This document shows positions 1-64,000 of a DNA stretch of 64,000 bases, piece after piece. The notes below the pieces were generated by a model. It had not been told where the DNA came from. It worked only from the letters and a program-made list of their open reading frames with translations, and ran no database searches. Position 1 is the stretch's first letter, and each line of letters opens with the position of its first letter. The DNA is from Blastococcus xanthinilyticus (GTDB taxonomy: Bacteria; Actinomycetota; Actinomycetes; Mycobacteriales; Geodermatophilaceae), in contig NZ_VNHW01000018.1 in the NCBI RefSeq assembly GCF_008124835.1, forward strand, positions 1 to 64,000, written 5' to 3'. Made by a program: the position numbers and the translations under genes.

Positions 1-193
1 GCAAATGTGGGAGTCAGACCGCCCCGGACCCGGCGTCCGTGCCCCGCAGCCTGCCCGGGAGGGACCGGTTACGGGAGCCCGATTCCATCAATGCAAGACG
101 TGTGACGGCCACCGATCTTGATTGCTCCAGTTGCGAGCACGGCAGCCACCGGGGGCACGACCGTGACAACGTCAACCAAGGTCGACCTGAAGC

Positions 194-895
194 TCATCGG
201 CCCGTCCGCCATCGCTCGACGGTCTTGGTCAGGTCCTTCAACGCCTTCTCGACGTTGGCAAGACTTCCGGCATCGACATCGGCCGCCTGACCGGCGAAGT
301 CGGCTAGCGAGAGGTCGTAGACCAGAGGCTCCACCTCTCCGAAGGGGCCGATGCAACGGACTGTCACCGTGCTCGGCGGGGGTGGTGCTTGACCCTCCTC
401 GAAGTAGCTGAAGGACGTTCCGAGATGCCACGACAACGAGCCACCGGGCGGCAGGAACGTGATGCCTCCCTCGAGGTCATCGAACGTCCCTCTATCAGCT
501 CCCAGGCGACGCTGCAGCGGAGGGTCGAAAGACACTCGAACATCGCGGGCGACTGAGTTCCCTCGGTTCTCGACCACGACCTGCAGAAGGTGCCCACTGT
601 GCGAACTGGCGCGCACGTCCGCCACCACGTAGGGCTGCGCCTGATCTCGCCGCATCTGCTCGGACAACTCGGTCTGTCGTTCGGCCGCAGCCGCAGCGTC
701 GCGAGCCGCTGCGACCTGCTCGCGAGCCGCCATGACCTGGTCGCGTGCACTGCTTGCCTGCACGTTCGCTGCCTGCGCCGATTCTTTGGCGCTCCTCGCT
801 TGGTCTTTGGCGCTCTGCGCGGACAGAATTGCGACGACGAGCGCTCCCCCCGCGATTGCGACCGACACAATGGCCACAATGAATTCCCCGCTCAT
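194..895 (-). CDS. membrane-anchored coiled-coil protein of unknown function
   Basis: The 233-residue protein begins with one hydrophobic helix (about residues 4-26), continues with an Ala/Gln/Arg-rich heptad-like stretch (about 28-80, with repeated SAKDQA and AAREQ motifs) that should form a coiled coil, and ends in a probable beta-rich domain with alternating hydrophobics. No catalytic motif is visible. Helix, coiled coil and beta domain together suggest a membrane-tethered scaffold or sensor. I prefer the ATG at 895; a GTG five codons upstream (910) is possible and neither has a clear ribosome site. It lies in the accessory region and is not obviously in an operon. Confidence 0.6.
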   Translation of the reverse strand: MSGEFIVAIVSVAIAGGALVVAILSAQSAKDQARSAKESAQAANVQASSARDQVMAAREQVAAARDAAAAAERQTELSEQMRRDQAQPYVVADVRASSHSGHLLQVVVENRGNSVARDVRVSFDPPLQRRLGADRGTFDDLEGGITFLPPGGSLSWHLGTSFSYFEEGQAPPPPSTVTVRCIGPFGEVEPLVYDLSLADFAGQAADVDAGSLANVEKALKDLTKTVERWRTGR

Positions 896-1030
896 GCGGC
901 CAATCGTCACAGCTGAGTCTCAGAACCAGCAGCCGCCACGCGCATAGGGAACGTCGCGACTCGTGTCCCGTGGACCGAGGTGGGTCCCGCTTGGCCCACT
1001 GCGGGAGGGGCTCGCAGGTAGCGTGAGGAC

Positions 1031-1519
1031 ATGGATCACGAGCACGCCTTGGATATCCATATCCTCGCCGACGGCTCCGAGGAGCGCCGGCAGCCTTGGG
1101 TGATCACCGACGGGCACGAGAGGCTGACTGGGGCGCACTCTGGCGGCGTATGCGTTCACGCCGAGGCGTCGTTCGAGGTCGCGAGGCGGGGGCGGCTCTC
1201 CGGGTCACTCTCGCTTCAGCCCGGCAGCTCGGCCCGCATCGCCGGTCAGCACGCTGGATCGCTGCATGTGGGGGCCGGGGCCGTAGCGGAGGTCGTCGGC
1301 GACCAGAGCGGCTCGGTGCACGTGGAGGACGGAGGCCTGGTGAAGGTCCACCCCGGCGGCAAGCTGGCTGGGTCGCTGCACGTGGCGGGCCTCGTCGAGA
1401 ACCGGGGGATTCGGGGAGGTCCCGTTCAGGTGAGCGGCGGTGTGGTTGAAGACCTGGACGGCGGGTCCGTGAAGCAGCCGACCAAGGGTCCGCGCGGCGA
1501 GAACGTCTACAGGTGGTGA
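1031..1519 (+). CDS. Gly-rich tandem-repeat protein, possible small beta-solenoid
   Basis: This 162-residue protein has no signal peptide. Residues about 55-135 contain irregular repeats of about 20 residues built on GSLHV or GSVHV, each followed by an acidic or basic turn and a Gly. Such spacing is seen in small right-handed beta-helices and polymer-forming cytoskeletal (bactofilin-like) proteins, but I cannot assign it to a family. The ATG start lacks a strong Shine-Dalgarno. It sits alone between the divergent coiled-coil protein and the nuclease pair, so its role is unknown. Confidence 0.6.
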   Translation: MDHEHALDIHILADGSEERRQPWVITDGHERLTGAHSGGVCVHAEASFEVARRGRLSGSLSLQPGSSARIAGQHAGSLHVGAGAVAEVVGDQSGSVHVEDGGLVKVHPGGKLAGSLHVAGLVENRGIRGGPVQVSGGVVEDLDGGSVKQPTKGPRGENVYRW

Positions 1520-1882
1520 CGCCGGGCGCGAGTGACCCGACTGTGGTCACGGCCCCAGAGGGAGCTGGCACGAGGCTGCAACCTCGCCGTATGAGCCGTG
1601 TGGCGTGACCCATCCATGACCCACGCAGCGCAAAACAGGGGTAAAGACGGCTCATTCAGGCCTACCGGAGGATCCTCCAGACCTTCTCCCATTACGCTAA
1701 CGGGGGCTCTTACCTGCGGTAATACGTGGACTGACCGGGGTCGAAGCGAGATGGCCAGCTTGGAAGGGATCGACCACCAGAGGGCGGTCGCATGCCCTGC
1801 GGCGGTCCTACTGCCGTCCGGTAGGTTGTCTCGGGCGCCGAGGGGATCGCTGGACCGGGGACCCCCGGAAGGAGAGCGCGTC
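1520..1882. other. non-coding stretch upstream of the nuclease pair
   Basis: The 363 bases between the repeat protein and the RusA-like gene are less GC-rich than average and contain no convincing ORF. A perfect 12-bp palindrome, GGAGGATCCTCC, lies near 1668. The ribosome site of the next gene, GGAAGGAGA, is at its right edge. A promoter for the nuclease pair is expected here, but I cannot place -35/-10 boxes with confidence. Confidence 0.4.
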
Positions 1883-2308
1883 GTGGCCGTACCGCTCCCC
1901 TGGGAGTGCACGGTGCGTGGAGTACCGGCATCGCTGCAGGCCAGCAAGACGAAGATCGGCGACTGGCGGCGTCGGGTGGCCGAAGCAGCGAAGGAACGGT
2001 GGCCCTACGGAGAGCCGCCGCTGGAGCAGCCCCTCGCGCTGCTCGTCGCGTTCATGCACTGGGGGCAGAGTCTCGACGTCGACAACATGCTCAAGCCGAC
2101 GCTGGACGGGCTGATCGATGTCACCTACGTCGATGACGCGCTGCTCGAACAAGTAGTAGGCGCACGGTGGGACCTCTCGCGGATGCTTCGCGTGGAGCGA
2201 CTGACACCCGTCCTGGCTAGGGCGGTGGTGGAGGCCATCGTCGATGAGCGACCCTTTGTGTACCTGCGGTTGAGTCCGCCGGTCGGACTGGAGGAGCTGC
2301 TGCGGTGA
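1883..2308 (+). CDS. RusA-like Holliday junction resolvase-family nuclease
   Basis: The 141-residue product matches the RusA core. D65-V-D67-N68, then K71, D75 and D84-D85 occupy the positions of the RusA acidic metal ligands and catalytic lysine, so the fold should be active on branched DNA with Mg2+. The reading frame is open much further upstream, but the GTG at 1883, seven bases after GGAAGGAGA and just before the conserved region, is clearly the better start. It overlaps the next nuclease gene by 4 bases (GTGA), implying coupled translation. RusA homologues are usually phage- or island-borne, which fits the accessory context. Substrate and partner are unproven. Confidence 0.75.
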   Translation: MAVPLPWECTVRGVPASLQASKTKIGDWRRRVAEAAKERWPYGEPPLEQPLALLVAFMHWGQSLDVDNMLKPTLDGLIDVTYVDDALLEQVVGARWDLSRMLRVERLTPVLARAVVEAIVDERPFVYLRLSPPVGLEELLR

Positions 2309-2970
2309 CGAAAGCGACCCAGCTCGATCCCGGACGCCATGAGGCGACTGAGCGAACCATCGAACGCCTGCGCGCTGGAGGCTGGGACGTGGTCGTCAGA
2401 CCCGGACCGGATGAGCTGCCCGAAGCCTTGTCTGACTTGCAGCCGGACCTCGTCGCGCACCGGGGTGATGAGCACGCCGTCGTCGAGGTCAAGTCGCGGC
2501 TAGCGCCGCCCAACCTCGACCTCGTTACCCTGGCCGAACGAGTTGCCAGCCTTCCGGGCTGGCGGCTGGAGCTGGTGTACATCCCTGATGAGCCTGCCGT
2601 CGCAGAGCCCGCGCAACTCCGGCGATGGGCCTCGACCGCGTCGGAGCTGGCGGGCTCATCACCGGAGGCCGCGCTGCTGTTGTCATGGGCCGCACTAGAG
2701 GGACTCCTGCACCAACTGGCCCAACAACGCGGCGTCGACACTAACCAGGCCGGCAGCTTGCTTGCTGCCCTCGCCAGCCTCGGTGTCCTCGACGATGACG
2801 AGCACGACCGGCTGCGACGTGCGATGACGGCCCGCAACGCTCTCGCGCATGGCCGTCAAGGCCCGCCCATAGAGGCGGCCCATATCCGGGAGCTGAGCCA
2901 GCTGGCTGGCCGATTCGCCGATCGCGCCGAGGATGAAGAATCCGGCGACAGGTCACCAGCCTCTACATGA
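2305..2970 (+). CDS. AHJR-like PD-(D/E)XK nuclease fused to a HEPN-type domain
   Basis: The product is 221 residues long. Residues about 1-100 form a restriction-endonuclease fold resembling the REase_AHJR-like family: D48 in QPDLVA and E61-V-K63 give the PD-(D/E)XK triad. Residues about 115-205 are helical and contain R177-N-A-L-A-H182, the Rx4H motif of HEPN ribonucleases and nucleotide-modifying enzymes. The combination of a DNA-nuclease fold and a HEPN motif in one chain, translationally coupled to a RusA-like nuclease, suggests an anti-phage or toxin-like role. That role is inference; the two motifs are directly visible. Confidence 0.72.
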   Translation: MTKATQLDPGRHEATERTIERLRAGGWDVVVRPGPDELPEALSDLQPDLVAHRGDEHAVVEVKSRLAPPNLDLVTLAERVASLPGWRLELVYIPDEPAVAEPAQLRRWASTASELAGSSPEAALLLSWAALEGLLHQLAQQRGVDTNQAGSLLAALASLGVLDDDEHDRLRRAMTARNALAHGRQGPPIEAAHIRELSQLAGRFADRAEDEESGDRSPAST

Positions 2971-3325
2971 GGCCGTACGCGTCTTGGACCTCATGACCGC
3001 CGGAATGCACCGCGTGTGTCAGCTGGGTTCGGCGTGGTGACTCAGATGTCGCGTGCTTCCGTATAGGACGTTGGCTCGAGTCGGCCTGGTGCGTAATTGA
3101 AGTACCTGAAGAGGATCGGCAGCGCTGTGCGCAAATACTCGGGCTGGGCTGGAGTTGTGAACCATTATGAGAGGAGCTGCGCCCGCCGCTCAGCGGTCCG
3201 AGACTTGGCAAAGAGGTGTCGATGACCGTTTCGCCATGCGCGGGGCCCCGTCAACCGTCGCCCCGACCGGCCTACGATGACGGCTGAAGGCCTTCGGGCG
3301 GCACGGTTCAGCATCGGGAGTGACC
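2971..3325. other. non-coding stretch before the Mrr-like gene
   Basis: About 355 bases of mixed composition contain no ORF that I believe. The right end carries GGGAG at 3316-3320, the ribosome site of the next gene. No clear terminator hairpin or tRNA is visible. Confidence 0.35.
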
Positions 3326-5092
3326 ATGGTCGAAGTTGCGTGGCCAGTTATACATGCAACCCAGGTCGAACAAGTCATAGCCGTTTTCCTGTCCCGCGAG
3401 CACCCTCACGCATTACGGATCACCCCTTCACAAGGGGATAAAGGGCTCGACGTTATCGTGGAACAAGCAGACTCTACATATCACAACTTCCAGGTGAAAT
3501 ACTTCGCAACAAACCTGAACTCTTCGCAGAAGCGGCAGATCAAGAAGTCGCTAGCGTCGGCTATATCCCTCCATAACGACAAGGATTCGGACTTCGACTT
3601 GTCTTTGTGGATTCTAACGATGCCATGGAACCCCACGACTCAGCAGCTCGGCTGGTTCCGGCAGATCCAGACCGACTTGGCATGCCCCTTCTCGTGCGAA
3701 TGGCGGGGTCTGGACTACGTCAACGGGCTAGCGTCCAAATACCCACAAGTTGTTGATTACCATCTCGGGAACGACAAATCGCGCCTCGAGCAGCGGATCA
3801 AGGATCTCGAGAACTTTCAGAGGCTTCGAGCCCTAGCCGGAATGCCCTCAGCAGACTCGACTCTCGTCCCCCAAGATCTCTTGACGCCACTCGCAGAGGT
3901 CGTGCAAGCCATCAATCGCGACGATCCGCACTATCAATTCTCGGTTGAGGCTGGCCCTTATGCTCCACCCGCCGTCAGCCGACCAGGACTCATTGCGAGC
4001 ACCACGATTGGCGAAACGCAGGTCGGCCCCTTCGTGACATTTCATGTCTACGCTCGATACCGGCACGCAACAGATGACCGACCCCTACCCCTAACCATTC
4101 ACCTGAATGAAGCGGCTCTCACGGAAATGGACCGCGCTGCGTGGCAGGACGCGATACGGTTCGGCAGCCCAGTCACGCTGGCTCCTGGGTCATTCACATT
4201 GGACATCGATCTACCGGGCGGGTTAGGTGTCACGAACGGTGAAGGAACGCTTCGTCTGTTCGCCTCTGATCTTCAAGCTCCGCAGCCGGGTCCCGTCCGT
4301 TGGGTGATCGTCGGTCCCGCGTCATGGTCGGTGATCGCGGAGATTGAGGTACAGAACGGGCCGGCGACCAGAGGCGTCGCTGGTGGCATTGAGTTCGAGG
4401 GCATTGACTCAACAGGCATCATGACGACCCGTACCCGAGCCACCCCAAACCCGAACGGCACGTTTAACCTCAATGTGACTATCAGCTTGGCGCCCGAGCA
4501 GGAATTGATCGGACTGCCAGTGGCTCAAGCACTCCAAATTCTACGGTTCATCGACGCATACAAGCCAGGTAATCGACTTGCCTTCGGACCGCGTTGGGAG
4601 CCAATTGTTCGGGATTCTGCCCAGCTAATCCAAATCGACGCGGGCAGTGCCACCGCGCTGATATCCTTTCTCACGGATCTGAACCTAGTTAGCAATGAAT
4701 GCGGTGCTCCAGCGAGCGTGCCGAACTGGCGAGAACTGACCCGGCAAGAGTTCCTTGGCGTGCGTAACGCGGCCAGGGTCTTAGCGGGGTCGACGGCCCG
4801 CTTAGAGGTACACGAATCATACATCGCAGAACTGGCCAAGTCGGATATAGAGATGCTCCCCAAAGGCGAACCGGTAGCCGTCACTATGCCCACGCAGTTC
4901 GAGCTGAAGGTGGCAGAGCAGAAGTTTGTTCTACCGTTCACGGAGATTAGCTTTTCCCGCATAACGATAGAGTCATCGGATCAGACGTCACCCGACCCGG
5001 ATCGCGGCTTTATCGTATTCCGCCCGATGGAGGGTTGCGAGATCACGCAGTCAATGCCGTACGGTGCAGAGGGTGATGATTCACTGGAATGA
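3326..5092 (+). CDS. large protein with N-terminal Mrr-like restriction endonuclease domain
   Basis: The 588-residue protein starts with a Mrr-type endonuclease signature: G37-D-K-G-L-D42 followed by Q56-V-K58, the GxD...QxK variant of the PD-(D/E)XK site, within the first 160 residues. The remaining 430 residues look like beta-rich modules and match no family I recognise. Start choice: the ATG at 3326 lies five bases after GGGAG, better than the GTG at 3320 that overlaps it. The gene is clearly lower in GC than the rest of the window and uses A/T-ending codons, a sign of recent transfer. The context suggests a defence effector; the target is unknown. Confidence 0.65.
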   Translation: MVEVAWPVIHATQVEQVIAVFLSREHPHALRITPSQGDKGLDVIVEQADSTYHNFQVKYFATNLNSSQKRQIKKSLASAISLHNDKDSDFDLSLWILTMPWNPTTQQLGWFRQIQTDLACPFSCEWRGLDYVNGLASKYPQVVDYHLGNDKSRLEQRIKDLENFQRLRALAGMPSADSTLVPQDLLTPLAEVVQAINRDDPHYQFSVEAGPYAPPAVSRPGLIASTTIGETQVGPFVTFHVYARYRHATDDRPLPLTIHLNEAALTEMDRAAWQDAIRFGSPVTLAPGSFTLDIDLPGGLGVTNGEGTLRLFASDLQAPQPGPVRWVIVGPASWSVIAEIEVQNGPATRGVAGGIEFEGIDSTGIMTTRTRATPNPNGTFNLNVTISLAPEQELIGLPVAQALQILRFIDAYKPGNRLAFGPRWEPIVRDSAQLIQIDAGSATALISFLTDLNLVSNECGAPASVPNWRELTRQEFLGVRNAARVLAGSTARLEVHESYIAELAKSDIEMLPKGEPVAVTMPTQFELKVAEQKFVLPFTEISFSRITIESSDQTSPDPDRGFIVFRPMEGCEITQSMPYGAEGDDSLE

Positions 5093-5344
5093 CATTGGCG
5101 AAACCCATGCTGTGGCTAGCGGCCAGCGAGATCAGCAACCCAGGGTGCAGTCGGGCCGCCAGGCAGCTCGAGACATCTGTTGGTCCATGCAGGCAAGCCT
5201 TGGCCCTGTGCAGGTCCACGGCGGGGCATGGGTAAGTCGCTGGCGGCGACCACGGTGGAGCTCCCGCGCTGGGGACGTCTGGTGAACTCACGAGCGCGAG
5301 GCTCAGGTCTCGAGAAGTCCGCAAGAATCGCAGAACGGCCGGTC

Positions 5345-5680
5345 TCAGCCGTTCGCCATCGTCGACAATTGTCGATATAGCCGCTGGACAGTATGTTGTT
5401 TGCAGCGCCAGTCCATCACGGTGGAACACCCCATCAACGTTTGCTCAACTCCTGCACCGCCGAGCTGGCCATCCGCGATACCGACGCTTTGCGCGCGTTT
5501 GGGTCGGGGCAAACCACTATCGAGCGCCGCCGAGCAGTCGCTGTCACTGCCCAACGGCGGCATGCCGTCGCTGCCCTCAAAGTAGGCATGAATCTGCTCA
5601 CCTTGGGTGGGGTGGGTCTGATCGAGGTTCTGGCGGACGAGTTTGTGCTCGGCCGCGTAGCGGTCGAAGAGGACCGATGG
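5345..5680 (-). pseudogene. 5'-truncated ORF remnant beside a tRNA-Gly fragment
   Basis: The minus strand is open for 111 codons from the stop at 5681-5683 to the stop at 5345-5347. The first residues (FDRYAAEHKLVRQNLDQ) look like authentic protein, yet no start codon precedes them because an in-frame TGA sits immediately upstream, next to the tRNA-Gly-like 3' half. It is best read as the 3' portion of a gene cut when a mobile element integrated or was lost. An internal ATG at 5563 could give 72 residues. The preceding 250 bases (5093-5344) hold nothing I can identify. Confidence 0.35.
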
Positions 5681-5689
5681 TCAGTGCGC

Positions 5690-5740
5690 GGAGCGGGTGA
5701 CCGGGATCGAACCGGCATGGCCAACCCGGAAGGTTAGAGG
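5690..5740 (-). pseudogene. tRNA-Gly(UCC)-like 3' half, probable attachment-site remnant
   Basis: Reading the minus strand, the segment contains an anticodon arm (CTAAC, loop CTTCCGG with anticodon TCC, GTTGG), a T arm with TTCGATC in the loop and a five-pair stem, and an acceptor 3' strand ending CACCCGCTCC. These match an actinobacterial tRNA-Gly. The 5' half (acceptor and D arm, toward 5761) does not pair properly, so this is not a functional tRNA. Integrases commonly leave a duplicated tRNA 3' half at one end of an island, which is the likely origin. Confidence 0.5.
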
Positions 5741-5771
5741 CCCCGCAGCTCATTATGCGCAAGGTTCACCT

Positions 5772-6830
5772 TCACCAACTTGGCGCTGCCTCCACGCCGC
5801 CACCGGCGCCGAAAATGTCGATCGGCACTGTGGTGGGCTCTAGGGTATTCCACCTGCTTCCAACGAGGACCCGATAGTCGACATTGGTGGCACGTTCACT
5901 CCAGCGACGGACCTGCTCGTCGCTGAGGAAGCGCGGCTGACAGAATTGCAGCACGGTGTCGAAGGCAACTCCGATGGCGTCGCTGACAGCTCGATCATCG
6001 TCGGCCGCGGCGAACGTGAATCCGACATGCCATGGATGGTCGGCCAAGAGATGGACTATGAGCGGCCGGATCTCATCCAGCTGACTGTCGTGCCACAGCC
6101 GGCGGATGTCGACGGGCCGCTCGCGTGGATAAAACTCGGCGTGCCATAGGTAGCCAGCACCCGGGCTGGCATGTGTCTCGCGGTCGGCCCAAGGTCGTCT
6201 GCTTAGACGCAGCCGGAAGCGCGTCTCGTACTGGCGGCGGGCGTGCTCAATGAGGCGCTGCGCCGCCTCATGCTGACCGCGGAGCCATCCATGACCGATG
6301 GCATTGGGTACATCACTGGGGTCAGGAAGCCAGCGGTCGTTGTAGGTGGCGAAGGCCGTGAAGGCGCCTCGCTCCAAGTCGCGGAGCGTCTGCTCGAGTC
6401 GACCCAGGTCGTCCTGGTGCGGTGCTCGGACATGTCCGATGCGGTGCCTTATTCGACTGAGGTCAACGAGCCGCCCCTGCCAGGTGGACCGCTCCATCAG
6501 GGCGTATCCCATCTGATCCCAGCGCCGCTCGATCAAGTCGGTGAGGCTGCTGACGTCGAGGTAGGCCAGCGGATCCTGGCTGTCGGCACTCAGCATGTGG
6601 GTATAAGCCGCATCCTGGGTCTGGCGACCGGCGGCTGCCCTGACTGCCTCCGTCCAAGCCGCGCCTCGTAGGGCGCGGAGCTCAAGGTATGCCAAGTCGC
6701 GCAGCCAGGTTTCCAGCTGCCACCAACGGGCGTAGAGCGCGAGCGACTCCGCCGGCATGCCGCTCCCGACGGCCGCTTCCAGGGCGCGGCCGACGACGGA
6801 GTTCTCGGTTGGGGGTGGCTCCGGCCACAT
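5772..6830 (-). CDS. Swt1-type HEPN domain protein
   Basis: The 352-residue protein has a helical N-terminal half in which R128-H-R-I-G-H133 forms an Rx4H HEPN motif, preceded by a Tyr/Leu-rich segment (about 85-125) typical of Swt1-like HEPN domains. HEPN proteins are usually RNases or nucleotidyl-modifying enzymes in defence and toxin systems. The C-terminal half (about 150-350) is unassigned, with several conserved-looking Trp and His residues. The frame is open far upstream, but that part is GC-rich noise plus the antisense of the tmRNA fragment; I take the ATG at 6830, although its ribosome site is weak. Confidence 0.55.
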   Translation of the reverse strand: MWPEPPPTENSVVGRALEAAVGSGMPAESLALYARWWQLETWLRDLAYLELRALRGAAWTEAVRAAAGRQTQDAAYTHMLSADSQDPLAYLDVSSLTDLIERRWDQMGYALMERSTWQGRLVDLSRIRHRIGHVRAPHQDDLGRLEQTLRDLERGAFTAFATYNDRWLPDPSDVPNAIGHGWLRGQHEAAQRLIEHARRQYETRFRLRLSRRPWADRETHASPGAGYLWHAEFYPRERPVDIRRLWHDSQLDEIRPLIVHLLADHPWHVGFTFAAADDDRAVSDAIGVAFDTVLQFCQPRFLSDEQVRRWSERATNVDYRVLVGSRWNTLEPTTVPIDIFGAGGGVEAAPSW

Positions 6831-7281
6831 GCCGCAATCCTGCCGCCTGGGGTGACATCGCGCCGGGCGGTCATGCCGCGGGGCGGCGCGGGTGAGTGGC
6901 GCGGACATAGGTCCAGTAGCGGTCCGACGAGCAGCGCCAGGAGGGGCGCCCGCTGCGACCGCAGCCCGGACCAGTCCGGAGAGAACCCGCCGCGCGGGGG
7001 GCGGGGGCTTCGGTGGGTGGCCACCGCCTGCGTGGCAGGGGACACACGGTCGAGCGTGGACCGATGGGGCAGTGGGGGCGGGTGTCCCTCCGGGACGTCG
7101 GCGTACTGAGTGCCTGTCCGCGCTGCCTGCTGCCAGGATCGTCGCGGTAGCGCTGGTTGCAGTTGCGGTTGCAGTTCGCGGCGTTCGCCCCGGTATGCCG
7201 ACGTCCGCCGCCGTTCGAACCAGCAGGTCAAAGGGTTTACGGAACGGCGGCGAACCGCCACGCACGCGATCATGACGGCCT
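6831..7281. other. gene-free GC-rich spacer up to the tmRNA fragment
   Basis: These 450 bases have long open frames on both strands, but their translations are Arg/Pro/Gly-rich without pattern and have no ribosome sites. I see no gene, tRNA or terminator here. The stretch separates the HEPN gene from the inferred island end. Confidence 0.35.
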
Positions 7282-7323
7282 GGCAGTGTGGGGGTCAGGG
7301 GTTCGAGTCCCCTCAGCTCCACC
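7282..7323 (+). ncRNA. ssrA: tmRNA (ssrA) 3'-end fragment, probable island attachment site
   Basis: The segment ends with a T arm (AGGGG, loop TTCGAGT, CCCCT) followed by acceptor strand CAGCTCC and ACC, the classic end of tmRNA. Only about 42 bases fit; no tag-reading frame, pseudoknots or 5' acceptor strand lies upstream, so this is not a whole gene. ssrA 3' ends are well-known integrase targets. Because the fragment is followed by a terminator, it most likely marks the right junction of an island whose reconstituted ssrA lies left of the window. A tRNA fragment with the same acceptor sequence is the main alternative. Confidence 0.6.
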
Positions 7324-7332
7324 CCGATGACC

Positions 7333-7360
7333 AGGCCGTTCTCCTCCGGGAGAGCGGCCT
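7333..7360 (+). terminator. intrinsic-type hairpin after the ssrA fragment
   Basis: AGGCCG at 7333-7338 pairs with CGGCCT at 7355-7360, extended inward by TTCTCC/GGAGAG with a 4-base loop (13 pairs, one G-T). No strong U-tract follows, as is usual in very GC-rich actinobacteria. Its position ten bases after the tmRNA end suggests it is the original ssrA terminator. Confidence 0.6.
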
Positions 7361-7395
7361 GAGTCGTCGTCGGTGCCTTTCGCGGCCGGGCGGGC

Positions 7396-8481
7396 TCAGG
7401 GCGCCACCGCGAGCGCGGCCGAGACGGCGTGGCGGCGCCGGGCGCTGAGGTCGGCGAAGAAGGCGGGCGCGTCGTCGAAGGGCACGACGTCGGTGAGCAG
7501 GTGCTCGCGGACGAGATCACCGGAGCCCGCCAGCAGGGCCAGTGTCTCCCGGGACAGCCGGGCGCGGTCCCAGAGGTGCGCCAGCCCTCGCGGCACCCGG
7601 CCGATCTGGGCGCACCGCACCGACAGCCCGTTGTGGTGGAACTCCTCGCCGAGGGGGAGGTCGGGGGCGCCCCCGGTGTAGAAGGCGAGGTCGACCACGG
7701 TCGCCTGCGGCCGGGCGCAGCGCAGCGCCGTCGCCAGCGCCGCCGACTGCCCGCGGCACTGGAACACCACGTCGGCGCCGTGGTCGGCCGGCCCGTGCCG
7801 CCACCGGGTCTTCAGGGTCCGCGCGACCTCCGGGGTGTCGTCGACGGCGGTCAGCCCGAGCCCGGCGGCGGCGGCCCGCCGCTCGGGGGTGGGGTCGACG
7901 ACGACGACCTCCGCGGCGCCGTGCACCCGGCAGAGCAGCCCGACGAGCAGCCCGATCGCGCCGCCGCCGACCACGACGACGAGCCGGCCCGCGACGCCGT
8001 CGCCCAGCTTCCGGCCGCCGGCGTCGGCGGCGGCGTGCAGCACGCCGTTCACGCAGATCGGCCCCAGGTGGGCCGCGTAGATGCCCAGCAGCGGGTCGAG
8101 GTCCGAGGGCAGCGGCACCACGTGCTGGGTCACCGGGTCGCCGTGGACGACGGTCGCGTGCCCGTACGCCATCGCCACGACCGCGCCCTCGGCCACCGCG
8201 GCGGTGCGGCTGTCGGTCACCCGGGCGACCTCCATGTAGCCCAGCTGCCGGACGGGGAACGACCGGGGCTCGGCCGCCGCGTCGAACAGGCCGAGCTCGG
8301 CGTCCCAGCCGGTGGCGAGGTAGGGGCTCGTCCCGCGGAACCAGGTGAGCTCGGTCCCCGCCGACACCCCGCTGTGCAGCGTCTCGGCCCGGAAGCGGCC
8401 GTCGGCCAGCGGTGGCTCGGGCGTCTCCTCGATCTCCAGCACCCCGGGGCGGGGCACCACCAGCGTGCGCACGGTGCTCAC
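7396..8481 (-). CDS. MDR-family (zinc-alcohol-dehydrogenase-like) oxidoreductase
   Basis: The 361-residue product contains a Rossmann motif (VVVGGGAIGLLVG, about residues 155-167) followed by VVVDPTPER, the NAD(P)-binding half of medium-chain dehydrogenases. The N-terminal catalytic half lacks the usual four-Cys structural zinc lobe and resembles sugar- or polyol-dehydrogenase-like members. The start GTG at 8481 overlaps the stop of the Gfo/Idh/MocA gene by 4 bases, so the two are co-translated and may act in sequence on a sugar or cyclitol. The substrate is not predictable from sequence. Confidence 0.75.
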   Translation of the reverse strand: MSTVRTLVVPRPGVLEIEETPEPPLADGRFRAETLHSGVSAGTELTWFRGTSPYLATGWDAELGLFDAAAEPRSFPVRQLGYMEVARVTDSRTAAVAEGAVVAMAYGHATVVHGDPVTQHVVPLPSDLDPLLGIYAAHLGPICVNGVLHAAADAGGRKLGDGVAGRLVVVVGGGAIGLLVGLLCRVHGAAEVVVVDPTPERRAAAAGLGLTAVDDTPEVARTLKTRWRHGPADHGADVVFQCRGQSAALATALRCARPQATVVDLAFYTGGAPDLPLGEEFHHNGLSVRCAQIGRVPRGLAHLWDRARLSRETLALLAGSGDLVREHLLTDVVPFDDAPAFFADLSARRRHAVSAALAVAP

Positions 8482-9434
8482 CGGCCCACCCGGACCGTCG
8501 CGCCGGTGCGCGTCGCCTCCGCGACCGCGCAGCCCAGGCGGTGCGTGGCGAGCGCCTCGGCGACGTCGACCAGGCCCGGCGGCGCCGGCCGCCCCGACAG
8601 CACGTCCACGAACGCCCGGTCGACCGCGGTGCGGGCGTCGAGGGTGGGCGCGGTCTCCTCGTCCCCCGCCGCCGTGCGCACCCGGAGGGCGGTCTCCGTG
8701 AGGTGCACGGAGGCTCCGTCGGCCACCACCTCCAGCCCCGAGGCGGTGGGCGCCGGCAGCACGCAGGAGGTGCTCACCGTCCCCACGGCCCCCGACGACA
8801 GCCGCAGCACGGCCGCCGTCGCGTCCGGCACGTCCCGCCCCTCCCGGGTGGACGGCGCCGCCCCGCCGACCACCTCGTCGACCTCCCCGGCCAGCACCCG
8901 CAGCAGGTCGAGCACGTGCGTCGCCTGCTCCACGACCTGCCCGCCGGAGCGGTCCGCGCGGCTCCACCAGGCCGGCGGCGGTGTCGTGCCCCACCACCGC
9001 GCGTCGACCAGCCGCACGGTGCGGCCGGCCAGCGCGGCGCGGGCGCGGGCGACGGTGTCCAGGTGCCGCCAGTGGTAACCCGTCGCCGTCGGCAGACCGG
9101 CATCCGCGACCGCCGCGGCGACCCGCTCGGCGGTCGGCAGGTCGGCGGCCAGCGGCTTCTCCACGAAGAAGGGCAGCCCCGCACGGACCAGGGTCAGCTC
9201 CAGCTCCCCGTGCGCGAACGGCGGGACGCACAGCCAGACGGCGTCCAGGCCGCGGCCGAGCAGCCCGGCGAGGTCTGCGGCCACGGGAGCCGCGACCTCG
9301 GCGGCCACGGTGACGGCGGTGGCGGGGTCGGCGTCCCAGATCCCGGCCAGTTCGACGTCGTCGAGACCCGACAGCACGCGCGCGTGCCGGGCGCCCACGG
9401 CCCCCGCCCCCACCAACCCGACCCGGATGCCCAT
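8478..9434 (-). CDS. Gfo/Idh/MocA-family oxidoreductase
   Basis: The 318-residue protein has the N-terminal Rossmann signature GLVGAGAVGARHA (residues 6-18) and the family motif VEKPLAAD near residue 90, where the Lys of EKP is catalytic. These enzymes oxidise or reduce sugars, inositols or biliverdin with NAD(P). It is the first gene of a two-gene operon with the MDR dehydrogenase and is divergent from gpgS, with a 116-base shared upstream region. Which sugar it acts on is unknown. Confidence 0.85.
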   Translation of the reverse strand: MGIRVGLVGAGAVGARHARVLSGLDDVELAGIWDADPATAVTVAAEVAAPVAADLAGLLGRGLDAVWLCVPPFAHGELELTLVRAGLPFFVEKPLAADLPTAERVAAAVADAGLPTATGYHWRHLDTVARARAALAGRTVRLVDARWWGTTPPPAWWSRADRSGGQVVEQATHVLDLLRVLAGEVDEVVGGAAPSTREGRDVPDATAAVLRLSSGAVGTVSTSCVLPAPTASGLEVVADGASVHLTETALRVRTAAGDEETAPTLDARTAVDRAFVDVLSGRPAPPGLVDVAEALATHRLGCAVAEATRTGATVRVGR

Positions 9435-9550
9435 GCCCGGATGCTGCCGTCCGTGCCGGTCCTCCGCGCGAGAAAAATACGGACGAAATCGTTCCCGGTA
9501 TGCGAGCCGGGCGGGGGTCAGGATGCAGCACCCCGACCGGGAGGGCTGCG

Positions 9551-10519
9551 ATGCGCACCGATGTCGCTCACTGGCTGCACCACCGCACGTTCCGCGCGTC
9601 GGACTACGACCCGCACCGGCTGCTCGAGCAGAAGCGCTGCCAGGGCTCGACGGTCAGCGTGGTGCTCCCCGCCCTGGACGAGGAGCGCACGGTCGGCGCG
9701 ATCGTCGCCGCGCTGCGCCGCGACCTCGTCGACGGCGTCCCGCTCGTCGACGAGGTGGTGGTCGTGGACAGCGGGTCCACCGACCGCACGGCGGGCGTCG
9801 CCGGCGCCGCGGGGGCCCGCGTCGTGCACGTCGACGACGTGCTGCCCGAGCACGGGCACGTGCCGGGCAAGGGCGAGGCGCTGTGGAAGTCGCTGTACGT
9901 GACCTCGGGCGACCTGCTGGTCTTCCTGGACTCCGACCTGGTGGGCTTCGACCCCACCTTCGTCGTGGGCCTGCTCGGCCCGCTCCTGACCGATCCGGCG
10001 ATCGGCTACGTCAAGGGCCTCTACGACCGGCCGGTGGACACCCACGACGGTCTGGTGCCCACCGGCGGTGGCCGCGTGACCGAGCTGACCGCCCGCCCGC
10101 TGCTCAACGCGCTGTGGCCGCACCTGTCCGGCTTCGTCCAGCCGCTGTCGGGGGAGTACGCGGGCCGGCGCGAGCTGCTGGAGCAGGTGCCGTTCGTCTC
10201 GCACTACGGCGTCGAGCTCGGGTTGCTCGTCGACCTGGCCGACCTCGCCGGCATCGACGCGCTGGCGCAGGTCGACCTCGGCACACGGCGGCACTCCCAC
10301 CAGAGCGACGCGGCGCTGGGCCGGATGGCCGGGCAGGTGCTGCAGACGGCGCTCGCCCGGTGCTGGGGGATCGGGGTCGGTGAGGACACGCTGGTCCAGT
10401 ACGTCCGCACCGAGGCGGAGATCGAGGCGGTGACCTGGGAGGTCGGCGTGCGCGAGCGGCCGCCGATGCGGTCGGTGCCCGGCTACCGCGGGGCGCGCGC
10501 CCGTGGGCGGGTCCGGTGA
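9551..10519 (+). CDS. gpgS: glucosyl-3-phosphoglycerate synthase
   Basis: This GT-A/GT81-type glycosyltransferase is predicted to transfer glucose from a nucleotide sugar to 3-phosphoglycerate, the first step to glucosylglycerate (a compatible solute and methylglucose polysaccharide primer). The 322 residues show SVVLPALDEERTV (35-47), VVDSGSTDRT (71-80) and the metal/nucleotide-binding D127-S-D129, plus GEYAGRR further on. The ATG at 9551 follows GGGAGG by six bases; upstream in-frame ATGs lack this. It overlaps the GT4 gene by 4 bases. No phosphatase (gpgP) is adjacent. Confidence 0.88.
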   Translation: MRTDVAHWLHHRTFRASDYDPHRLLEQKRCQGSTVSVVLPALDEERTVGAIVAALRRDLVDGVPLVDEVVVVDSGSTDRTAGVAGAAGARVVHVDDVLPEHGHVPGKGEALWKSLYVTSGDLLVFLDSDLVGFDPTFVVGLLGPLLTDPAIGYVKGLYDRPVDTHDGLVPTGGGRVTELTARPLLNALWPHLSGFVQPLSGEYAGRRELLEQVPFVSHYGVELGLLVDLADLAGIDALAQVDLGTRRHSHQSDAALGRMAGQVLQTALARCWGIGVGEDTLVQYVRTEAEIEAVTWEVGVRERPPMRSVPGYRGARARGRVR

Positions 10520-11763
10520 AGATCCTCATGGACGCCGGTCCGTGGCTGCCGGTGCCGCCGGTGGGCTACGGCGGCCTGGAGAACGTCGTCGCGACCCTCA
10601 CCACCGAGCTGCGCCGCCGCGGGCACGTGGTCGTGCTGGCCACGGTGGGGGACAGCCGGCTGCCCGCGGACGGCCGTGTCGCCGCCTTCCCGACCGGGCA
10701 GTTCCCGCAGCTCGCCGCTCCCTACCCGGAGGTCACCGGCATCGCCCACGCCCACGTCCACGCGGTGGTCGAGGCGATCCGCCGGCACCAGGCGGACGGC
10801 GTGCCGTTCGACTTGGTGCACACGCACCTGGAGGTCGTGGGGCCCGCGGTGCTCGCCGCGCTCGGGGCGGCGGCGCCGCCGGTGCTGCACACGCTGCACT
10901 GGGACCTCCGCCGCAATGCCGATTTCTACGCCCGCTTCGACGGCGGGGGACGTGTCTTCTTCGCGGGCGTCTCGGACTCCCAGGTGGCCCGCGGCCCCGA
11001 GGTGCTGCGCCGGCAGACGCTGGGCGCGGTCCCGCTCGCCGTCCCGATCCCGGAGCGGCCGCCGGTCCCGCGGGAGGAGCGCACCGACGCCGTCCTGGTC
11101 CTGTCCCGGCTGTGCGAGACGAAGGGCACCGACGTCGCGCTGCGCGCCTGCCGGGCCGCCGGGGTGCCGCTGGTCCTCGCCGGGCCGGTCGGCGGGCAGC
11201 CCGACCGGGCGAGCCTCGAGGCGGCGCTGGCCGACCCGGCGAGCCCGGTCGCCGGCTACCCCGACGTCCGGTGGTTCCGGGAGCACGTGGAGCCGCTGCT
11301 GGACGGCGACCGCGCGCGCTGGATCGGCAGCGTCTCCGGGGCCGAGAAGGCGGAGCTCCTCCGCCGGTCCCGGGCCGTGCTGTTCCCGATCCGGTGGCCC
11401 GAGCCCGGGGGGACGGCGGTGTGCGAGGCCCTCGCCGCGGGGACGCCGGTCGTCGCCCACGCGCAGGGCTGCCTGCCCTCTCTCGTGGACCACGGCGTCA
11501 CGGGCTTCCTGGCCGGGGACGAGGAGGCGTTCGTCGCGGCCCTGCGCCGGCTCGACGAGATCGACCCGGCCGCCTGCGCGGCCACCGCTGCGCGCCGCTT
11601 CGCCCCGGCCGTGATGGCCGACGGGTACGAGGTCCTCTACGCCGAGGTGCTGCTGCGCGCCGGTGCCGTGCCGGGTGTGCCGCGCTTCCCGCAGCCCCTT
11701 GCGCCCGTCGCGGCGGTGGAGCGAGGGCCGTTCACCCCCCGCATGAGCAGCCCCATGGGGTGA
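10516..11763 (+). CDS. GT4-family glycosyltransferase
   Basis: The 415-residue GT-B enzyme has an N-terminal GYGGLENVVATL loop (about residues 17-28) and a C-terminal nucleotide-sugar site with EPGGTAVCEALAAGTPVVA (about 295-313), the E-x7-E pattern of GT4 retaining transferases. It is translationally coupled to gpgS (GTGA overlap), so it may extend or modify glucosylglycerate or a related glycoside; this functional link is inference. The last 25 residues are Pro-rich and probably disordered. Confidence 0.82.
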   Translation: MKILMDAGPWLPVPPVGYGGLENVVATLTTELRRRGHVVVLATVGDSRLPADGRVAAFPTGQFPQLAAPYPEVTGIAHAHVHAVVEAIRRHQADGVPFDLVHTHLEVVGPAVLAALGAAAPPVLHTLHWDLRRNADFYARFDGGGRVFFAGVSDSQVARGPEVLRRQTLGAVPLAVPIPERPPVPREERTDAVLVLSRLCETKGTDVALRACRAAGVPLVLAGPVGGQPDRASLEAALADPASPVAGYPDVRWFREHVEPLLDGDRARWIGSVSGAEKAELLRRSRAVLFPIRWPEPGGTAVCEALAAGTPVVAHAQGCLPSLVDHGVTGFLAGDEEAFVAALRRLDEIDPAACAATAARRFAPAVMADGYEVLYAEVLLRAGAVPGVPRFPQPLAPVAAVERGPFTPRMSSPMG

Positions 11764-11817
11764 GGGCGGGTGCCGGGGAGGGGTCGATTCCGGCCCGGCG
11801 AGGTCACCCTGGACGGC

Positions 11818-11895
11818 ATGACCTGCGACGACTGCCTCGAGCTGGCCACCTTCTGCAGCTGCGGGTACCGGCCCTGGTGGCGCCACTTCCGGTAG
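11818..11895 (+). CDS. possible 25-residue Cys-rich microprotein
   Basis: A short ORF starting at the ATG at 11818 encodes 25 residues with four cysteines as CxxC and CxC, followed by an aromatic/basic tail (YRPWWRHF). The Cys spacing suggests metal binding, and the peptide looks less random than the usual GC-rich short frames. The ribosome site is weak. It lies 54 bases after the GT4 gene, so it could be the last cistron of that operon or be spurious. Confidence 0.35.
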   Translation: MTCDDCLELATFCSCGYRPWWRHFR

Positions 11896-12011
11896 GCCGG
11901 CGGACGGGCGGTGAACCGGACACCCCCGGGCGGATGACCGTACCCGCCCGTAACCGTTACCGCCCTCGGCCGTTGTACCGCGCACTGCTGCCCCTCTCAC
12001 CTGGAGGAGAC

Positions 12012-12872
12012 GTGCGCCGTCTCGCTGCCTGCGTCCTCACCGCTCTCGCCGTCCTGACCGGCCTCGTGGTCGCTCCCACCGCGCAGGCCGGGCCTGCGCC
12101 GCTCCGGTACGTCGCGCTCGGCGACTCCTACAGCGCGGCCTCGGGGGTCCTGCCACCGGACCTGACCGCGCCGCCGCAGTGCCTGCGCTCGATCCGCAAC
12201 TACCCGCACGTGCTGGCCGCGGCGATCGGCGCGCGGCTGACCGACGTCACGTGCGGGGGAGCCGACACCGGTGACTTCTTCGCCGCGCAGTACCCCGGTG
12301 TCGCGCCGCAGCTGGCGGCCCTCGGCCGCGACACCCAGCTGGTCACCATGACCATCGGCGGCAACGACAGCGGCGTCTTCATCAACTCGATCCTCGCCTG
12401 CAGCACCGCCGGCCTGTCGACGCTGGGCACCGGCAGCCCCTGCAAGGACAGGTACGGCTCCTCCTTCGAGGACACCGTGCGCACCACGACGTTCCCGGCC
12501 CTGGTCGAGGCGCTGCGCGCGGTCCGGCGGGCGGCTCCGCACGCGAAGGTCGCCATCCTCGGCTACCCGTGGATCGTCCCCGCCAGCGGCGGCTGCTTCG
12601 ACCGCATGACGATCGCTGCGGGCGACATCCCCTACCTGCGCAGCCTGCAGGCGACCCTCAACGACGTGGTCGCCCGGGCGGCCGCGCGCAGCGGCGTGAC
12701 CTTCGTCGACCTGAGCAGGGTCTCCGACGGGCACGACGCGTGCCAGCGCCTCGGGGTCCGCTGGGTCGAGCCGGTGCTCCAGGGCACCAACGCGGTGATC
12801 GTGCACCCGAACGCGCTGGGCGAGGCCGCGATGGCGGCGCGGGCGCGCGAGGTGCTGCGTCTCGGCCGCTGA
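12012..12872 (+). CDS. secreted SGNH-family hydrolase (lipase/esterase)
   Basis: The 286-residue protein begins with a Sec signal peptide (basic start, hydrophobic 4-22, AQA cleavage near 26). SGNH blocks follow: GDS39 nucleophile (GDSYSAASG), a Gly block, GGN118D, and H265 in VHPNALG. Several paired cysteines suggest disulfides, as in the Streptomyces SGNH lipase. It is predicted to be exported and to cleave acyl esters. The GTG at 12012 closely follows GGAGGAGA. The gene is separated from its neighbours and appears monocistronic. Confidence 0.85.
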   Translation: MRRLAACVLTALAVLTGLVVAPTAQAGPAPLRYVALGDSYSAASGVLPPDLTAPPQCLRSIRNYPHVLAAAIGARLTDVTCGGADTGDFFAAQYPGVAPQLAALGRDTQLVTMTIGGNDSGVFINSILACSTAGLSTLGTGSPCKDRYGSSFEDTVRTTTFPALVEALRAVRRAAPHAKVAILGYPWIVPASGGCFDRMTIAAGDIPYLRSLQATLNDVVARAAARSGVTFVDLSRVSDGHDACQRLGVRWVEPVLQGTNAVIVHPNALGEAAMAARAREVLRLGR

Positions 12873-12937
12873 GCCGGGGGCCGGAGGCGGCTAGCGTGAC
12901 GGCGTTCCCCAGGGGCGTCGAGCACGGAGGTGGCCGC

Positions 12938-13801
12938 GTGGCCGGTCGGGTCGAGGGCAGGTCGCGGGCGCTGGTGCTCGGCGGTGGCGGGATCGCCGGG
13001 ATCGCCTGGGAGATCGGCCTGCTGGCCGGGCTCGCCGAGCACGGCGTCGACGTCCGGGCGGCGGACCTGATCGTGGGGACGTCGGCCGGCTCGATCGTGG
13101 GCACGCTGCTCCTCCGCGGCGGAGACCTGCAGGAGCTCTACGCCGTCCAGGCCACGCCGCCGGGCCCCGAGGAGCCCGTGGTGGAGTTCGACGCGCTGGC
13201 GATGATGACCGCCTTCGGGGAGGTGCTCGCCGGGGCCACGGCGGAGCAGGACGCCCGGGCCCGCATCGGTGGGCTGGCGCTGCGGTCCAGCTCCGTGCCC
13301 GAGAGCGAGCGGCGGGCGATCATCGCCGGGCGGGTCGGCGACCCCGACTGGCCGGAAGGCCGGCTGGTGGTCACCGCCGTCGACACCGGCGACGGGTCGT
13401 TCCACGCGTTCGACTCCACCTCCGGGATCCCGCTGCTCGACGCCGTCGCGGCCAGCTGCGCGGTGCCCACCGTGTGGCCGCCCACCACGATCGGCGGCCG
13501 CCGGTTCATGGACGGCGGCATGCGGTCCATGACCAACGCCGACCTGGCCGCCGGTGCGAAGAAGGTGCTGGTGGTGGCGCCGTTCCCCGGCACGCCCGGC
13601 AACCCGATGGGCCCGGACCTGGCGGGCGAGACCGAGGTGCTGCGCCGGGACGGCGAGGTGCACGTGCTCCTCGCCGACGACGCGGCGCTGGAGGCGTTCG
13701 GCACCAATCCGCTGGCACCGGCCAGCCGGCAGCCCGCGGCCCTGGCCGGGCGGGCCCAGGCCGACGCCGTGTGGGCGGAGGTCGCCGCGTTCTGGAGCTG
13801 A
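12938..13801 (+). CDS. patatin-like phospholipase
   Basis: The 287-residue protein shows the patatin signature: oxyanion loop GGGGIAG (15-21), nucleophile elbow G47-T-S49-A-G, and the catalytic Asp in D192-G-G. It should hydrolyse acyl chains from lipids in the cytoplasm or at the inner membrane face. There is no signal peptide. The GTG at 12938 lies seven bases after GGAGG; the frame remains open upstream over the SGNH gene but without a good start. It is convergent with the FlbD-like gene three bases away. Confidence 0.87.
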   Translation: MAGRVEGRSRALVLGGGGIAGIAWEIGLLAGLAEHGVDVRAADLIVGTSAGSIVGTLLLRGGDLQELYAVQATPPGPEEPVVEFDALAMMTAFGEVLAGATAEQDARARIGGLALRSSSVPESERRAIIAGRVGDPDWPEGRLVVTAVDTGDGSFHAFDSTSGIPLLDAVAASCAVPTVWPPTTIGGRRFMDGGMRSMTNADLAAGAKKVLVVAPFPGTPGNPMGPDLAGETEVLRRDGEVHVLLADDAALEAFGTNPLAPASRQPAALAGRAQADAVWAEVAAFWS

Positions 13802-13804
13802 GGG

Positions 13805-14077
13805 TCAGGCCTGGCCGGTGGTCGGGACGCCGATCCGGCGGGCCACCCGGGCGGCCGGCGGCATCGCGGCGTAGCCGTTGAGCAGGGAGCTGCGGCGGGC
13901 GAACGCGCCGGCGCGGTCCTCGGCGATGAGCCGCAGCACCTGATCGATCCCGGCATCCAGGACCAGGTGCGTGCCGTCGACGAGGTGCACCTCGGTGTCG
14001 CCGTGGTGCTCGATGCGCTCGATGTGGTCGGGGTCGACGGCGAAGTACTTCCCGTTGCGGCAGGTCACGGCGATCAC
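13805..14077 (-). CDS. FlbD-family protein
   Basis: The 90-residue product matches the FlbD core in its first 55 residues: MIAVTCRNGKYFAVDP, then IERIEHHGDTEVHL and VDGTHLVLD, followed by a helix. FlbD proteins are found in flagellar gene clusters of several phyla, but their biochemical role is unclear. Here there is no flagellar gene nearby and the C-terminal 35 residues are additional. The ATG start has a GGGTGC-type ribosome site. Confidence 0.65.
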   Translation of the reverse strand: MIAVTCRNGKYFAVDPDHIERIEHHGDTEVHLVDGTHLVLDAGIDQVLRLIAEDRAGAFARRSSLLNGYAAMPPAARVARRIGVPTTGQA

Positions 14078-14206
14078 GGGAGCACCCCTTTCGGTGGGTG
14101 GTGCGGCGGGCCGGTCGGATGCCGTCCCTGCAGGTCAGCCATCGGCCGCCGCAGGCAGGTGCTGGAGAGGGTGACCGGAACCGGCACCCGATCGGGTGAC
14201 CCCGGT

Positions 14207-15775
14207 TCAGCCCTTCGCCGCTCCGCGGTGCGCCAGGTAGGTCAGCGCGGCGGTGGCCACCGCCGTGGCCCACCCCCACTGGACGGCGACGAGCACGGCC
14301 AGCGGCGGCCCGTCGACGAGCAGCGCCACGAGGATCGGCGCGCTCCCGAGCAGACCGACGTCCACGCCCTGCACCAGGGTGGCCCCGGCACCGGCGGGCA
14401 CGATCCCCATGGGCGTGGAGACGACCGGCCCGCCCCAGTCCAGTTCCGGGCGGTAGGCCCCGCGCACCGCCGCCGCCGTCCAGGCCGGCACCGCACCCAG
14501 CGCCAGCACCGTCCAGGCGAAGAGGTCGTCGCCGCTCTGGCCGATCAGCAGCCCGCCGCAGCCGCAGACGACCGTGAGGAGGACGGCCGGCACGACGGCG
14601 CGGGCGACGACCAGCCGGCCGGGGGAGAGGGGGAGCAGCCGGTCGAGCGCCGGCATGGCGTGGCCCTGCCGGGAGGGGTGGCCGACGGCCACCGCCGCGA
14701 GCAGCCAGCCGAGGACCAGGCCGACGGCGCCCGCGACGGGCAGCCGGTCCAGGCCCTCGGTCCGCACCGCGAGGACCGGGAGGGCGACGGCGACGAGCAG
14801 CTGGCCGAGCTGCCAGGGGCTGCGGGCCATGAGGGTGAGGTCGGCGAGGACCACCGCGCGCCCGGGACCGCGGGCCGGCCGGAACCGGCGCGGCCGGGAC
14901 GGGGCCCGCCGCGGCGGGCGGGCCAGCGCGCGACCCAGGTCGCGCAGGTCCATGGAGAAGACCGAGGCCGAGGCGAACGCCGACGTCGAGCCGAGGGTCC
15001 GCAGTGCACCGGCGCCGATCCGGCCCAGCCCCCGGTCGGCGGCGACCAGCAGCAGCACCGCGACGGCTGCCGCGGCGAGGGCAGCGGCCAGGGGGACGGC
15101 GCCGCCGACGGCGGGAAGCTCGCCGGCCGCGCGGGCCAGCGGTGGGGCGATCGCCAGCAGCGCCGCCGTGGTGCTCGCGAGCACCGCCACCGCGCCGGCG
15201 ACCGTGGACAGCCGGCCGGTCCGGCCCCGCGTCTGCGCCAGCGCGACCGCCCCGACCAGGCCGGCCGCTGCTGCGGCGGCGGTGACCGCGGCCGCCGTCA
15301 CCGTCGCCGGTGTGGCGCCGGGCAGCACCATGGCCAGGGGCAGGGCGAGCACCGCGCTGGTCGCCGCGCATCCCGCGGCGAGGCGGACCAGGTCCCCGCG
15401 GAGCAGGCCGCGCCGGTCGGCGGGCAGCGGGAGCCACCAGCCGGCCGCCGCGGGGCTGGCGCTGATCGGGCCCAGCCGGTCGAGCAGGCCGATCAGCCCG
15501 GCGACCACGACGACGAGGGCCACCAGCGCGGCGGCCGACGCCGGCAACGGTGCGGCCGCAACCGGTTCGCGCACGGAGATCTCGTCCCGGACCGACGCCA
15601 GCCACCCGCCGGCGACGGCGAGCAGGATCGCGACGTAGGCGATCGTCGACCACGCGTCCTCCACCCGGGTCCACCACGTCGTGGAGGCCCGGGCGGCGGC
15701 GCTCCGGCGGGTCAGCCTGCGGACCTCGCGCCCGTCCAGGGGAGCGGCGGCCGGAGTCGCGGCGGCCACGGTCAT
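14207..15775 (-). CDS. DUF6297-like integral membrane protein, ABC permease partner
   Basis: The 522-residue protein has about ten to twelve hydrophobic helices separated by short Arg-rich loops. It resembles the DUF6297 membrane proteins that sit beside an ABC ATPase in Geodermatophilaceae and relatives. It is translated from the ATG at 15775, overlapping the ATPase stop by 4 bases, so the two probably form an exporter complex. There is no periplasmic binding protein, which fits an exporter. The substrate is unknown. Confidence 0.65.
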   Translation of the reverse strand: MTVAAATPAAAPLDGREVRRLTRRSAAARASTTWWTRVEDAWSTIAYVAILLAVAGGWLASVRDEISVREPVAAAPLPASAAALVALVVVVAGLIGLLDRLGPISASPAAAGWWLPLPADRRGLLRGDLVRLAAGCAATSAVLALPLAMVLPGATPATVTAAAVTAAAAAAGLVGAVALAQTRGRTGRLSTVAGAVAVLASTTAALLAIAPPLARAAGELPAVGGAVPLAAALAAAAVAVLLLVAADRGLGRIGAGALRTLGSTSAFASASVFSMDLRDLGRALARPPRRAPSRPRRFRPARGPGRAVVLADLTLMARSPWQLGQLLVAVALPVLAVRTEGLDRLPVAGAVGLVLGWLLAAVAVGHPSRQGHAMPALDRLLPLSPGRLVVARAVVPAVLLTVVCGCGGLLIGQSGDDLFAWTVLALGAVPAWTAAAVRGAYRPELDWGGPVVSTPMGIVPAGAGATLVQGVDVGLLGSAPILVALLVDGPPLAVLVAVQWGWATAVATAALTYLAHRGAAKG

Positions 15776-16470
15776 CCCTCGGTGCCGGCCATGGTGGCGG
15801 GCACGGCCTCCGGCGGCAGCAGCACGCACTCCTCGTCCGCCAGCAGCGCCTCGTCGGCGGCCGTGGTCACGAAGGCCGCGTCGTGGCTGGCGAACAGCAC
15901 CGCCAGCCCGGCGTCCCGCTCGGCCGCCACCCGCTCGGCCAGCGTGCGGCGCATCTCGGCGTCCAGGCGGCGCTCCGGCTCGTCGAGCACCAGCAGCCGC
16001 GCCGGGCGGACGAAGGCGGCGGCCAGGGCGAGGCGCCGCCGCTGCCCCGAGGACAGCCGGGACGGCAGGGCGTCCGCGCGCTCCTCCAGGCCGAAGGCGG
16101 CCAGCTCCGCCGCCACCACCTCCTCGGCGTCCTCGACCCCGTGTGCCCGCGCGGTCAGCAGCAGGTGCTCGCGGCCGGTGAGCGCGGGGAAGAACGCGTC
16201 GTCGTCCAGTACCTGGGCGACGTCCCGGCGGAACGACGCCCGGCGCTCGTCCACCGGCTCCCCGTCGAAGCTGACGCTGCCCCCGAGCGGCGGCAGCAGC
16301 CCGACGAGGGTGTGCAGCAGCGTGGACTTGCCGGCGCCGTTCGGCCCGATGACGGCCAGCGCACGGCCCGGGGGCAGGTGCAGGTGCACCGGAGCGCTGG
16401 TCGGGACGTCGTCGTGGCCGGCGGTCAGCTCGTCGGCGCGCAGCAGGGCGGCGTCGGGGGAGTCGGGCAT
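15772..16470 (-). CDS. ABC transporter ATP-binding protein
   Basis: The 232-residue ATPase has Walker A GPNGAGKST (42-50), a signature loop of the form LSSGQRRR and Walker B LLVLDEP. The D-loop and H-loop are present (ASHDAAF). It is the nucleotide-binding subunit for the DUF6297 membrane protein that follows with a 4-base overlap. I start at the ATG at 16470; a TTG three codons upstream is possible. Confidence 0.87.
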   Translation of the reverse strand: MPDSPDAALLRADELTAGHDDVPTSAPVHLHLPPGRALAVIGPNGAGKSTLLHTLVGLLPPLGGSVSFDGEPVDERRASFRRDVAQVLDDDAFFPALTGREHLLLTARAHGVEDAEEVVAAELAAFGLEERADALPSRLSSGQRRRLALAAAFVRPARLLVLDEPERRLDAEMRRTLAERVAAERDAGLAVLFASHDAAFVTTAADEALLADEECVLLPPEAVPATMAGTEG

Positions 16471-16509
16471 CGCGGCCAACCTAGTGCGCGGCTGCCGCGA
16501 CGACGGCGA

Positions 16510-17109
16510 TCACCGGTCGGGCGCGGTACCGATGCCGTTCAGCAGCAGCGACCAGAAGTGGTCGGCCACCTCGTCGGTGGTCAGCGGACCGCTGCGGCCG
16601 AACCACTGGTAGGTCCAGTTCATCAGCGACAGCACCGCGAGGCTGGTCAGGTCGGGGTCCACTCCCCGGAACTCACCGAGCTCGTTGCCGGCGGTGATGA
16701 CATCGGCGACCAGCTGCCGGTAGCGGGAGCGCTGCGCCGCCACCGAGGAGCGGGCGACGGGCGGCAGTTCCCGGTAGCTCTCGAAGAAGATCCGGAGGTA
16801 GCCGGGGTGGGAGTCCATCAGCCCGATGACGTCCCGCATCATGGCCCGGAGCTCGTCGCGGGGTCCGAGCCGCTCCGCCGTCCGCCGGTCGAGGTGGCGG
16901 CCGATGACGACGGTCATCAGCGTCTCGTGCAGCTCGACCAGCAGCTCGTCCTTGCTGCGGAAGTAGTGGTAGAGCGACGCCTTGCGGATCCCCGTCCGCT
17001 CGGCGATCGCCTGCATCGACGTCTCGTGGTAGCCGTCCCGGTCGAAGAGGTCGGCGGCGACCCCGATGATCTGGGCGCGTCGCGGGTTCTCCGCTGCGGT
17101 GCTGGCCAC
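16510..17109 (-). CDS. TetR/AcrR-family transcriptional regulator
   Basis: This 199-residue regulator has an N-terminal helix-turn-helix (about residues 25-52, ending in KASLYHYFRSKDELL) and a helical ligand-binding domain similar to KstR2/FadR-type regulators of lipid or aromatic catabolism. It starts at GTG 17109. It is divergent from the monooxygenase operon, and a 20-bp palindrome in the intergenic region is its likely operator, suggesting autorepression and control of that operon by an acyl-CoA-like ligand. Confidence 0.82.
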   Translation of the reverse strand: MASTAAENPRRAQIIGVAADLFDRDGYHETSMQAIAERTGIRKASLYHYFRSKDELLVELHETLMTVVIGRHLDRRTAERLGPRDELRAMMRDVIGLMDSHPGYLRIFFESYRELPPVARSSVAAQRSRYRQLVADVITAGNELGEFRGVDPDLTSLAVLSLMNWTYQWFGRSGPLTTDEVADHFWSLLLNGIGTAPDR

Positions 17110-17159
17110 GCCGCGCAGGCTACCAATGCATTGACAGGCCGACGCCATTCTCCATAGCC

Positions 17160-17179
17160 TTCCGACCGGCCGGTAGGAA
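17160..17179. promoter_or_regulatory. palindromic operator, probable TetR site
   Basis: TTCC-G-ACCGGCCGGT-A-GGAA is an inverted repeat with a single mismatched pair (G/A), centred between the divergent TetR gene (start 17109) and monooxygenase gene (start 17207). ACCGACCGGT-like palindromes are common TetR-family operators in actinobacteria. Binding is inferred. Confidence 0.6.
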
Positions 17180-17206
17180 TGGCGCGACGCACCGGGACGG
17201 AGCCGC

Positions 17207-18481
17207 GTGAAGGCGTGCATCATCGGCGCAGGAGCGTCTGGTGTGACGGTTGCCAAGGCCCTGGCGCAGCGCGGGATCGACTTCGACTGGTTCGAGAAGG
17301 GGTCGGCGCTCGGCGGCCTCTGGCGCTACGACAACGACAGCGGGACGTCGTCGGCCTACCGCTCGCTGCAGATCGACACCAGCTCGCGGAGCCTCGCCTA
17401 CCCGGATTTCCCCGTGCGCCCCGACCGGCCGGCGTACCTGCGCGCCGGCCACGTGCTGGAGTACCTGGAGAGCTACGCGGCGGAGTTCGGGGTGGCCGAC
17501 CGGGTGCAGACCTCGACCGAGGTCACCTCGGTGGAGCCGGTGGGGAGCCGGTGGTCGGTGACCACCGACCGGCACGGCGCCCGGAGCTACGACGCGGTCG
17601 TCGTCGCCAACGGGCACCTCAGCGTCCCCCGCCGGCCGTCCTTCCCCGGCACGTTCACCGGGCAGCAGCTGCACTCCCACGACTACCGGACGCCGGAGCC
17701 GTTCAGCGGGAAGGTCGTCGTGGTGGTCGGCATGGGGAACTCCGGCTGCGACATCGCCGTCGACCTCGCCCGGGTCGCCGGGCAGGTCCACCTCTCGACC
17801 CGCCGCAGCGCCTGGATCCTGCCCAAGTACCTCCTCGGCGTGCCCACCGACCGCTGGTCCGCGCTGTTCACCCGCCGGCTGCGGCTGCCGACGCCGGTCT
17901 CGCGCAACCTGGTGAAGACGCTGGCCAGGATCGCCGTCGGGCCCCAGGAGCGCTTCGGCGTGCCGACGCCCGCGCACCCGATCCACCGCGAGCACGCCAC
18001 CATCGGCCAGGAGCTGCTGCAGTACGTGGCCTACGACTGGATCCGGATCCGGCCCGACATCGCGTCGTTCGACGGTGCGGAGGTCCGCTTCACCGACGGC
18101 TCCAGCACGACCGCCGACGCCGTCGTCCACGCCACCGGGTACGACCCGTCGTTCCCGTTCCTGCCCGCCGACGTCGTGGCGGGGGCCGAGGACGGAGCGC
18201 GGCTGTACCGCAGGATCGCGCACCCCGATGCGCCCGGGCTGCTCTTCGCCGGCCTGGTCCAGCCCGTCGGCCCGACGATCCCGCTCGTCGAGATCCAGGG
18301 CCGGTGGATCGCCCGGGTGCTGACCGGGGAGGTGCAGCTCCCGGACGCCGAGGCGATGGCGCGGGAGATCGCGGCGCACCGCCGCTGGGTCCGCGCGACC
18401 TTCGTGGCCTCGGCGCGCTACCGCCTCGAGGTCGACTTCCGGACCTACGCCAGGCAGCTCCAGCGGGACATGGCGGCGTGA
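17207..18481 (+). CDS. flavin-dependent monooxygenase (FMO/Baeyer-Villiger type)
   Basis: The 424-residue enzyme carries a FAD motif GAGASG (7-12), the FMO fingerprint FTGQQLHSHDY (FxGxxxHxxxY), a second dinucleotide motif VVGMGNSG for NADPH, and ATGY near the C-terminus. These define a class B flavoprotein monooxygenase in the FMO/BVMO/N-hydroxylase group. It is followed by an epimerase-like dehydrogenase and an AMP-forming ligase, so it may initiate oxidation of a ketone, terpenoid or aromatic that is later activated to a CoA ester. Start: GTG 17207. Its last codons are echoed in the downstream 23-bp repeats. Confidence 0.83.
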   Translation: MKACIIGAGASGVTVAKALAQRGIDFDWFEKGSALGGLWRYDNDSGTSSAYRSLQIDTSSRSLAYPDFPVRPDRPAYLRAGHVLEYLESYAAEFGVADRVQTSTEVTSVEPVGSRWSVTTDRHGARSYDAVVVANGHLSVPRRPSFPGTFTGQQLHSHDYRTPEPFSGKVVVVVGMGNSGCDIAVDLARVAGQVHLSTRRSAWILPKYLLGVPTDRWSALFTRRLRLPTPVSRNLVKTLARIAVGPQERFGVPTPAHPIHREHATIGQELLQYVAYDWIRIRPDIASFDGAEVRFTDGSSTTADAVVHATGYDPSFPFLPADVVAGAEDGARLYRRIAHPDAPGLLFAGLVQPVGPTIPLVEIQGRWIARVLTGEVQLPDAEAMAREIAAHRRWVRATFVASARYRLEVDFRTYARQLQRDMAA

Positions 18482-18612
18482 GGCCGGGGGGCATGGCCGC
18501 GTGAGGCCGGGGGACATGGCCGCGTGAGGCCGGGGGACATGGCCGCGTGAGGCCGGGGGACATGGCCGCGTGAGGCCGGAGGACATGGCCGCGTGAGGCC
18601 GGAGGAGGGGAC
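18478..18612. repeat. 23-bp tandem repeat (minisatellite) at an operon junction
   Basis: Five full units beginning at 18478, 18501, 18524, 18547 and 18570, plus a sixth partial unit at 18593, share the form GTGAGGCCGGGGGACATGGC-CGC with one or two substitutions. The first unit contains the stop codon of the monooxygenase and the last merges into the ribosome site and ATG of the next gene. The unit resembles the 3' end of the monooxygenase itself, so it probably arose by local duplication. Each unit repeats a stop, a G-rich ribosome-like site and an ATG. Confidence 0.93.
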
Positions 18613-19569
18613 ATGCAGGTACTCGTGACCGGCGGCACCGGGATCATCGGCAGCCTGACCGGCCGCACGCTCGCGGCCCGGGGGCACCGGGTCAGGCTGC
18701 TCGACGTCGCCCCGGATCCGGTAGCGGTGGCGCGCAACGGCGGGGAGGCCGGGGACGTGGAGGTCGTCGCCGGGGACGTCCTGTCGTTCGCCGACGTCGG
18801 CGCGGCCGTGCAGGGCGTGGACGTGGTCGTGCACCTGGCCTACAGCCTCGGTGAGGCGACGAACCGTCGCCCCTACGCGGCCAGCCAGCTGAACGTGCAG
18901 GGGACCGCGACGGTGCTGGAGGCGGCGCGGTTGTTCGGTGCGCAGCGCGTCGTGCTCGCCAGCTCGATCGCGGTGTACGGCTCCGACGGGGCGTACGCAC
19001 CGGAGGAGCTGCCGCTGACCGAGGACGCCGCGCCGCGGCTCGCCCCGGGCATGCCGCTCTACGGCGCCGGGAAGCTCTACCTCGAGCAGCTGGCCCGGGT
19101 GTACCGCAGCACGCACGGGCTGCTGGGCGTCGGGATCCGGCCGAGCCCGGTGTACGGGCCCGGCGGGGTGCGCGGTGTCTCGGGGTGGCTGTCCCGGGCG
19201 ATCGAGGGAGCTGCCAGCGGCCGGACCGTCACGGTCGACCGCGGCGACGCGCGGATGAGCCTGGTCCACGTGGAGGACGTCGCCGAGCAGCTCGTCCGGC
19301 TGGTCGAGCTCGACGCGGCGGCGTTCGGCGACCGCACCTTCTTCAACACCGGAGGCGACGCGACGACCATGCGGGAGATCGCCGCGATGGTGCGGCAGAT
19401 CGTGCCGGAGGCCCGGCTGGAGGTCACCTCGGACGGGGAGCCGGACGTCGCCGGCCTCGCCACGCAGGTGAGCGGCCGCGCCCTCGCCGAGCTGATCGGC
19501 TACGAGCGCCGCCACGACCTCGCCTCCGGCCTGCGGGCGCACATCGAGGCCACCCGCTCGCCGTCCTGA
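18613..19569 (+). CDS. NAD-dependent epimerase/dehydratase (extended SDR)
   Basis: The 318-residue protein has the N-terminal TGGTGIIG (6-13) coenzyme motif and the catalytic Y-x3-K in YGAGKLY (about residues 150-156), with Ser in SSIAVYG. It belongs to the extended short-chain dehydrogenases, which act on nucleotide sugars, sterols or CoA-linked hydroxyl groups. In this operon (monooxygenase, SDR, AMP ligase) a catabolic dehydrogenase role is more likely than sugar epimerisation, but that is inference. The ATG at 18613 follows GGAGGAGGGG. Confidence 0.83.
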   Translation: MQVLVTGGTGIIGSLTGRTLAARGHRVRLLDVAPDPVAVARNGGEAGDVEVVAGDVLSFADVGAAVQGVDVVVHLAYSLGEATNRRPYAASQLNVQGTATVLEAARLFGAQRVVLASSIAVYGSDGAYAPEELPLTEDAAPRLAPGMPLYGAGKLYLEQLARVYRSTHGLLGVGIRPSPVYGPGGVRGVSGWLSRAIEGAASGRTVTVDRGDARMSLVHVEDVAEQLVRLVELDAAAFGDRTFFNTGGDATTMREIAAMVRQIVPEARLEVTSDGEPDVAGLATQVSGRALAELIGYERRHDLASGLRAHIEATRSPS

Positions 19570-19581
19570 GGAGGAGCCGAC

Positions 19582-21255
19582 GTGGAGATCGACGCGGGCG
19601 GCGGGCCGGTGCCGCCGCGGGACCTGCCCGATCTGCTGGGCCGGCTGGTGCGCCAGGACCCGGATGCGGTGGTGGCGCTGGACAAGGGGCCGGACGGGGC
19701 GACGGTGCCGGTGTCCCGTACCGAGCTGGAGCGGCGCGTCGCCGCGCTGACCGGCGAGCTGCGGAAGGCCGGAGTGGGCCCCGGGGACTGCGTCGCCGTC
19801 TGGCTGCCGAACTGGAGCGACGCGCTGGTCTGGCAGTTCGCGGCCGCGGCGGTCTCGGCGCACGTGGTCGGGATCAACACGCGCTACAACGTCACCGAGG
19901 TGGCGCACGTGCTGGCCCGGGCCCGGCCCGAGCTGGTCGCCCTGGCCCACGACTTCCACGGCCTGGACCTGCTGCGCCGCCTGCGGGAGGCGGTCGATCA
20001 GGCGTCGTCACCGGCTCCGGCGGTCGTGCTCGTGCCCGGCCCCGGCCGGGAGCGGCCGGCGGCGGAGGAGATCGCGGCCTCGGACGTCGGGCGCGGCGCC
20101 TGGACCCCGGATCCCGACGCGGCGCCGGGTGATCCGGCCGTCCCGGACCCGCAGGCGCTGGCCGTCGCCTTCACGACCTCCGGGTCCACCGGCATGCCGA
20201 AGCTCGCCGCGCACCGGGCCGCCGGCGTCCTGTCGCACGCCGTCGCCGACGCGGCGGCGCTCGGGATCGCACCCGGGGAGCACGTGCTGTGCGCCCTCCC
20301 GTTGTCCGGCACGTTCGGCCACACCCTCGCCATGGCCGCGCTGGCGGCGGGCGGGGTGTGTGTGCTGGAGCCGGTGTTCGACGCCGACGCCGTCCTCGAC
20401 GACATGGCGGTGCACTCGGTCACCCACGTGGCGTGCGGCGACGACCTGATGGCCCGTCTGGCCGAGGCCTGGCGAGCGCGCCCCCGGGACCTTTCCTCCT
20501 GGCGGTGGTGGGGTGCGGCGGACTTCCAGGGCCGGGCGCGCGAACTCGCGCAGTGGGCCGCCGAGGCGTTCGGCACCACCACGTGCGGGGTGTACGGGTC
20601 CTCGGAGCTGTTCGCCCTCACGGCCGCGTGGCCACCGGACGAGCCGGCCCCCGGCCGCTGGGCGGGCGGCGGGCGGCTGGTCTCCCGTGCCATCGAGGTG
20701 CGGGTGGTGGACCCGGCAACCGGGAAGGTGCTCCCGCACGGGCAGGAGGGCGAGCTCCAGTTCCGCGGCCCGAACGTCGTCGACAGCTATCTCGGGGACG
20801 CCGAGGCGGCCGGGCGGGCGTTCACCGGGGACGGCTGGTTCCGCTCGGGCGACCTCGGCCGGCTGACGGCCGACGACGCGTTCGTGTACGTGGTGCGCAT
20901 GGGCGACGCCCTGCGTCTGCGCGGATTCCTGGTCGACCCGGCCGAGATCGAGCAGCGACTGGCCGAGCACCCGGACGTCCGGACCGCCAAGGTCGTCGGC
21001 GTCCCGGGTCCGGACGGGGCGACCGCGGCGGTCGGCTTCGTGGTCGCCGTGGACGGCCAGGAGCCTGACCCCGCCGAGCTGCGCCGGTGGTGCGCCCGCA
21101 CCCTGGCGGGCTTCAAGGTCCCCGCGGCGGTCCAGGTCATCGGCGCGATGCCGACGACGAACGGCCCCAACGGCGTCAAGATCCGCGCCGACGTGCTCCG
21201 CGAGTGGGCCGTCCGGTCCATGGATCAGTCGGAGTCGCGGCCCTCGCGCCAGTAG
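19582..21255 (+). CDS. AMP-dependent acyl/aryl-CoA synthetase
   Basis: This 557-residue ANL-superfamily enzyme contains the P-loop TTSGSTGMPK (about 192-201), YGSSE in the adenylate site, SGDL near residue 432 and a C-terminal motif with the catalytic Lys in NGPNGVK, where two extra residues alter the usual NGK spacing. It should activate a carboxylic acid as acyl-AMP and form a CoA thioester. It is the third gene of the TetR-controlled operon. GTG start with GGAGGAG 6 bases upstream. The last 31 bases overlap, tail to tail, the siderophore-interacting protein gene. Confidence 0.85.
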   Translation: MEIDAGGGPVPPRDLPDLLGRLVRQDPDAVVALDKGPDGATVPVSRTELERRVAALTGELRKAGVGPGDCVAVWLPNWSDALVWQFAAAAVSAHVVGINTRYNVTEVAHVLARARPELVALAHDFHGLDLLRRLREAVDQASSPAPAVVLVPGPGRERPAAEEIAASDVGRGAWTPDPDAAPGDPAVPDPQALAVAFTTSGSTGMPKLAAHRAAGVLSHAVADAAALGIAPGEHVLCALPLSGTFGHTLAMAALAAGGVCVLEPVFDADAVLDDMAVHSVTHVACGDDLMARLAEAWRARPRDLSSWRWWGAADFQGRARELAQWAAEAFGTTTCGVYGSSELFALTAAWPPDEPAPGRWAGGGRLVSRAIEVRVVDPATGKVLPHGQEGELQFRGPNVVDSYLGDAEAAGRAFTGDGWFRSGDLGRLTADDAFVYVVRMGDALRLRGFLVDPAEIEQRLAEHPDVRTAKVVGVPGPDGATAAVGFVVAVDGQEPDPAELRRWCARTLAGFKVPAAVQVIGAMPTTNGPNGVKIRADVLREWAVRSMDQSESRPSRQ

Positions 21256-22163
21256 CCCATGAAGGCCACCGACCGGCGGTCCACGCCGACGTCCTGCACC
21301 AGGTGCCGCCGCAGCCCCTTGACCACCCCGGCCTCCCCGGCCAGCCAGGCGTAGACGCCCGAGGAGCCGGTCGGTACGGCATCGGCGTCGGGGACCTCCC
21401 AGAGGATGCCGCTGTCCACGTCGACGTCGACCAGCTCGGCGGCGGGGGAGGGGGCCAGCAGGTCGCCCAGCTCGCGCACCGTGGCGACGACGGCGGCGGT
21501 GAGCAGCCGGCCCCGGGGCTCGGCCGGTGCGCCGTCGGCGGGCCAGCGGGGGAGCCAGGTGATGTCGACGCCGGCGGGAGCGGCGACGTTCAGGGCGTCG
21601 GCGGCGGTCGGGACCTCGAGGAGGACCCGGGCGCGGCGCCCGTCGGGGAGGCTCTCCACGATCGCGCAGATCGCGGGCACGGCGGTCTCGTCGCCGGCGA
21701 TCAGCAGGCACGAGGCGTCGGCCGGCGGGTGCCACTCGACGCCGCCCGTGGGCCCGGGGAAGCGGGCGTTCGGGCCGACGAGCACCACCTCGTCCCCGGT
21801 GGCGGCCTGCTCGGCCCAGGCCGACGCGGGGCCGGTGGCACCGTGCAGGACGAAGTCGACGTCGACCTCCTGCCGCTCGGGCCGCGCCGCGCGCACCGTG
21901 TAGGTGCGCAGCGGCATCCGGCGCTCGGGCGGCAGCGCCCGCCACTCGCCGTACCAGTCGTCGCCGGCCGGGCAGTCGAGGACGCCCCGGCCGGGGAGCG
22001 GCAGCAGGACCTTGATCCGCTGGTCCAGCCCGTTGGAGGAGAAGTCGCCCAGCTCCGGCCCGGCGAAGGTGATCCGCAGGAAGCTCGGGCTCAGCCGCTG
22101 CACCCGCGACACCTGCACCGGGAAGGTGCGGTAGGCGGGGATCTGCGGTGCGACGACCGTCAC
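21225..22163 (-). CDS. siderophore-interacting protein (ferric-siderophore reductase)
   Basis: The 312-residue protein has an N-terminal FAD-binding ferredoxin-reductase barrel (RTYTVR near residue 82 binds FAD) and the SIP domain (AGDETAVPAI about residue 158, then a C-terminal AWLAGEAGVVKGLRRHL helix). ViuB/SIP proteins reduce ferric siderophores in the cytoplasm to release iron. It is divergent from a siderophore-binding lipoprotein, with an IdeR-type box in between, so both should be iron-repressed. Confidence 0.9.
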   Translation of the reverse strand: MTVVAPQIPAYRTFPVQVSRVQRLSPSFLRITFAGPELGDFSSNGLDQRIKVLLPLPGRGVLDCPAGDDWYGEWRALPPERRMPLRTYTVRAARPERQEVDVDFVLHGATGPASAWAEQAATGDEVVLVGPNARFPGPTGGVEWHPPADASCLLIAGDETAVPAICAIVESLPDGRRARVLLEVPTAADALNVAAPAGVDITWLPRWPADGAPAEPRGRLLTAAVVATVRELGDLLAPSPAAELVDVDVDSGILWEVPDADAVPTGSSGVYAWLAGEAGVVKGLRRHLVQDVGVDRRSVAFMGYWREGRDSD

Positions 22164-22203
22164 GGGGCCTCCCGGATCCAGCAGGTGCGGGCCGTCTCTC
22201 GAC

Positions 22204-22222
22204 TTAGGCTAGCCTTCCCTGT
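22204..22222. promoter_or_regulatory. IdeR/DtxR-type iron box
   Basis: TTAGGCTAGCCTTCCCTGT matches 13 of 19 positions of the DtxR/IdeR consensus (TTAGGTTAGGCTAACCTAA). It lies 41 bases upstream of the siderophore-interacting protein start and 74 bases upstream of the binding-protein start. It probably represses both divergent genes when Fe2+ is plentiful. Confidence 0.75.
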
Positions 22223-22262
22223 CTTCCGGCAGTCTTGCACATGGTTGCCGACCGATCCAGCC

Positions 22263-22279
22263 GCATGCCCCGGGCATGC
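22263..22279. repeat. short perfect inverted repeat in the binding-protein leader
   Basis: GCATGCCC, one C, GGGCATGC: two 8-bp arms with a single-base centre, ending 6 bases before the ribosome site AAGGAG. With no loop to fold, a DNA-binding site is more plausible than an RNA hairpin; its role is unknown. Confidence 0.5.
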
Positions 22280-22295
22280 GCACCGAAGGAGAACG

Positions 22296-23255
22296 ATGAC
22301 GATGCGCCTCGTGCGGGCGAGCAGCCTCGTGGTGGTGGCCGCTCTGGCCCTGACCGCTTGCGGGCACGACCCCGCCCCCGAGGGAGACGCCGCCGGCGGT
22401 GCCACCGCCTCGGAGGCCGGCTTCCCGCGCACCGTGGAGCACGCCATGGGCAGCACCGAGATCCCGGCGGAGCCCGAGCGCGTCGTCGTCCTGGACACCG
22501 GCGAGCTCGACTCGGCGCTCTCCCTGGGCGTGACGCCCGTGGGTGCGGTGACCACGGCCGTCTCCGAGGAGTTCCTCAGCTACCTGGCCGAGGACGCCGA
22601 GGGCGTCGAGGTCGTCGGCACGATCGCCGAGCCCGACCTGGAGGCGATCGCCGCGCTGGAGCCGGACCTGATCCTGTCCAACTCCGTGCGGCACGAGGAC
22701 ATCTACGAGCAGCTGGCGCAGATCGCGCCGACCGTGTTCGCCGCCGACCTGGGCGACACGTGGAAGGAGAACCTCCTGCTCGACGCCGAGGCGCTCGGCA
22801 AGGAGGAGGAGGCCGAGGAGCTGCTCGCCGACTACGAGGAGCAGGCCGGGCGGCTGGGCGAGGACATCGGCGACGCGGCCGGCACGACGGTCAGCCCGCT
22901 GCGCTTCGTCGGCGGGGCGATCCGCGCCTACCGGCCCGACTCCTTCATCGGCACGGTCCTGGCCGACATCGGCCTGGACCACATCGAGCTGCCGGCGGGG
23001 GAGAACCCCACCTTCGCCGAGCTGAGCCCCGAGCAGCTCACCCAGGGCGACGCCGACATCGTCCTCTACTCCTCCTACGGCGCGGCGGACGAGTCCGGCG
23101 AGGCCGAGGTCGTCGGCGGCCCGCTCTGGCCGCGGCTGACCGCCGTTCAGGAGAGGCGGGCGTTCCAGGTGGAGGACGACGTCTTCTACACCGGCATCGG
23201 GCTGCGGGCGGCCACCCTCCAGCTCGAGCAGCTGCGGGAGCTCCTGGCCGGCTGA
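22296..23255 (+). CDS. iron-siderophore ABC transporter substrate-binding lipoprotein
   Basis: The 319-residue protein has a lipoprotein signal peptide with lipobox LTAC (Cys about residue 22) and a periplasmic-binding-protein class III fold (helical backbone, ERVVVLDTGELDSAL, ALEPDLILSN), typical of FepB/FecB-like ferric siderophore receptors. It should capture ferri-siderophore outside the membrane; the permease and ATPase are not adjacent. The ATG at 22296 follows AAGGAG. It shares an iron box with the divergent siderophore-reductase gene. Confidence 0.88.
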   Translation: MTMRLVRASSLVVVAALALTACGHDPAPEGDAAGGATASEAGFPRTVEHAMGSTEIPAEPERVVVLDTGELDSALSLGVTPVGAVTTAVSEEFLSYLAEDAEGVEVVGTIAEPDLEAIAALEPDLILSNSVRHEDIYEQLAQIAPTVFAADLGDTWKENLLLDAEALGKEEEAEELLADYEEQAGRLGEDIGDAAGTTVSPLRFVGGAIRAYRPDSFIGTVLADIGLDHIELPAGENPTFAELSPEQLTQGDADIVLYSSYGAADESGEAEVVGGPLWPRLTAVQERRAFQVEDDVFYTGIGLRAATLQLEQLRELLAG

Positions 23256-23297
23256 CCTCCGGATACGACGAGCACCCGGATGCGACGAGCACCCCGC

Positions 23298-23344
23298 TAC
23301 GTCGAGGGCCCCCTCCCGGAGACCGGGAGGGGGCCCTCGACGTA
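23298..23344. terminator. 22-bp perfect hairpin, bidirectional terminator
   Basis: Bases 23298-23319 and 23323-23344 are perfect reverse complements (22 pairs, centre GAGGGCCCCCTCCCGG) around a 3-base AGA loop. It sits between the convergent siderophore-binding-protein and bfr genes. Two direct copies of GGATRCGACGAGCACCC lie just to its left (near 23262-23295). Confidence 0.85.
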
Positions 23345-23351
23345 CCGGGCG

Positions 23352-23834
23352 TCAGGGCGTCTCGGTGACGATCTGCGCGGCGAGGTACTGCGGCGAGCCG
23401 ACCCGCTCGATGGCGGCGATCTGCGCCTCGAACCAGTCGGCGTGCTTCTCCTCGTCGAGGACCATCTCCTCGAACACCGACGCGGTGCCGTGGTCGCCGA
23501 GGTCGTGGCACTCCTTGGCGGAGGCGTTGAACTGCGCGACGGCGGCCTTCTCGCTGTCGAGGGCCAGCACCAGCATCTCCTCCGCGGTCTCCCCGACCCG
23601 GATGGAGCCCAGCCGCTGCAGGTTGGGGTGGCCGTCGAAGAGCAGGATCCGCTGGATGAGGGCGTCGGCGTCCCGCATCTCGTCGATGGAGAGGTCGTAG
23701 AACACCTTGCCCAGCTTGGGCAGGCCCCAGGCGTCGAGCATGCGCGCGTTGAGGAAGTACGTGTTGGTGACCGTGAGTTCGAAGGTCAGCGCGTCGTTGA
23801 GCAGTTCGACCACGCGGGGGCTAACGGGCTGCAC
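23352..23834 (-). CDS. bfr: bacterioferritin
   Basis: The 160-residue four-helix ferritin stores iron. The heme-ligand Met of DEMRDAD is conserved, as are the N-terminal ligand Glu (TFELT) and the E..H of EEKHADW. However, the usual His of EMxHAD is Asp, and the fourth ligand position (LALE in most homologues) appears to be Asp, so the ferroxidase centre is non-canonical. It is translated from GTG 23834, overlapping bfd by 14 bases. The IdeR-like box upstream of bfd suggests iron-dependent control of both genes. Confidence 0.88.
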   Translation of the reverse strand: MQPVSPRVVELLNDALTFELTVTNTYFLNARMLDAWGLPKLGKVFYDLSIDEMRDADALIQRILLFDGHPNLQRLGSIRVGETAEEMLVLALDSEKAAVAQFNASAKECHDLGDHGTASVFEEMVLDEEKHADWFEAQIAAIERVGSPQYLAAQIVTETP

Positions 23835-24051
23835 CGGCTACTCCCAGCTCTCGCTCGGCCGGGCGCTCGGTGGTGCGCCCGGCTCGGACCGGGCAATGCT
23901 TGCACACCAGGTCCCGGAGCGAGTCGACGCAGTTGCCGCAGGTCCGGCCGGCACCCGTGGCCCGGGCGACGTCGGCGACGCACTGCGCGCCGTTCGCGAT
24001 CGCCTCGAGGATGTCGCGGTCGGTCACCACGTTGCAGTGGCACACGTACAT
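23821..24051 (-). CDS. bfd: bacterioferritin-associated ferredoxin
   Basis: The 76-residue protein has the BFD-like [2Fe-2S] domain: C4-x-C6 near the start and the C-x-x-C of RTCGNC about 32 residues later. Bfd reduces iron in the bacterioferritin core so that it can be released. It precedes and overlaps bfr. The C-terminal 25 residues are an extension not needed for the cluster. Confidence 0.88.
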   Translation of the reverse strand: MYVCHCNVVTDRDILEAIANGAQCVADVARATGAGRTCGNCVDSLRDLVCKHCPVRAGRTTERPAERELGVAGAAR

Positions 24052-24119
24052 GGAGCGGGTCGCCTAACGCGAGACGGCAGGGCGGCGCTGCTCCGGCGCA
24101 CGGCCCGGGGCAACGCCAC

Positions 24120-24138
24120 GCAGGTTAGCCTGGCCTAA
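24120..24138 (-). promoter_or_regulatory. IdeR/DtxR-type iron box upstream of bfd-bfr
   Basis: Read on the minus strand, TTAGGCCAGGCTAACCTGC matches 15 of 19 positions of the IdeR consensus. It lies about 70-87 bases upstream of the bfd start. In mycobacteria IdeR activates bacterioferritin genes from upstream sites; the distance here would suit activation, but direction of control is inferred. Confidence 0.75.
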
Positions 24139-24193
24139 GCCCTCGGCGCCAGCCCTGCAGGTCGGTGATCCGGCGGCGGCCCGGATGCGGCGC

Positions 24194-24439
24194 TCAGCCG
24201 GCGAGGACGAGGACCCGCACGAGGTAGAGCAGCACGACGACGGTGATCGCCGCGGCGAGGCCGACGTACAGCCGCCGTTCGCGCACCCGGTCGGCCTCGG
24301 TCTCGTCGGCCAGGGCCACGGGGTCGGCCCACACCGGGAGGCGGCCGCCGCAGCGGGCCAGCTCCTCGTCGGTGAGCACGACCGGCGGGCTGACCCGGTA
24401 GGGCTGCCCCGCTCCGGTCAGCTGGTGGACGGCGCTCAT
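24194..24439 (-). CDS. small single-helix membrane protein of the glycosyltransferase operon
   Basis: The 81-residue protein has a soluble N-terminal part (RVSPPVVLTDEELARCGG) and a C-terminal transmembrane helix (about residues 57-78). It starts at ATG 24439, overlapping the glycosyltransferase stop by 4 bases, and is the last gene of the overlapping operon. It may be an accessory subunit of the membrane synthase. I do not recognise a family. Confidence 0.65.
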   Translation of the reverse strand: MSAVHQLTGAGQPYRVSPPVVLTDEELARCGGRLPVWADPVALADETEADRVRERRLYVGLAAAITVVVLLYLVRVLVLAG

Positions 24440-25878
24440 GCCGCGACCCTCCCGGTCTTCTCGGTCTTGTCCCAGGTCATCGCGGCCCCGCGGAACTCCT
24501 TGACGTAGGCGTCCACGGTGATCGCGCACATCATCGGCCCGAAGCCGACCAGGTACAGCGCCAGCGGCGCCAGCGGGCGGCCCCACCGGCTGAGCTCCAG
24601 CCTGCGCACGCCGTAGGCCAGCGGGATGCAGAGGACCAGCCAGCTGTAGACGAACAGCGTCCACGCCGTCTCGGCGGCGCCCGACAGCGGCACCACCCCC
24701 GGGAAGGCCGCCGTCAGCAGCACGACGAAGGAGATGGCCCCCGGGAAGAGCAGCGCCTCCCGCCACACCTTCCGGCCGGTCGGCGGGTCCACCGAGATGG
24801 TCAGCGTGATCATGAAGACGAACGTGGCGATCGGCACGAACACCGCCGCCCCGAAGACGCTCCCCGCGAGGTCGCTGTCGAGCAGGTAGAGCCCGATCAG
24901 GCCGACCGACGTCAGGACCATCGCCACCGGCAGCAGCAGGATGGCGAACCAGAAGATGCCGAAGAAGATGCCACCCAGCCCCGGGTGCACCGACCGGCGG
25001 AAGAACAGGTGCCGGTACATCGAGGTGATCTGCACGTTGCCGCGTGCCCAGCGCAGCCGCTGCTTCCAGAGCGCGTCGACGCCGGCCGGCTCCTCGGCGA
25101 GCACGCGGGCGTGCGGCTCGAAGACGACCCGGCGCCCGGCCAGCTGGGTGCGGAACGTGGTGACGGTGTCCTCGGCCAGCGAGGAGGTGTCGATCTGGCC
25201 CCCGATCGCCAGCAGGTTCTCCCGGGTGTGCAGCTGCGCGCCACCGGCCAGGCAGGCCATCGCGCCGGCGACGTTCTGCGCGCGACGGGAAGCGGCCTGC
25301 GCCGCGAGGTAGTCGAAGCCGATGAACCGGGTCATCCCCTTGGGGTCGCGGCTGCCCTCGCGGATGTAGGCGGTGACCGCGCCGACGGTCGGGTCGGCCA
25401 GGTGGCGGGTCATCTTCCGCAGCGAGACCGGCTCGTAGATGACGTCGGCGTCCATGATCAGCAACGCCTCCATCCAGTCGTCGGCGAGGATCTCGCGCAG
25501 CCCGTGGTTGAGCGTGTGCGCCTTGCCCTCGCCGCCCTTGTCGCGGCGCAGGTGCACGACCCGTCCGGGGTGGCGCGCGGCACACGCGGCCAGCACGGCG
25601 GGGGTGTCGTCGGTGCTGGCGTCGTCCACGACGTAGACCCGCAGCCGCTGCGGCGGGTAGTCCAGCGACATGAGCCGCTCGATGCTCATGGGCAGCACCG
25701 CGGCCTCGTTCCAGGCCGGGATGACCACCGCGACGTTCGGCAGGTACGGGCCGGTCTCCCGGTAGTGGTTGCGCACCGCGTGCAGCGGGATGACCAGGAA
25801 CTGGGCCAGCCCGGCCACGACCGGGATCGCACCGATCCCGACGAGGACGAGCAGCAGGACGACGAGGACGTCGGTCAT
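24436..25878 (-). CDS. membrane-embedded processive family 2 glycosyltransferase
   Basis: The 480-residue protein resembles hyaluronan/cellulose/poly-GlcNAc synthases: an N-terminal helix (4-30), a GT-A domain with VVDDASTDDT (83-92), D143-A-D145, the catalytic E-D at 236-237 and QRLRW (273-277), then about five to six C-terminal transmembrane helices. The QxxRW motif and helix layout indicate a processive enzyme that polymerises and extrudes a polysaccharide from UDP-sugars. The PIG-L deacetylase in the same operon hints at an N-acetylhexosamine substrate. ATG 25878 overlaps the PHP gene stop. Confidence 0.82.
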   Translation of the reverse strand: MTDVLVVLLLVLVGIGAIPVVAGLAQFLVIPLHAVRNHYRETGPYLPNVAVVIPAWNEAAVLPMSIERLMSLDYPPQRLRVYVVDDASTDDTPAVLAACAARHPGRVVHLRRDKGGEGKAHTLNHGLREILADDWMEALLIMDADVIYEPVSLRKMTRHLADPTVGAVTAYIREGSRDPKGMTRFIGFDYLAAQAASRRAQNVAGAMACLAGGAQLHTRENLLAIGGQIDTSSLAEDTVTTFRTQLAGRRVVFEPHARVLAEEPAGVDALWKQRLRWARGNVQITSMYRHLFFRRSVHPGLGGIFFGIFWFAILLLPVAMVLTSVGLIGLYLLDSDLAGSVFGAAVFVPIATFVFMITLTISVDPPTGRKVWREALLFPGAISFVVLLTAAFPGVVPLSGAAETAWTLFVYSWLVLCIPLAYGVRRLELSRWGRPLAPLALYLVGFGPMMCAITVDAYVKEFRGAAMTWDKTEKTGRVAA

Positions 25879-26624
25879 CGGGCACCCACCAGCCGGGTGG
25901 CCGACGCGGCATCGGCGACCCAGGAGTAGCGGCCGACGGTCGTGGCGTCGTGGCTGTCCGTGGAGCCGACGAGGGTCACGCCGGCGGCGGCCAGCGCCAC
26001 CACCACGCGGGGCCCGGGGCAGCGCCACTTCTCGTTGACCTCAACCGTCGTGCCGGTGCGGACCGCGGCGTCGGCGATGGCGGCGATGTGCTCGTCGAGC
26101 AGCGAGCTCTCGTGCAGGCCGATCTTGGGCAGCAGCGAGAACAGGTGCGCCAGCTGGCCGCGCCCGGCCCGGCCCATGGCGCGGACGGTGGCGTCGACCA
26201 GCGTCGAGAGGGCGTCCTCCGGGCGCAGCCCGGCGGCGATCTCCTCCAGCGTCCGGCGCGGGCTCCACGGGCCGTCCGGCCCGGGGAACTGGTGGTCGGC
26301 GATGAGGACGCGGTCCACCCCGCCGGGGCCGACGACGAGGTCGTCGGGCACGTCCAGGCGCCCGGAGGCGTCGAGGATCTTGGCCTCGACACCGGTCAGG
26401 ACCTCCAGGCCCTCGATCCGGGGGAGGGCGGCGACCTCGGCGAGGAAGCCGGACACCCACGCCGTCGACGTCCGGACGTGGTCGACCATGCGGATGCTGG
26501 CCAGGCCGGTGTCCCGCGCGGCGACGAGGTTCTCCATCGGCGCGCTGACCGCGTCGTCGGACCAGGTGGAGTGCACGTGGTGGTCGGTGAGCACCAGGTC
26601 CAGGCCGGGCAGGGTGGTGGTCAT
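25875..26624 (-). CDS. PHP-domain phosphoesterase
   Basis: The 249-residue protein has the PHP metal motifs: HVH (16-18), MVDH about residue 46, IADHQ and the terminal STDSHD. It resembles histidinol-phosphatase-like and nucleoside-phosphate PHP hydrolases. It is coupled by ATGA overlaps to the ATP-grasp gene upstream and to the glycosyltransferase downstream, so it probably processes a phosphorylated precursor or intermediate of the same product. It is unlikely to be the histidine-biosynthetic HisK because no his genes are present. Confidence 0.78.
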   Translation of the reverse strand: MTTTLPGLDLVLTDHHVHSTWSDDAVSAPMENLVAARDTGLASIRMVDHVRTSTAWVSGFLAEVAALPRIEGLEVLTGVEAKILDASGRLDVPDDLVVGPGGVDRVLIADHQFPGPDGPWSPRRTLEEIAAGLRPEDALSTLVDATVRAMGRAGRGQLAHLFSLLPKIGLHESSLLDEHIAAIADAAVRTGTTVEVNEKWRCPGPRVVVALAAAGVTLVGSTDSHDATTVGRYSWVADAASATRLVGAR

Positions 26625-27610
26625 CGGGGGGCCTCCGAGGGGACGAGGTCGGCGGGGGCGACGAAGACGTCCTCGAGGTACCGGACGACGGCGAGCTCGG
26701 TGAACGGCACGTGCGACGGCAGCGGGCGGCCCAGCGCCAGGTCCAGCGCCAGCGACGGCATGTCGACCCCGGCCGCCACCGTCAGCGGCATGGCACCGGG
26801 GAAGCGCGGGTTCACCTCGAGCAGCGCGGGACGGCCGTCGGCGTCGCGGCGCAGCTGCACGTTGGCCACCCCGACCAGCCCGATCGCGGCGGCCACCCGG
26901 CGGGCGGTCTCCTCCAGCTCCGGGTCGGCCACGGTGGCCCCGGCGACCGAGACGCCGGAGTCGACCCGCAGCCGCGAGCGGGGAACGGCCGCGACCACGT
27001 GCCCGTCGGCGTCGGCCAGGGTGTCGACGGAGTACTCGTCCCCGGGCAGGTGCGCCTGGACCAGGATGTCCTCGTCGCGGCCGAGGGCGCGCAGCGCGGC
27101 GGCGTCCTCGACCAGGTGCACGCCCCGGGAGCCGGCGCCGCGCCGCGGCTTGACGATCACCGGGTAGTCCCAGCTGTCGGGGTCGGTGTCGCCGAGCAGC
27201 GCGGTGCGGGGGGTCGGCAGCACGTCGGCGCAGCGCCGGGCCAGCGCGTACTTGTCCAGGCAGACCTCGAGGGTCTCCAGGCTCGGCGCGGCCAGCGTGG
27301 TGCCGACGGCGTCCAGCCGCTTGCGCTCGGCGGCCAGCCGCGGCAGCTCGACGTCGACGGTGGAGAACAGCACGTCGACCCGCTCCCGCTCGCACAGGGC
27401 GACCAGGTCGTCGACGAAGTCCTCGGCGAGGCCGGGACGGACCAGGTGCCGGGCCGCTGCGCCGACGAGGTACAGACCGCTGGCGTAGCGGTCCATGTCG
27501 GCGGCGAGCAGCTCGACGTCGGGGCGCCGGGCCAGCGAGCGCAGCACGGCGATGCCGGCCGGGCCCCCGGCACCGGTCACGAGAACACGGGTGGGAGTGG
27601 GGTCAGACAC
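26621..27610 (-). CDS. ATP-grasp enzyme (carbamoyl-phosphate-synthase-like)
   Basis: The 329-residue protein begins with a pre-ATP-grasp Rossmann-like segment (VLVTGAGGPAGIAVLRSL) and has ATP-grasp motifs VIVKPRRGAGSRGV (about 150-163) and LLEVNPRFPG (about 265-274), where Glu and Asn bind Mg-ATP. Such stand-alone enzymes make amide or peptide bonds or carboxylate a substrate. Sitting between a deacetylase and a phosphoesterase/synthase, it could couple a carboxylate to a freed amine. That proposal is inference. Confidence 0.8.
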   Translation of the reverse strand: MSDPTPTRVLVTGAGGPAGIAVLRSLARRPDVELLAADMDRYASGLYLVGAAARHLVRPGLAEDFVDDLVALCERERVDVLFSTVDVELPRLAAERKRLDAVGTTLAAPSLETLEVCLDKYALARRCADVLPTPRTALLGDTDPDSWDYPVIVKPRRGAGSRGVHLVEDAAALRALGRDEDILVQAHLPGDEYSVDTLADADGHVVAAVPRSRLRVDSGVSVAGATVADPELEETARRVAAAIGLVGVANVQLRRDADGRPALLEVNPRFPGAMPLTVAAGVDMPSLALDLALGRPLPSHVPFTELAVVRYLEDVFVAPADLVPSEAPR

Positions 27611-28706
27611 CGAAGCGCTCCGGGGTGGTCGTAGGGGACGTCGAGGACGACGAGGAGGTGGTGGAGGGGGCGGCGAAGGCCGACCCGCTGGTGGCGCCGA
27701 CGACGCCGCCGGCGTCCCGGATCACCTCGAGCGGCTCGCAGTACTGGCCGCCGCTGCCGTAGCGGGACCAGTAGCGGGCCGTGGCGAGGACGAAGTCGTC
27801 CTGCAGGTAGGCGCGGATGCCGGCCTGCGAGCGGAAGCTCTTGAGCAGGTCGAGCTTGGTCGTGGTGAAGCCGTCGATGCTGACGAACCGGCTCGGCCGG
27901 AAGTCGATCGTGGCCGAGGGGCTCTGGAAGCAGGCGACGGTCGGCACGTTCCGCGTGGCCACGGTCGCCGCCTGGTGGACGGCGCGGTGGTCCTGGTGCC
28001 GGTCGTTGGCCGAGTGCGTGTAGACGATGCCGGGCGACACCTCGCGCACGACGCGCTCGATGATCGACATCGTCGGGTCCATCGGGCTGATGCGGGTGTC
28101 CTCGAGGTCCTCGAGGAAGAGCCGGGCGCCGATCAGCTCGGCGGCGGCCAGCGACTCGTTCTGCCGGTCCCCGGCCTCGCCGCCCCGGGCGCCGCGGCTC
28201 AGGGTGAGGATGACCACCGGGTCGCCGGCGGAGCGGTGCGCGGCGAGGGTCCCGCCGACGCCGATCTCCACGTCGTCGGGGTGGGCGCCGATGGCCAGCA
28301 CGGTCTGCCGCGGGGCGGTGGCGGCGCGCCTGGCCTGGGCGGTCTCGGCCAGCCGGCGGATCGTCGCGGCCAGGGTGTCCTTGGGCACGGGCTTGACGAG
28401 GAACTCGTCGGCGTTCCGGCGCAGCGCGTCCACGGCGTAGTCGACCGTCGCGTGCGCCGTCATCACCGTGACCGGCAGGTCCGGGCACACCTGGCGCAGC
28501 CGGTCGAGGAACTCCAGCCCGGTCATCCCCGGCATCTCGATGTCGGTGATCGCCGCGTCGAACTCCACGCGGGCGACCAGGGCCAGCGCCTCCATGGGGT
28601 CGGCGCACGTGGTCACGGTCATGCCGCCGCGCTGCAGCACCGTGCGCACGAAGAGTGCGGTGTCGGGATCGTCGTCGACGACCAGGACGTGCAGTGCACC
28701 GTCCAC
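27603..28706 (-). CDS. response-regulator receiver fused to PIG-L deacetylase
   Basis: Residues 5-122 form a CheY-like receiver (acidic D11-D12-D13, phospho-acceptor D55 in ITDIEMPG, K105 in LVKPVP). Residues about 134-345 form a PIG-L/LmbE zinc deacetylase, with H142-P-D-D145 and H237-Q-D-H240. All receiver and deacetylase catalytic residues appear intact, so the enzyme activity is probably gated by phosphorylation. PIG-L enzymes remove N-acetyl groups from amino-sugar conjugates. GTG 28706 has GAGGGAG nine bases upstream. The Ser/Thr-rich C-terminus is probably disordered. First gene of the operon; 8-base overlap with the ATP-grasp gene. Confidence 0.85.
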   Translation of the reverse strand: MDGALHVLVVDDDPDTALFVRTVLQRGGMTVTTCADPMEALALVARVEFDAAITDIEMPGMTGLEFLDRLRQVCPDLPVTVMTAHATVDYAVDALRRNADEFLVKPVPKDTLAATIRRLAETAQARRAATAPRQTVLAIGAHPDDVEIGVGGTLAAHRSAGDPVVILTLSRGARGGEAGDRQNESLAAAELIGARLFLEDLEDTRISPMDPTMSIIERVVREVSPGIVYTHSANDRHQDHRAVHQAATVATRNVPTVACFQSPSATIDFRPSRFVSIDGFTTTKLDLLKSFRSQAGIRAYLQDDFVLATARYWSRYGSGGQYCEPLEVIRDAGGVVGATSGSAFAAPSTTSSSSSTSPTTTPERFGV

Positions 28707-28948
28707 GGTTTCCGGCTCCCTCGGTCGGCTCCCCCGGCGACCGGGGTGGGGACGGGTGCCCCCGCGGAGGTTGACGGCCGGAATCCGGGCCGCCCTGAGC
28801 CGGGGCGGCGGCACCTCATCCCTTGGGGTGGGCCGACCCTCCCGGGCGGTCGTCCCGGTGCTCAAGCTGGTCGCCCCGGCTGCCGATCACCCGGTCAGGT
28901 GACGGGAGGACCGACCTCCGCACCGGTGATGCAGCAGAGGGGGACGTC

Positions 28949-29659
28949 GTGCCGGAGCAGTCCGTGCTCGTGGTGGAGGACACCCAGGAGATCCGCGAGC
29001 TCGTGACCACGGTGCTGGAGCGGGCCGGGTTCGCGGTGCGTGCCGTGGGCACCGGGGCGGCCGCGCTGGAAGAGGTGCGGCGGGACCCGCCGGACCTCAT
29101 CGTGCTCGACCTGGGGCTCCCGGACACCGACGGCACCGAGGTGTGCCGGCAGATCCGCGCCGAGACCCCCTGCTACGTCCTGATGCTCACCGCGCGGGCC
29201 GAGGAGGTCGACCTGCTCATCGGGCTGGCCGTCGGCGCCGACGGGTACATGGCCAAGCCGTTCTCGCCGCGCGAGCTCACCGCCCGCGTGCAGGCGATGC
29301 TGCGCTTCCCGCGGACCGCGCCGCTGCCCGCGGCCGACCCGGCCGCGACCGCCGAGTCGGTGCGCCGGCTCGCCGAGCTCGAGGTCGACGAGGACAGCCG
29401 CGAGGTGCGGGTCGACGGCGCCGTCGTGGACCTGACCCGCACCGAGTTCGACCTCCTGGCCGCCCTGGCGTCCCGGCCGGGCCGGGTGCTGCAGCGGGAG
29501 ACCCTGCTGCGCGAGGTCTGGCAGACCGACTGGGAGGGCAACCTGCGCCTGGTCGAGGCGCACATGTCCAACCTGCGCCGCAAGCTGGTCGCCGCCGGGC
29601 TGCACTCGCCCGAGATCAGGACGGTCCGCGGCGTGGGCTACCGCCTCGTCGCCGCCTGA
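28949..29659 (+). CDS. OmpR-family response regulator
   Basis: The 236-residue regulator has a receiver with phospho-acceptor D54 (IVLDLGLPD) and K103 (MAKPFSP), and a C-terminal winged helix (about 140-235, ending RTVRGVGYRLVAA) that binds DNA. The GTG at 28949 follows GAGGGGG by five bases. It is divergent from the receiver-PIG-L operon and convergent with the receiver-HPt gene, so it is a good candidate regulator of these surface genes. No kinase is directly adjacent. Confidence 0.88.
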   Translation: MPEQSVLVVEDTQEIRELVTTVLERAGFAVRAVGTGAAALEEVRRDPPDLIVLDLGLPDTDGTEVCRQIRAETPCYVLMLTARAEEVDLLIGLAVGADGYMAKPFSPRELTARVQAMLRFPRTAPLPAADPAATAESVRRLAELEVDEDSREVRVDGAVVDLTRTEFDLLAALASRPGRVLQRETLLREVWQTDWEGNLRLVEAHMSNLRRKLVAAGLHSPEIRTVRGVGYRLVAA

Positions 29660-29668
29660 CCTCCCGGG

Positions 29669-29728
29669 GGCATAGGAAGCTATCCACCCGTCTCGGGGGC
29701 TCGAACCGCAGGTAAAGCTTCCTATGCC
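29669..29728. repeat. 13-bp perfect inverted repeat with 34-base spacer
   Basis: GGCATAGGAAGCT (29669-29681) and AGCTTCCTATGCC (29716-29728) are exact reverse complements, separated by 34 bases. The arms are much more AT-rich than the surroundings. It lies between convergent genes (response regulator and receiver-HPt), so it may be a bidirectional terminator; the composition and spacing would also fit a dispersed palindromic element. Confidence 0.8.
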
Positions 29729-29746
29729 TCGAGGGGCGGGGTCCTG

Positions 29747-30415
29747 TCAGGCGCCGGCGAGCTCGTGCAGCTGGACCACGCGGGAGTGCGCCAGCACCCC
29801 GCGGCGCGCGTCGGCGGCGATCTCGCGGCAGATCGAGGCCACCTCGGGGTGCCCGAGCTGACCGCTCGTGCCGGCCAGCGTGTGCGCGGCGAAGGCGACC
29901 GCGGTGGCGTCGCCGGTGCGGGTGTGCCGGTCGATCGCCGAGAGGCGGGCGGGCAGCGCGTCGGCGTAGATGCCGCGGAGCCGGGTCATCAGCTCGGCGT
30001 CCACCAGGTCGGCGTCGTCGGGCACGTCCGTGTCGTCGGACCGCGCCTGCTCGGCCGGCCCCGTGGTCCGGCGGCGCAGGAAGTCCAGCAGCGCCCGTGC
30101 GGTGACGGGCTTGGCGAGCGTGGTGAGCGCGCCCGCGGCGGCGGCCTCGGCCCGGACCTCGTCGGTCGGGTCGGCGGTGACGACGACGAACCGGGCGGAC
30201 GAGCCGTTGCGACGGATGCGGCGGAGCATCCCGGTCCCGGAACCCCCGGGCAGCTCGGCGTCGGTGACGACCAGGTCCACGTCGGTGACCAGTGCGTGCC
30301 GGACGGCGTCCTCCGGGCCGGCGGCCTGCTGCACGTCCCAGCCGCCGAGGCACAGGAGGTCGGCGACCTCGTCCCGGGCGGTGGCGTCGGCGTCGACGAC
30401 GAGGGCGGTCAGCAC
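29747..30415 (-). CDS. receiver-HPt phosphotransfer protein
   Basis: The 222-residue protein pairs a receiver domain (acidic pocket near residue 8-10, D52 in VTDAELPG, K102 in LAKPV) with a C-terminal HPt domain where H178 lies in AAHTLAGTSGQLG. Most HPt domains have Lys in HxLKG; here it is Ala. It has no DNA-binding domain, so it is a relay component. It is the last gene of the tasA/sipW-like operon (7-base overlap), tying a phosphorelay to export of matrix proteins. Confidence 0.8.
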   Translation of the reverse strand: MLTALVVDADATARDEVADLLCLGGWDVQQAAGPEDAVRHALVTDVDLVVTDAELPGGSGTGMLRRIRRNGSSARFVVVTADPTDEVRAEAAAAGALTTLAKPVTARALLDFLRRRTTGPAEQARSDDTDVPDDADLVDAELMTRLRGIYADALPARLSAIDRHTRTGDATAVAFAAHTLAGTSGQLGHPEVASICREIAADARRGVLAHSRVVQLHELAGA

Positions 30416-31005
30416 GTCAGCGCCGTCGTCCGCGCGGAGTCCGCGGTCCAGCCGTAACGGGTTTCGGTGGTGACCAGCAGGCTGGGCCGGTAGTACAGCG
30501 CGTCGGCATCTTGCACAGCACTGACCTGGGTCCCCGTGGTCCGGAGCATCGGGGCGACGCTGCCGTCGATCCCCAGATGTGCCGAGACCAGGTAGCCGGT
30601 CACTTCCCGGGTGGGGCTGCCGGTCCAGCGCAGCGTGACGTGCAGGTCGGTGTTCTTGTCGACGGTGGTGGTCGTCGTCTCGTCGGTGCCCGGGCCGGCG
30701 GTCGAGCTCTGCGTGGTGCTGTCGACGTTCGTGCTGCTGTCCGCGTACGTGATCGTCCGGCTCCAGGCGGTCTGGGTCTGCACCCTCGTGACGGGGTCGG
30801 TCCGGACCGTCCGCTTCGTGGTGGTCGTCGTCGTGACGCAGTGATCCTCGACGGTCAACCCGGTGGGGGCCTGGACGGTGACCGTCGGGATCTTGGTGCT
30901 GACCACGGCGGTGTCGTTGAAGGCGGCCCACGCGGGGAGGGCAGCGCCGAGCGCGACGGCGACGGCGAGCCCGGCCACCACCAGGACGCGGCGGATGCGG
31001 CTCAT
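30409..31005 (-). CDS. exported Thr-rich protein of the SipW/TasA cluster
   Basis: The 198-residue protein has a basic start and hydrophobic helix (7-27) ending in PAWAAFNDTA, similar to the export signals of SipW-dependent proteins, then a Thr-rich beta-type extracellular domain. It contains two cysteines (HC near 56 and the final residue). It overlaps the signal peptidase gene by 4 bases and probably is processed by it. I infer a minor matrix or anchoring component; no named family is certain. Confidence 0.62.
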   Translation of the reverse strand: MSRIRRVLVVAGLAVAVALGAALPAWAAFNDTAVVSTKIPTVTVQAPTGLTVEDHCVTTTTTTKRTVRTDPVTRVQTQTAWSRTITYADSSTNVDSTTQSSTAGPGTDETTTTTVDKNTDLHVTLRWTGSPTREVTGYLVSAHLGIDGSVAPMLRTTGTQVSAVQDADALYYRPSLLVTTETRYGWTADSARTTALTC

Positions 31006-31631
31006 GCTCGCTCCTCGGTCTCGTTCCGGGTGGGGCGCCAGATGGCCAGCAGCACCCAGGCGGCGAGCAGCGCGGGGGCGCCGTAGAGCAGCGCCTGGCT
31101 GATCACCGGGGTGCGCAGCAGCTGGATGAGGTGGCCGATCTCGGGGACCACGGCCCGGACCTGGTAGACGGTGTCGCCCTCCAGGCCGGCGGTCCACGGG
31201 TCGATGGCCTCGTTCGCGTCGCCCTTGGTCTGCACGGCGACGGTGCCGTCGGCGGCGGTCTCGACGGAGACCACGCGGTGGGTCACGAGGCTGTGGTCGC
31301 CCACCGGCATGTGGTAGGTGATCACCATGCCCTCGGTCACCTCGGAGACGCTGACCGGGGTGGCGATCGTGACGTCACCCGGCTCGATCTCGGGCGCCAT
31401 GCTCGCGGTCAGCATGGTCATGGTGCGGTAGTCCAGGACGTGCGGTCCGACGGCCAGGACGGCGAACGCCAGGACGGCGACCCCCATGGCTCCGCGGACC
31501 AGCCACGGGACCGTGCGGCCCAGGATCTGGCGGGCCCGGCCGGCCGGCGTGCCGGCCGTGGAGCGCTCGTCCTCGGCCGGGGGCAGCTGCACGGCTGCCC
31601 CCGGGGCCGGGACGGGGAGGACGGTGGTCAT
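31002..31631 (-). CDS. SipW-type signal peptidase I (ER-type)
   Basis: The 209-residue protein has an N-terminal helix (about 43-65), the signal peptidase nucleophile S77 (TASMAPEIEPGD), and H118 in SLVTHRVV where bacterial SPases have Lys. Together with KGDAN (136-140) this defines the archaeal/ER-like SipW subclass. A C-terminal helix follows. In Bacillus, SipW cleaves TasA and TapA. Its genes here are flanked by a TasA-like protein upstream and another exported protein downstream, so the same role is likely. Confidence 0.87.
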   Translation of the reverse strand: MTTVLPVPAPGAAVQLPPAEDERSTAGTPAGRARQILGRTVPWLVRGAMGVAVLAFAVLAVGPHVLDYRTMTMLTASMAPEIEPGDVTIATPVSVSEVTEGMVITYHMPVGDHSLVTHRVVSVETAADGTVAVQTKGDANEAIDPWTAGLEGDTVYQVRAVVPEIGHLIQLLRTPVISQALLYGAPALLAAWVLLAIWRPTRNETEERA

Positions 31632-31663
31632 GGCGGGTTCTCCGAGTGGTCGTCGGGATGCGA

Positions 31664-32278
31664 TCAGCGGGCGGTGCCGGTGGCCTGCGTGCCGGTGAAG
31701 GTCAGGCGCAGCGTGGCGGTCTTGCCCTGGAAGGCGTTGTCGGCCGCGGTGGGCAGCGAGATCGAGAAGACGAGGTTGTCCGAGCCGCCGGCGGAGAGCG
31801 ACTTGAGCGCGCCCAGGTTGGCGGCCGCGAGGACCGGCCCGGTCGAGAGCTGCTTCTCGCCGCTGGCGCAGGTGTAGGTGCGCGCCGCGTCGGTGCCGCC
31901 CTGGACCCAGGCGACGTCGCAGGACTTCACGGTCAGCTGGAGGCCGTTGGCCGTGCCGTTGGTGAGGACGCTCGACGTCGTGTTCGTGGCGGACAGGCCG
32001 ACCGAGGCCAGGCCGGTGTTGCCGTCGTTCTTGAGGGTCACCGCGCGGGTCAGGCTGTCACCGGGCACGAAGCCGGCCGTGGTCACCGGGATGGCCGCCG
32101 CGGGCTGGGTCAGGTCGATCGAGACGGTGCCGGAGGTGATCGTGGTGTCGACCGAGGTGCTGTCGGTGAAGCTGCCGAAGGTGCCCATGCCGGCGACGGC
32201 GGCAGCGGCGCCGAGCACGCCGAGCGAGCCGACGACCTTGCGGGCGGTGGAGCTGGTGGTGGTGGTCTTGGTGCTCAT
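31664..32278 (-). CDS. TasA/camelysin-like secreted matrix protein
   Basis: The 204-residue protein has a Thr/Ser-rich start, a hydrophobic helix (about 15-35) and the sequence GTFGSFTDST directly after it, matching the A-x-F-T-D pattern at the mature N-terminus of TasA/CalY proteins. The rest is an Ala/Thr/Gly-rich beta-sandwich. TasA proteins form amyloid-like fibres in biofilm matrix. It is the first gene of the sipW operon; a 32-base gap separates the two. A pair of cysteines (about 120 and 137) may form a disulfide. Confidence 0.8.
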   Translation of the reverse strand: MSTKTTTTSSTARKVVGSLGVLGAAAAVAGMGTFGSFTDSTSVDTTITSGTVSIDLTQPAAAIPVTTAGFVPGDSLTRAVTLKNDGNTGLASVGLSATNTTSSVLTNGTANGLQLTVKSCDVAWVQGGTDAARTYTCASGEKQLSTGPVLAAANLGALKSLSAGGSDNLVFSISLPTAADNAFQGKTATLRLTFTGTQATGTAR

Positions 32279-32410
32279 GTCCTGCGTCTCCTGTGTCCGT
32301 GGGGCCACCGGGTTTCCGGCGACACCGAGGACTCTGGCGGCCCAACCGCAGGCCACCCGCCAGCGATCCGCAAGGAATCCGCAAGAAGACGGAGCGCGCC
32401 GGAACGCGCC

Positions 32411-32442
32411 GCGCCCCCCGTCCCCGAGGGGGCGGAGGGCGC
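32411..32442 (-). terminator. hairpin downstream of the histidine kinase
   Basis: GCGCCCCCCGTCCCC pairs with GGGGGCGGAGGGCGC across a short GA-rich loop, with one mismatch and one G-T pair. It lies 16 bases beyond the kinase stop and before the tasA-like promoter region, so it probably separates the two operons. Confidence 0.6.
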
Positions 32443-32457
32443 GGGCACGGGTGTCGG

Positions 32458-34242
32458 TCACGCGGGAACGGGCAGGGTCATCGTGAAGGTGGTGCCCACG
32501 CCCTCGGTGCTCACCAGGTCCAGCGTCCCGCCATGGGCGGTGGTGATCGCCTTGGTGATCGTGAGCCCGAGCCCCACACCGGGGACGGCGTTGCGCTGGG
32601 CGTTCGACGTCCGGAAGAACCGGGTGAACATCTGCCCCTGCTCGCCGGCCGGGATGCCCATCCCGGTGTCGGCGACCGACAGGAGCGCCACCGGCGCCGC
32701 GTCCGGGGCCGGGGAGCCGGTGACCTCGCCGTCGGGCGTCCGCCACGCCGGGCGCAGGACCAGCTCGACCCGCCCCCCGGCCGGCGTGAACTTGACCGCG
32801 TTGGAGACCAGGTTGTCGCAGGCCTGACCCAGCCGGACGGCGTCGCCGTCGACCACCAGACCGTCGTCGGGGACGTCGACGACGAGCTGCACGCCCGCGG
32901 CCGCGGCGGCGACGCGTGCGGTCTCCTCGGCGGCCCGCACCACCCCGGCCAGGTCGACCGCGGCCGGCTGGAGGGTGAACCGGCCGCTCTCCACCTGGGC
33001 GGTGAAGAGCAGGTCGCCGACCAGGCGGAGCAGACGCTGGGCGTTGCGCTCGACGGTGGACAGGTACTGCCGCTGCTCGTCGGTGAGCGGTGCGTCCTCG
33101 TCGTCCATGACGAGCTCGAGGTAGCCGAGGATCGAGCTCAGCGGGGTGCGCAGCTCGTGGCTGATGAGGCTCACGAACTGGTCCTTCATGCGCTCGGTGG
33201 CCCGGACCTCGGTCATGTCGGTGCCGACGAAGTTCCAGCCGGCGTGCGTGCCCCGGTCGTCCGACCGCGGGGTGATGGCGACCGACACCGTGCGGTGCCG
33301 GCCGTCCGCCGCGACGTAGGTCCAGTCGCGGACGTCGCTGCCCCGTTCGCGCGCGGCGTGCACCAGGGCGTCCAGGCCGGACGCCGACCCGTTGGCCTCG
33401 GCGGCGGAAGCGAGCTCCTCGGGGACGTGGAAGTCGAGGATGGACCGGGTGCGCACGACCTCCGGTCGCGGCACCCCCAGCATCTTCTCCGCGCCGGGGT
33501 TCCAGACCCGGATGGTGCCGTCGCGGTCGGTGCCGATGATCGACTGCTCCGTCACGGCGTCGATGACGCTGGTCATGGTCTGGGCGCGGGCGGCCAGGAT
33601 CCGCGAGGCGGTGTCCAGCTCGTCGGCGCGGCTCCGGACCTGGGCCAGCAGGGCGGCCTGCTCGCGCTGCAGCCGCGCGATGTCCCGGGCCTGGTCGGCG
33701 TTGCGGCGGGTGCCCACGTTGATCGCGGCGCCCCCGACGGCGACGACCAGCGGGCCCAGCAGGAGGGCGCCGGGCATGGTCGCGGTACCGGGCAGGTGCG
33801 CGCCGATCAGCTGGGGAAGGGCGAGGACCACCGCCGTCCCGGCCACCGCGACCGGGACGCCGCGGCGGCCCGCGTGGGTGGAGAGCGTCCACAGCGGGCT
33901 GACGAGCAGGAAGAGGATCGTCGGCGCGGCGCTGCCGGCGTAGAGCAGGGCGATGGCGGCCAGGTGGGCGACCGGCACGGCGAGGGCACCGGCGCCGGCG
34001 AGCGGCCGGCGCAGGGACCAGGCTCCCGCGATGGCGGCGAACGCGATCGCCAGCCCGGTGTGGACCAGGGCCGGCCGGACGACGGGCAGCGCACCGACCA
34101 GGAGCAGCAGGGAGGCCGCCGCGAACATGACGGTGCCCGGCAGGAGGTTCCCGGCGGCGGTCTGCCAGCCGGTCGGGTCGAGCAGCCGGTGCCGCCGGCG
34201 GGCAGCGGCCGGGGCGGGCGGGTCGAGGACGGCGATGGTCAT
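32458..34242 (-). CDS. membrane-bound PAS-domain hybrid-type sensor histidine kinase
   Basis: The 594-residue kinase has about six N-terminal transmembrane helices (35-175), a coiled linker, a PAS domain (about 222-345, with GWNFVGTDMTE typical of PAC), a HisKA domain with the phospho-acceptor H362 (SHELRTPL) and a HATPase domain with N box DNLVSNAVKFTP, DTGMGIP and GVGLGLTI. It has no receiver of its own. ATG 34242 overlaps the stop of the preceding response regulator by 4 bases, so they are a two-component pair. It lies upstream of the tasA-like operon and may feed its relay. Confidence 0.9.
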   Translation of the reverse strand: MTIAVLDPPAPAAARRRHRLLDPTGWQTAAGNLLPGTVMFAAASLLLLVGALPVVRPALVHTGLAIAFAAIAGAWSLRRPLAGAGALAVPVAHLAAIALLYAGSAAPTILFLLVSPLWTLSTHAGRRGVPVAVAGTAVVLALPQLIGAHLPGTATMPGALLLGPLVVAVGGAAINVGTRRNADQARDIARLQREQAALLAQVRSRADELDTASRILAARAQTMTSVIDAVTEQSIIGTDRDGTIRVWNPGAEKMLGVPRPEVVRTRSILDFHVPEELASAAEANGSASGLDALVHAARERGSDVRDWTYVAADGRHRTVSVAITPRSDDRGTHAGWNFVGTDMTEVRATERMKDQFVSLISHELRTPLSSILGYLELVMDDEDAPLTDEQRQYLSTVERNAQRLLRLVGDLLFTAQVESGRFTLQPAAVDLAGVVRAAEETARVAAAAAGVQLVVDVPDDGLVVDGDAVRLGQACDNLVSNAVKFTPAGGRVELVLRPAWRTPDGEVTGSPAPDAAPVALLSVADTGMGIPAGEQGQMFTRFFRTSNAQRNAVPGVGLGLTITKAITTAHGGTLDLVSTEGVGTTFTMTLPVPA

Positions 34243-34676
34243 GCCACGGCCTCCCGGGAGGCGAGCGCGCGCACCTGCTCGACCAGGCCGACGACGGTGA
34301 AGGGCTTGGCCAGGTAGGCGTCAGCGCCGGCGGAGAGGCCGCGGGCCACCTCGTCGGGGGAGGCCCCGGCGGAGAGCAGCAGGATCCGGATGCCCGCGGT
34401 CGCGGGGTCCTCCCGGAGGGCGGCGCAGATCTCCAGCCCGGTGGCGCCGGGCATCGAGACGTCGAGCACCGCGAGGTCGGGCAGCTCCGCCCGGGCGGCC
34501 GTCAGCGCCGCGGTGCCGTCGGGTGCGGAGGCGATGACCTGGCACCCGGCCTTGCGGACGGCGAGGGACACCAGCTGGCGGATGTCGTCCTCGTCGTCGG
34601 CCACGAGCACGCGGGTCGGGCCGGCGGGATCGGCCCCGGCGGGGCGGTCGCCGGGGGAGGGCGGGGCCGAGTGCAC
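34239..34676 (-). CDS. single-domain (CheY-like) response regulator
   Basis: The 145-residue protein consists of an N-terminal Pro-rich tail and one receiver with acidic D28-D29, phospho-acceptor D72 (LDVSMPG) and K124 (LAKPF). Without an output domain it should act as a phosphate relay or by protein contact. It is co-translated with the PAS kinase (ATGA overlap), its likely donor. The receiver-HPt and receiver-PIG-L proteins nearby are plausible relay partners. Confidence 0.88.
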   Translation of the reverse strand: MHSAPPSPGDRPAGADPAGPTRVLVADDEDDIRQLVSLAVRKAGCQVIASAPDGTAALTAARAELPDLAVLDVSMPGATGLEICAALREDPATAGIRILLLSAGASPDEVARGLSAGADAYLAKPFTVVGLVEQVRALASREAVA

Positions 34677-34818
34677 GGCTGCTCCCGTCGGTCGTGGTCA
34701 CGCACCGCTGGGAACGGTGGGACCGGTGGCGTCGTCCTGGGGAGGAACGGCGCACCGAGGGGCTGCCTGCAGCGGGGGGCGGGGGGTGCTCACCCGTCGG
34801 GGGTGGGCCAGGACAGCA

Positions 34819-34851
34819 CTGCGCCCCGCCGGGGATCCCGGCGGGGCGCAG
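34819..34851 (-). terminator. 15-bp perfect hairpin downstream of the DUF3618 gene
   Basis: CTGCGCCCCGCCGGG and CCCGGCGGGGCGCAG are exact reverse complements around a 3-base GAT loop. It lies about 30 bases beyond the stop of the leftward DUF3618 gene and probably ends that operon. Confidence 0.8.
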
Positions 34852-34882
34852 GCGACGAGCGCGGGTCGGGACCCGCGGGTGG

Positions 34883-35569
34883 TCAGGAGCCGGACTTGCT
34901 CTGCGCCGACTGCTTGGACTGCTGGGCCTGGCCCTGCACCGACTGCTTGGACTGCTGGGCCTGGCCCTGCACGTCCTGCGCGGCCGACTGGCCCTCCTGC
35001 TTGACGGTCCCGGCCGCGTCCTGAGCGGTGGCCTTGACCTCCTCGACCGCGTGCTGGGCGGCGGGCTTGAGCTGCTCACCGATCTCCTGCGCGGCCTGCT
35101 TGGCCGGCTGGAGCAGCTCGTCCTTGTGCTCGCGCAGCGCGGACTCGGCCTGCTGGGCCAGCTGCTGCTCGCGCTGCGAGGCGGGCAGCAGGCTGGAGAC
35201 CAGCCACCCGACGCCGAAGGCGATCAGCCCGGCGGCCAGGGGGTTGCCCTGGGCCTGCTGGGTGAGCTGCTGCGGCACCTGCTGCACCGACTCCATGGCG
35301 CCGGACGCCTTGTCCTGCACGGACCCCGCGGAGTCCGACGCCCGGCCCTGGGCGTGGTGCATCTTGTCCTGCGCCGTGGACATGGTGTCGTGGGCGGAGC
35401 CCATCACCTTGTCCTTCAGGCCGCTCACACGGCCCTTGGCGGCGGTCACCCGCCGGTCCATCACGCGAGACGGGTTGACCTTCTCGTTGAGGGCATCGAC
35501 GTCGTAGCTGAGCTCGCGCCGAGTGTCCTCGATCTGCCGCCGGATGACGTCCGGGTCACTGCTGGTCAT
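34883..35569 (-). CDS. DUF3618-domain envelope protein
   Basis: The 228-residue protein starts with the DUF3618 signature (DPDVIRRQIEDTRRELSYDVDAL), has a central hydrophobic helix (about residues 110-130, GLIAFGVGWLVSSLL) and a Gln/Ala/Lys-rich helical tail ending in two QGQAQQSKQS repeats. Such proteins occur with Holin-X-like proteins in actinobacterial envelope operons of unknown function. It is the last gene in a three-gene operon and is followed by a strong terminator. Confidence 0.82.
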   Translation of the reverse strand: MTSSDPDVIRRQIEDTRRELSYDVDALNEKVNPSRVMDRRVTAAKGRVSGLKDKVMGSAHDTMSTAQDKMHHAQGRASDSAGSVQDKASGAMESVQQVPQQLTQQAQGNPLAAGLIAFGVGWLVSSLLPASQREQQLAQQAESALREHKDELLQPAKQAAQEIGEQLKPAAQHAVEEVKATAQDAAGTVKQEGQSAAQDVQGQAQQSKQSVQGQAQQSKQSAQSKSGS

Positions 35570-35611
35570 GGTTCGGCTCCTGCCGTTCGGAAGACCTCAG
35601 CGGTCTGGTGG

Positions 35612-36139
35612 TCAGTTGGGCTTCAGGGCGCCGGGCACCTGCTGCAGGGTGTCCACGGTGCGCTCCGGCTTGGGGTTCACCTGCTTGAACTTCTTGCGGC
35701 CCATCGAGAAGGCCACCGCGCCGACGATGCCCCAGAGCACGGCGACGATGAGGCCCGCCCAGCCGACCGGGATGGCGCTGGCGAGGGCCCACATGAGGGC
35801 GAGGGAGAGGAACAGCGCCACCATGTAGCCGGCGAAGCCCGCGGCACCGAACATGCCGGCGCCCGTGCCCGCCTTCTTGGCCTCGGCCTTGAGCTCCACC
35901 TTCGCGAGCTCGAGCTCCTGCCGCATCAAGGTGGACATGTCCTTGGCGACCTCGCCGATCAGGGCGCCGACCGACACACCTTCGACGTCGGGGTGCCCGG
36001 CGTCGGTGGTCGGGGTGCCCATGGCCCCGCTGTAGTTCTGGTCCTGCGAGTAGTCGGCCGCGTAGTTCTGCGGCGTCGGCTCGGCATAACCCTGGGGCGT
36101 CGCGCCCGCGGGGGTGGCCCCGGAGTAGGGGGTGCTCAT
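35612..36139 (-). CDS. Holin-X/DUF1469-type membrane protein
   Basis: The 175-residue protein has a Tyr/Gln-rich disordered N-terminus (1-55), an amphipathic segment (VGALIGEVAKDMSTLMRQELELAKVE) characteristic of the actinobacterial Holin-X/DUF1469 family, and two transmembrane helices (about 95-145). Despite the name these are chromosomal envelope proteins, not phage holins. It lies between the DUF3618 gene and a coiled-coil gene. Confidence 0.82.
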   Translation of the reverse strand: MSTPYSGATPAGATPQGYAEPTPQNYAADYSQDQNYSGAMGTPTTDAGHPDVEGVSVGALIGEVAKDMSTLMRQELELAKVELKAEAKKAGTGAGMFGAAGFAGYMVALFLSLALMWALASAIPVGWAGLIVAVLWGIVGAVAFSMGRKKFKQVNPKPERTVDTLQQVPGALKPN

Positions 36140-36140
36140 G

Positions 36141-36965
36141 TCAGGCCACCCCGCCGGGCCGGCGTGCCGGGTCGTCCCAGCCGGCCGGCGTGGCCGGCGG
36201 CACGACGGCGCCCTCGGGGGGCACGGTGCCGTACGGCGGCGGGGGCAGCGGGGCGCCCGTGCCGGTCGCGACGCCGGTGGTGGCCGCCGAGTAGTCGGAG
36301 TACGTCGGCGCCGGGTCGACGTAGTTGATCGGGGTGCCCCGGTAGCCGGAGTTCCCGGTGTTCGAGCCCGAGCCCGAGTCGGTGTGCGCGGCCTTGACCC
36401 CGCTGGTCAGCCGGCCGGCGGCGATACCGGCGACGGCGGCGCCGAGCAGGAACATGCCGGGCTTGCGGCGGGCGAACCGGCGGACCTCGTCGAGCAGCTC
36501 GGCGGGCTCCTTGTTCTGGAGCATGGAGGCGAAGCTCTCGACCGAGCCCGACGCCTGCTGGAGCAGGTCGCGGACCGGGCCGGGGGCGCCCTCGCTGCTG
36601 CCGTCGGCCAGCCCGCGCATCTGCTGCGCGATGGCGTTGAGACCCTCGGCGGCCTTCTGCTGCTGACCGACCGCCTGGTCCTTCAGCTGCGAGCGGCCCT
36701 GGTCGAGCAGGTCCTTGGCCTGCCGCTGGGTCTCGTCCGCGACGTTCCTGGCCTGGTCGGCGGCGGTCGAGGCGACCTGGCTGCCGGCCTGGGCGGCGGT
36801 CTGCCCGACGTTGCGGGCCTCGTCGCGGGCGACGTCCTTGGTGTGCTTGGCCTCGTCCTTGGCCACGTCCTTGGTCGACGGGCTCCCGGTCGTGGTGGTA
36901 GTGGTGGTGGCGCCCGTCGTGGCCGGAACCGGCGGCGGGAACGGGGCGTCGATGGAGTGAGTCAT
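36141..36965 (-). CDS. helical membrane-associated protein of the DUF3618 operon
   Basis: The 274-residue protein has a Thr-rich start, a long Gln/Ala/Asp helical region (about 40-140, apolipoprotein-like), a hydrophobic segment (about 172-190, GMFLLGAAVAGIAAGRL) and a Pro/Tyr-rich tail. I do not recognise a named family, but similar proteins head DUF3618/Holin-X operons. The ATG at 36965 follows GAGGAGG. The 298 bases upstream (to 37263) carry no gene and should hold the operon promoter. Confidence 0.68.
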   Translation of the reverse strand: MTHSIDAPFPPPVPATTGATTTTTTTGSPSTKDVAKDEAKHTKDVARDEARNVGQTAAQAGSQVASTAADQARNVADETQRQAKDLLDQGRSQLKDQAVGQQQKAAEGLNAIAQQMRGLADGSSEGAPGPVRDLLQQASGSVESFASMLQNKEPAELLDEVRRFARRKPGMFLLGAAVAGIAAGRLTSGVKAAHTDSGSGSNTGNSGYRGTPINYVDPAPTYSDYSAATTGVATGTGAPLPPPPYGTVPPEGAVVPPATPAGWDDPARRPGGVA

Positions 36966-37263
36966 CGGTCCTCCTCGGCATGCTTCGTGGTCGGTGGGAG
37001 CGCTACCCCGCAGCTGTTGCGACACACATCCGGAACGGCTGATCACCGGCCCGGACGGCCGTGACGACGGCGGTTCGGCGCCCGTGTGTCGGGCGGGAGT
37101 GCTGAGTGACGTCCACCCGGCGCGTCCGTGCGTCTCGGGGCGGGACCGGGGTGGCAGGGAAGGGCAGCGCCACGCGCTGCGCCGTCCCGCTGCCGCTCGC
37201 TAGAGCACCGTTCCGCGCAGCGGCTGAACTACCCGCGTCGGAGGGGTGATCAAACGGAGGCGA

Positions 37264-38043
37264 TCAGCCCGCCGGGCCGAACCGCGGTGGCCGGCGCTCG
37301 GCGAAGGCCCGGACCCCCTCGGCCAGTTCGCCCGAGGCGATCGTCTCCAGGTAGCCCGCGGCGGCGACGTCCTCGCCGTCGCCCCCGGCGGCCAGCGCCG
37401 CGACGACGTCCTTCGTGGTGCGCTGGGTCAGCGCCGAGCGGGAGGCCAGCACCGCGGCGAACCGGTGCACCTCCGCCGTCAGCTCGTCGGGCCCGACCAG
37501 CCGGTCGACCAGGCCGGTCCGCAGCGCGTCGGCTGCGTCGATCAGCTCGCCGCTGTAGAGCAGGTACTTGGTCGTGGCCGGGCCGACGAGGTCGACCAGC
37601 GCCCTGGTGGACGACGGGGTGTACACGATGCCGACCTTGGCGGGGGTGACCCCGAAGACCGCGGAGGAGTCGGCGAAACGCAGGTCGCAGCAGGTGGCCA
37701 GCTCCACGCCGCCCCCGATGCAGTGGCCCCGGATCACCGCCACCGTCGGCTTGGGGAAGGAGCGCAGCGCCGCCTGGGCGGCGAGGTTGTGCCGCCGGAC
37801 CTCGGCCATCGGGTCCCTGGGGTCGTCGCCGCCGAGCAGGTCGGAGATGTCGGCGCCCGCGCAGAAGCTGGGGCCCTCGCCGGTGACCAGCAGCACCCGG
37901 ACGGCGGGGTCGTCGGCCAGCGGGGCCAGCACGTCGGGCAGCGCCGCCCACATGCCCACGGTCATGGCGTTGCGCTTCTCGGGCCGGTCGATGGTGAGGA
38001 CGGCGACGGCGCCGTCCCGGGTCACGCGGAGCTGGTCGGTCAT
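37264..38043 (-). CDS. enoyl-CoA hydratase/isomerase family protein
   Basis: The 259-residue crotonase-fold protein has the oxyanion-hole segments FCAGADIS (about residues 60-67) and GHCIGGGVELA (about 104-114). The first catalytic Glu (VELA) is present, but the second Glu of canonical hydratases (PEIKLG) is Ala here (PAKVGI), so it may be an isomerase, hydrolase or other crotonase member rather than a true hydratase. It ends one base before the zinc-peptidase gene region and may be co-transcribed with it. Confidence 0.82.
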   Translation of the reverse strand: MTDQLRVTRDGAVAVLTIDRPEKRNAMTVGMWAALPDVLAPLADDPAVRVLLVTGEGPSFCAGADISDLLGGDDPRDPMAEVRRHNLAAQAALRSFPKPTVAVIRGHCIGGGVELATCCDLRFADSSAVFGVTPAKVGIVYTPSSTRALVDLVGPATTKYLLYSGELIDAADALRTGLVDRLVGPDELTAEVHRFAAVLASRSALTQRTTKDVVAALAAGGDGEDVAAAGYLETIASGELAEGVRAFAERRPPRFGPAG

Positions 38044-38044
38044 C

Positions 38045-38968
38045 TCAGCCCAGGCCGTCGGTGGCGAAGGTGTCGCAGCGGCCGGGGTCGCCGGTCTCGT
38101 ACCCGGTGCGGAACCAGCGCTGCCGCTGCTCGGAGGAGCCGTGGGTGAACGCGTCCTGGTCGACCGTGCCCCCGCCGAGGTTCTCCTGGATGAAGTCGTC
38201 GCCGATGCGCCCGGCGGCGTCCAGGGCCCGGGCGATGTCGTCGTCGGTGATCTCGGCGATCAGCGGCTGCCCGGAGTCGTCGGGCACCGTCTCGGCGTGG
38301 CTGGACCAGGCGCCGGCGAAGCAGTCGGCCTGCAGCTCCAGCCGCACGGTGCCGCTGGTCGGCCCGCTCTCACCGGGGGTCACCTGCCGGTTGATCCCCA
38401 GCAGGTTCTGCACGTGGTGCGCGTACTCGTGGGCGATGACGTAGGCGTTGACGAACAGCCCGCCCCGGGCGCCGAACTGCTGCTCCAGCTGGTCGAAGAA
38501 GCTGAGGTCGATGTACACCAGCTCGTCGGCCGGGCAGTAGAACGGCCCCGACCCGCTGGTCGCCCCGCCGCAGCTGGTCTGCACGGCGCCGTCGAAGAAG
38601 ACGGTCTGGGTGGGGCGGTAGTCCGCGCCGAGCACGCCGGACCAGTAGTCCTGGATCGACTCGATGTCGGCGACCACCGCGCACTCGACCGACTCGTTCG
38701 CATCGGCCCCGGTGCGGCACTCACGGGCCAGCTCGCCGTTCCCGACCGTGCCGCCCGAGCCCGCGCCGGGGAAGCCGCCGATCGCCGCGCCGGTGCCGTC
38801 GCCACCACCGCCTCCCAGGACCTGGATCAGCACGACGACCAGGAGGCCGACCACGCCGAGCCCACCCCCGCCCACGGCGAGACCCCGGCCGCGACCGGAC
38901 CCGCCGCCACCGCCCCGGACGTCCCGCACCCCCGACGTGTCGAGGTCGGCTCCTTCGCTGTACCGCAT
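38045..38968 (-). CDS. neutral zinc metallopeptidase (YpfJ-like)
   Basis: The 307-residue protein has a Gly-rich cytoplasmic start, one transmembrane helix (about 32-50), and an extracellular domain with the zinc motif HEYAHH (HExxH plus adjacent His) near residue 190 and downstream LELQADCFAG that supplies the third ligand. It matches the YpfJ/KPN_02809 neutral zinc metallopeptidase family. Cys pairs suggest disulfides. The natural substrate is unknown. Confidence 0.85.
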   Translation of the reverse strand: MRYSEGADLDTSGVRDVRGGGGGSGRGRGLAVGGGGLGVVGLLVVVLIQVLGGGGGDGTGAAIGGFPGAGSGGTVGNGELARECRTGADANESVECAVVADIESIQDYWSGVLGADYRPTQTVFFDGAVQTSCGGATSGSGPFYCPADELVYIDLSFFDQLEQQFGARGGLFVNAYVIAHEYAHHVQNLLGINRQVTPGESGPTSGTVRLELQADCFAGAWSSHAETVPDDSGQPLIAEITDDDIARALDAAGRIGDDFIQENLGGGTVDQDAFTHGSSEQRQRWFRTGYETGDPGRCDTFATDGLG

Positions 38969-39078
38969 CCTGCGCTTCTCCTCTTGCTGACCGGCCGCCC
39001 GAACGGTGCCACCGGGCCGGGACGGCCGCGACCCGGGTCGCCGCGCACGCCGCCGCGGCGGGCCCTAGATTCGGCTGC

Positions 39079-39522
39079 ATGCCGCTGGAAGGTGAGTACG
39101 AGCCGAGCACGGAGCAGTGGGTGCGCGACCAGGTGGAGCGCTACGAGGCCACCGGTGGCCGCGAGGCCGACACCCTCATGGACACGGGGCTCCCCGTGGT
39201 GATCTTCAGCACCCGCGGGGCGTCGAGCGGCAAGGTGCGCAAGCAGCCGCTCATGCGGGTCGAGCACGACGGCGTGTACGCGATGGTGGGCTCCAAGGGC
39301 GGGGCGCCGACCGACCCGGCGTGGGTGCGCAACCTGCGCGAACACCCCGACCAGGTCACCGTGCAGGACGGCCCGGAGCCGTGGGACGGCGTGGCCCGGG
39401 AGATCTCCGGCGCCGAGCGCGACGAGTGGTGGGAGCGGGCGGTGGCCCACTATCCGCCCTACGCCGAGTACCAGCAGAAGACCGAGCGCCAGATCCCGGT
39501 CTTCCTCGTCGAGCGCCGCTGA
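39079..39522 (+). CDS. deazaflavin (F420)-dependent nitroreductase family protein
   Basis: The 147-residue split-barrel protein fits the Ddn/DUF385 family: TLMDTGLPVVIFSTRGASSGKVRKQPLMRVE (read here in two parts) and WVRNLREHPDQVTVQ. These enzymes use reduced F420 to reduce quinones, nitroaromatics or mycotoxins. The start ATG at 39079 lies 110 bases after the divergent zinc-peptidase gene start. The cofactor assignment is from family knowledge. Confidence 0.83.
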   Translation: MPLEGEYEPSTEQWVRDQVERYEATGGREADTLMDTGLPVVIFSTRGASSGKVRKQPLMRVEHDGVYAMVGSKGGAPTDPAWVRNLREHPDQVTVQDGPEPWDGVAREISGAERDEWWERAVAHYPPYAEYQQKTERQIPVFLVERR

Positions 39523-39550
39523 CCCTTCCCCCGGGGCTCCGGCCGGCCGG

Positions 39551-40612
39551 TCAGGGCCAGCCGGCCGCGAGCCGCGGGACGGCCGCCTGCACGCCGGGGG
39601 GCCAGGCGGTGAACGGCTCCGCGTCGGGCGTGCGCGCGCCGCCGCGACCGGTGAACCGCCAGGTGCCGGTGATCCGGCCGTCGGCGACCACGGTGGGGCG
39701 GAAGACGCCGTTGCGCCCGGGCACGATCCGCTCGGCGAACTCCGGGTCCAGGACGGCGCTCCGGTCGGCGTAGCCGAGCACGAACTCGTCGAAGCCGGAC
39801 AGGAGCAGCGGCTCGCCGGCCTGCGCGCGGTGGGCCGCGCAGCGGTCGGGCGTCTCCGGGTCGAGGAAGTGCTCCCTGCCGTCGACCTCGAGGCGGTCCA
39901 GCCGGTCGCGGACCGCCGCCAGTCCGGCGCGGACGTCGCGCACCGTGGTGCCCGCCCAGCGGACCAGGTCGGAGACGGTCGCCGGGCCGTGCCCGGTGAA
40001 GTACCGCAGCACCAGCTCGGCCAGCGCCTCCTCCCGCGCCGGCCGGCGGGCGTGCGGCACCCACTCGTCGAGCAGCACGAACAGCTGCTCACCCGCCTCG
40101 GTGGGCCCGAGGCAGAGCGTGCCGGTCTGCGCGAGGAACCACAGCAGGTGGTACCCCCGCTGGCCGGTGGTCGCGACGCCGCCCGCGTCGATCGCGCCGA
40201 GCAGCGCGGCGCGGGAGAGCCGCCCGCCACCGGACAGCGCGGCGACGGCCAGCGCGCGGGCGCGCTCGGCGTCGGCATCGGTCAACCCGAGGGCGGCCCG
40301 CCGCCCGGCCAGCCCGGTCAGCGCCCGGGGCCCGAGCAGCTCGAGCATCCAGGGCAGGTCCTCGGCCGCGACCAGGTGCAGGGTGCCGCGCATCGGCCAC
40401 GAGCGCACGACCGCCCCCTCGTCCAGGGCGCGCACCACCCCGGCGCGGTCCCGGGCACGGGTACGCAGGGCCACCGACGCCAGCGCGCCGGGGAAGTCCT
40501 GGCCCTGGGCGGCGGTCAGCCGGCGCACCGCGGCCGCGGCGTCCTCCTCGGGCGGGCCGGCCAGCCGCTGCGCCACCAGCCGCATGAGCGCCAGGTCATG
40601 CGTCGTCGTCAC
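39551..40612 (-). CDS. winged helix DNA-binding (AlkZ-like) family protein
   Basis: The 353-residue protein begins LALMRLVAQRLAGP and contains AAQGQDFPGALASVALR and WPMRGTLHLVAAEDLPWM, hallmarks of the winged-helix DNA-binding domain family that includes AlkZ interstrand-crosslink glycosylases. The QxQ-type catalytic motif (AAQGQDF) is present at about residues 34-40, so glycosylase activity is plausible. The GTG at 40612 is preferred over the long upstream open frame. Confidence 0.8.
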   Translation of the reverse strand: MTTTHDLALMRLVAQRLAGPPEEDAAAAVRRLTAAQGQDFPGALASVALRTRARDRAGVVRALDEGAVVRSWPMRGTLHLVAAEDLPWMLELLGPRALTGLAGRRAALGLTDADAERARALAVAALSGGGRLSRAALLGAIDAGGVATTGQRGYHLLWFLAQTGTLCLGPTEAGEQLFVLLDEWVPHARRPAREEALAELVLRYFTGHGPATVSDLVRWAGTTVRDVRAGLAAVRDRLDRLEVDGREHFLDPETPDRCAAHRAQAGEPLLLSGFDEFVLGYADRSAVLDPEFAERIVPGRNGVFRPTVVADGRITGTWRFTGRGGARTPDAEPFTAWPPGVQAAVPRLAAGWP

Positions 40613-40656
40613 GCCGTACACCGTCCCAGGTGGGTGCGACGGAACCGGCTCCGCGG

Positions 40657-41430
40657 TCAGCGGCGCCGCGGCCGCCGCTCGATGACCTCCGCGGGGGGTG
40701 TGGCCGCGTGCCAGGCGCGGGACCGCTCGCCGGCGGCGTCCCCGGTGTCCCCGTGCACCCGGTCGGTGATGTCGTCGAGGATCGCCTGCCGGCCGTAGAG
40801 CACCACCACGTCCCCGGTGCGCAACCGCAGCTCCTCGCTCGGCGCGCCGTGCCAGGTGCCGTCGTCCCGTTCGACACCGAGCACCGTGACCCCCTCCTCG
40901 GGGAGGCGCAATCGGCCGATCGGCCGCGCGGCGATCCAGTCGTCCTCCTCCACCGGCAGCTGGACCACCCGCCAGTGACCGCGCACGTGCAGGAGCGCGG
41001 CGTAGTCGCGCACGTCCAGGTCCGCCACCCGCCGCAGCGCCCGCTCGATCACCCGGCGCAGCAGCTGGTCGACCCGGTCGTTGCGGGCGAGCCAGAGCAG
41101 GGCCACCAGCGCGCAGACGATGACCAGCGTGCGCCGGACCCCGGTGCCGGTCGAGTCCACGCCGGCGTAGGTGAGGATCAGGGTGCCCAGGACCGAGACC
41201 ACGCCGGCGCCGCTGACCAGCATCAGCACCATCACGATGCGCCGGCGCACCGGGTGGCTGACCACCGCCTCGGCCTCGGAGGTGGTGAAGCCGGTCCCGG
41301 TGAAGGCCGAGCGCGCCTGGAACCGGGCGTGCTCCAGGGTCATGCCGGTCATGGTGAAGGCGACCGTGGCGATCCGGGTGACCAGCAGGCCGATGATGAC
41401 GATGACGACGAGGGAGACGACGGCGAGCAC
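40657..41430 (-). CDS. membrane protein with C-terminal TrkA-C domain
   Basis: The 257-residue protein has three transmembrane helices (about 1-25, 52-75, 85-105), a FTTSEAE motif after the first helix, and a C-terminal TrkA-C ligand-binding domain (about 170-245, PEEGVTVLGVERDDG and RTGDVVVLYG). It resembles small actinobacterial potassium-channel-associated membrane proteins. Start is uncertain: the GTG at 41430 begins directly with the helix; upstream codons are Pro/Gly-rich and unlike the family. Confidence 0.7.
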   Translation of the reverse strand: MLAVVSLVVIVIIGLLVTRIATVAFTMTGMTLEHARFQARSAFTGTGFTTSEAEAVVSHPVRRRIVMVLMLVSGAGVVSVLGTLILTYAGVDSTGTGVRRTLVIVCALVALLWLARNDRVDQLLRRVIERALRRVADLDVRDYAALLHVRGHWRVVQLPVEEDDWIAARPIGRLRLPEEGVTVLGVERDDGTWHGAPSEELRLRTGDVVVLYGRQAILDDITDRVHGDTGDAAGERSRAWHAATPPAEVIERRPRRR

Positions 41431-41512
41431 CCCTCCACCCTGACCGCCGCCGGGAACGGGAGCGACTCCGCCCGGCCGGGGGCACCCCCCGCCGGTAGCC
41501 TCGGCAGCCGTG

Positions 41513-41635
41513 ATGGGCATGGGCGGGGCCGGTGGCCGGGACGCGGAGCGGCGGCGGCGGCTGGTCGCCCTGGTCATCGTGCTCGCGATGGTGCTGGCGG
41601 CCGGGGCGACCGTGCTGTCGATCGTCCTCGGCTGA
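41513..41635 (+). CDS. 40-residue single-helix membrane protein
   Basis: A short ORF encodes GGAGGRDAERRRRL followed by one transmembrane helix (residues 16-38, LVALVIVLAMVLAAGATVL). The basic residues before the helix predict an N-in orientation. It lies divergent from the TrkA-C gene. GTG at 41510 could be the start instead of ATG 41513. Its composition (charged head, clean hydrophobic run) makes it more credible than random frames, but no family is recognised. Confidence 0.5.
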   Translation: MGMGGAGGRDAERRRRLVALVIVLAMVLAAGATVLSIVLG

Positions 41636-41746
41636 GCCGCGAGGTCTTAGGTCCCTGGCGCGGGACGCAGCGGAACGGCACCGTGGTGGAACCCCCCGCC
41701 GCTGCCGGCACCGGACGCGGCCCGTTCCCGGAACCAAGGACCGCCG

Positions 41747-41986
41747 ATGACCCTCGCCGTCCCGCCGAGCGCCTCCGCCGCAGACGATGCCTCCGGGCCC
41801 GTGGACGACGCCGTGACGGCTGCCGTCGGCCGGCTCAGCGGGGAGTTCGCCGGCCGGGTCGGACCGCAGCTGGTCGTCCGGGTCGTGCGCGACTGCCGCC
41901 GGGAGCTGGGCGGGTCGCCGGTGGGGGCGCTGTCGGAGCTGGTCGAGCGCCTGGCGCGCTACCGCCTGGACCGCCAGATCGGCTGA
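41747..41986 (+). CDS. small three-helix-bundle domain protein
   Basis: The 79-residue protein resembles the actinobacterial three-helix-bundle dimerization-domain proteins: VDDAVTAAVGRLSGEFAG, then VVRVVRDCRRELGG and LSELVERLARYRL are three amphipathic helices. No catalytic motif is visible. It is 39 bases upstream of the ABC-F gene and could be co-transcribed with it. Function unknown. Confidence 0.62.
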   Translation: MTLAVPPSASAADDASGPVDDAVTAAVGRLSGEFAGRVGPQLVVRVVRDCRRELGGSPVGALSELVERLARYRLDRQIG

Positions 41987-42025
41987 CCCCGGAATCCGGT
42001 TGCTGCCGCCCGGCAGGATGGGCGC

Positions 42026-43645
42026 GTGGGCTACGTCGACGTGACCGGGATCCGGCACACCCTCTCCGACGGCCGGGTGCTCCTGGACGACGTCAACTTC
42101 CGCATCGGCGAGGGCGCCCGGGCGGCGCTGGTCGGCGAGAACGGCGCGGGCAAGACGACGCTGCTGCGGATCATCGCCGGTGACCTGACCCCCGAGGAGG
42201 GGGCGATCGCGCGGACCGGTGGGCTCGGCGTGATGCGGCAGTTCATCGGCTCGGTGCGCGACGACACCACGGTGCAGCGGCTCCTGGTGGACCTCTCACC
42301 ACCCGCCGTCCGCGCTGCCTGGGACGCCGTCGAGGCGACCGAGCTGGCGCTCATGGAGTCCGACGACGAGCGCGCGCAGATGGCGTACGCCGGGGCGCTG
42401 GCGGAGTGGGGTGACGCGGGCGGCTACGAGGCCGAGGTCACCTGGGACACGGTGACCGTGGCCGCCCTGGGCGTTCCGTACGAGCGGTGCAAGTACCGGG
42501 AGCTGTCCACGCTGTCGGGCGGCGAGCAGAAGCGGCTGGCCCTGGAGGCGCTGCTGCGCGGACCCGACGAGGTGCTGCTGCTCGACGAGCCGGACAACTA
42601 CCTCGACGTCCCCGGGAAGCGGTGGCTGGAGCAGCGGCTGCTCGAGACGCGCAAGACGGTGCTGTTCGTCAGCCACGACCGGGAGCTGCTGGCCCGGGTC
42701 GCCGACCGGGTGGTCACCGTCGAGGGCGGGACGGCGTGGGTGCACGGCGGCGGCTTCGCCAGCTACGCCGACGCCCGGACGGCGCGGCACGACCGGTTGG
42801 CGGAGCTGCGCCGGCGCTGGGACGAGGAGCACCAGCGGCTGGTCGACCTGGTGCGCACCCTCCAGCAGCAGGCCGCCAACTCGCCCGACATGGCCAACCG
42901 CTACCACGCGATGCAGACCCGGCTGGCCAAGTTCGAGGCCGCGGGGCCGCCGCCGGAACGCCCGCCGGAGCAGAAGGTGGCGATGCGGCTGCGTGGCGGC
43001 CGCACCGGGGTGCGGGCGGTCATGGCCGAGCAGCTGGAGCTGACCGGGCTGATGAAGCCCTTCGACCTCGAGGTCTGGTACGGCGACCGGGTGGGCGTCC
43101 TGGGTGCCAACGGCGCCGGGAAGTCGCACTTCCTGCGGCTGCTCGCGGGCCAGGACGTGGCGCACAGCGGCGCGTGGCGGCTGGGCGCGCGGGTGGTGCC
43201 CGGCTTCTTCGCCCAGACCCACGCGCACCCGGGGTGGCAGGACCGCACGCCGGTGGACCTGCTGTGGCACGGCGAGCCCGGCCGGCCCGGGGTGGACCGG
43301 GGCCGCGCGATGGCGGCGCTGCGGCGGTACGGGCTCACCGACGCGGCGGACCAGCCCTTCCGCACGATGTCCGGCGGGCAGCAGGCCCGGTTCCAGATCC
43401 TGCTGCTGGAGCTCTCCGGGGCGACGCTGCTGCTGCTCGACGAGCCCACCGACAACCTCGACGTGCTCTCCGCCGAGGCGCTGGAGGAGGCGCTGGCGGC
43501 CTTCGACGGCACGGTCCTGGCGGTCACCCACGACCGCTGGTTCGCCCGGTCGTTCGACCGGTTCCTCGTGTTCGGCGCCGACGGCCGGGTGTACGAGTCG
43601 GCCGAGCCGGTGTTCGACGAGTCCCGGGTGGTCCGGGCCCGCTGA
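42026..43645 (+). CDS. ABC-F family ATPase
   Basis: The 539-residue protein has two ABC domains on one chain: Walker A GENGAGKTT (about 38-46) with LSGGEQKR and LLLDEPDNYLD, and Walker A GANGAGKSH (about 357-365, where the usual Thr/Ser pair is Ser-His) with MSGGQQAR and LLLDEPTDNLD. There are no membrane helices, and a linker of about 80 residues lies between them. ABC-F proteins act on ribosomes, in translation or antibiotic protection. Which is uncertain here. GTG start at 42026. Confidence 0.87.
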   Translation: MGYVDVTGIRHTLSDGRVLLDDVNFRIGEGARAALVGENGAGKTTLLRIIAGDLTPEEGAIARTGGLGVMRQFIGSVRDDTTVQRLLVDLSPPAVRAAWDAVEATELALMESDDERAQMAYAGALAEWGDAGGYEAEVTWDTVTVAALGVPYERCKYRELSTLSGGEQKRLALEALLRGPDEVLLLDEPDNYLDVPGKRWLEQRLLETRKTVLFVSHDRELLARVADRVVTVEGGTAWVHGGGFASYADARTARHDRLAELRRRWDEEHQRLVDLVRTLQQQAANSPDMANRYHAMQTRLAKFEAAGPPPERPPEQKVAMRLRGGRTGVRAVMAEQLELTGLMKPFDLEVWYGDRVGVLGANGAGKSHFLRLLAGQDVAHSGAWRLGARVVPGFFAQTHAHPGWQDRTPVDLLWHGEPGRPGVDRGRAMAALRRYGLTDAADQPFRTMSGGQQARFQILLLELSGATLLLLDEPTDNLDVLSAEALEEALAAFDGTVLAVTHDRWFARSFDRFLVFGADGRVYESAEPVFDESRVVRAR

Positions 43646-43663
43646 ACCCGGCGCGCGCCGGGA

Positions 43664-43699
43664 ACCGGCCGGACGTGCCCGCGGGCACGTCCGGCCGGT
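43664..43699. terminator. 17-bp perfect hairpin between convergent genes
   Basis: ACCGGCCGGACGTGCCC and GGGCACGTCCGGCCGGT are exact reverse complements separated by GC. It lies between the ABC-F gene and the convergent DUF4190-like gene and should terminate both. Confidence 0.85.
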
Positions 43700-43706
43700 G
43701 CGGTGC

Positions 43707-44552
43707 CTAGCCGAGCGCGTAGAAGACGCGCGCGTCGGAGTCCCAGCTCATGGTGGGCTCCACCGAGAGCTGCGCGCCGGCGAGGGCGGCAGGCGGCACG
43801 TCCATGCAGAACTGGAAGGTGTCCGATCCGCCCGGGTTGAGGGTCGGCGCCTGCATGGCGTCGTCGGGCAGCACCGCCGCGCAGTCGGAGTCGCTGTACT
43901 GGCGGTTGTCGCTGCCGTGCACGACCGCGGTGAGGTCCATGCCCGGGAAGCCCTCCTCGGTGCCGGTGTAGGTCACCGAGAACTGCGTCATCACGTACTG
44001 GCCGTTCGCCGCCGGCTCGTTGAACTGGTTGGCGGCGGCCACGGTCGCGTTGGCGTCGAGCTCCACGGCGTCGAGCCGGACCTGGTAGTCGCCGACCTGC
44101 GCCGGGACGCCGAGCGGCACGACCTCGGTGGGCTCCTCGACCGGCGCCACGTCGGTGGGGTCCTGGGCGGCGGGGTCCTGGGCGGCGGGCTCGGTGACGC
44201 CGTCGGCCGCCCGGTCCAGCTCCTGCTGGACCTCGTCGATGACGTCGGCGTAGAAGGCCTGGGTCACGAAGACGACGACGAGTGCGAGCACCGTGGTGAC
44301 GAGGCCGGTGATCGCCATGCCCATGCCGCCGTGGGTCCCGCGGCGGGCACGCAGCAGCGCGGGGATGGCCAGCCCCAGCCCGACGAGGGCGAGAACGGCC
44401 GCCCCGTTGTTGATGATCGGGATCCAGCTGAGCAGCAGCGCGATGATGCCGAGCACCATCGCGGCGATGGCCAGCCCGGCACCCTTCTTCGGCGGTTGGT
44501 AGGACGGGGGCGGGCCGTAGGACTGCGGCGGCGCCTGCGGGGGGTAGGTCAA
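43707..44552 (-). CDS. DUF4190/DUF4352-type membrane-anchored protein
   Basis: The 281-residue protein has a Pro/Tyr/Gln-rich cytoplasmic tail (LTYPPQAPPQSYGPPP), two transmembrane helices (about 27-47 and 65-90, DUF4190-like), a short acidic linker and an extracellular DUF4352-like beta domain (about 135-280) whose two cysteines probably pair. It starts at an unusual TTG (44552), with GAGGAG at good distance, because no ATG or GTG fits. The function of such proteins is unknown. Confidence 0.72.
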   Translation of the reverse strand: MTYPPQAPPQSYGPPPSYQPPKKGAGLAIAAMVLGIIALLLSWIPIINNGAAVLALVGLGLAIPALLRARRGTHGGMGMAITGLVTTVLALVVVFVTQAFYADVIDEVQQELDRAADGVTEPAAQDPAAQDPTDVAPVEEPTEVVPLGVPAQVGDYQVRLDAVELDANATVAAANQFNEPAANGQYVMTQFSVTYTGTEEGFPGMDLTAVVHGSDNRQYSDSDCAAVLPDDAMQAPTLNPGGSDTFQFCMDVPPAALAGAQLSVEPTMSWDSDARVFYALG

Positions 44553-44691
44553 GACGTCTCCTCGGACGATGCGGTGGTACCGGGCGGGACCGTATGGGCG
44601 GAACGGCTCCGCGCCGCTCACCCGCCGCCCGACACCGCCGGTGGCTTCCCAGCCGCCCCACGGGCCACGGCAGCCTGCCCGTCCGCCCTGC

Positions 44692-45912
44692 TCAGCCGAA
44701 GGCCCGGCCCTCGCCGCGGTAGGAGGGCAGCGCGTCCGCCACCCCGCCGTCGGCGACGGCGTGCAGGACGTCGACGTGCTCGCAGACCTCGCCGGCCTTC
44801 GCGTGCCGGAACCACACCCGGCTGCCCACCCGCAGCCCGGCGGCGCCCGGTCCCCGCAACGGCGTCTGGACCTCCCCGACGCCCTCACCCGGCAGCCACC
44901 GCAGGCCGGCCGGCCAGGTGGGTACCGGCAGCCGGTCGGCGCCCGGCGGGCCGGACGCGATCCACCCGCCGCCGGCCACGGTGACCACCCCGGGCGCGGG
45001 GACGCGGGTGACCGGTACGACGAAGAAGGTCGCCGGCCGGCCGCGGAAGGCGCGGTAGTGGTCGAACAGGGTGGGGGAGTACAGCCCCGACCCGGCCGCC
45101 ACCTCGGTGACCGGTTCCTCGGCGCTGGTCCGCTCGAGGCTGCCGGTGCCCCCGCCGTTGACGAACCGCAGCGGCGTCACCTCGGACACCGCGGCGACCA
45201 CGGCGGCGCGGCGGGCGGCGAGCTCCCGGCCCGACACCGCCTGCATGCCGCGCACCGCGAGGCCGCGCAGCGGCCGGCCGGCGGGGGCGTCGGGCAGCCC
45301 GGCGATCTGCGCCTCGTAGGCCATGAGCCCGACCAGCTCGACGCCGGGCCGGGCCACGATCGCGCGGGCGAGGGCCGCGGCGTCCGCAGGGGTGTGCACC
45401 GGCGAGCGCCGCACCCCCAGGTGCACCCGGCCCCCGGCGGCGCGCAGCGAGGCGTCGACGTCGATGCACACCCGCACGACCGGCCGCCGTCCCGGTGGCA
45501 CGAGGGAGTCGAGCAGGTCCAGGTGGTCGGTCGAGTCGACCATCACGGTCACCCGCCCGGCGAGCTGCTCGTCGGCGGCCAGGGCGCGCAGCGCGGTGGC
45601 GTCGGCCGTCGGGTAGCCGACGAGGACATCGGTGCTCACCGGGTCCTCGCCGCCGGCCAGCCACAGCGCCTCGGCGAGGGTGTAGGCGAGGACGCCGGCG
45701 AACCCCGGCCGGGCGAGGACGCGGCGGAGGACGCCGCGGCAGCGGACCGACTTGCTGGCCAGCCGGATCGGGGTACCGCCGGCACGGGCCGCCAGGTCGG
45801 CGGCGTTCGCGTCCAGCGCCGCGAGGTCCAGCACGGCGAACGGTGCGTCCAGCCCGGCCGTGGCGTGGTGCAGCGCAGCCTGCCGTCCGTCGGCCGGGAG
45901 ATCGGCGATCAT
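44692..45912 (-). CDS. alanine-racemase-fold PLP enzyme (amino acid deaminase/aldolase)
   Basis: The 406-residue protein has the N-terminal alanine-racemase-like barrel: PFAVLDLAALDANAADLAAR and the PLP-binding Lys in RLASKSVRCRGVL (about residue 57), followed by the small C-terminal beta domain (about 340-400). It resembles D-threonine aldolase-like and D-serine deaminase-like enzymes. Start at the ATG 45912; an ATG twelve codons upstream is possible. It is divergent from the lactone oxidase gene (92-base shared upstream region). Confidence 0.82.
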   Translation of the reverse strand: MIADLPADGRQAALHHATAGLDAPFAVLDLAALDANAADLAARAGGTPIRLASKSVRCRGVLRRVLARPGFAGVLAYTLAEALWLAGGEDPVSTDVLVGYPTADATALRALAADEQLAGRVTVMVDSTDHLDLLDSLVPPGRRPVVRVCIDVDASLRAAGGRVHLGVRRSPVHTPADAAALARAIVARPGVELVGLMAYEAQIAGLPDAPAGRPLRGLAVRGMQAVSGRELAARRAAVVAAVSEVTPLRFVNGGGTGSLERTSAEEPVTEVAAGSGLYSPTLFDHYRAFRGRPATFFVVPVTRVPAPGVVTVAGGGWIASGPPGADRLPVPTWPAGLRWLPGEGVGEVQTPLRGPGAAGLRVGSRVWFRHAKAGEVCEHVDVLHAVADGGVADALPSYRGEGRAFG

Positions 45913-46004
45913 CGGCCGCAGCGTGCCCCGGTCGGCGCTGCCGGGCAAGCCCTGCCCGGTCCGCCGGCCACCCGGCGGGCCGCGCCCGACGGAGGGAGGA
46001 AGCG

Positions 46005-47342
46005 GTGGTTGAGGGGCTGGACCTGTCGGGGCCGAGCAGGAGGTGGCGCAACTGGGCCGGCAACCAGCGCGCCGACGTCCCGGCCGTGCAGCCGGCGTCG
46101 GCCGACGAGGTGGCGCACGTCCTGACCACCGCGGCCGCCGCCGGGCGGCGGGTGCGGCCGATCGGCAGCGGCCACTCGTTCAGCGCCATCGGTCTGCCGG
46201 ACGACGTCCAGCTCGGCTGCGGCCGGCTGGCCGGCATCCGGTCGATCGAGCCCGACGGGCGGGTGACGGTGGGCGCCGGGACGACGCTGCACCGGCTGGG
46301 CACCGAGCTGCTGCGCCGCGGGTGGTCGCTGACCAACCTGGGCGACATCGACCGCCAGACGGTGGCCGGCGCGCTGGCCACCGGCACCCACGGCACCGGG
46401 GCGCGCTTCGGCGGGCTGGCCACCCAGGTCCGCGGGCTGGAGCTGGTGCTGCCCTCCGGGGAGGTGCTCGACTGCGACGCGCAGCGGCATCCGGAGGTGT
46501 TCGGCGCCGCCCGCGTGGGGCTGGGCGCGCTCGGGGTCGTGACGGCGGTGACGCTGCAGGCGGAGCCGGCGTTCGCGCTGCGCGCCGTCGAGGGACCGGG
46601 CACCCTGGCGGCGGCCCTCGAGGGCTTCGAGGAGCTGATGACCTCCGCCGACCACGTCGAGTTCTACTGGTTCCCGCACACCGACGCGACGCTGCTCAAG
46701 TGCAACACCCGGCTGCCCCTGGCCGAGGGGCTGGACCCGCTGCCGCGCTGGCGCGCGGCCTGGGACGACGAGGTGGTGGCCAACGCCGCCTTCGCGGGGG
46801 TGGTCGCGGCCGGCCGCCGGGTGCCGGCTCTGGTCCCCCCGCTGGCCCGCTTCTCCGCGCGGGCGCTGGGCCGGCGCGCCTGGACCGACCACGCGCACCG
46901 GGTGTTCGTCAGCCGGCGGCGGGTGCGGTTCCTGGAGATGGAGTACGCCGTGCCGCGGTCGGACGCCCCTGCGGTGCTGGCCGAGTTGCGGCGGGTGCAC
47001 GAGGCCGGGGACTGGCGGACCGCCTTCCCGGTGGAGGTGCGGCTGGCCGCGGCCGACGACGTGCCGCTGTCCCCGGCCGTGGGCCGGGACGTCGCGTGGA
47101 TCGCGGCGCACGTGCCGGCCCGGACCGAGCCCGGCCGCTGGTTCGACGCGCTGGAGTCGATCGCCGGCGAGGTCGGTGGCCGGCCGCACTGGGGCAAGCT
47201 GCACGGCCTGGACGCCGCGGCCCTGCGCGCCCGCTACCCGCGGTTCGACGAGTTCGTCGCGCTGCGCGACCGGCTGGACCCGGCGGGCGTGCTGACCAAC
47301 GGCTACCTGGACCGGGTCCTCGGCCCGGGCGCGCACCGCTGA
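46005..47342 (+). CDS. FAD-linked sugar-1,4-lactone oxidase
   Basis: The 445-residue VAO-fold flavoprotein matches L-gulono/D-arabinono-1,4-lactone oxidases: WRNWAGNQ at the N-terminus, the FAD motif RPIGSGHSFSAIG (about residues 46-58), ALATGTHGTGARFGG (about 124-138) and the ALO C-terminal domain ending in HWGKLHGLD. It oxidises a sugar lactone or alditol with O2. The GTG at 46005 follows GGAGGGAGGA. In mycobacteria and relatives such enzymes support ascorbate-like or alditol metabolism; the substrate is not determinable. Confidence 0.87.
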   Translation: MVEGLDLSGPSRRWRNWAGNQRADVPAVQPASADEVAHVLTTAAAAGRRVRPIGSGHSFSAIGLPDDVQLGCGRLAGIRSIEPDGRVTVGAGTTLHRLGTELLRRGWSLTNLGDIDRQTVAGALATGTHGTGARFGGLATQVRGLELVLPSGEVLDCDAQRHPEVFGAARVGLGALGVVTAVTLQAEPAFALRAVEGPGTLAAALEGFEELMTSADHVEFYWFPHTDATLLKCNTRLPLAEGLDPLPRWRAAWDDEVVANAAFAGVVAAGRRVPALVPPLARFSARALGRRAWTDHAHRVFVSRRRVRFLEMEYAVPRSDAPAVLAELRRVHEAGDWRTAFPVEVRLAAADDVPLSPAVGRDVAWIAAHVPARTEPGRWFDALESIAGEVGGRPHWGKLHGLDAAALRARYPRFDEFVALRDRLDPAGVLTNGYLDRVLGPGAHR

Positions 47343-47367
47343 GGGGCGCCCCCGGGCCGGGGGAGCC

Positions 47368-48261
47368 TCACAGGTCGACGTCGGGCTCCCCGCTGCCGCC
47401 GATCCGGTCCAGCTCGGCCAGCTCGGCGGGTCCGAGCACCCGCGCCGCGGCCTGCAGGTTCTCCTCCAGGTGGGCGACCGAGGACGTCCCGGGGATGAGC
47501 AGGACGTTGGGGGAGCGGGCGAGCAGCCAGGTGAGGGCGATCTGCATCGGCGTCGTCTCCAGCCGCCGGGCCACCGTCTCGAGCGCCGCGGACTGCAGCG
47601 GCGTGAAGCCGCCCAGCGGGAAGAACGGGGTGTAGGCGACGCCGTCGCGGGCGAGCGCGTCGATCAGCGGGTCGTCGGCGCGGTGGACCAGGTTGTAGTG
47701 GTTCTGCACGCAGACCACCGGCGCGATGGCCCGCGCCTCGGCGTACATCTGCGGGGTCACGTTGCTGACCCCCAGGTGCCGGACGAGGCCCTCCTGCTGC
47801 ATGGTGGCCAGCGCCTCGAACGGCTCGGCCAGCGAGCGCTGCACCGGCTCGGCGAAGCCGGGCATCCGCAGGTTGACGACGTCGAGGGCGTCGACGCCGA
47901 GGTGGTCGATGTTCTCCTGGACGGCGCGGCGCAGATCGTCGGGGTCCAGGGCCTCGGGCCAGCCGCCGTCCGCGTCCCGCCGGGCGCCCACCTTGGTGAC
48001 GATGGTCAGCCCGTCGGGGTAGGGGTGCAGCGCCTCGCGGATCAGCTCGTTGACCACGACGGGGCCGTAGTAGTCGCTGGTGTCGATGTGGTCCACGCCG
48101 AGCTCGACCGCCCGCCGGAGGACGGCCAGGGCGGCCTCCCGGTCGGCCGGTGGCCCCAGGACGTGGGGGCCGGCGAGCTGCATGGCCCCGTACCCGAGGC
48201 GGTGGACCTCGCGGTCGCCGAGGCGGTAGCTGCCGGACTGCTCTGCGGTGCCGATCGTCAT
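47368..48261 (-). CDS. aldo/keto reductase (YdbC-like)
   Basis: The 297-residue TIM-barrel protein has the AKR motifs DTSDYYG (catalytic Tyr about residue 65), TIVTKVG (catalytic Lys about 90) and the NADPH-binding tail IPGTSSVAHLEENL. The usual catalytic His position reads VNLRMPG here, as in the YdbC subgroup. It should reduce an aldehyde or ketone with NADPH. The gene is convergent with the lactone oxidase. Confidence 0.87.
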   Translation of the reverse strand: MTIGTAEQSGSYRLGDREVHRLGYGAMQLAGPHVLGPPADREAALAVLRRAVELGVDHIDTSDYYGPVVVNELIREALHPYPDGLTIVTKVGARRDADGGWPEALDPDDLRRAVQENIDHLGVDALDVVNLRMPGFAEPVQRSLAEPFEALATMQQEGLVRHLGVSNVTPQMYAEARAIAPVVCVQNHYNLVHRADDPLIDALARDGVAYTPFFPLGGFTPLQSAALETVARRLETTPMQIALTWLLARSPNVLLIPGTSSVAHLEENLQAAARVLGPAELAELDRIGGSGEPDVDL

Positions 48262-48302
48262 GGGGCCTCCCTACCCGCGGCCGGCCGGGTATGCGCGCCG
48301 GG

Positions 48303-49511
48303 TCAGGCGGCCGCCGCGGACTCCAGGACCGCCGTGGTCTGCTCGACCGGGCCCGCCGGGACCGTCCGCCGCCGGTGCCCGAGCGCGATGAGCAGCGCGA
48401 TGACCGCGCCGACGACCGCGAGCACCGCGCCCACCCACATCGGGGCGGTCAGGCCGAAGCCCTGGGCGATGAAGAGCGCGCCGAGGGCCGCCCCGATGGC
48501 GTTGGCGATGTTGAACGCGCCCTGGTTGGCCGCCGAGACCAGGCTGCCGCCGCCGGGCACCTGCGCGGCCACGATCACGCCGTTCTGCACGACCGGGCCC
48601 ATCGCGAAGCCGACCGTGCCGAACAGCACCAGCAGGACGACGGCGGCGACGGGGTTGCGGGCGAGGAAGGAGAACGCCACCAGGACGACGGCGACGGCCG
48701 CCATGCCGACCGCCACGAAGCCGAAGCCGAAGCGGTCGCCCAGCCGCCCACCGAGCAGCGTGCCGATCGTCGTCCCGACCCCGAAGAGGGCGAGCACCGG
48801 CGTGACGCCGTGCTCGGAGAGACCGGCCAGGTCGGTGAGGATCGGGGAGACGTAGCTGTAGACGGCGAAGGTGGCCGCGAAGCCGATCATCGTCAGCCCC
48901 AGGACCAGCCACACCTGGCCGCGGCGGAAGGCCGCCAGCTCGGTGCGCAGGTCGACGGCGTCGCCGCGGTCACCGGGCAGCCAGGCCAGCAGGCCGGCGA
49001 TCGTCACCAGGCCGATGACGGCGATGGCGCCGAGGACGACCCGCCAGCTGGTCTGCTGCGCGACCCAGGTCCCGGCCGGCACGCCGATGACGTTGGCGAG
49101 GGTCAGGCCGGTGATCATGAGCGAGATGGCCCGGGTGGCGCGGGCCGGCTCCACCAGCCGCCGGGCGGCGATGGCGCCGACGCCGAAGAAGGAGCCGTGC
49201 GCCAGCGCGGTGAGCACCCGGGCGGCGGCGAGCGTGCCGTACGTCGGCGCCAGCGCGGCCAGGGTGTTGCCGACGACGAAGACGACCATCAGCGCGACGA
49301 GGGTCTGCCGCGGGGTGAACCGCAGGCCCAGCGCGGTCAGCGTGGGTGCGCCGATGACGACGCCGATGGCGTAGGCCGAGATGAGCAGGCCCACGGCCGA
49401 CACCGAGACGCCGAGGCCGGCGGCGATCTCGGGCAGCATGCCCATGACGACGAACTCGGTCGTGCCGATGCCGAAGGCGCCGATGGCCAGGGCGAGCAGT
49501 CCGCGAGGCAC
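48303..49511 (-). CDS. MFS transporter (AraJ/DHA1-like)
   Basis: The 402-residue protein has twelve predicted transmembrane helices. It opens with LLALAIGAFGIGTTEFVVMGMLPEIAAGL (read in parts), typical of the AraJ/YdhP/NepI subfamily of DHA1 exporters. The loop between helices 2 and 3 (GLRFTPRQTLVA) replaces the usual GxxxDRxGRR motif. It follows the aldo/keto reductase on the same strand and could export a sugar, purine or drug. Confidence 0.87.
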   Translation of the reverse strand: MPRGLLALAIGAFGIGTTEFVVMGMLPEIAAGLGVSVSAVGLLISAYAIGVVIGAPTLTALGLRFTPRQTLVALMVVFVVGNTLAALAPTYGTLAAARVLTALAHGSFFGVGAIAARRLVEPARATRAISLMITGLTLANVIGVPAGTWVAQQTSWRVVLGAIAVIGLVTIAGLLAWLPGDRGDAVDLRTELAAFRRGQVWLVLGLTMIGFAATFAVYSYVSPILTDLAGLSEHGVTPVLALFGVGTTIGTLLGGRLGDRFGFGFVAVGMAAVAVVLVAFSFLARNPVAAVVLLVLFGTVGFAMGPVVQNGVIVAAQVPGGGSLVSAANQGAFNIANAIGAALGALFIAQGFGLTAPMWVGAVLAVVGAVIALLIALGHRRRTVPAGPVEQTTAVLESAAAA

Positions 49512-49682
49512 GGGGGAACTCCAGGGGACGCGGTCGGGGCGGGCCGGCGGACGGCGTCGTCCTGGTGGTGCCGGGCTGGGTCTGGTGTCCGTTGCCGGAC
49601 GGAGAGGACAGCGGCCGGCCGGGGCCGTTCATGCCCGGCCGGCCGCGTGCTCCTGCTCACGCCGGACGGCGCGGCCGGGGGG

Positions 49683-50864
49683 TCAGGGCTGCAGCAGCAC
49701 CTTCACCGCGCCGTCCTTCTTCTGCCGGAAGTTCGCGTAGGCCTCGGGGGCCTGCTCCAGCGGGACCCGGTGCGTGGCGAAGTCGTCGACGCCCAGCGGG
49801 TCGCCGTCGACGAGCAGCGGCAGGATGTCGGGCACCCAGCGCCAGACGTTGGCCTGGCCCATCCGCAGCTGGACCTGCTTGTCGAACATCCGCATGAGCG
49901 GTAGCGGGTCGGTCGCCCCGCCGTAGACGCCGGACAACGAGATGGTGCCGCCGCGGCGGACGGCCTCGATGGCGGTGTTCAGCGCGGCCAGCCGGTCGAT
50001 GCCGGCCACGGTCATGACCTTCTCCATGATCGCGTCGGGCACCACCGCGCTGGCCTTCTGCGCGATCGTGGCCAGCGGCGAACCGTGCGCCTCCATGCCG
50101 ACGGCGTCGATGACCGCGTCGGGCCCCCGCCCGTCGGTGAGGTCGCGGACGCGGGCGACGACCTCCGCCTGGTCGGTCGAGTCGATCACGGTGATGCCGT
50201 TGCGCCGGGCCCGGGCCAGGCGCTCGGGCACGACGTCGGAGGCGATGACCTGACCGGCGCCGAGGTGCTTGGCGATGCGGGTGGCCATGTCGCCGATCGG
50301 GCCCAGCCCCAGGACCAGGACGCTCCCGCCCTCCGGGATGCCGGCGTACTGCACGGCCTGCCAGGCGGTGGGGAGCACGTCGGAGAGGTAGACGAAGCGG
50401 TCGTCCGACGGGGCGTCGGGCACCTTGATCGGCAGCGTGTTGCCGAAGGGCACCCGTAGGTACTCGGCCTGCCCGCCGGGCACCTGCCCGTAGAGCTTGG
50501 TGTAGCCGAACAGCGAGGCGCCCATGCCCTGCTCGCGGTTCTGCGTCGTCTCGCACTGCGACTGAAGCCCCTCCGCGCACATCCAGCAGGTGCCGCACGA
50601 GATGTTGAACGGCACGACGACGCGGTCGCCGGGCTTCACCGCGGTCACGTCCCGCCCGACGTCGCGGACGACGCCCATGGGCTCGTGGCCCATCACGTCC
50701 CCGACCGTCATGAACGGGGCCATGACCTCGATGAGGTGGAGGTCCGACCCGCAGATCCCGCTCGAGGTGATCTCGACGATGACGTCGGTCTGGTCCTGGA
50801 TGGTGGGGTCGGGAACCGTCTCCACCCGGACGTCTGCTCGGCCGTGCCAGGTCACTGCTCGCAT
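49683..50864 (-). CDS. zinc-dependent alcohol dehydrogenase (formaldehyde dehydrogenase-like)
   Basis: The 393-residue MDR enzyme has the catalytic-zinc motif CGSDLH (Cys about residue 38) with GHEPMG, a structural zinc lobe of four Cys (SCGTCWMCAEGLQSQC) and a Rossmann motif VLGLGPIGDMATRIA (about 190-204). It matches the group of glutathione-independent formaldehyde/alcohol dehydrogenases. The likely reaction is NAD-dependent oxidation of an alcohol or aldehyde hydrate. No operon partner is evident. Confidence 0.88.
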   Translation of the reverse strand: MRAVTWHGRADVRVETVPDPTIQDQTDVIVEITSSGICGSDLHLIEVMAPFMTVGDVMGHEPMGVVRDVGRDVTAVKPGDRVVVPFNISCGTCWMCAEGLQSQCETTQNREQGMGASLFGYTKLYGQVPGGQAEYLRVPFGNTLPIKVPDAPSDDRFVYLSDVLPTAWQAVQYAGIPEGGSVLVLGLGPIGDMATRIAKHLGAGQVIASDVVPERLARARRNGITVIDSTDQAEVVARVRDLTDGRGPDAVIDAVGMEAHGSPLATIAQKASAVVPDAIMEKVMTVAGIDRLAALNTAIEAVRRGGTISLSGVYGGATDPLPLMRMFDKQVQLRMGQANVWRWVPDILPLLVDGDPLGVDDFATHRVPLEQAPEAYANFRQKKDGAVKVLLQP

Positions 50865-51140
50865 GCGAAATCTCCCTCGATCGGACGCTTGGGACGGGGC
50901 TGCTGCCCCTTCGTGAGCTGGATCGCGCGACTCTCAACCACCCGCGGCGTGTTGCTCACGCTGTGTTTGATCGGGTTCACGGTCCGTCGAACAATGCGCG
51001 TGGAGCACGGTGACCCAAACCACAAACCTGCAGGTGGATACCCGGTAGCGCAGATCACGAACCCATCACGCCGTGTTTACATGGGCCCCGCTCCTCTCCC
51101 CGGGAGCTGCTCGCGATGTCCGCCGACGGAAGCCAGGTGC

Positions 51141-52970
51141 ATGAGTTCGCTCCACGACGACCGCCTCCTCGAGGGGGGTGCGGCGCCGGCCGACGAGGCC
51201 GCCCCGGGGCCCCGCCCGACCCGCCCGACGACCCCGTCGTCGACCGGGGTCGTCGAGGAGAAGGCCACGTCCACGGTTCCGCCGCAGCGCCAGGGGAAGG
51301 CGCGTTCCGCGGAGGGCCGCACGGCTCCTGGCTCGACCTCCCGGACCACCGCCGGCAGCCCGGCGCCGAGCCGCCGGTCCGCCACGGCGAAGGCCGCCAC
51401 GGCGAAGGCCGCGACGGCGAAGGCGGCGACCGCGAAGGCGGTCACCGCGGCGACGGCGCGGGCTGCCTCGGCCAAGGCCGCGACCGCCACGGCCGCCACC
51501 CGGAAGGCGGCGGGCGCCGCCCGCACCGTCGTGGCGGCCCGGAAGGCGGCTGCGAGGCCCACCGGCGCGAAGCCCACCGCTGCGAAGCCGACCGCTGCGA
51601 AGCCGACCGCTGCGAAGCCGACCGCTGCGAAGCCGACCGCTGCGAAGCCGACCGCTGCGAAGCCGACCGCTGCGAAGCCGACCGCTGCGAAGCCGACCGC
51701 TGCGAAGCCGACCGCTGCGAAGCCGACCGCTGCGAAGCCCACCGCCGCGAAGCCCACCGCCGCGAAGCCCACCGCCGCGAAGCCCACCGCCGCGAAGCCC
51801 ACCGCCGCGAAGCCCACCGCCGCGAAGCCCACGCCCGCGCAGCGCACCGCCGCGAAGCCCGCCGGGAGCCCGCAGGCCGGTCGCCGGCACCGGGCGACGG
51901 CACCGGCACCGGCCGCGGTCACCGCCGCCCGGGCCGCGGTCGTCAAGGCGATCGCGGCCAAGGTCGCGGCTGACGCGCGCGCCGTCCGCCGGCCCACGCC
52001 CTACAAGCGGTCCCGCGTCGACCTCGCCGTCCTCGCGCCGGTCGTCGACGTCGCCGCGCTCGTCGAGCCGCAGCCGGCCCCCGGGTCCGCGCTCGTCGTG
52101 GTGAAGGACGCCCCGGCGCCGCTCTCCCTCGCGCCGGTGTTCATCGAACCCGTGGTCACCGGCCGGGACGTCGACGCCGACTGCCCGGACGCCGCCCCGG
52201 CCCGGGTCATCGAGGCCGCGGCCCGTGGTCGCCTCGGTGCGTTCCTGCGCCGGCCCCCGATGCTGCGGCGGCGGCCGGCCCTGTACCTCGCCGCCGCTCT
52301 GGTGGGTGCCCTGAGCATCGGCGGCGCCGCCACGGCCGCGCCGCTCCAGGTCGACACCCGGACGGTCAGCCAGTCGGTCAGCGTGGCCGAGCAGCTCGGC
52401 ATCGCCGGCGAGCCGGTGCCGGTCGTCGACGAGGACGTCACGTCCCGCCTCGGCGAGCTGGTGGCCAGCCGCAACGAGCGGGACGCCGAGCGGGTGGCCG
52501 CCGCGGACGCCCAGGCGGAGGCCGACCGGATCGCCACCGAGGAGGCCGCCCGCGCCGCGGCGGAGGCGGCCCGCCCGAAGGCCGTGAACCCGGTCGAGGG
52601 TGGGCGCCTGACCAGCGGCTTCGGCGCCCGTTGGGGGACGATGCACGCCGGGATCGACCTGGCCGCCCCCATGCGCACCCCCGAGCGCGCCGCCATGGAC
52701 GGTGTCGTGCTGGAGGCCGGTGCGGCCAGCGGCTTCGGCCTCGCCGTCTACATCCAGCACGACAACGGCGACGTGACCGTGTACGGCCACATGGACGAGA
52801 TCCTGGTGGAGCCCGGCCAGATCGTCCGCGCCGGCGACACCATCGCGCTGCTGGGCAACCGCGGTCAGTCGACCGGTCCGCACCTGCACTTCGAGGTGCA
52901 CGTCGGTGGCCTCGACGGCGCGAAGGTGGACCCTGTCCCGTGGCTGCGGGAGCGCGGCGTCGAGCTCTGA
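51141..52970 (+). CDS. M23 peptidase with histone-H1-like Ala-Lys-Pro tail
   Basis: The 609-residue protein is tripartite. Residues 1-375 are cytoplasmic and disordered, with AKAAT repeats (about 80-130) and 18 AKPTA repeats (143-232), like the tails of histone H1 or mycobacterial HupB. A transmembrane helix follows (about 380-402, LYLAAALVGALSIGGAAT). The outside part has a short coiled linker and an M23/LytM domain with H502-x3-D506 and H581-L-H583, all metal ligands intact. It probably cleaves peptidoglycan cross-links while its tail faces the nucleoid. ATG 51141 has a modest ribosome site. The 277 bases upstream hold no gene. Confidence 0.85.
   Translation: MSSLHDDRLLEGGAAPADEAAPGPRPTRPTTPSSTGVVEEKATSTVPPQRQGKARSAEGRTAPGSTSRTTAGSPAPSRRSATAKAATAKAATAKAATAKAVTAATARAASAKAATATAATRKAAGAARTVVAARKAAARPTGAKPTAAKPTAAKPTAAKPTAAKPTAAKPTAAKPTAAKPTAAKPTAAKPTAAKPTAAKPTAAKPTAAKPTAAKPTAAKPTAAKPTAAKPTPAQRTAAKPAGSPQAGRRHRATAPAPAAVTAARAAVVKAIAAKVAADARAVRRPTPYKRSRVDLAVLAPVVDVAALVEPQPAPGSALVVVKDAPAPLSLAPVFIEPVVTGRDVDADCPDAAPARVIEAAARGRLGAFLRRPPMLRRRPALYLAAALVGALSIGGAATAAPLQVDTRTVSQSVSVAEQLGIAGEPVPVVDEDVTSRLGELVASRNERDAERVAAADAQAEADRIATEEAARAAAEAARPKAVNPVEGGRLTSGFGARWGTMHAGIDLAAPMRTPERAAMDGVVLEAGAASGFGLAVYIQHDNGDVTVYGHMDEILVEPGQIVRAGDTIALLGNRGQSTGPHLHFEVHVGGLDGAKVDPVPWLRERGVEL
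51567..51836 (+). repeat. 15-bp tandem repeat (18 units) coding for AKPTA
   Basis: Eighteen in-frame 15-base units run without interruption. Unit 1 is GCGAAGCCCACCGCT, units 2-11 are identical GCGAAGCCGACCGCT, units 12-17 are identical GCGAAGCCCACCGCC, and the last is a variant. The long identical blocks point to recent expansion and probable length variation between strains. Confidence 0.95.
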
Positions 52971-53076
52971 CGGTGCCGCCCGCGAGGACGCCCCCTGCCG
53001 GATCCCTCCGGCCGGGGGCGTCGCGCGTGGGGGAGACTTCCTGACCTCGGTCGGACGGGAGGCGGGAGCGGAGTCG

Positions 53077-54006
53077 ATGGGACACGGCCACGCGCACGCC
53101 CACGGCGGTCCGGCCGGCACGGCCGGGGGAGCGCACCGGCGCCGGCTGGCCACCGTGCTCGTGCTCACCCTCGGCGTCCTGGTCGCCGAGGTGGTCGGCG
53201 CGGTGCTCTCGGGGTCGCTGGCCCTGCTGGCCGACGCGGGCCACATGGCCACCGACGCCCTCGGCATCGCCCTGGCCCTCGGGGCGGTGACCCTGGCCCA
53301 GCGTCCGGCCCGCGGCCGGCGGACCTTCGGCTGGCAGCGCGCCGAGATCCTGGGCGCGGTGGCCAACGGCCTGCTGCTGCTCGGCCTGGCCGGCTTCGTG
53401 GTGGTCGAGGCCGTCCGCCGGCTCGGCGAGCGCCCCGACGTGGCGGCCGGCCCGGTGCTCGCCATCGCCGCGGTCGGGCTCGCGGTGAACGTCGTCGGCA
53501 TCCTGGTGCTGCACCGCGGCCGGGACGAGTCGCTGAACATCCGCGGCGCCTACCTCGAGGTGCTGGCCGACGCCCTGGGCTCGGTCGTGGTGATCGTCGC
53601 CGCGGGGGTGATCGCCGTGACCGGCTGGACCCCCGCCGACACGGTCGCGTCGCTGGTGATCGGCGCACTGGTCCTCCCGCGCGCCTGGCAGCTCCTCCGC
53701 GACGCCCTGGACGTCCTGCTCGAGGCCGCTCCCCGGGGGGTCGACCTGGAGCAGGTGCGGGCGCACATCCTCCGGGTGGACGGCGTCCTGGAGGTGCACG
53801 ACCTGCACGCCTGGACGATCACCTCCGGGCTGCCGGTGCTCTCGGCGCACGTCGTCGTCTCCGACGGCGCCCTCGCGGCGGGGCACGGGGGCCGGGTGCT
53901 CGACGCGCTCTGCGCCTGCCTCGGCGACCACTTCGACGTGGCGCACTGCACCTTCCAGCTGGAGGGCGCGGCGCACGCCGGCCACGAGGCGCCGGTGCAC
54001 GACTGA
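53077..54006 (+). CDS. cation diffusion facilitator (CDF) metal exporter
   Basis: The 309-residue protein has a His-rich start (MGHGHAHAHGG), six transmembrane helices and the CDF metal site: ADAGHMATD in TM2 (HxxxD) and YLEVLADALG in TM5, where the usual His is Glu (ExxxD). A cytoplasmic ferredoxin-like domain follows (about 210-300). It should export Zn2+ or a related divalent metal in exchange for protons; the Glu may change selectivity. ATG 53077. Confidence 0.88.
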   Translation: MGHGHAHAHGGPAGTAGGAHRRRLATVLVLTLGVLVAEVVGAVLSGSLALLADAGHMATDALGIALALGAVTLAQRPARGRRTFGWQRAEILGAVANGLLLLGLAGFVVVEAVRRLGERPDVAAGPVLAIAAVGLAVNVVGILVLHRGRDESLNIRGAYLEVLADALGSVVVIVAAGVIAVTGWTPADTVASLVIGALVLPRAWQLLRDALDVLLEAAPRGVDLEQVRAHILRVDGVLEVHDLHAWTITSGLPVLSAHVVVSDGALAAGHGGRVLDALCACLGDHFDVAHCTFQLEGAAHAGHEAPVHD

Positions 54007-54077
54007 GGACCCCGTCCGGAGGGCGGGGCCGAGTGGGACAGTGGGAGAGCACGACCGGCCGGCAGGAGGAGATCGCG

Positions 54078-55037
54078 GTGGAGCACGGGCACCACTCGGG
54101 CATGTGGGTGCCCGACGAGCCGCCGACGTTCGGGCGGATGTTCCTCCCGCACCTGGACGGCTGGTCGGTGCTCGCCGTGCTGAGCATCGTCGGGCTGGTG
54201 GTCTACCTGGCCGCCGTCGTCCGGCTGCGCCGCTCCGGGGTCAGCTGGCCGTGGTGGCGCACGCTGGCGTGGATCGGCGGCACCGCCTCGCTGTTCGCCG
54301 TCACCGGGACGTGGCTCAACGGCTACAGCATGGTGCTGTTCAGCCTGCACATGGTCCAGCACATGGTGCTGTCCCTGATCACGCCGCTGCTGCTGCTGCT
54401 CGCGGCGCCGGTCACCCTGGCGCTGCGCACCCTGCCGCGCGGCAGCGGCGCGCTCGGGACGCCCCGGGCGCTGCTGCTGGACGCGCTGCACAGCCGGTTC
54501 GCCCGGTTCGTGGCCTCGCCGTTCTTCACCGTGCCGCTGTTCATCGCCAGCCTCTACGGCGTCTACTTCACGCCGCTGTTCGACGCACTGATGTCGAACC
54601 CGGCCGGGCACCAGTTCATGCTGGCCCACTTCGTCGTCACCGGGCTGCTGTTCTTCGGCCCGATCGTCGCGGCGGACCCGTGGCCGCGGACCCTCACCCA
54701 TCCCGGCCGGATGATGGAGCTGTTCCTGCCGGTGCCGTTCCACGCCTTCTTCGGGGTGGCGATCATGATGGCCGGCTCGCTGGTCGTCGACACGTTCGCC
54801 CAGCCGCCGGCGGGCTGGGGCATCGACCCGCTCCGCGACCAGGGCGAGGCCGGGGGCATCGTCTGGGCCTTCGGCGAGCTGCCCACCGTCCTGGTGCTGG
54901 CCGTCGTCTTCTTCTCCTGGGCGAGCTCGGACGACCGCCGGGCGCGCACCCGGGACCGCGCGGCCGAGCGGGACGGCGAGGCCGAGCTGGCCGCCTACAA
55001 CGCCCGGCTGCGCGCGATGGCCGGCCGCGGAGCCTGA
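54078..55037 (+). CDS. ctaG: CtaG-type cytochrome c oxidase assembly protein
   Basis: The 319-residue protein has seven predicted helices and the caa3_CtaG features: HMVQHMVLSLITPLLLLLAAP, then AHFVVTGLLFFGP and GIDPLRDQGEAGGI, with conserved His residues that may bind copper. CtaG proteins help insert CuB into cytochrome oxidase, matching the ctaD gene 3 kb downstream. The GTG at 54078 follows AGGAGGAG. It is separated from the MFS gene by a terminator. Confidence 0.83.
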   Translation: MEHGHHSGMWVPDEPPTFGRMFLPHLDGWSVLAVLSIVGLVVYLAAVVRLRRSGVSWPWWRTLAWIGGTASLFAVTGTWLNGYSMVLFSLHMVQHMVLSLITPLLLLLAAPVTLALRTLPRGSGALGTPRALLLDALHSRFARFVASPFFTVPLFIASLYGVYFTPLFDALMSNPAGHQFMLAHFVVTGLLFFGPIVAADPWPRTLTHPGRMMELFLPVPFHAFFGVAIMMAGSLVVDTFAQPPAGWGIDPLRDQGEAGGIVWAFGELPTVLVLAVVFFSWASSDDRRARTRDRAAERDGEAELAAYNARLRAMAGRGA

Positions 55038-55045
55038 GCACGACA

Positions 55046-55075
55046 GCGGCCCGCACCCCCGGGGGTGCGGGCCGC
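55046..55075. terminator. 15-bp palindromic hairpin between convergent genes
   Basis: GCGGCCCGCACCCCC is followed directly by its reverse complement GGGGGTGCGGGCCGC. It lies between ctaG and the convergent DHA2 transporter. Confidence 0.82.
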
Positions 55076-55089
55076 CGGTCGTGCGGGGC

Positions 55090-56691
55090 TCAGCCGACGT
55101 GGACGACGGCGTCACCCTCGGCCGGCAGGTCCTCCTTGGTGGCCTTGATGAGCACCGCCGAGACGACGGCGCCCAGCAGCAGCAGCGCCGCGGCCCAGGT
55201 GAACGCCGTGGTGTAGCCCTCCACCTGCGCCGCGAGGCCGACCGACGGGTCCTGCGGGTTCGCGCCCGAGGCGAGCACGTCGGCGGTGTAGGTGCTGATG
55301 GCGGCCACCGACAGCGAGGCCAGGACGGCGGTGCCGATCGAGGCACCCACCTGCTGGGTCGCGTTGAGCATCGCGCTGGCCGCGCCGGCGTCGTGCTGGC
55401 CGGCGCCCACGAGCGCCAGGTTCGACAGCGGCACGAAGGTGAAGCCGAGGCCGAGGCCCAGCAGCAGCTGGCCGGGGAACGGCAGCTCCCAGAAGCCGGT
55501 GTCCAGGCCGACGAACGACAGCGTGAACAGGCCCGCGGCCGCCAGCAGCCCGCCCAGGACCATGAGCGGCTTCGGCCCGATCCGGGGCACCAGCACGCTG
55601 GCCAGGCCGGCCGAGATGAAGACCCCGAGGGTGGTCGGCAGCGAGGCCAGCCCCGCCATCACCGGCTCGTAGCCGAGCACCTGCTGGAAGTACAGGCTCA
55701 GGAAGAAGAACGCCCCGAGCAGCCCGGCGCCCACCAGCGTCGACGTCAGGTAGGCCCCACCCCGGTTGCGGTCGAGCACGATGCGCATCGGCAGCAGCGG
55801 GTTGCGGGTCCGCAGCTCCAGCAGGACGAACAGCGCCACGAGCACCAGGCCGGCGACGATGAACAGCCACGCGAGGCCGTCGGCCCAGCCGCTCTCCGGC
55901 ACCACCAGGGCGGCCGCGCCGCCCTGCGCCGCCGCCTCGGCGTTCGCCGCCGCGGCCTCGGCCGCGTTGGTCTGCGAGGCCTCGGCCACGCGGGTGAAGC
56001 CGTAGACGATCGAGGCGAGCCCGAGGGTCACGAGCACCGCGCCGGGGATGTCGTAGCTGGTGTCCCCGGGCGCCTTGCTCTCCGGGACGATCGGGATGGC
56101 CAGCACGATGGCGAGCAGGGCGACCGGCAGGTTCACCCAGAAGCACCAGCGCCAGTCGGCGTACTCGGTGAGCACGCCACCGAGCAGCAGGCCCACCGCG
56201 GAGCCACCGCCGGCGATGGCGCCGTAGACGCCGAAGGCCTTGGCGCGCTCCTTGGGGTCGGTGAACAGGACGGTCAGCAGCGCGAGCGACGCCGGGGCCA
56301 GCAGGGCGCCGAAGACGCCCTGGAGGGCGCGGGCGCCGAAGAGCATCGCCTCGTTCTGGGCGATGCCGCCGAGCGCGGAGGCGACGGCGAAGCCGGCCGC
56401 GCCGACCAGGTAGGTGCGCTTGCGGCCCCAGAAGTCGGCGATCCGCCCGCCGAGGAGCAGGAAGCCGCCGAAGGTCAGGGTGTAGGCGGTGACGATCCAC
56501 TGCTGCGACGCCGGGCTGATGCCGAGGTCGGCGGTGACGGCGGGCAGGGCGATGTTCACGATGGTGGCGTCGAGGATGACCAGCAGGACGGTCATGGCGA
56601 TGACGCCCAGGGCGAGCCAGCGGCGCTCGTAGGGCTCGTCGGCGGCGGCGTGCGCTCCGGGGGCGGAGGCGTTCGGGGTCGGGTCTGTCAC
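55090..56691 (-). CDS. DHA2-family MFS transporter (14 TM)
   Basis: The 533-residue protein has fourteen predicted helices, the N-terminal motif LDATIVNIALPAVTADLG and the loop GGRIADFWGRKR typical of EmrB/QacA-type drug exporters. Its periplasmic loop between helices 6 and 7 contains an Ala/Glu-rich stretch (TNAAEAAAANAEAAAQGG). It is an H+ antiporter for drugs or lipids; no partner gene is adjacent. Confidence 0.9.
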   Translation of the reverse strand: MTDPTPNASAPGAHAAADEPYERRWLALGVIAMTVLLVILDATIVNIALPAVTADLGISPASQQWIVTAYTLTFGGFLLLGGRIADFWGRKRTYLVGAAGFAVASALGGIAQNEAMLFGARALQGVFGALLAPASLALLTVLFTDPKERAKAFGVYGAIAGGGSAVGLLLGGVLTEYADWRWCFWVNLPVALLAIVLAIPIVPESKAPGDTSYDIPGAVLVTLGLASIVYGFTRVAEASQTNAAEAAAANAEAAAQGGAAALVVPESGWADGLAWLFIVAGLVLVALFVLLELRTRNPLLPMRIVLDRNRGGAYLTSTLVGAGLLGAFFFLSLYFQQVLGYEPVMAGLASLPTTLGVFISAGLASVLVPRIGPKPLMVLGGLLAAAGLFTLSFVGLDTGFWELPFPGQLLLGLGLGFTFVPLSNLALVGAGQHDAGAASAMLNATQQVGASIGTAVLASLSVAAISTYTADVLASGANPQDPSVGLAAQVEGYTTAFTWAAALLLLGAVVSAVLIKATKEDLPAEGDAVVHVG

Positions 56692-56768
56692 GGGGTCCTC
56701 ATCGTCGTGCGGGGAAGGCCGGGATCGCCGGTCGATCCAGGAACGTAGCCGCCTGGAACCATGTCGTC

Positions 56769-57278
56769 GTGCCCGTTTCGCTGGTGTTCACCTCCGACAC
56801 GCACGTGCCGAAGCGGGCGCGTGACCTACCTCATCCCCTGTGGAGTGAGATCGCCGCCGCCGACGTCGTCGTGCACGCGGGGGACTGGGTCGACGCCGCC
56901 CTGCTCGACCTGTTCGAGGAGCGGTCCCGGCGGCTGGTCGCCGTCCACGGGAACAACGACCACGGGCCCCTGCGCGAGCGGCTGCCGGAGGTGGCCCGCG
57001 TGGAGATCGAGGGCCTCCGGTTCGCCGTCGTGCACGAGACCGGCGACGCCAAGGGCCGCGAGGCCCGCTGCGCGGCCCGCTTCCCCGACGCCGACGTCCT
57101 GGTCTTCGGGCACAGCCACATCCCCTGGGACACCACCGCGGCCACCGGCCTGCGGCTGATCAACCCCGGGTCGCCGACCGACCGGCGGCGGCAGCCGCAC
57201 GGGACGTTCGTCACCGCGGTCGCCGACGGCGGACGGTTGCGCGACGTCGTCTTCCACCCGGTGCCGCCGCGCCCGTGA
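56769..57278 (+). CDS. YfcE/MJ0936-type metallophosphoesterase
   Basis: The 169-residue calcineurin-like phosphoesterase has the metal motifs SDTH (about residues 9-12), HAGDW (about 36-40), GNNDH and GHSHIP (about 115-120). YfcE homologues hydrolyse phosphodiesters. It overlaps the next methyltransferase gene by 4 bases (GTGA), so they are co-translated. GTG start at 56769. Confidence 0.87.
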   Translation: MPVSLVFTSDTHVPKRARDLPHPLWSEIAAADVVVHAGDWVDAALLDLFEERSRRLVAVHGNNDHGPLRERLPEVARVEIEGLRFAVVHETGDAKGREARCAARFPDADVLVFGHSHIPWDTTAATGLRLINPGSPTDRRRQPHGTFVTAVADGGRLRDVVFHPVPPRP

Positions 57279-58144
57279 CCGGCCGCCCCACGCTGCCCGC
57301 CACCGCGGTGGCGGCGCTGTCCTGCCCCGTGTGCGCCGCCCCGCTCGCGGCCGGCGAGGGGGAGGCGCTGCTGCGCTGCCCCGCGGGGCACTCCTTCGAC
57401 CGGGCCCGGCAGGGGCACGTCTCGCTCCTGCCGCCGGGGCACCGGCCGCCGTCGGGCGACTCGGCGGCGATGGTCGCCGACCGGTCGGCCTTCCTCGCCG
57501 CCGGCCACTACGCCGGTGTGAGCGCCGCCCTGGCCGACGCGGCGCTGGGAGAGGAGGACGCGGCGGCACCTTCGACGCTGCTGGACCTCGGCGGCGGGAC
57601 CGGGCAGCACCTGGCCGCCGTCCTCGACCGGGCGCCCGCCGCGGCGGGCATCGTGCTGGACTCCTCGCCCTACGCCGCCCGCCGGGCGGCCCGCGCGCAC
57701 CCCCGGGCGATGGCGGTGGTGGCCGACACCTGGGCCCGCCTGCCGGTGCGCGATGCCGCCGTCGACCGGGTGCTGGTGGTCTTCGCCCCGCGCAACGGCC
57801 CGGAGACCGCCCGGGTGCTGCGGCCCGGGGGCCGGCTGGTCGTGGTGACGCCGGCGCCGGACCACCTCGCCGAGATCGTCGGGCCGCTCGGGCTGCTGCG
57901 CGTCGACCCGGGCAAGGCGCAGCGGCTGAGCGACTCCCTGGAGCCGCACCTGGTGCCGGTGGACGTGCGGGCCCACCGGCAGGTGCTGTCGCTGGACCAC
58001 GCCGCCGTCGCCACGCTGGTGGGCATGGGGCCGCACGCGCGGCACCTCACGACGGCCGGTCTGGCCGCCTCGCTGGGGCGGCTGCCCAGCCCCGTCGAGG
58101 TCACGATCTCGGTCGACATCGGCCGCTACCGGCGGGCCCGGTGA
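57275..58144 (+). CDS. RlmA-like rRNA guanine-N1 methyltransferase
   Basis: The 289-residue protein has an N-terminal zinc site (CPVCAAPL, then C-P-A-G-H) followed by [14 protein letters not shown], as in RlmA(I)/RlmA(II)/TlrB, and a Rossmann methyltransferase with SAM motif [11 protein letters not shown] (about 97-107). RlmA methylates G745 or G748 of 23S rRNA; actinobacterial TlrB gives tylosin resistance. Which guanine is modified cannot be told here. Confidence 0.83.
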
Positions 58145-58208
58145 TCGTTCCGGCGCGCCCCACCCGCCCGCCCTGAGCCGCGGCGCGGCACGGTCTAAGC
58201 TGCGACCC

Positions 58209-59966
58209 GTGACGATTGCACCGGCGCCCATCGTGAGCCGGCCCAGCCCGGCTCACGTGGTCGAGAAGGGCTCGCGGCTGTCGAACCTGCTGCGGACCAC
58301 CGACCACAAGACCATCGGTCTGATGTACCTGGCCACCTCGTTCGCCTACTTCGTGCTGGGCGGGCTGATGGCCATGCTCATGCGTGGCGAGCTGGGGCGG
58401 CCGGGGCTGCAGTTCCTCTCCCCGGAGCAGTACAACCAGCTGGTCACCATGCACGGCACGGTCATGCTGCTGATGTTCGCGACGCCGCTGTTCTTCGCGT
58501 TCTCGAACCTGATCATGCCGCTGCAGATCGGCGCGCCGGACGTGGCGTTCCCCCGGCTGAACGCGCTCTCCTTCTGGCTGTTCTTCCTGGGCAGCCTGAT
58601 CGCGGTGTCGGGCTTCCTGACCCCGGGCGGTGCCGCCGACTTCGGCTGGTACGCATACGCGCCGCTCTCCGACGTCGTCCACTCCCCGGGCGCCGGCGCG
58701 AGCATGTGGTTCGCCGGCCTGGCCGTGAGCGGCCTGGGCACGATCCTCGGTGCGGTCAACTTCATCACCACGATCGTGTGCCTCCGGGCCCCGGGCATGA
58801 CCCTGTTCCGGATGCCGATCTTCACCTGGAACACGCTGGTCACCAGCGTCCTGGTGCTCTTCGCCTTCCCGATCCTCACCGCCGCGATCATGGGCATGCT
58901 CGCCGACCGCAACCTCGGCGCCCTGATCTACTCGGACGAGAACGGTGGGCCCATGCTGTGGCAGCACCTGTTCTGGTTCTTCGGGCACCCCGAGGTCTAC
59001 ATCATCGCGCTGCCGTTCTTCGGCATCGTCACCGAGGTCATCCCGGTCTTCGCCCGCAAGCCGCTGTTCGGCTACAAGGGCATGGTCTTCGCGACGCTGA
59101 GCATCGCGGCGCTGTCGCTGGCGGTCTGGGCGCACCACATGTTCGCCACCGGCGCGGTGCTGCTGCCCTTCTTCGCCTTCCTGACCTACCTCATCGCCGT
59201 CCCGACCGGCATCAAGTTCTTCAACTGGATCGGCACCATGTGGCGGGGTCAGATGACCTTCGAGACGCCCATGCTGTTCTCGCTCGGGTTCCTGATCACC
59301 TTCCTCCTCGGTGGCCTGACCGGCGTGCTGCTGGCCAGCCCGCCGCTGGACTGGCACGTCAACGACAGCTACTTCGTCGTCGCTCACTTCCACTACGTCG
59401 TCTTCGGCACCGTGGTGTTCGCCGCCTACGCCGGGATCTACTTCTGGTTCCCGAAGATGTGCGGCCGGATGATGGACGAGAAGCTGGGCAAGCTGCAGTT
59501 CTGGCTGACCTTCATCGGCTTCCACGGCACGTTCCTCATCCAGCACTGGCTGGGGAACACCGGCATGCCGCGTCGGTACGTCGACTACCTGCCGACCGAC
59601 GACTTCACGACCATGCACGCGATCTCGACGATCTTCTCGTTCGTGCTCGGTGCGGCCACCATCCCGTTCATCTACAACGTGGTGCGGTCGTGGAAGTACG
59701 GGAAGCTCGCCCTGCGCGACGACCCGTGGGGCCACGGCAACTCCCTGGAGTGGGCGACGTCGTCGCCGCCGCCGCGGCACAACTTCGTGGAGATCCCGCG
59801 GATCCGCTCGGAGCGCCCGGCGTTCGAGGCGCACTACCCGCACCTCATGGAGCGGCTGCAGAACGAGGCACACGTGGGCAAGCGGCACGAGCCCTACGGC
59901 GGCGTGAGCGAACTGGTCGGCGGCACCGGCCGGCGCCAGGGCGAGAACGACCCCGACCCCACCTGA
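58209..59966 (+). CDS. ctaD: cytochrome c oxidase subunit I
   Basis: The 585-residue heme-copper oxidase subunit has twelve or more helices and all key ligands: the heme a His of MHGTVM, GHPEVY with the CuB His and cross-linked Tyr, WAHHMF with two CuB His, and VVAHFHYVV for hemes a3 and a. The Glu of GHPEVY marks an A1-type proton channel. It acts as the aa3 terminal oxidase, downstream of CtaG. GTG start at 58209. The C-terminal 90 residues are hydrophilic. Confidence 0.95.
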
Positions 59967-59981
59967 CGCACCGCACGTCGC

Positions 59982-60014
59982 GACGCCCCGTCGGCCTCTG
60001 GCCGGCGGGGCGTC
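59982..60014 (+). terminator. hairpin after ctaD
   Basis: GACGCCCCGTCGGCC pairs with GGCCGGCGGGGCGTC around a 3-base TCT loop, with one G-T pair. It lies 16 bases after the ctaD stop. Confidence 0.82.
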
Positions 60015-60068
60015 CGCCGTTCCGGGGGAGGGACCGGGGTCGGGACGGCGGTGCGGCACGATGACCCG

Positions 60069-61331
60069 GTGGCGCCCGACACTGCACCCCGTCCGCACGC
60101 GGTTCCCGGCACCCCTGTGGCGCGGGCGCTCCTGACCGTGACCGGTGCCGACCGGCCCGGCGTCACCGCCGAGCTCTTCGGCGCCCTCGCGGTCGACGCC
60201 TCCGGTCGGCCGCGGGTCGAGGTGCTCGACGTCGAGCAGGTCGTCGTGCACGGTCACCTCGTCCTCGGGGTGGTCGTGGGCGCGCCCGACGGCCAGGTCG
60301 GCCGCGCCGACGAGGACGGCCTCCTCGGCCACCTCGCCGAGGTGGCCCACCGGGTGGGGTCGGCCGTGGGCGTCCAGGTGCACGTCGAGTCGGCGACCGA
60401 GCCGGTCGCGCCGGCCGTCCCCGCGGGCCGGCTGCACCACGTGATCGTGCTGGGCCGGCCGGTGCCGCCCGAGGCCGTGGCCGGGGCCGCCAGGGCGATC
60501 GCCGGGATCGGCGGGAACATCGACGCCATCCGGCGGCTCTCCGACCAGCCGGTCACCAGCTTCGAGCTCACCGTCTCCGGCGCCGAGGCCACGGCGCTGC
60601 GCACCGCGCTGGCCGCGGTCGCCAGCGCGACCGGGGCCGACATCGCCGTCGAGCAGGTCGGGCTGGCCCGGCGCAGCAAGCGGCTGATCGTCCTGGACGT
60701 GGATTCGACGCTGGTCCGCGGCGAGGTCATCGACGAGCTCGCCGCGCGGGCCGGGCGGGCGGCGGAGGTCGCCCGGATCACCGCGGCGGCCATGAACGGC
60801 GAGCTGGACTTCGCCGAGTCGCTGCAGCAGCGGGTCGCCGTCCTGGCCGGGCTGCCGGTCGAGGTGCTCGACGAGGTGCGCGAGCACCTGGTGCTCACTC
60901 CCGGCGCCCGCACCCTCATCCGGACGCTGCAGCGCCTCGGCTTCCGCTGCGGGATCGTCAGCGGCGGGTTCACCCAGATCACCGGACCCCTCGCCGACAG
61001 CCTCGGGCTGGACTTCGCCGCGGCCAACACCCTCGAGGTGGCCGACGGCCGGCTCACCGGCGGCCTCGTCGGCGAGATCGTCGACCGCCCCGGCAAGGCG
61101 CGGGCGCTGGCCCGGTTCGCCGCGGAGTACGGCATCCCGATGGAGCAGACGGTGGCGGTCGGCGACGGGGCCAACGACCTCGACATGCTCAACGCCGCGG
61201 GCCTGGGCATCGCCTTCAACGCCAAGCCGTTCGTGCGCGAGCAGGCGCACACGGCGCTGAACCAGCCCTACCTCGACGCGGTGCTGCAGGTGCTCGGCTT
61301 CACCCGCGACGAGCTCCTCGACGAGGGGTAG
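60069..61331 (+). CDS. serB: phosphoserine phosphatase with ACT domains
   Basis: The 420-residue protein has two ACT-type regulatory domains (about 18-110 and 122-198) and a HAD phosphatase with nucleophile motif D210-V-D-S-T214, the TGG/GGF motif IVSGGFTQIT and GDGANDLDML. It dephosphorylates phosphoserine to serine, the last step of serine biosynthesis; the ACT domains are probable amino-acid sensors. Start chosen at GTG 60069; GTG 60051 would add six residues. It is convergent with pncA. Confidence 0.92.
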   Translation: MAPDTAPRPHAVPGTPVARALLTVTGADRPGVTAELFGALAVDASGRPRVEVLDVEQVVVHGHLVLGVVVGAPDGQVGRADEDGLLGHLAEVAHRVGSAVGVQVHVESATEPVAPAVPAGRLHHVIVLGRPVPPEAVAGAARAIAGIGGNIDAIRRLSDQPVTSFELTVSGAEATALRTALAAVASATGADIAVEQVGLARRSKRLIVLDVDSTLVRGEVIDELAARAGRAAEVARITAAAMNGELDFAESLQQRVAVLAGLPVEVLDEVREHLVLTPGARTLIRTLQRLGFRCGIVSGGFTQITGPLADSLGLDFAAANTLEVADGRLTGGLVGEIVDRPGKARALARFAAEYGIPMEQTVAVGDGANDLDMLNAAGLGIAFNAKPFVREQAHTALNQPYLDAVLQVLGFTRDELLDEG

Positions 61332-61349
61332 CGCCTCCTCACCGCGGTG

Positions 61350-61922
61350 TCATCCGGAGGGTGACGATGCGCACAGCTCGACGCCCGCGGTGCGGAGCTG
61401 CTCGAGCGCGGCCTCCGTCGTCGCCTCCGAGACGCCGGCGGTGAGCGGCAGCAGCACCCGGGTGGCGAAGCCCGCGCCGACGGCGTCGAGGGCGGTGGCG
61501 CGGACGCAGTGGTCGGTGGCGATGCCGACGACGTCGACGGCGTCGACACCGCGGGCCCGCAGCCACTCGGCGAGCCCGGTGCCGTCGCAGGCGCCCTCGA
61601 AGCCGGAGTAGGCCGCGGCGTACTCCCCCTTGTCGAAGACCGCCTCGATCGGCTCCCGGTCCAGCGCCGGGTGCAGCTCGACCCCGCCGGTGCCGACCAC
61701 GCAGTGCCGCGGCCAGGTCTCGACGAAGTCCGGCGCCGCGGCGAAGTGACCGCCGGGGGCGATGTGGTGGTCGCGGGTGGCGACGACGTGCGCGTAGCTG
61801 CCGGCCGCCGCCCGGATGTGCGCGGTCACGCCGGCGGCGACCGCCGCGCCACCGGGAACGGCCAGGCTGCCCCCCTCGCAGAAGTCGTTCTGCACGTCCA
61901 CCACGATCAGTGCGCGGGACAC
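61350..61922 (-). CDS. pncA: nicotinamidase / pyrazinamidase
   Basis: The 190-residue isochorismatase-fold enzyme has the catalytic Asp in VVDVQNDF (D8), the metal-site region around DHHIAPGGHF (D51, His residues) and the catalytic Cys in ATDHCVRAT (about 137). It deamidates nicotinamide to nicotinate for NAD salvage. It is 16 bases downstream of pncB on the same strand, forming a salvage operon. GTG start at 61922. Confidence 0.92.
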   Translation of the reverse strand: MSRALIVVDVQNDFCEGGSLAVPGGAAVAAGVTAHIRAAAGSYAHVVATRDHHIAPGGHFAAAPDFVETWPRHCVVGTGGVELHPALDREPIEAVFDKGEYAAAYSGFEGACDGTGLAEWLRARGVDAVDVVGIATDHCVRATALDAVGAGFATRVLLPLTAGVSEATTEAALEQLRTAGVELCASSPSG

Positions 61923-61938
61923 CGTTCCTCCTCCGGGC

Positions 61939-63258
61939 TCACTGGGCCACCGTCTCCAGCACCGGCTCGGCGCGGGAGAGCGCGAACGCCTCCGGCGGCA
62001 ACGCGGCCCGGGCCCGCTCGTGGTGCGCCCGCGCGCGGGTGAGCGCGTCGGCGGGGGAGCGCGGGTCGCAGATCTCGCCACCCCGCACGAGGGGGACGAC
62101 GAGGTCGCGGTCGCCGTCCCGGGCGGGGACCTCCCCGGCGGTGACCACCTCCGCGGTGGCCACGCCGTGGGTGTCGTGGCGGCGGACGGCGTGCTTGCGG
62201 CCACCGACCGAGTGCTTGCCCTCGGAGCGCTTGGCGACCGGGACGCCGTCCCGCTCGACCAGCTTGTAGACCATGCCCGCCGTCGGCGCGCCCGAGCCGG
62301 TGACCAGCGACGTGCCCACGCCGTAGCCGTCGACCGGCGCGGCCATGAGCCCGGCGATGGCGTACTCGTCCAGGTCGCTGGTGACGATGATCCGGGTGCG
62401 GGTCGCGCCGAGGGAGTCCAGCAGCTCCCGCGCACGCCGGGCCAGGGTCGGCAGGTCGCCGGAGTCCAGCCGGATGCCGCCCAGCCCGGGGCCGGCGACG
62501 TCGACCGCCGTCCGGATGCCCTGCTCGACGTCGTAGGTGTCGACCAGCAGCGTGGTGCCCTTCCCGAGCACCGCCACCTGGGCCTCGAACGCCGACCGCT
62601 CGTCGTCGTGCAGCAACGTGAACGCGTGGGCGCTGGTGCCGGTGGTCGGGACGCCGTAGCGCCGGCCGGCCTCGAGGTTGGAGCTGGAGACGAAGCCGAC
62701 GAGGTGGGCGGCGCGCGCCGCGGCCACCGCCGCCTCCTCGTGGGTGCGCCGCGACCCCATCTCGATGCACGGGCGCTCGCAGGCGGCGGACACCATGCGG
62801 GCCGCGGCCGAGGCGATCGCGCTGTCGTGGTTGAGGACGGAGAGCACCAGCGTCTCCAGCAGCACTCCCTCGGCGAACGGCGCCCGGACGGTGAGCACCG
62901 GCGAGCCGGGGAAGTAGAGGTCGCCCTCGGCGTAGCCGTCGATGTCGCCGGAGAACCGGAAGTCGGCCAGCCAGTCCAGGAGCCGCCGGTCGGTCAGCCC
63001 CTGCGCGCGCAGCGCGGCGAGCTCGCCGTCCCCGAACCGGAACCGGGGCAGCGCCTCGAGCAGCCGTCCGGTGCCGCCGACCACGCCGTAGCGGCGACCC
63101 TGCCGCAGCCGCCGGGCGAACACCTCGAAGACGCAGTCCCGGTCGGCGGTCCCGTCGGCCAGCGCGGCGGCGACCATCGTCAGCTCGTACCGGTCGGTGA
63201 AGAGCGCGGGCCCCGGTGCAGAGGTGAGCCCGGGAGACGGCCCGGGAGACACAGCCAT
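61939..63258 (-). CDS. pncB: nicotinate phosphoribosyltransferase
   Basis: The 439-residue enzyme has the NAPRTase signatures FTDRYELTM near residue 20, SSSNLEAGRRYGVPTTGTSAHAF (read in parts) with the phosphorylatable His, and GGIRLDSGDLPTL about residue 245. It converts nicotinate and PRPP to nicotinate mononucleotide, consuming the product of PncA. ATG 63258, divergent from clpS. Confidence 0.92.
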   Translation of the reverse strand: MAVSPGPSPGLTSAPGPALFTDRYELTMVAAALADGTADRDCVFEVFARRLRQGRRYGVVGGTGRLLEALPRFRFGDGELAALRAQGLTDRRLLDWLADFRFSGDIDGYAEGDLYFPGSPVLTVRAPFAEGVLLETLVLSVLNHDSAIASAAARMVSAACERPCIEMGSRRTHEEAAVAAARAAHLVGFVSSSNLEAGRRYGVPTTGTSAHAFTLLHDDERSAFEAQVAVLGKGTTLLVDTYDVEQGIRTAVDVAGPGLGGIRLDSGDLPTLARRARELLDSLGATRTRIIVTSDLDEYAIAGLMAAPVDGYGVGTSLVTGSGAPTAGMVYKLVERDGVPVAKRSEGKHSVGGRKHAVRRHDTHGVATAEVVTAGEVPARDGDRDLVVPLVRGGEICDPRSPADALTRARAHHERARAALPPEAFALSRAEPVLETVAQ

Positions 63259-63317
63259 GATCGGGAAGCGTAGGCCGACCCCCGTCGCCCGGCCCGGCGG
63301 CGTCCTAAGGTGGACCC

Positions 63318-63614
63318 GTGGCCGGACCCCTCGCCCCGACTCGGAGCCCCGAGACGACGGAAGAGGAGCGCGGTGACCTGGGCCGCCCGTGGGTGACCAT
63401 CGTCTGGAACGACCCGGTCAACCTGATGAACTACGTCACCTTCGTCCTGCAGGAGCTGTTCGGGTACGACGAGCCGACGGCGACGACGCTGATGCTGCAG
63501 GTGCACCACGAGGGGAAGGCGATCGTGAGCTCGGGACCGCGGGAGCGCATGGAGCACGACACCAGCCGGCTGCACGCCTACGGGCTGTGGGCCAGCTACC
63601 AGCGCGACTCGTGA
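63318..63614 (+). CDS. clpS: ATP-dependent Clp protease adaptor ClpS
   Basis: The 98-residue adaptor has the ClpS core [14 protein letters not shown] (about 27-40), which contributes the N-degron pocket, followed by EGKAIVSSG that contacts ClpA/ClpC. It delivers N-end-rule substrates to the Clp protease. GTG start at 63318, 59 bases from the divergent pncB start. It overlaps the DUF2017 gene by 4 bases, an actinobacterial arrangement. Confidence 0.95.
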
Positions 63615-64000
63615 AGCCCTTCCGGGCCCGGGGCGGGCGTGTGGTGGCGCGGCTGGACCGGGCCGAGGCCGGGGTCGTCGGGCTGCTGCTCGACCAGCTG
63701 GAGCAGCTGCTCGCCGCCGATCCCGCCGACAGCACCGGCGATCCGGTGATGGAGCGGCTGCTCCCGCCCGGGCACCGCTCGGACCGTGCGCTGGCCGACG
63801 ACTACCGCGACCTCACCGAGCAGACGCTGCGCGAGGGGAAGGCCGACGACCTGGCCACGGTGCGCGCCACCCTGCCCGCCGACGGGGGCGACGTGCGGCT
63901 GGACGTCGAGCAGGCCGGCGCGTGGCTGCGCACCAGCAACGACCTCCGGCTGGCTCTCGGCACCCGGCTGGACATCAGCGAGGACTCCGAGCCCCCCGAG
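63611..64000 (+). CDS. DUF2017-domain protein (partial, cut by the window end)
   Basis: The frame opens at GTG 63611, overlapping the clpS stop, and runs to the end of the window (130 codons) without a stop. The sequence [24 protein letters not shown] and [24 protein letters not shown] (read in parts) matches the start of DUF2017, a helical family found only in the actinobacterial clpS operon. Its role is unknown, perhaps linked to Clp regulation. Confidence 0.88.

Follow-up and report, generated by a model that had tools for sequence, protein, structure and literature searches.

TasA fibres are best known from Bacillus biofilms. The freed N-terminal strand of B. subtilis TasA is described as inserting into the next subunit, with F29, P62, Q232 and F200 forming a 'proline box' between protomers, where conservation within the family is highest (PMC10151520, PMC9674648). 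The logic reported for TapA is that of a donor-strand-like N-terminus placed ahead of a finished Ig-like domain (PMC10151520). In the sipW-tasA system of B. cereus, the subunits are TasA and CalY, which are processed by SipW and whose polymerisation is described as being controlled by CapP (PMC13082335), while in C. perfringens a two-component pair inside the sipW operon was reported to be required for expression and the exported subunit to polymerise (PMC7395162).

The locus analysed here lies in a window of 64,000 nucleotides, i.e. positions 1 to 64,000 of contig NZ_VNHW01000018.1 of Blastococcus xanthinilyticus (assembly GCF_008124835.1), a member of the Geodermatophilaceae. The initial annotation had proposed that a TasA/camelysin-like protein, a SipW-type Ser/His signal peptidase and a second exported protein form one operon at positions 30409-32278. 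These coordinates proved exact, the interval holding three minus-strand genes and running precisely from the ATG of the first to the stop of the third, and the first two products passed the cut-offs of their families. The locus and its flanks comprise:

28949..29659, plus strand: OmpR-type response regulator, convergent to the operon, start codon assigned here (PF00072 and PF00486)
29669..29728, strand not given: long hairpin in the gap separating the convergent genes, with 13-nt perfect arms; one of the copies of a palindrome that is dispersed in the genome
29747..30415, minus strand: REC-HPt protein with a GTG start assigned in this analysis (PF00072 and PF01627)
30409..31005, minus strand: P3 (P0003), predicted second exported protein of 198 aa (AxA/AFND signal, FN3 model, N-terminal register)
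31002..31631, minus strand: P0002, SipW-type (ER/archaeal type) signal peptidase of 209 aa (TIGR02228, S77/H118/D138)
31664..32278, minus strand: P0001, predicted TasA/camelysin-family fibre subunit of 204 aa (PF12389, TIGR04088, profile, fold model)
32279..32457, minus strand: intergenic region of 179 bases between tasA and the upstream kinase, read from the sequence
32458..34242, minus strand: PAS histidine kinase upstream of tasA (PF00512, PF02518, PAS)
34239..34676, minus strand: single-domain response regulator overlapping the kinase start (PF00072)

The P3 start overlaps the SipW stop and the GTG start of REC-HPt lies within the P3 stop, so that REC-HPt likely shares the transcript with tasA-sipW-P3. 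From the layout of the sequence, an operon promoter would most likely lie in the 179 bases ahead of tasA. The long hairpin, of which 11 copies were found in the genome (0 for a reversed-pattern control), is a possible terminator, and an Rfam search of the window yielded nothing above the gathering scores. The locus resembles B. subtilis tapA-sipW-tasA (8aur, 5of1/5of2) in its predicted subunit fold, SipW-type signal, interface residues and dedicated peptidase, but differs in its gene order, i.e. tasA-sipW-P3.

P0001 scored above the cut-offs of both Pfam PF12389 (camelysin, M73; 3.3e-12, 47.1 bits, cut-off 22.5) and TIGR04088 (SipW-dependent signal; 24.6 bits, cut-off 19), and did not reach that of the TasA equivalog NF046066 (29.5 bits, cut-off 450). 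Judged by these profile matches, it is a relative of TasA, not TasA in the narrow sense. A profile built from 35 actinobacterial TasA-family sequences matched the TasA fibre 8aur (4.6e-14) and the TasA monomer 5of1 (1.4e-13), and weakly the archaeal pilin AbpX (9sj2; 0.0078, with no stretch passing alone). The underlying alignment consisted of the window protein, 22 of the 27 TasA open reading frames of the family loci and 12 sequences from other loci, leaving out L013, L023, the second copies of L014, L026 and L031, the TasA of L073 and other second copies; 30 of its 35 members match the TasA model and 17 match TIGR04088 at a threshold of 0.01.

The AlphaFold2 model of P0001 (mean pLDDT 74.6) superimposed on TasA 5of2 with a Z-score of 10.6 and 2.4 A over 125 residues, compared to a Z-score of 7.6 for the best non-TasA structure among the matches listed. 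Foldseek gave a TM-score of about 0.48 to the TasA monomer and placed the fibre subunit 8aur eighth in rank (TM 0.35-0.40); among the 50 matches listed for each fold search, those not cited here were mainly common beta-sandwiches. According to the model, P0001 has the TasA jelly-roll fold. Residues 8-49, including most of the predicted donor strand (about residues 36-54), have pLDDT values below 50, which a free donor strand would give, and equally a poor alignment. In contrast to B. subtilis TasA, which to our knowledge lacks it, the subunit carries a cysteine pair, i.e. C120/C137, present in 26 of the 35 aligned sequences (the second Cys being allowed within 3 columns) and possibly forming a disulfide. 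The subunit further resembles those of the archaeal bundling pili, described as TasA-related donor-strand fibres (PMC9674648, PMC10903470); their hosts are Archaea, and the comparison is limited to the subunit.

P0002 reached 61.8 bits against TIGR02228, the archaeal-type signal peptidase I (cut-off 51.85), and 50.6 bits against the Bacillus SipW equivalog NF046067, whose cut-off of 190 was not reached. Its best PDB sequence matches are SEC11C and SEC11A, i.e. the ER catalytic subunits, and alignment to SEC11C positions S77, H118 and D138 as the ER-type catalytic Ser, His and Asp in place of Ser/Lys, each of the 25 related loci having all three, in agreement with the Ser/His signal peptidase of SipW type initially recognised. 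A second SipW-type gene is found elsewhere in the genome (L001), where it is fused to a DUF5305-like region (26.4 bits, just under the cut-off of 29) and is preceded by a gene for a small exported protein of its own; a third place with a SipW signal (L006, 14 bits) was viewed as open reading frames and set aside.

Strong SipW orthologues (E <= 3.3e-56) were present in 68 of the 112 family genomes, and in 84 at a threshold of 1e-5. TasA was found in 24 and SipW in all of the 25 named loci, and since the two genes adjoin each other in 24 of 25 related loci, their pairing goes beyond chance. In locus L027 a contig end leaves SipW as the first gene, which accounts for the missing TasA, kinase and OmpR regulator; no P3 was found in it either. 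P3 was detected by tblastn in 20 of the 25 loci at 1e-5, and P3-like open reading frames ending in the same motif also occur in L017, L022, L023 and L026. There is some variation in gene content and order, i.e. REC-HPt precedes P3 in L026, L028, L030 and L031, three loci (L014, L026 and L031) harbour a second TasA copy, and two (L012 and L013) harbour two P3 genes.

In a sample of Actinomycetota, 50 of 396 genomes had a PF12389 match at 0.001 (47 above the cut-off), and a SipW-type gene adjoined the TasA-family gene in 16 of the 20 actinobacterial loci read, the exceptions being L068, L071, L079 and L082. TasA-like systems have already been called phylogenetically widespread, beyond Bacillus (PMC10903470, PMC10151520). 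There is strong support for an export module of TasA and SipW, but only partial support for the distinct biofilm matrix system tied to signalling genes that the initial annotation suggested. Among the matches listed from the open-access literature, there was no TasA/SipW system in Geodermatophilaceae and no experimentally studied actinobacterial TasA, both of which are weak evidence of absence, nor did these matches contain fibre, biofilm or cleavage data for this family. In one of the listed papers on an actinobacterium (PMC9810758), 'tasa' occurs solely as the name of an author.

The newest element of the locus is the second exported protein, which is of FN3 type and has a donor-strand-like N-terminus. 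P3 looks exported from its sequence, as had been proposed, and its SipW-type signal (TIGR04088) scored 13.3 bits, i.e. under the cut-off of 19. No family above cut-off was found for the window's P3 in Pfam or NCBIfam; in an alignment of this protein with 24 relatives (L016, L023 and L031 being left out), 4 of the 25 sequences had an fn3 Pfam match, at best 1.4e-8, with the window's P3 not among them. The P3 model (mean pLDDT 90.6) matched FN3 chains with Z-scores of up to 13.3 over 90 residues, and FN3 domains made up most of the 50 matches listed (Z 11-13.3). P3 is thus modelled as a single, complete FN3 domain into which a long hairpin, of differing length between orthologues, is inserted. 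We had also considered P3 as a TasA paralogue, which was rejected since its model matches FN3 domains.

The mature N-terminus of P3, AFNDTAVVSTKIPTVTV, aligns gap-free with the TasA strand of its own operon, SFTDSTSVDTTITSGTV. Comparing P3 and TasA N-termini from the same locus in this register (residues 3-20, 23 pairs), the mean BLOSUM62 score was 11.0, as opposed to a mean of -1.57 (sd 3.2) for shuffled sequences, of which 1 in 2000 reached 11.0, and to 4.7 at most in any of the alternative registers tried. When the x-D positions were excluded, the score was 7.57 compared to -0.31 when shuffled, with 5 of 2000 shuffles as high. The test covered 23 of the 25 aligned P3 members because the TasA alignment does not include L013. 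The likeness may in part stem from recognition by a common peptidase or from a pattern that beta-strands have in general. By its sequence, its model and analogy, P3 appears to be a substitute, of unrelated origin, for the Bacillus initiator TapA. It would share with B. subtilis TapA a donor-strand-like N-terminus combined with a complete, modelled Ig-like fold, but TapA has a V-set Ig domain whereas P3 is modelled as FN3. The combination of a TasA-type subunit, SipW and a third protein is also reminiscent of the B. cereus sipW-tasA system as described in PMC13082335, a role in polymerisation being proposed here for P3; unlike P3 with its predicted FN3 domain, CapP is reported there to carry a DUF4047 motif.

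P3 is also the least conserved product of the operon, with a mean identity of the best segments of 42.8 % (21 loci), compared to 61.3 % for TasA (24 loci), 71.2 % for SipW (25 loci) and 63.1 % for REC-HPt (25 loci). This low identity, together with the varying length of the insert, would be in line with P3 being a wall-associated anchor or tip adhesin, not an initiator, whose variable FN3 hairpin meets partners or surfaces. We consider this rather unlikely, as its mature N-terminus is still in register with the TasA donor strand, which would be needless for an anchor alone, and by eye the sequence has no C-terminal hydrophobic segment and no LPxTG-like motif.

The operon had also been regarded as tied to signalling genes, and with respect to gene order this is correct: the kinase and the convergent OmpR regulator each occur in 24 of the 25 related loci and REC-HPt in all 25, with a mean identity of the OmpR-type regulator across loci of 88.7 %. 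A functional tie did not stand up equally well, as the block is syntenic as a whole and 13 of 25 relatives lack the HPt His. Three unrelated upstream genes (DUF3618, Holin-X and one without a good Pfam match) are likewise present in 24 of 25 loci; since the kinase sits in this longer, equally syntenic block, its adjacency is weak evidence of function, and the argument that adjacency of the histidine kinase proves regulation was rejected. REC-HPt alone among the signalling genes overlaps the operon. Two-component genes were found near other actinobacterial TasA genes in 8 of the 20 loci read (raw count).

The presence together of a histidine kinase, a single REC protein, REC-HPt and an OmpR regulator, i.e. 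four protein types in a layout comparable to that of the Bacillus Spo0A phosphorelay, raises the question whether the operon is under the control of a full phosphorelay. Evidence in this direction comes from the near-complete occurrence of the kinase, REC-HPt and OmpR regulator (24, 25 and 24 of 25 loci), from the overlap of REC-HPt with the P3 stop and from the kinase His, kept in 24 of 24 kinases found; the window's own REC-HPt keeps both the HPt His and the REC Asp. Against it, the HPt His is kept in 12 of 25 relatives and the REC Asp of REC-HPt in 18 of 22 aligned, numbers that were unchanged when the count was repeated with matches held to one place per locus, the single-domain REC has its own motif in 18 of 25 loci and is not beside the kinase in 6, and unrelated flanking genes are equally syntenic. 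A full phosphorelay is thus improbable, and as a general statement a conserved phosphorelay was rejected on the HPt, REC Asp and single REC counts. Control of the operon by the adjacent two-component genes would have a counterpart in C. perfringens sipW-bsaABCRSD, which according to PMC7395162 combines SipW, an exported subunit, extra exported proteins and two-component genes in a single operon, though the subunit there belongs to the BsaA family and here it is REC-HPt that lies in the operon, with the kinase upstream.

With regard to processing, cleavage of P0001 had been expected before FTDST. The region of the site stands, but not the exact residue, as the register with TasA (F29 at P2') places the predicted cut one residue earlier, between G35 and S36, with F34 at P2, F37 at P2' and G at -1. 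The genome also encodes a canonical signal peptidase I (128.7 bits), and this ordinary enzyme could cut P3 because a strict AxA precedes the P3 cut in 25 of 25 aligned P3 sequences. It could therefore be argued that the ordinary peptidase does the cleaving, leaving the SipW-type enzyme with a different role; SipW of B. subtilis is reported to influence matrix gene expression in addition (PMC13082335). For P0001 in particular, G at -1 and aromatic residues at P2 and P2' form a pattern that is reported to hinder E. coli LepB, which cleaves aromatic-P2' sites poorly, modelling blaming the P2 tryptophan of TasA (PMC10269814); the SipW catalytic residues are moreover kept in 25 of 25 loci, and we judge this explanation very unlikely.

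As regards the proline box, TasA F29, P62 and Q232 align with P0001 F37, P72 and Q198, which are kept in 34, 35 and 33 of the 35 aligned TasA-family sequences, respectively; F200 lies outside the alignment, i.e. three of the four contacts are aligned and kept in P0001. The Pfam name (camelysin metallo-endopeptidase) might imply that P0001 does not build fibres but acts as a monomer on the surface or as a camelysin-type peptidase. This is highly improbable, and the peptidase candidate was dropped, since P0001 contains zero histidines and the residues it keeps belong to the interface between TasA protomers.

Taken together, we consider it likely that the operon serves to export a TasA-family protein and to assemble it into a filament, probably on the cell surface, using its own SipW peptidase, with P3 starting or capping the fibre. 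Beyond what was computed here (family, fold, catalytic and contact residues, conservation and the N-terminal register of P3), we infer cleavage, fibre formation, the role of P3, any matrix role and control by the adjacent two-component genes. In this reading, P0001 and P3 would leave the cell via Sec, with signal peptides that have an aromatic residue at P2', and the SipW-type peptidase of the operon would remove at least the signal of P0001. Removal of the signals would free N-terminal strands starting with S/A-F, and, by analogy with B. subtilis TasA, each P0001 subunit would fill the incomplete beta-sandwich of the next with its freed strand, so that the fibre would be held together non-covalently. 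P3, its fold being already complete, would contribute only its donor-strand-like N-terminus and would in this way serve, like TapA in B. subtilis, to start or cap the fibre.

It is tempting to go one step further and to speculate, at somewhat less than even likelihood, that Geodermatophilaceae form TasA-type donor-strand fibres started or capped by an FN3 protein that replaced TapA independently, with the fast-changing hairpin serving as a strain-specific cap or tip and a REC-HPt-like protein, often without its phosphorylation sites, encoded on the same transcript. The genus Blastococcus is described as tending to form aggregates, and its genomes as carrying tad pilus genes (PMC9686282), such that tad pili are another possible cause of aggregation. 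If the proposed reading is true, the mechanism of the Bacillus matrix fibres would extend to an aggregate-prone actinobacterial genus, and the initiator role of TapA would there be filled by an unrelated protein following the same logic, i.e. a donor strand ahead of an Ig-like domain.

Besides the fibre cluster, two features of the window are of note, i.e.:

29669-29728: copy of a dispersed palindrome, CATAGGAAGCT...AGCTTCCTATG
27603-28865: gene for one fused protein with a response-regulator domain and a PIG-L (GlcNAc de-N-acetylase) domain

The palindrome, located here between the convergent genes for the REC-HPt protein and an OmpR-type regulator, is 55-56 bases long, with an inner part that varies in sequence and is itself largely palindromic. 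It was present in 8 of the 40 genomes searched, all from a single genus, with 11 copies in the genome carrying the window (counted among the eight) and up to 23 in that of one relative; a control search with the reversed pattern gave no matches. These copies may represent a terminator or a family of repeated extragenic palindromes. In the vicinity of the response regulator/PIG-L gene lie a gene of the ATP-grasp type and one for a glycosyltransferase of family 2.

Among the related loci, tandem duplications were seen within the fibre cluster, i.e. an additional identical or nearly identical TasA copy in L014, L026 and L031, accompanied in L026 by a second SipW, and two P3 genes each in L012 and L013. 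Furthermore, an extra REC-HPt paralogue, sharing 42-50 % identity with the window protein, follows the first in L011, L012, L013, L016, L018 and L024.

The genome carrying the window harbours, elsewhere, another SipW-type peptidase of 565 aa (C9, near 219619; locus L001, 1459-3156), whose C-terminal part resembles DUF5305 at a score slightly below the cut-off. It is preceded by an exported-looking protein of 128 aa (L001, 1008-1394) with the residues AFTSNN after its signal, and the two possibly form a separate export pair.
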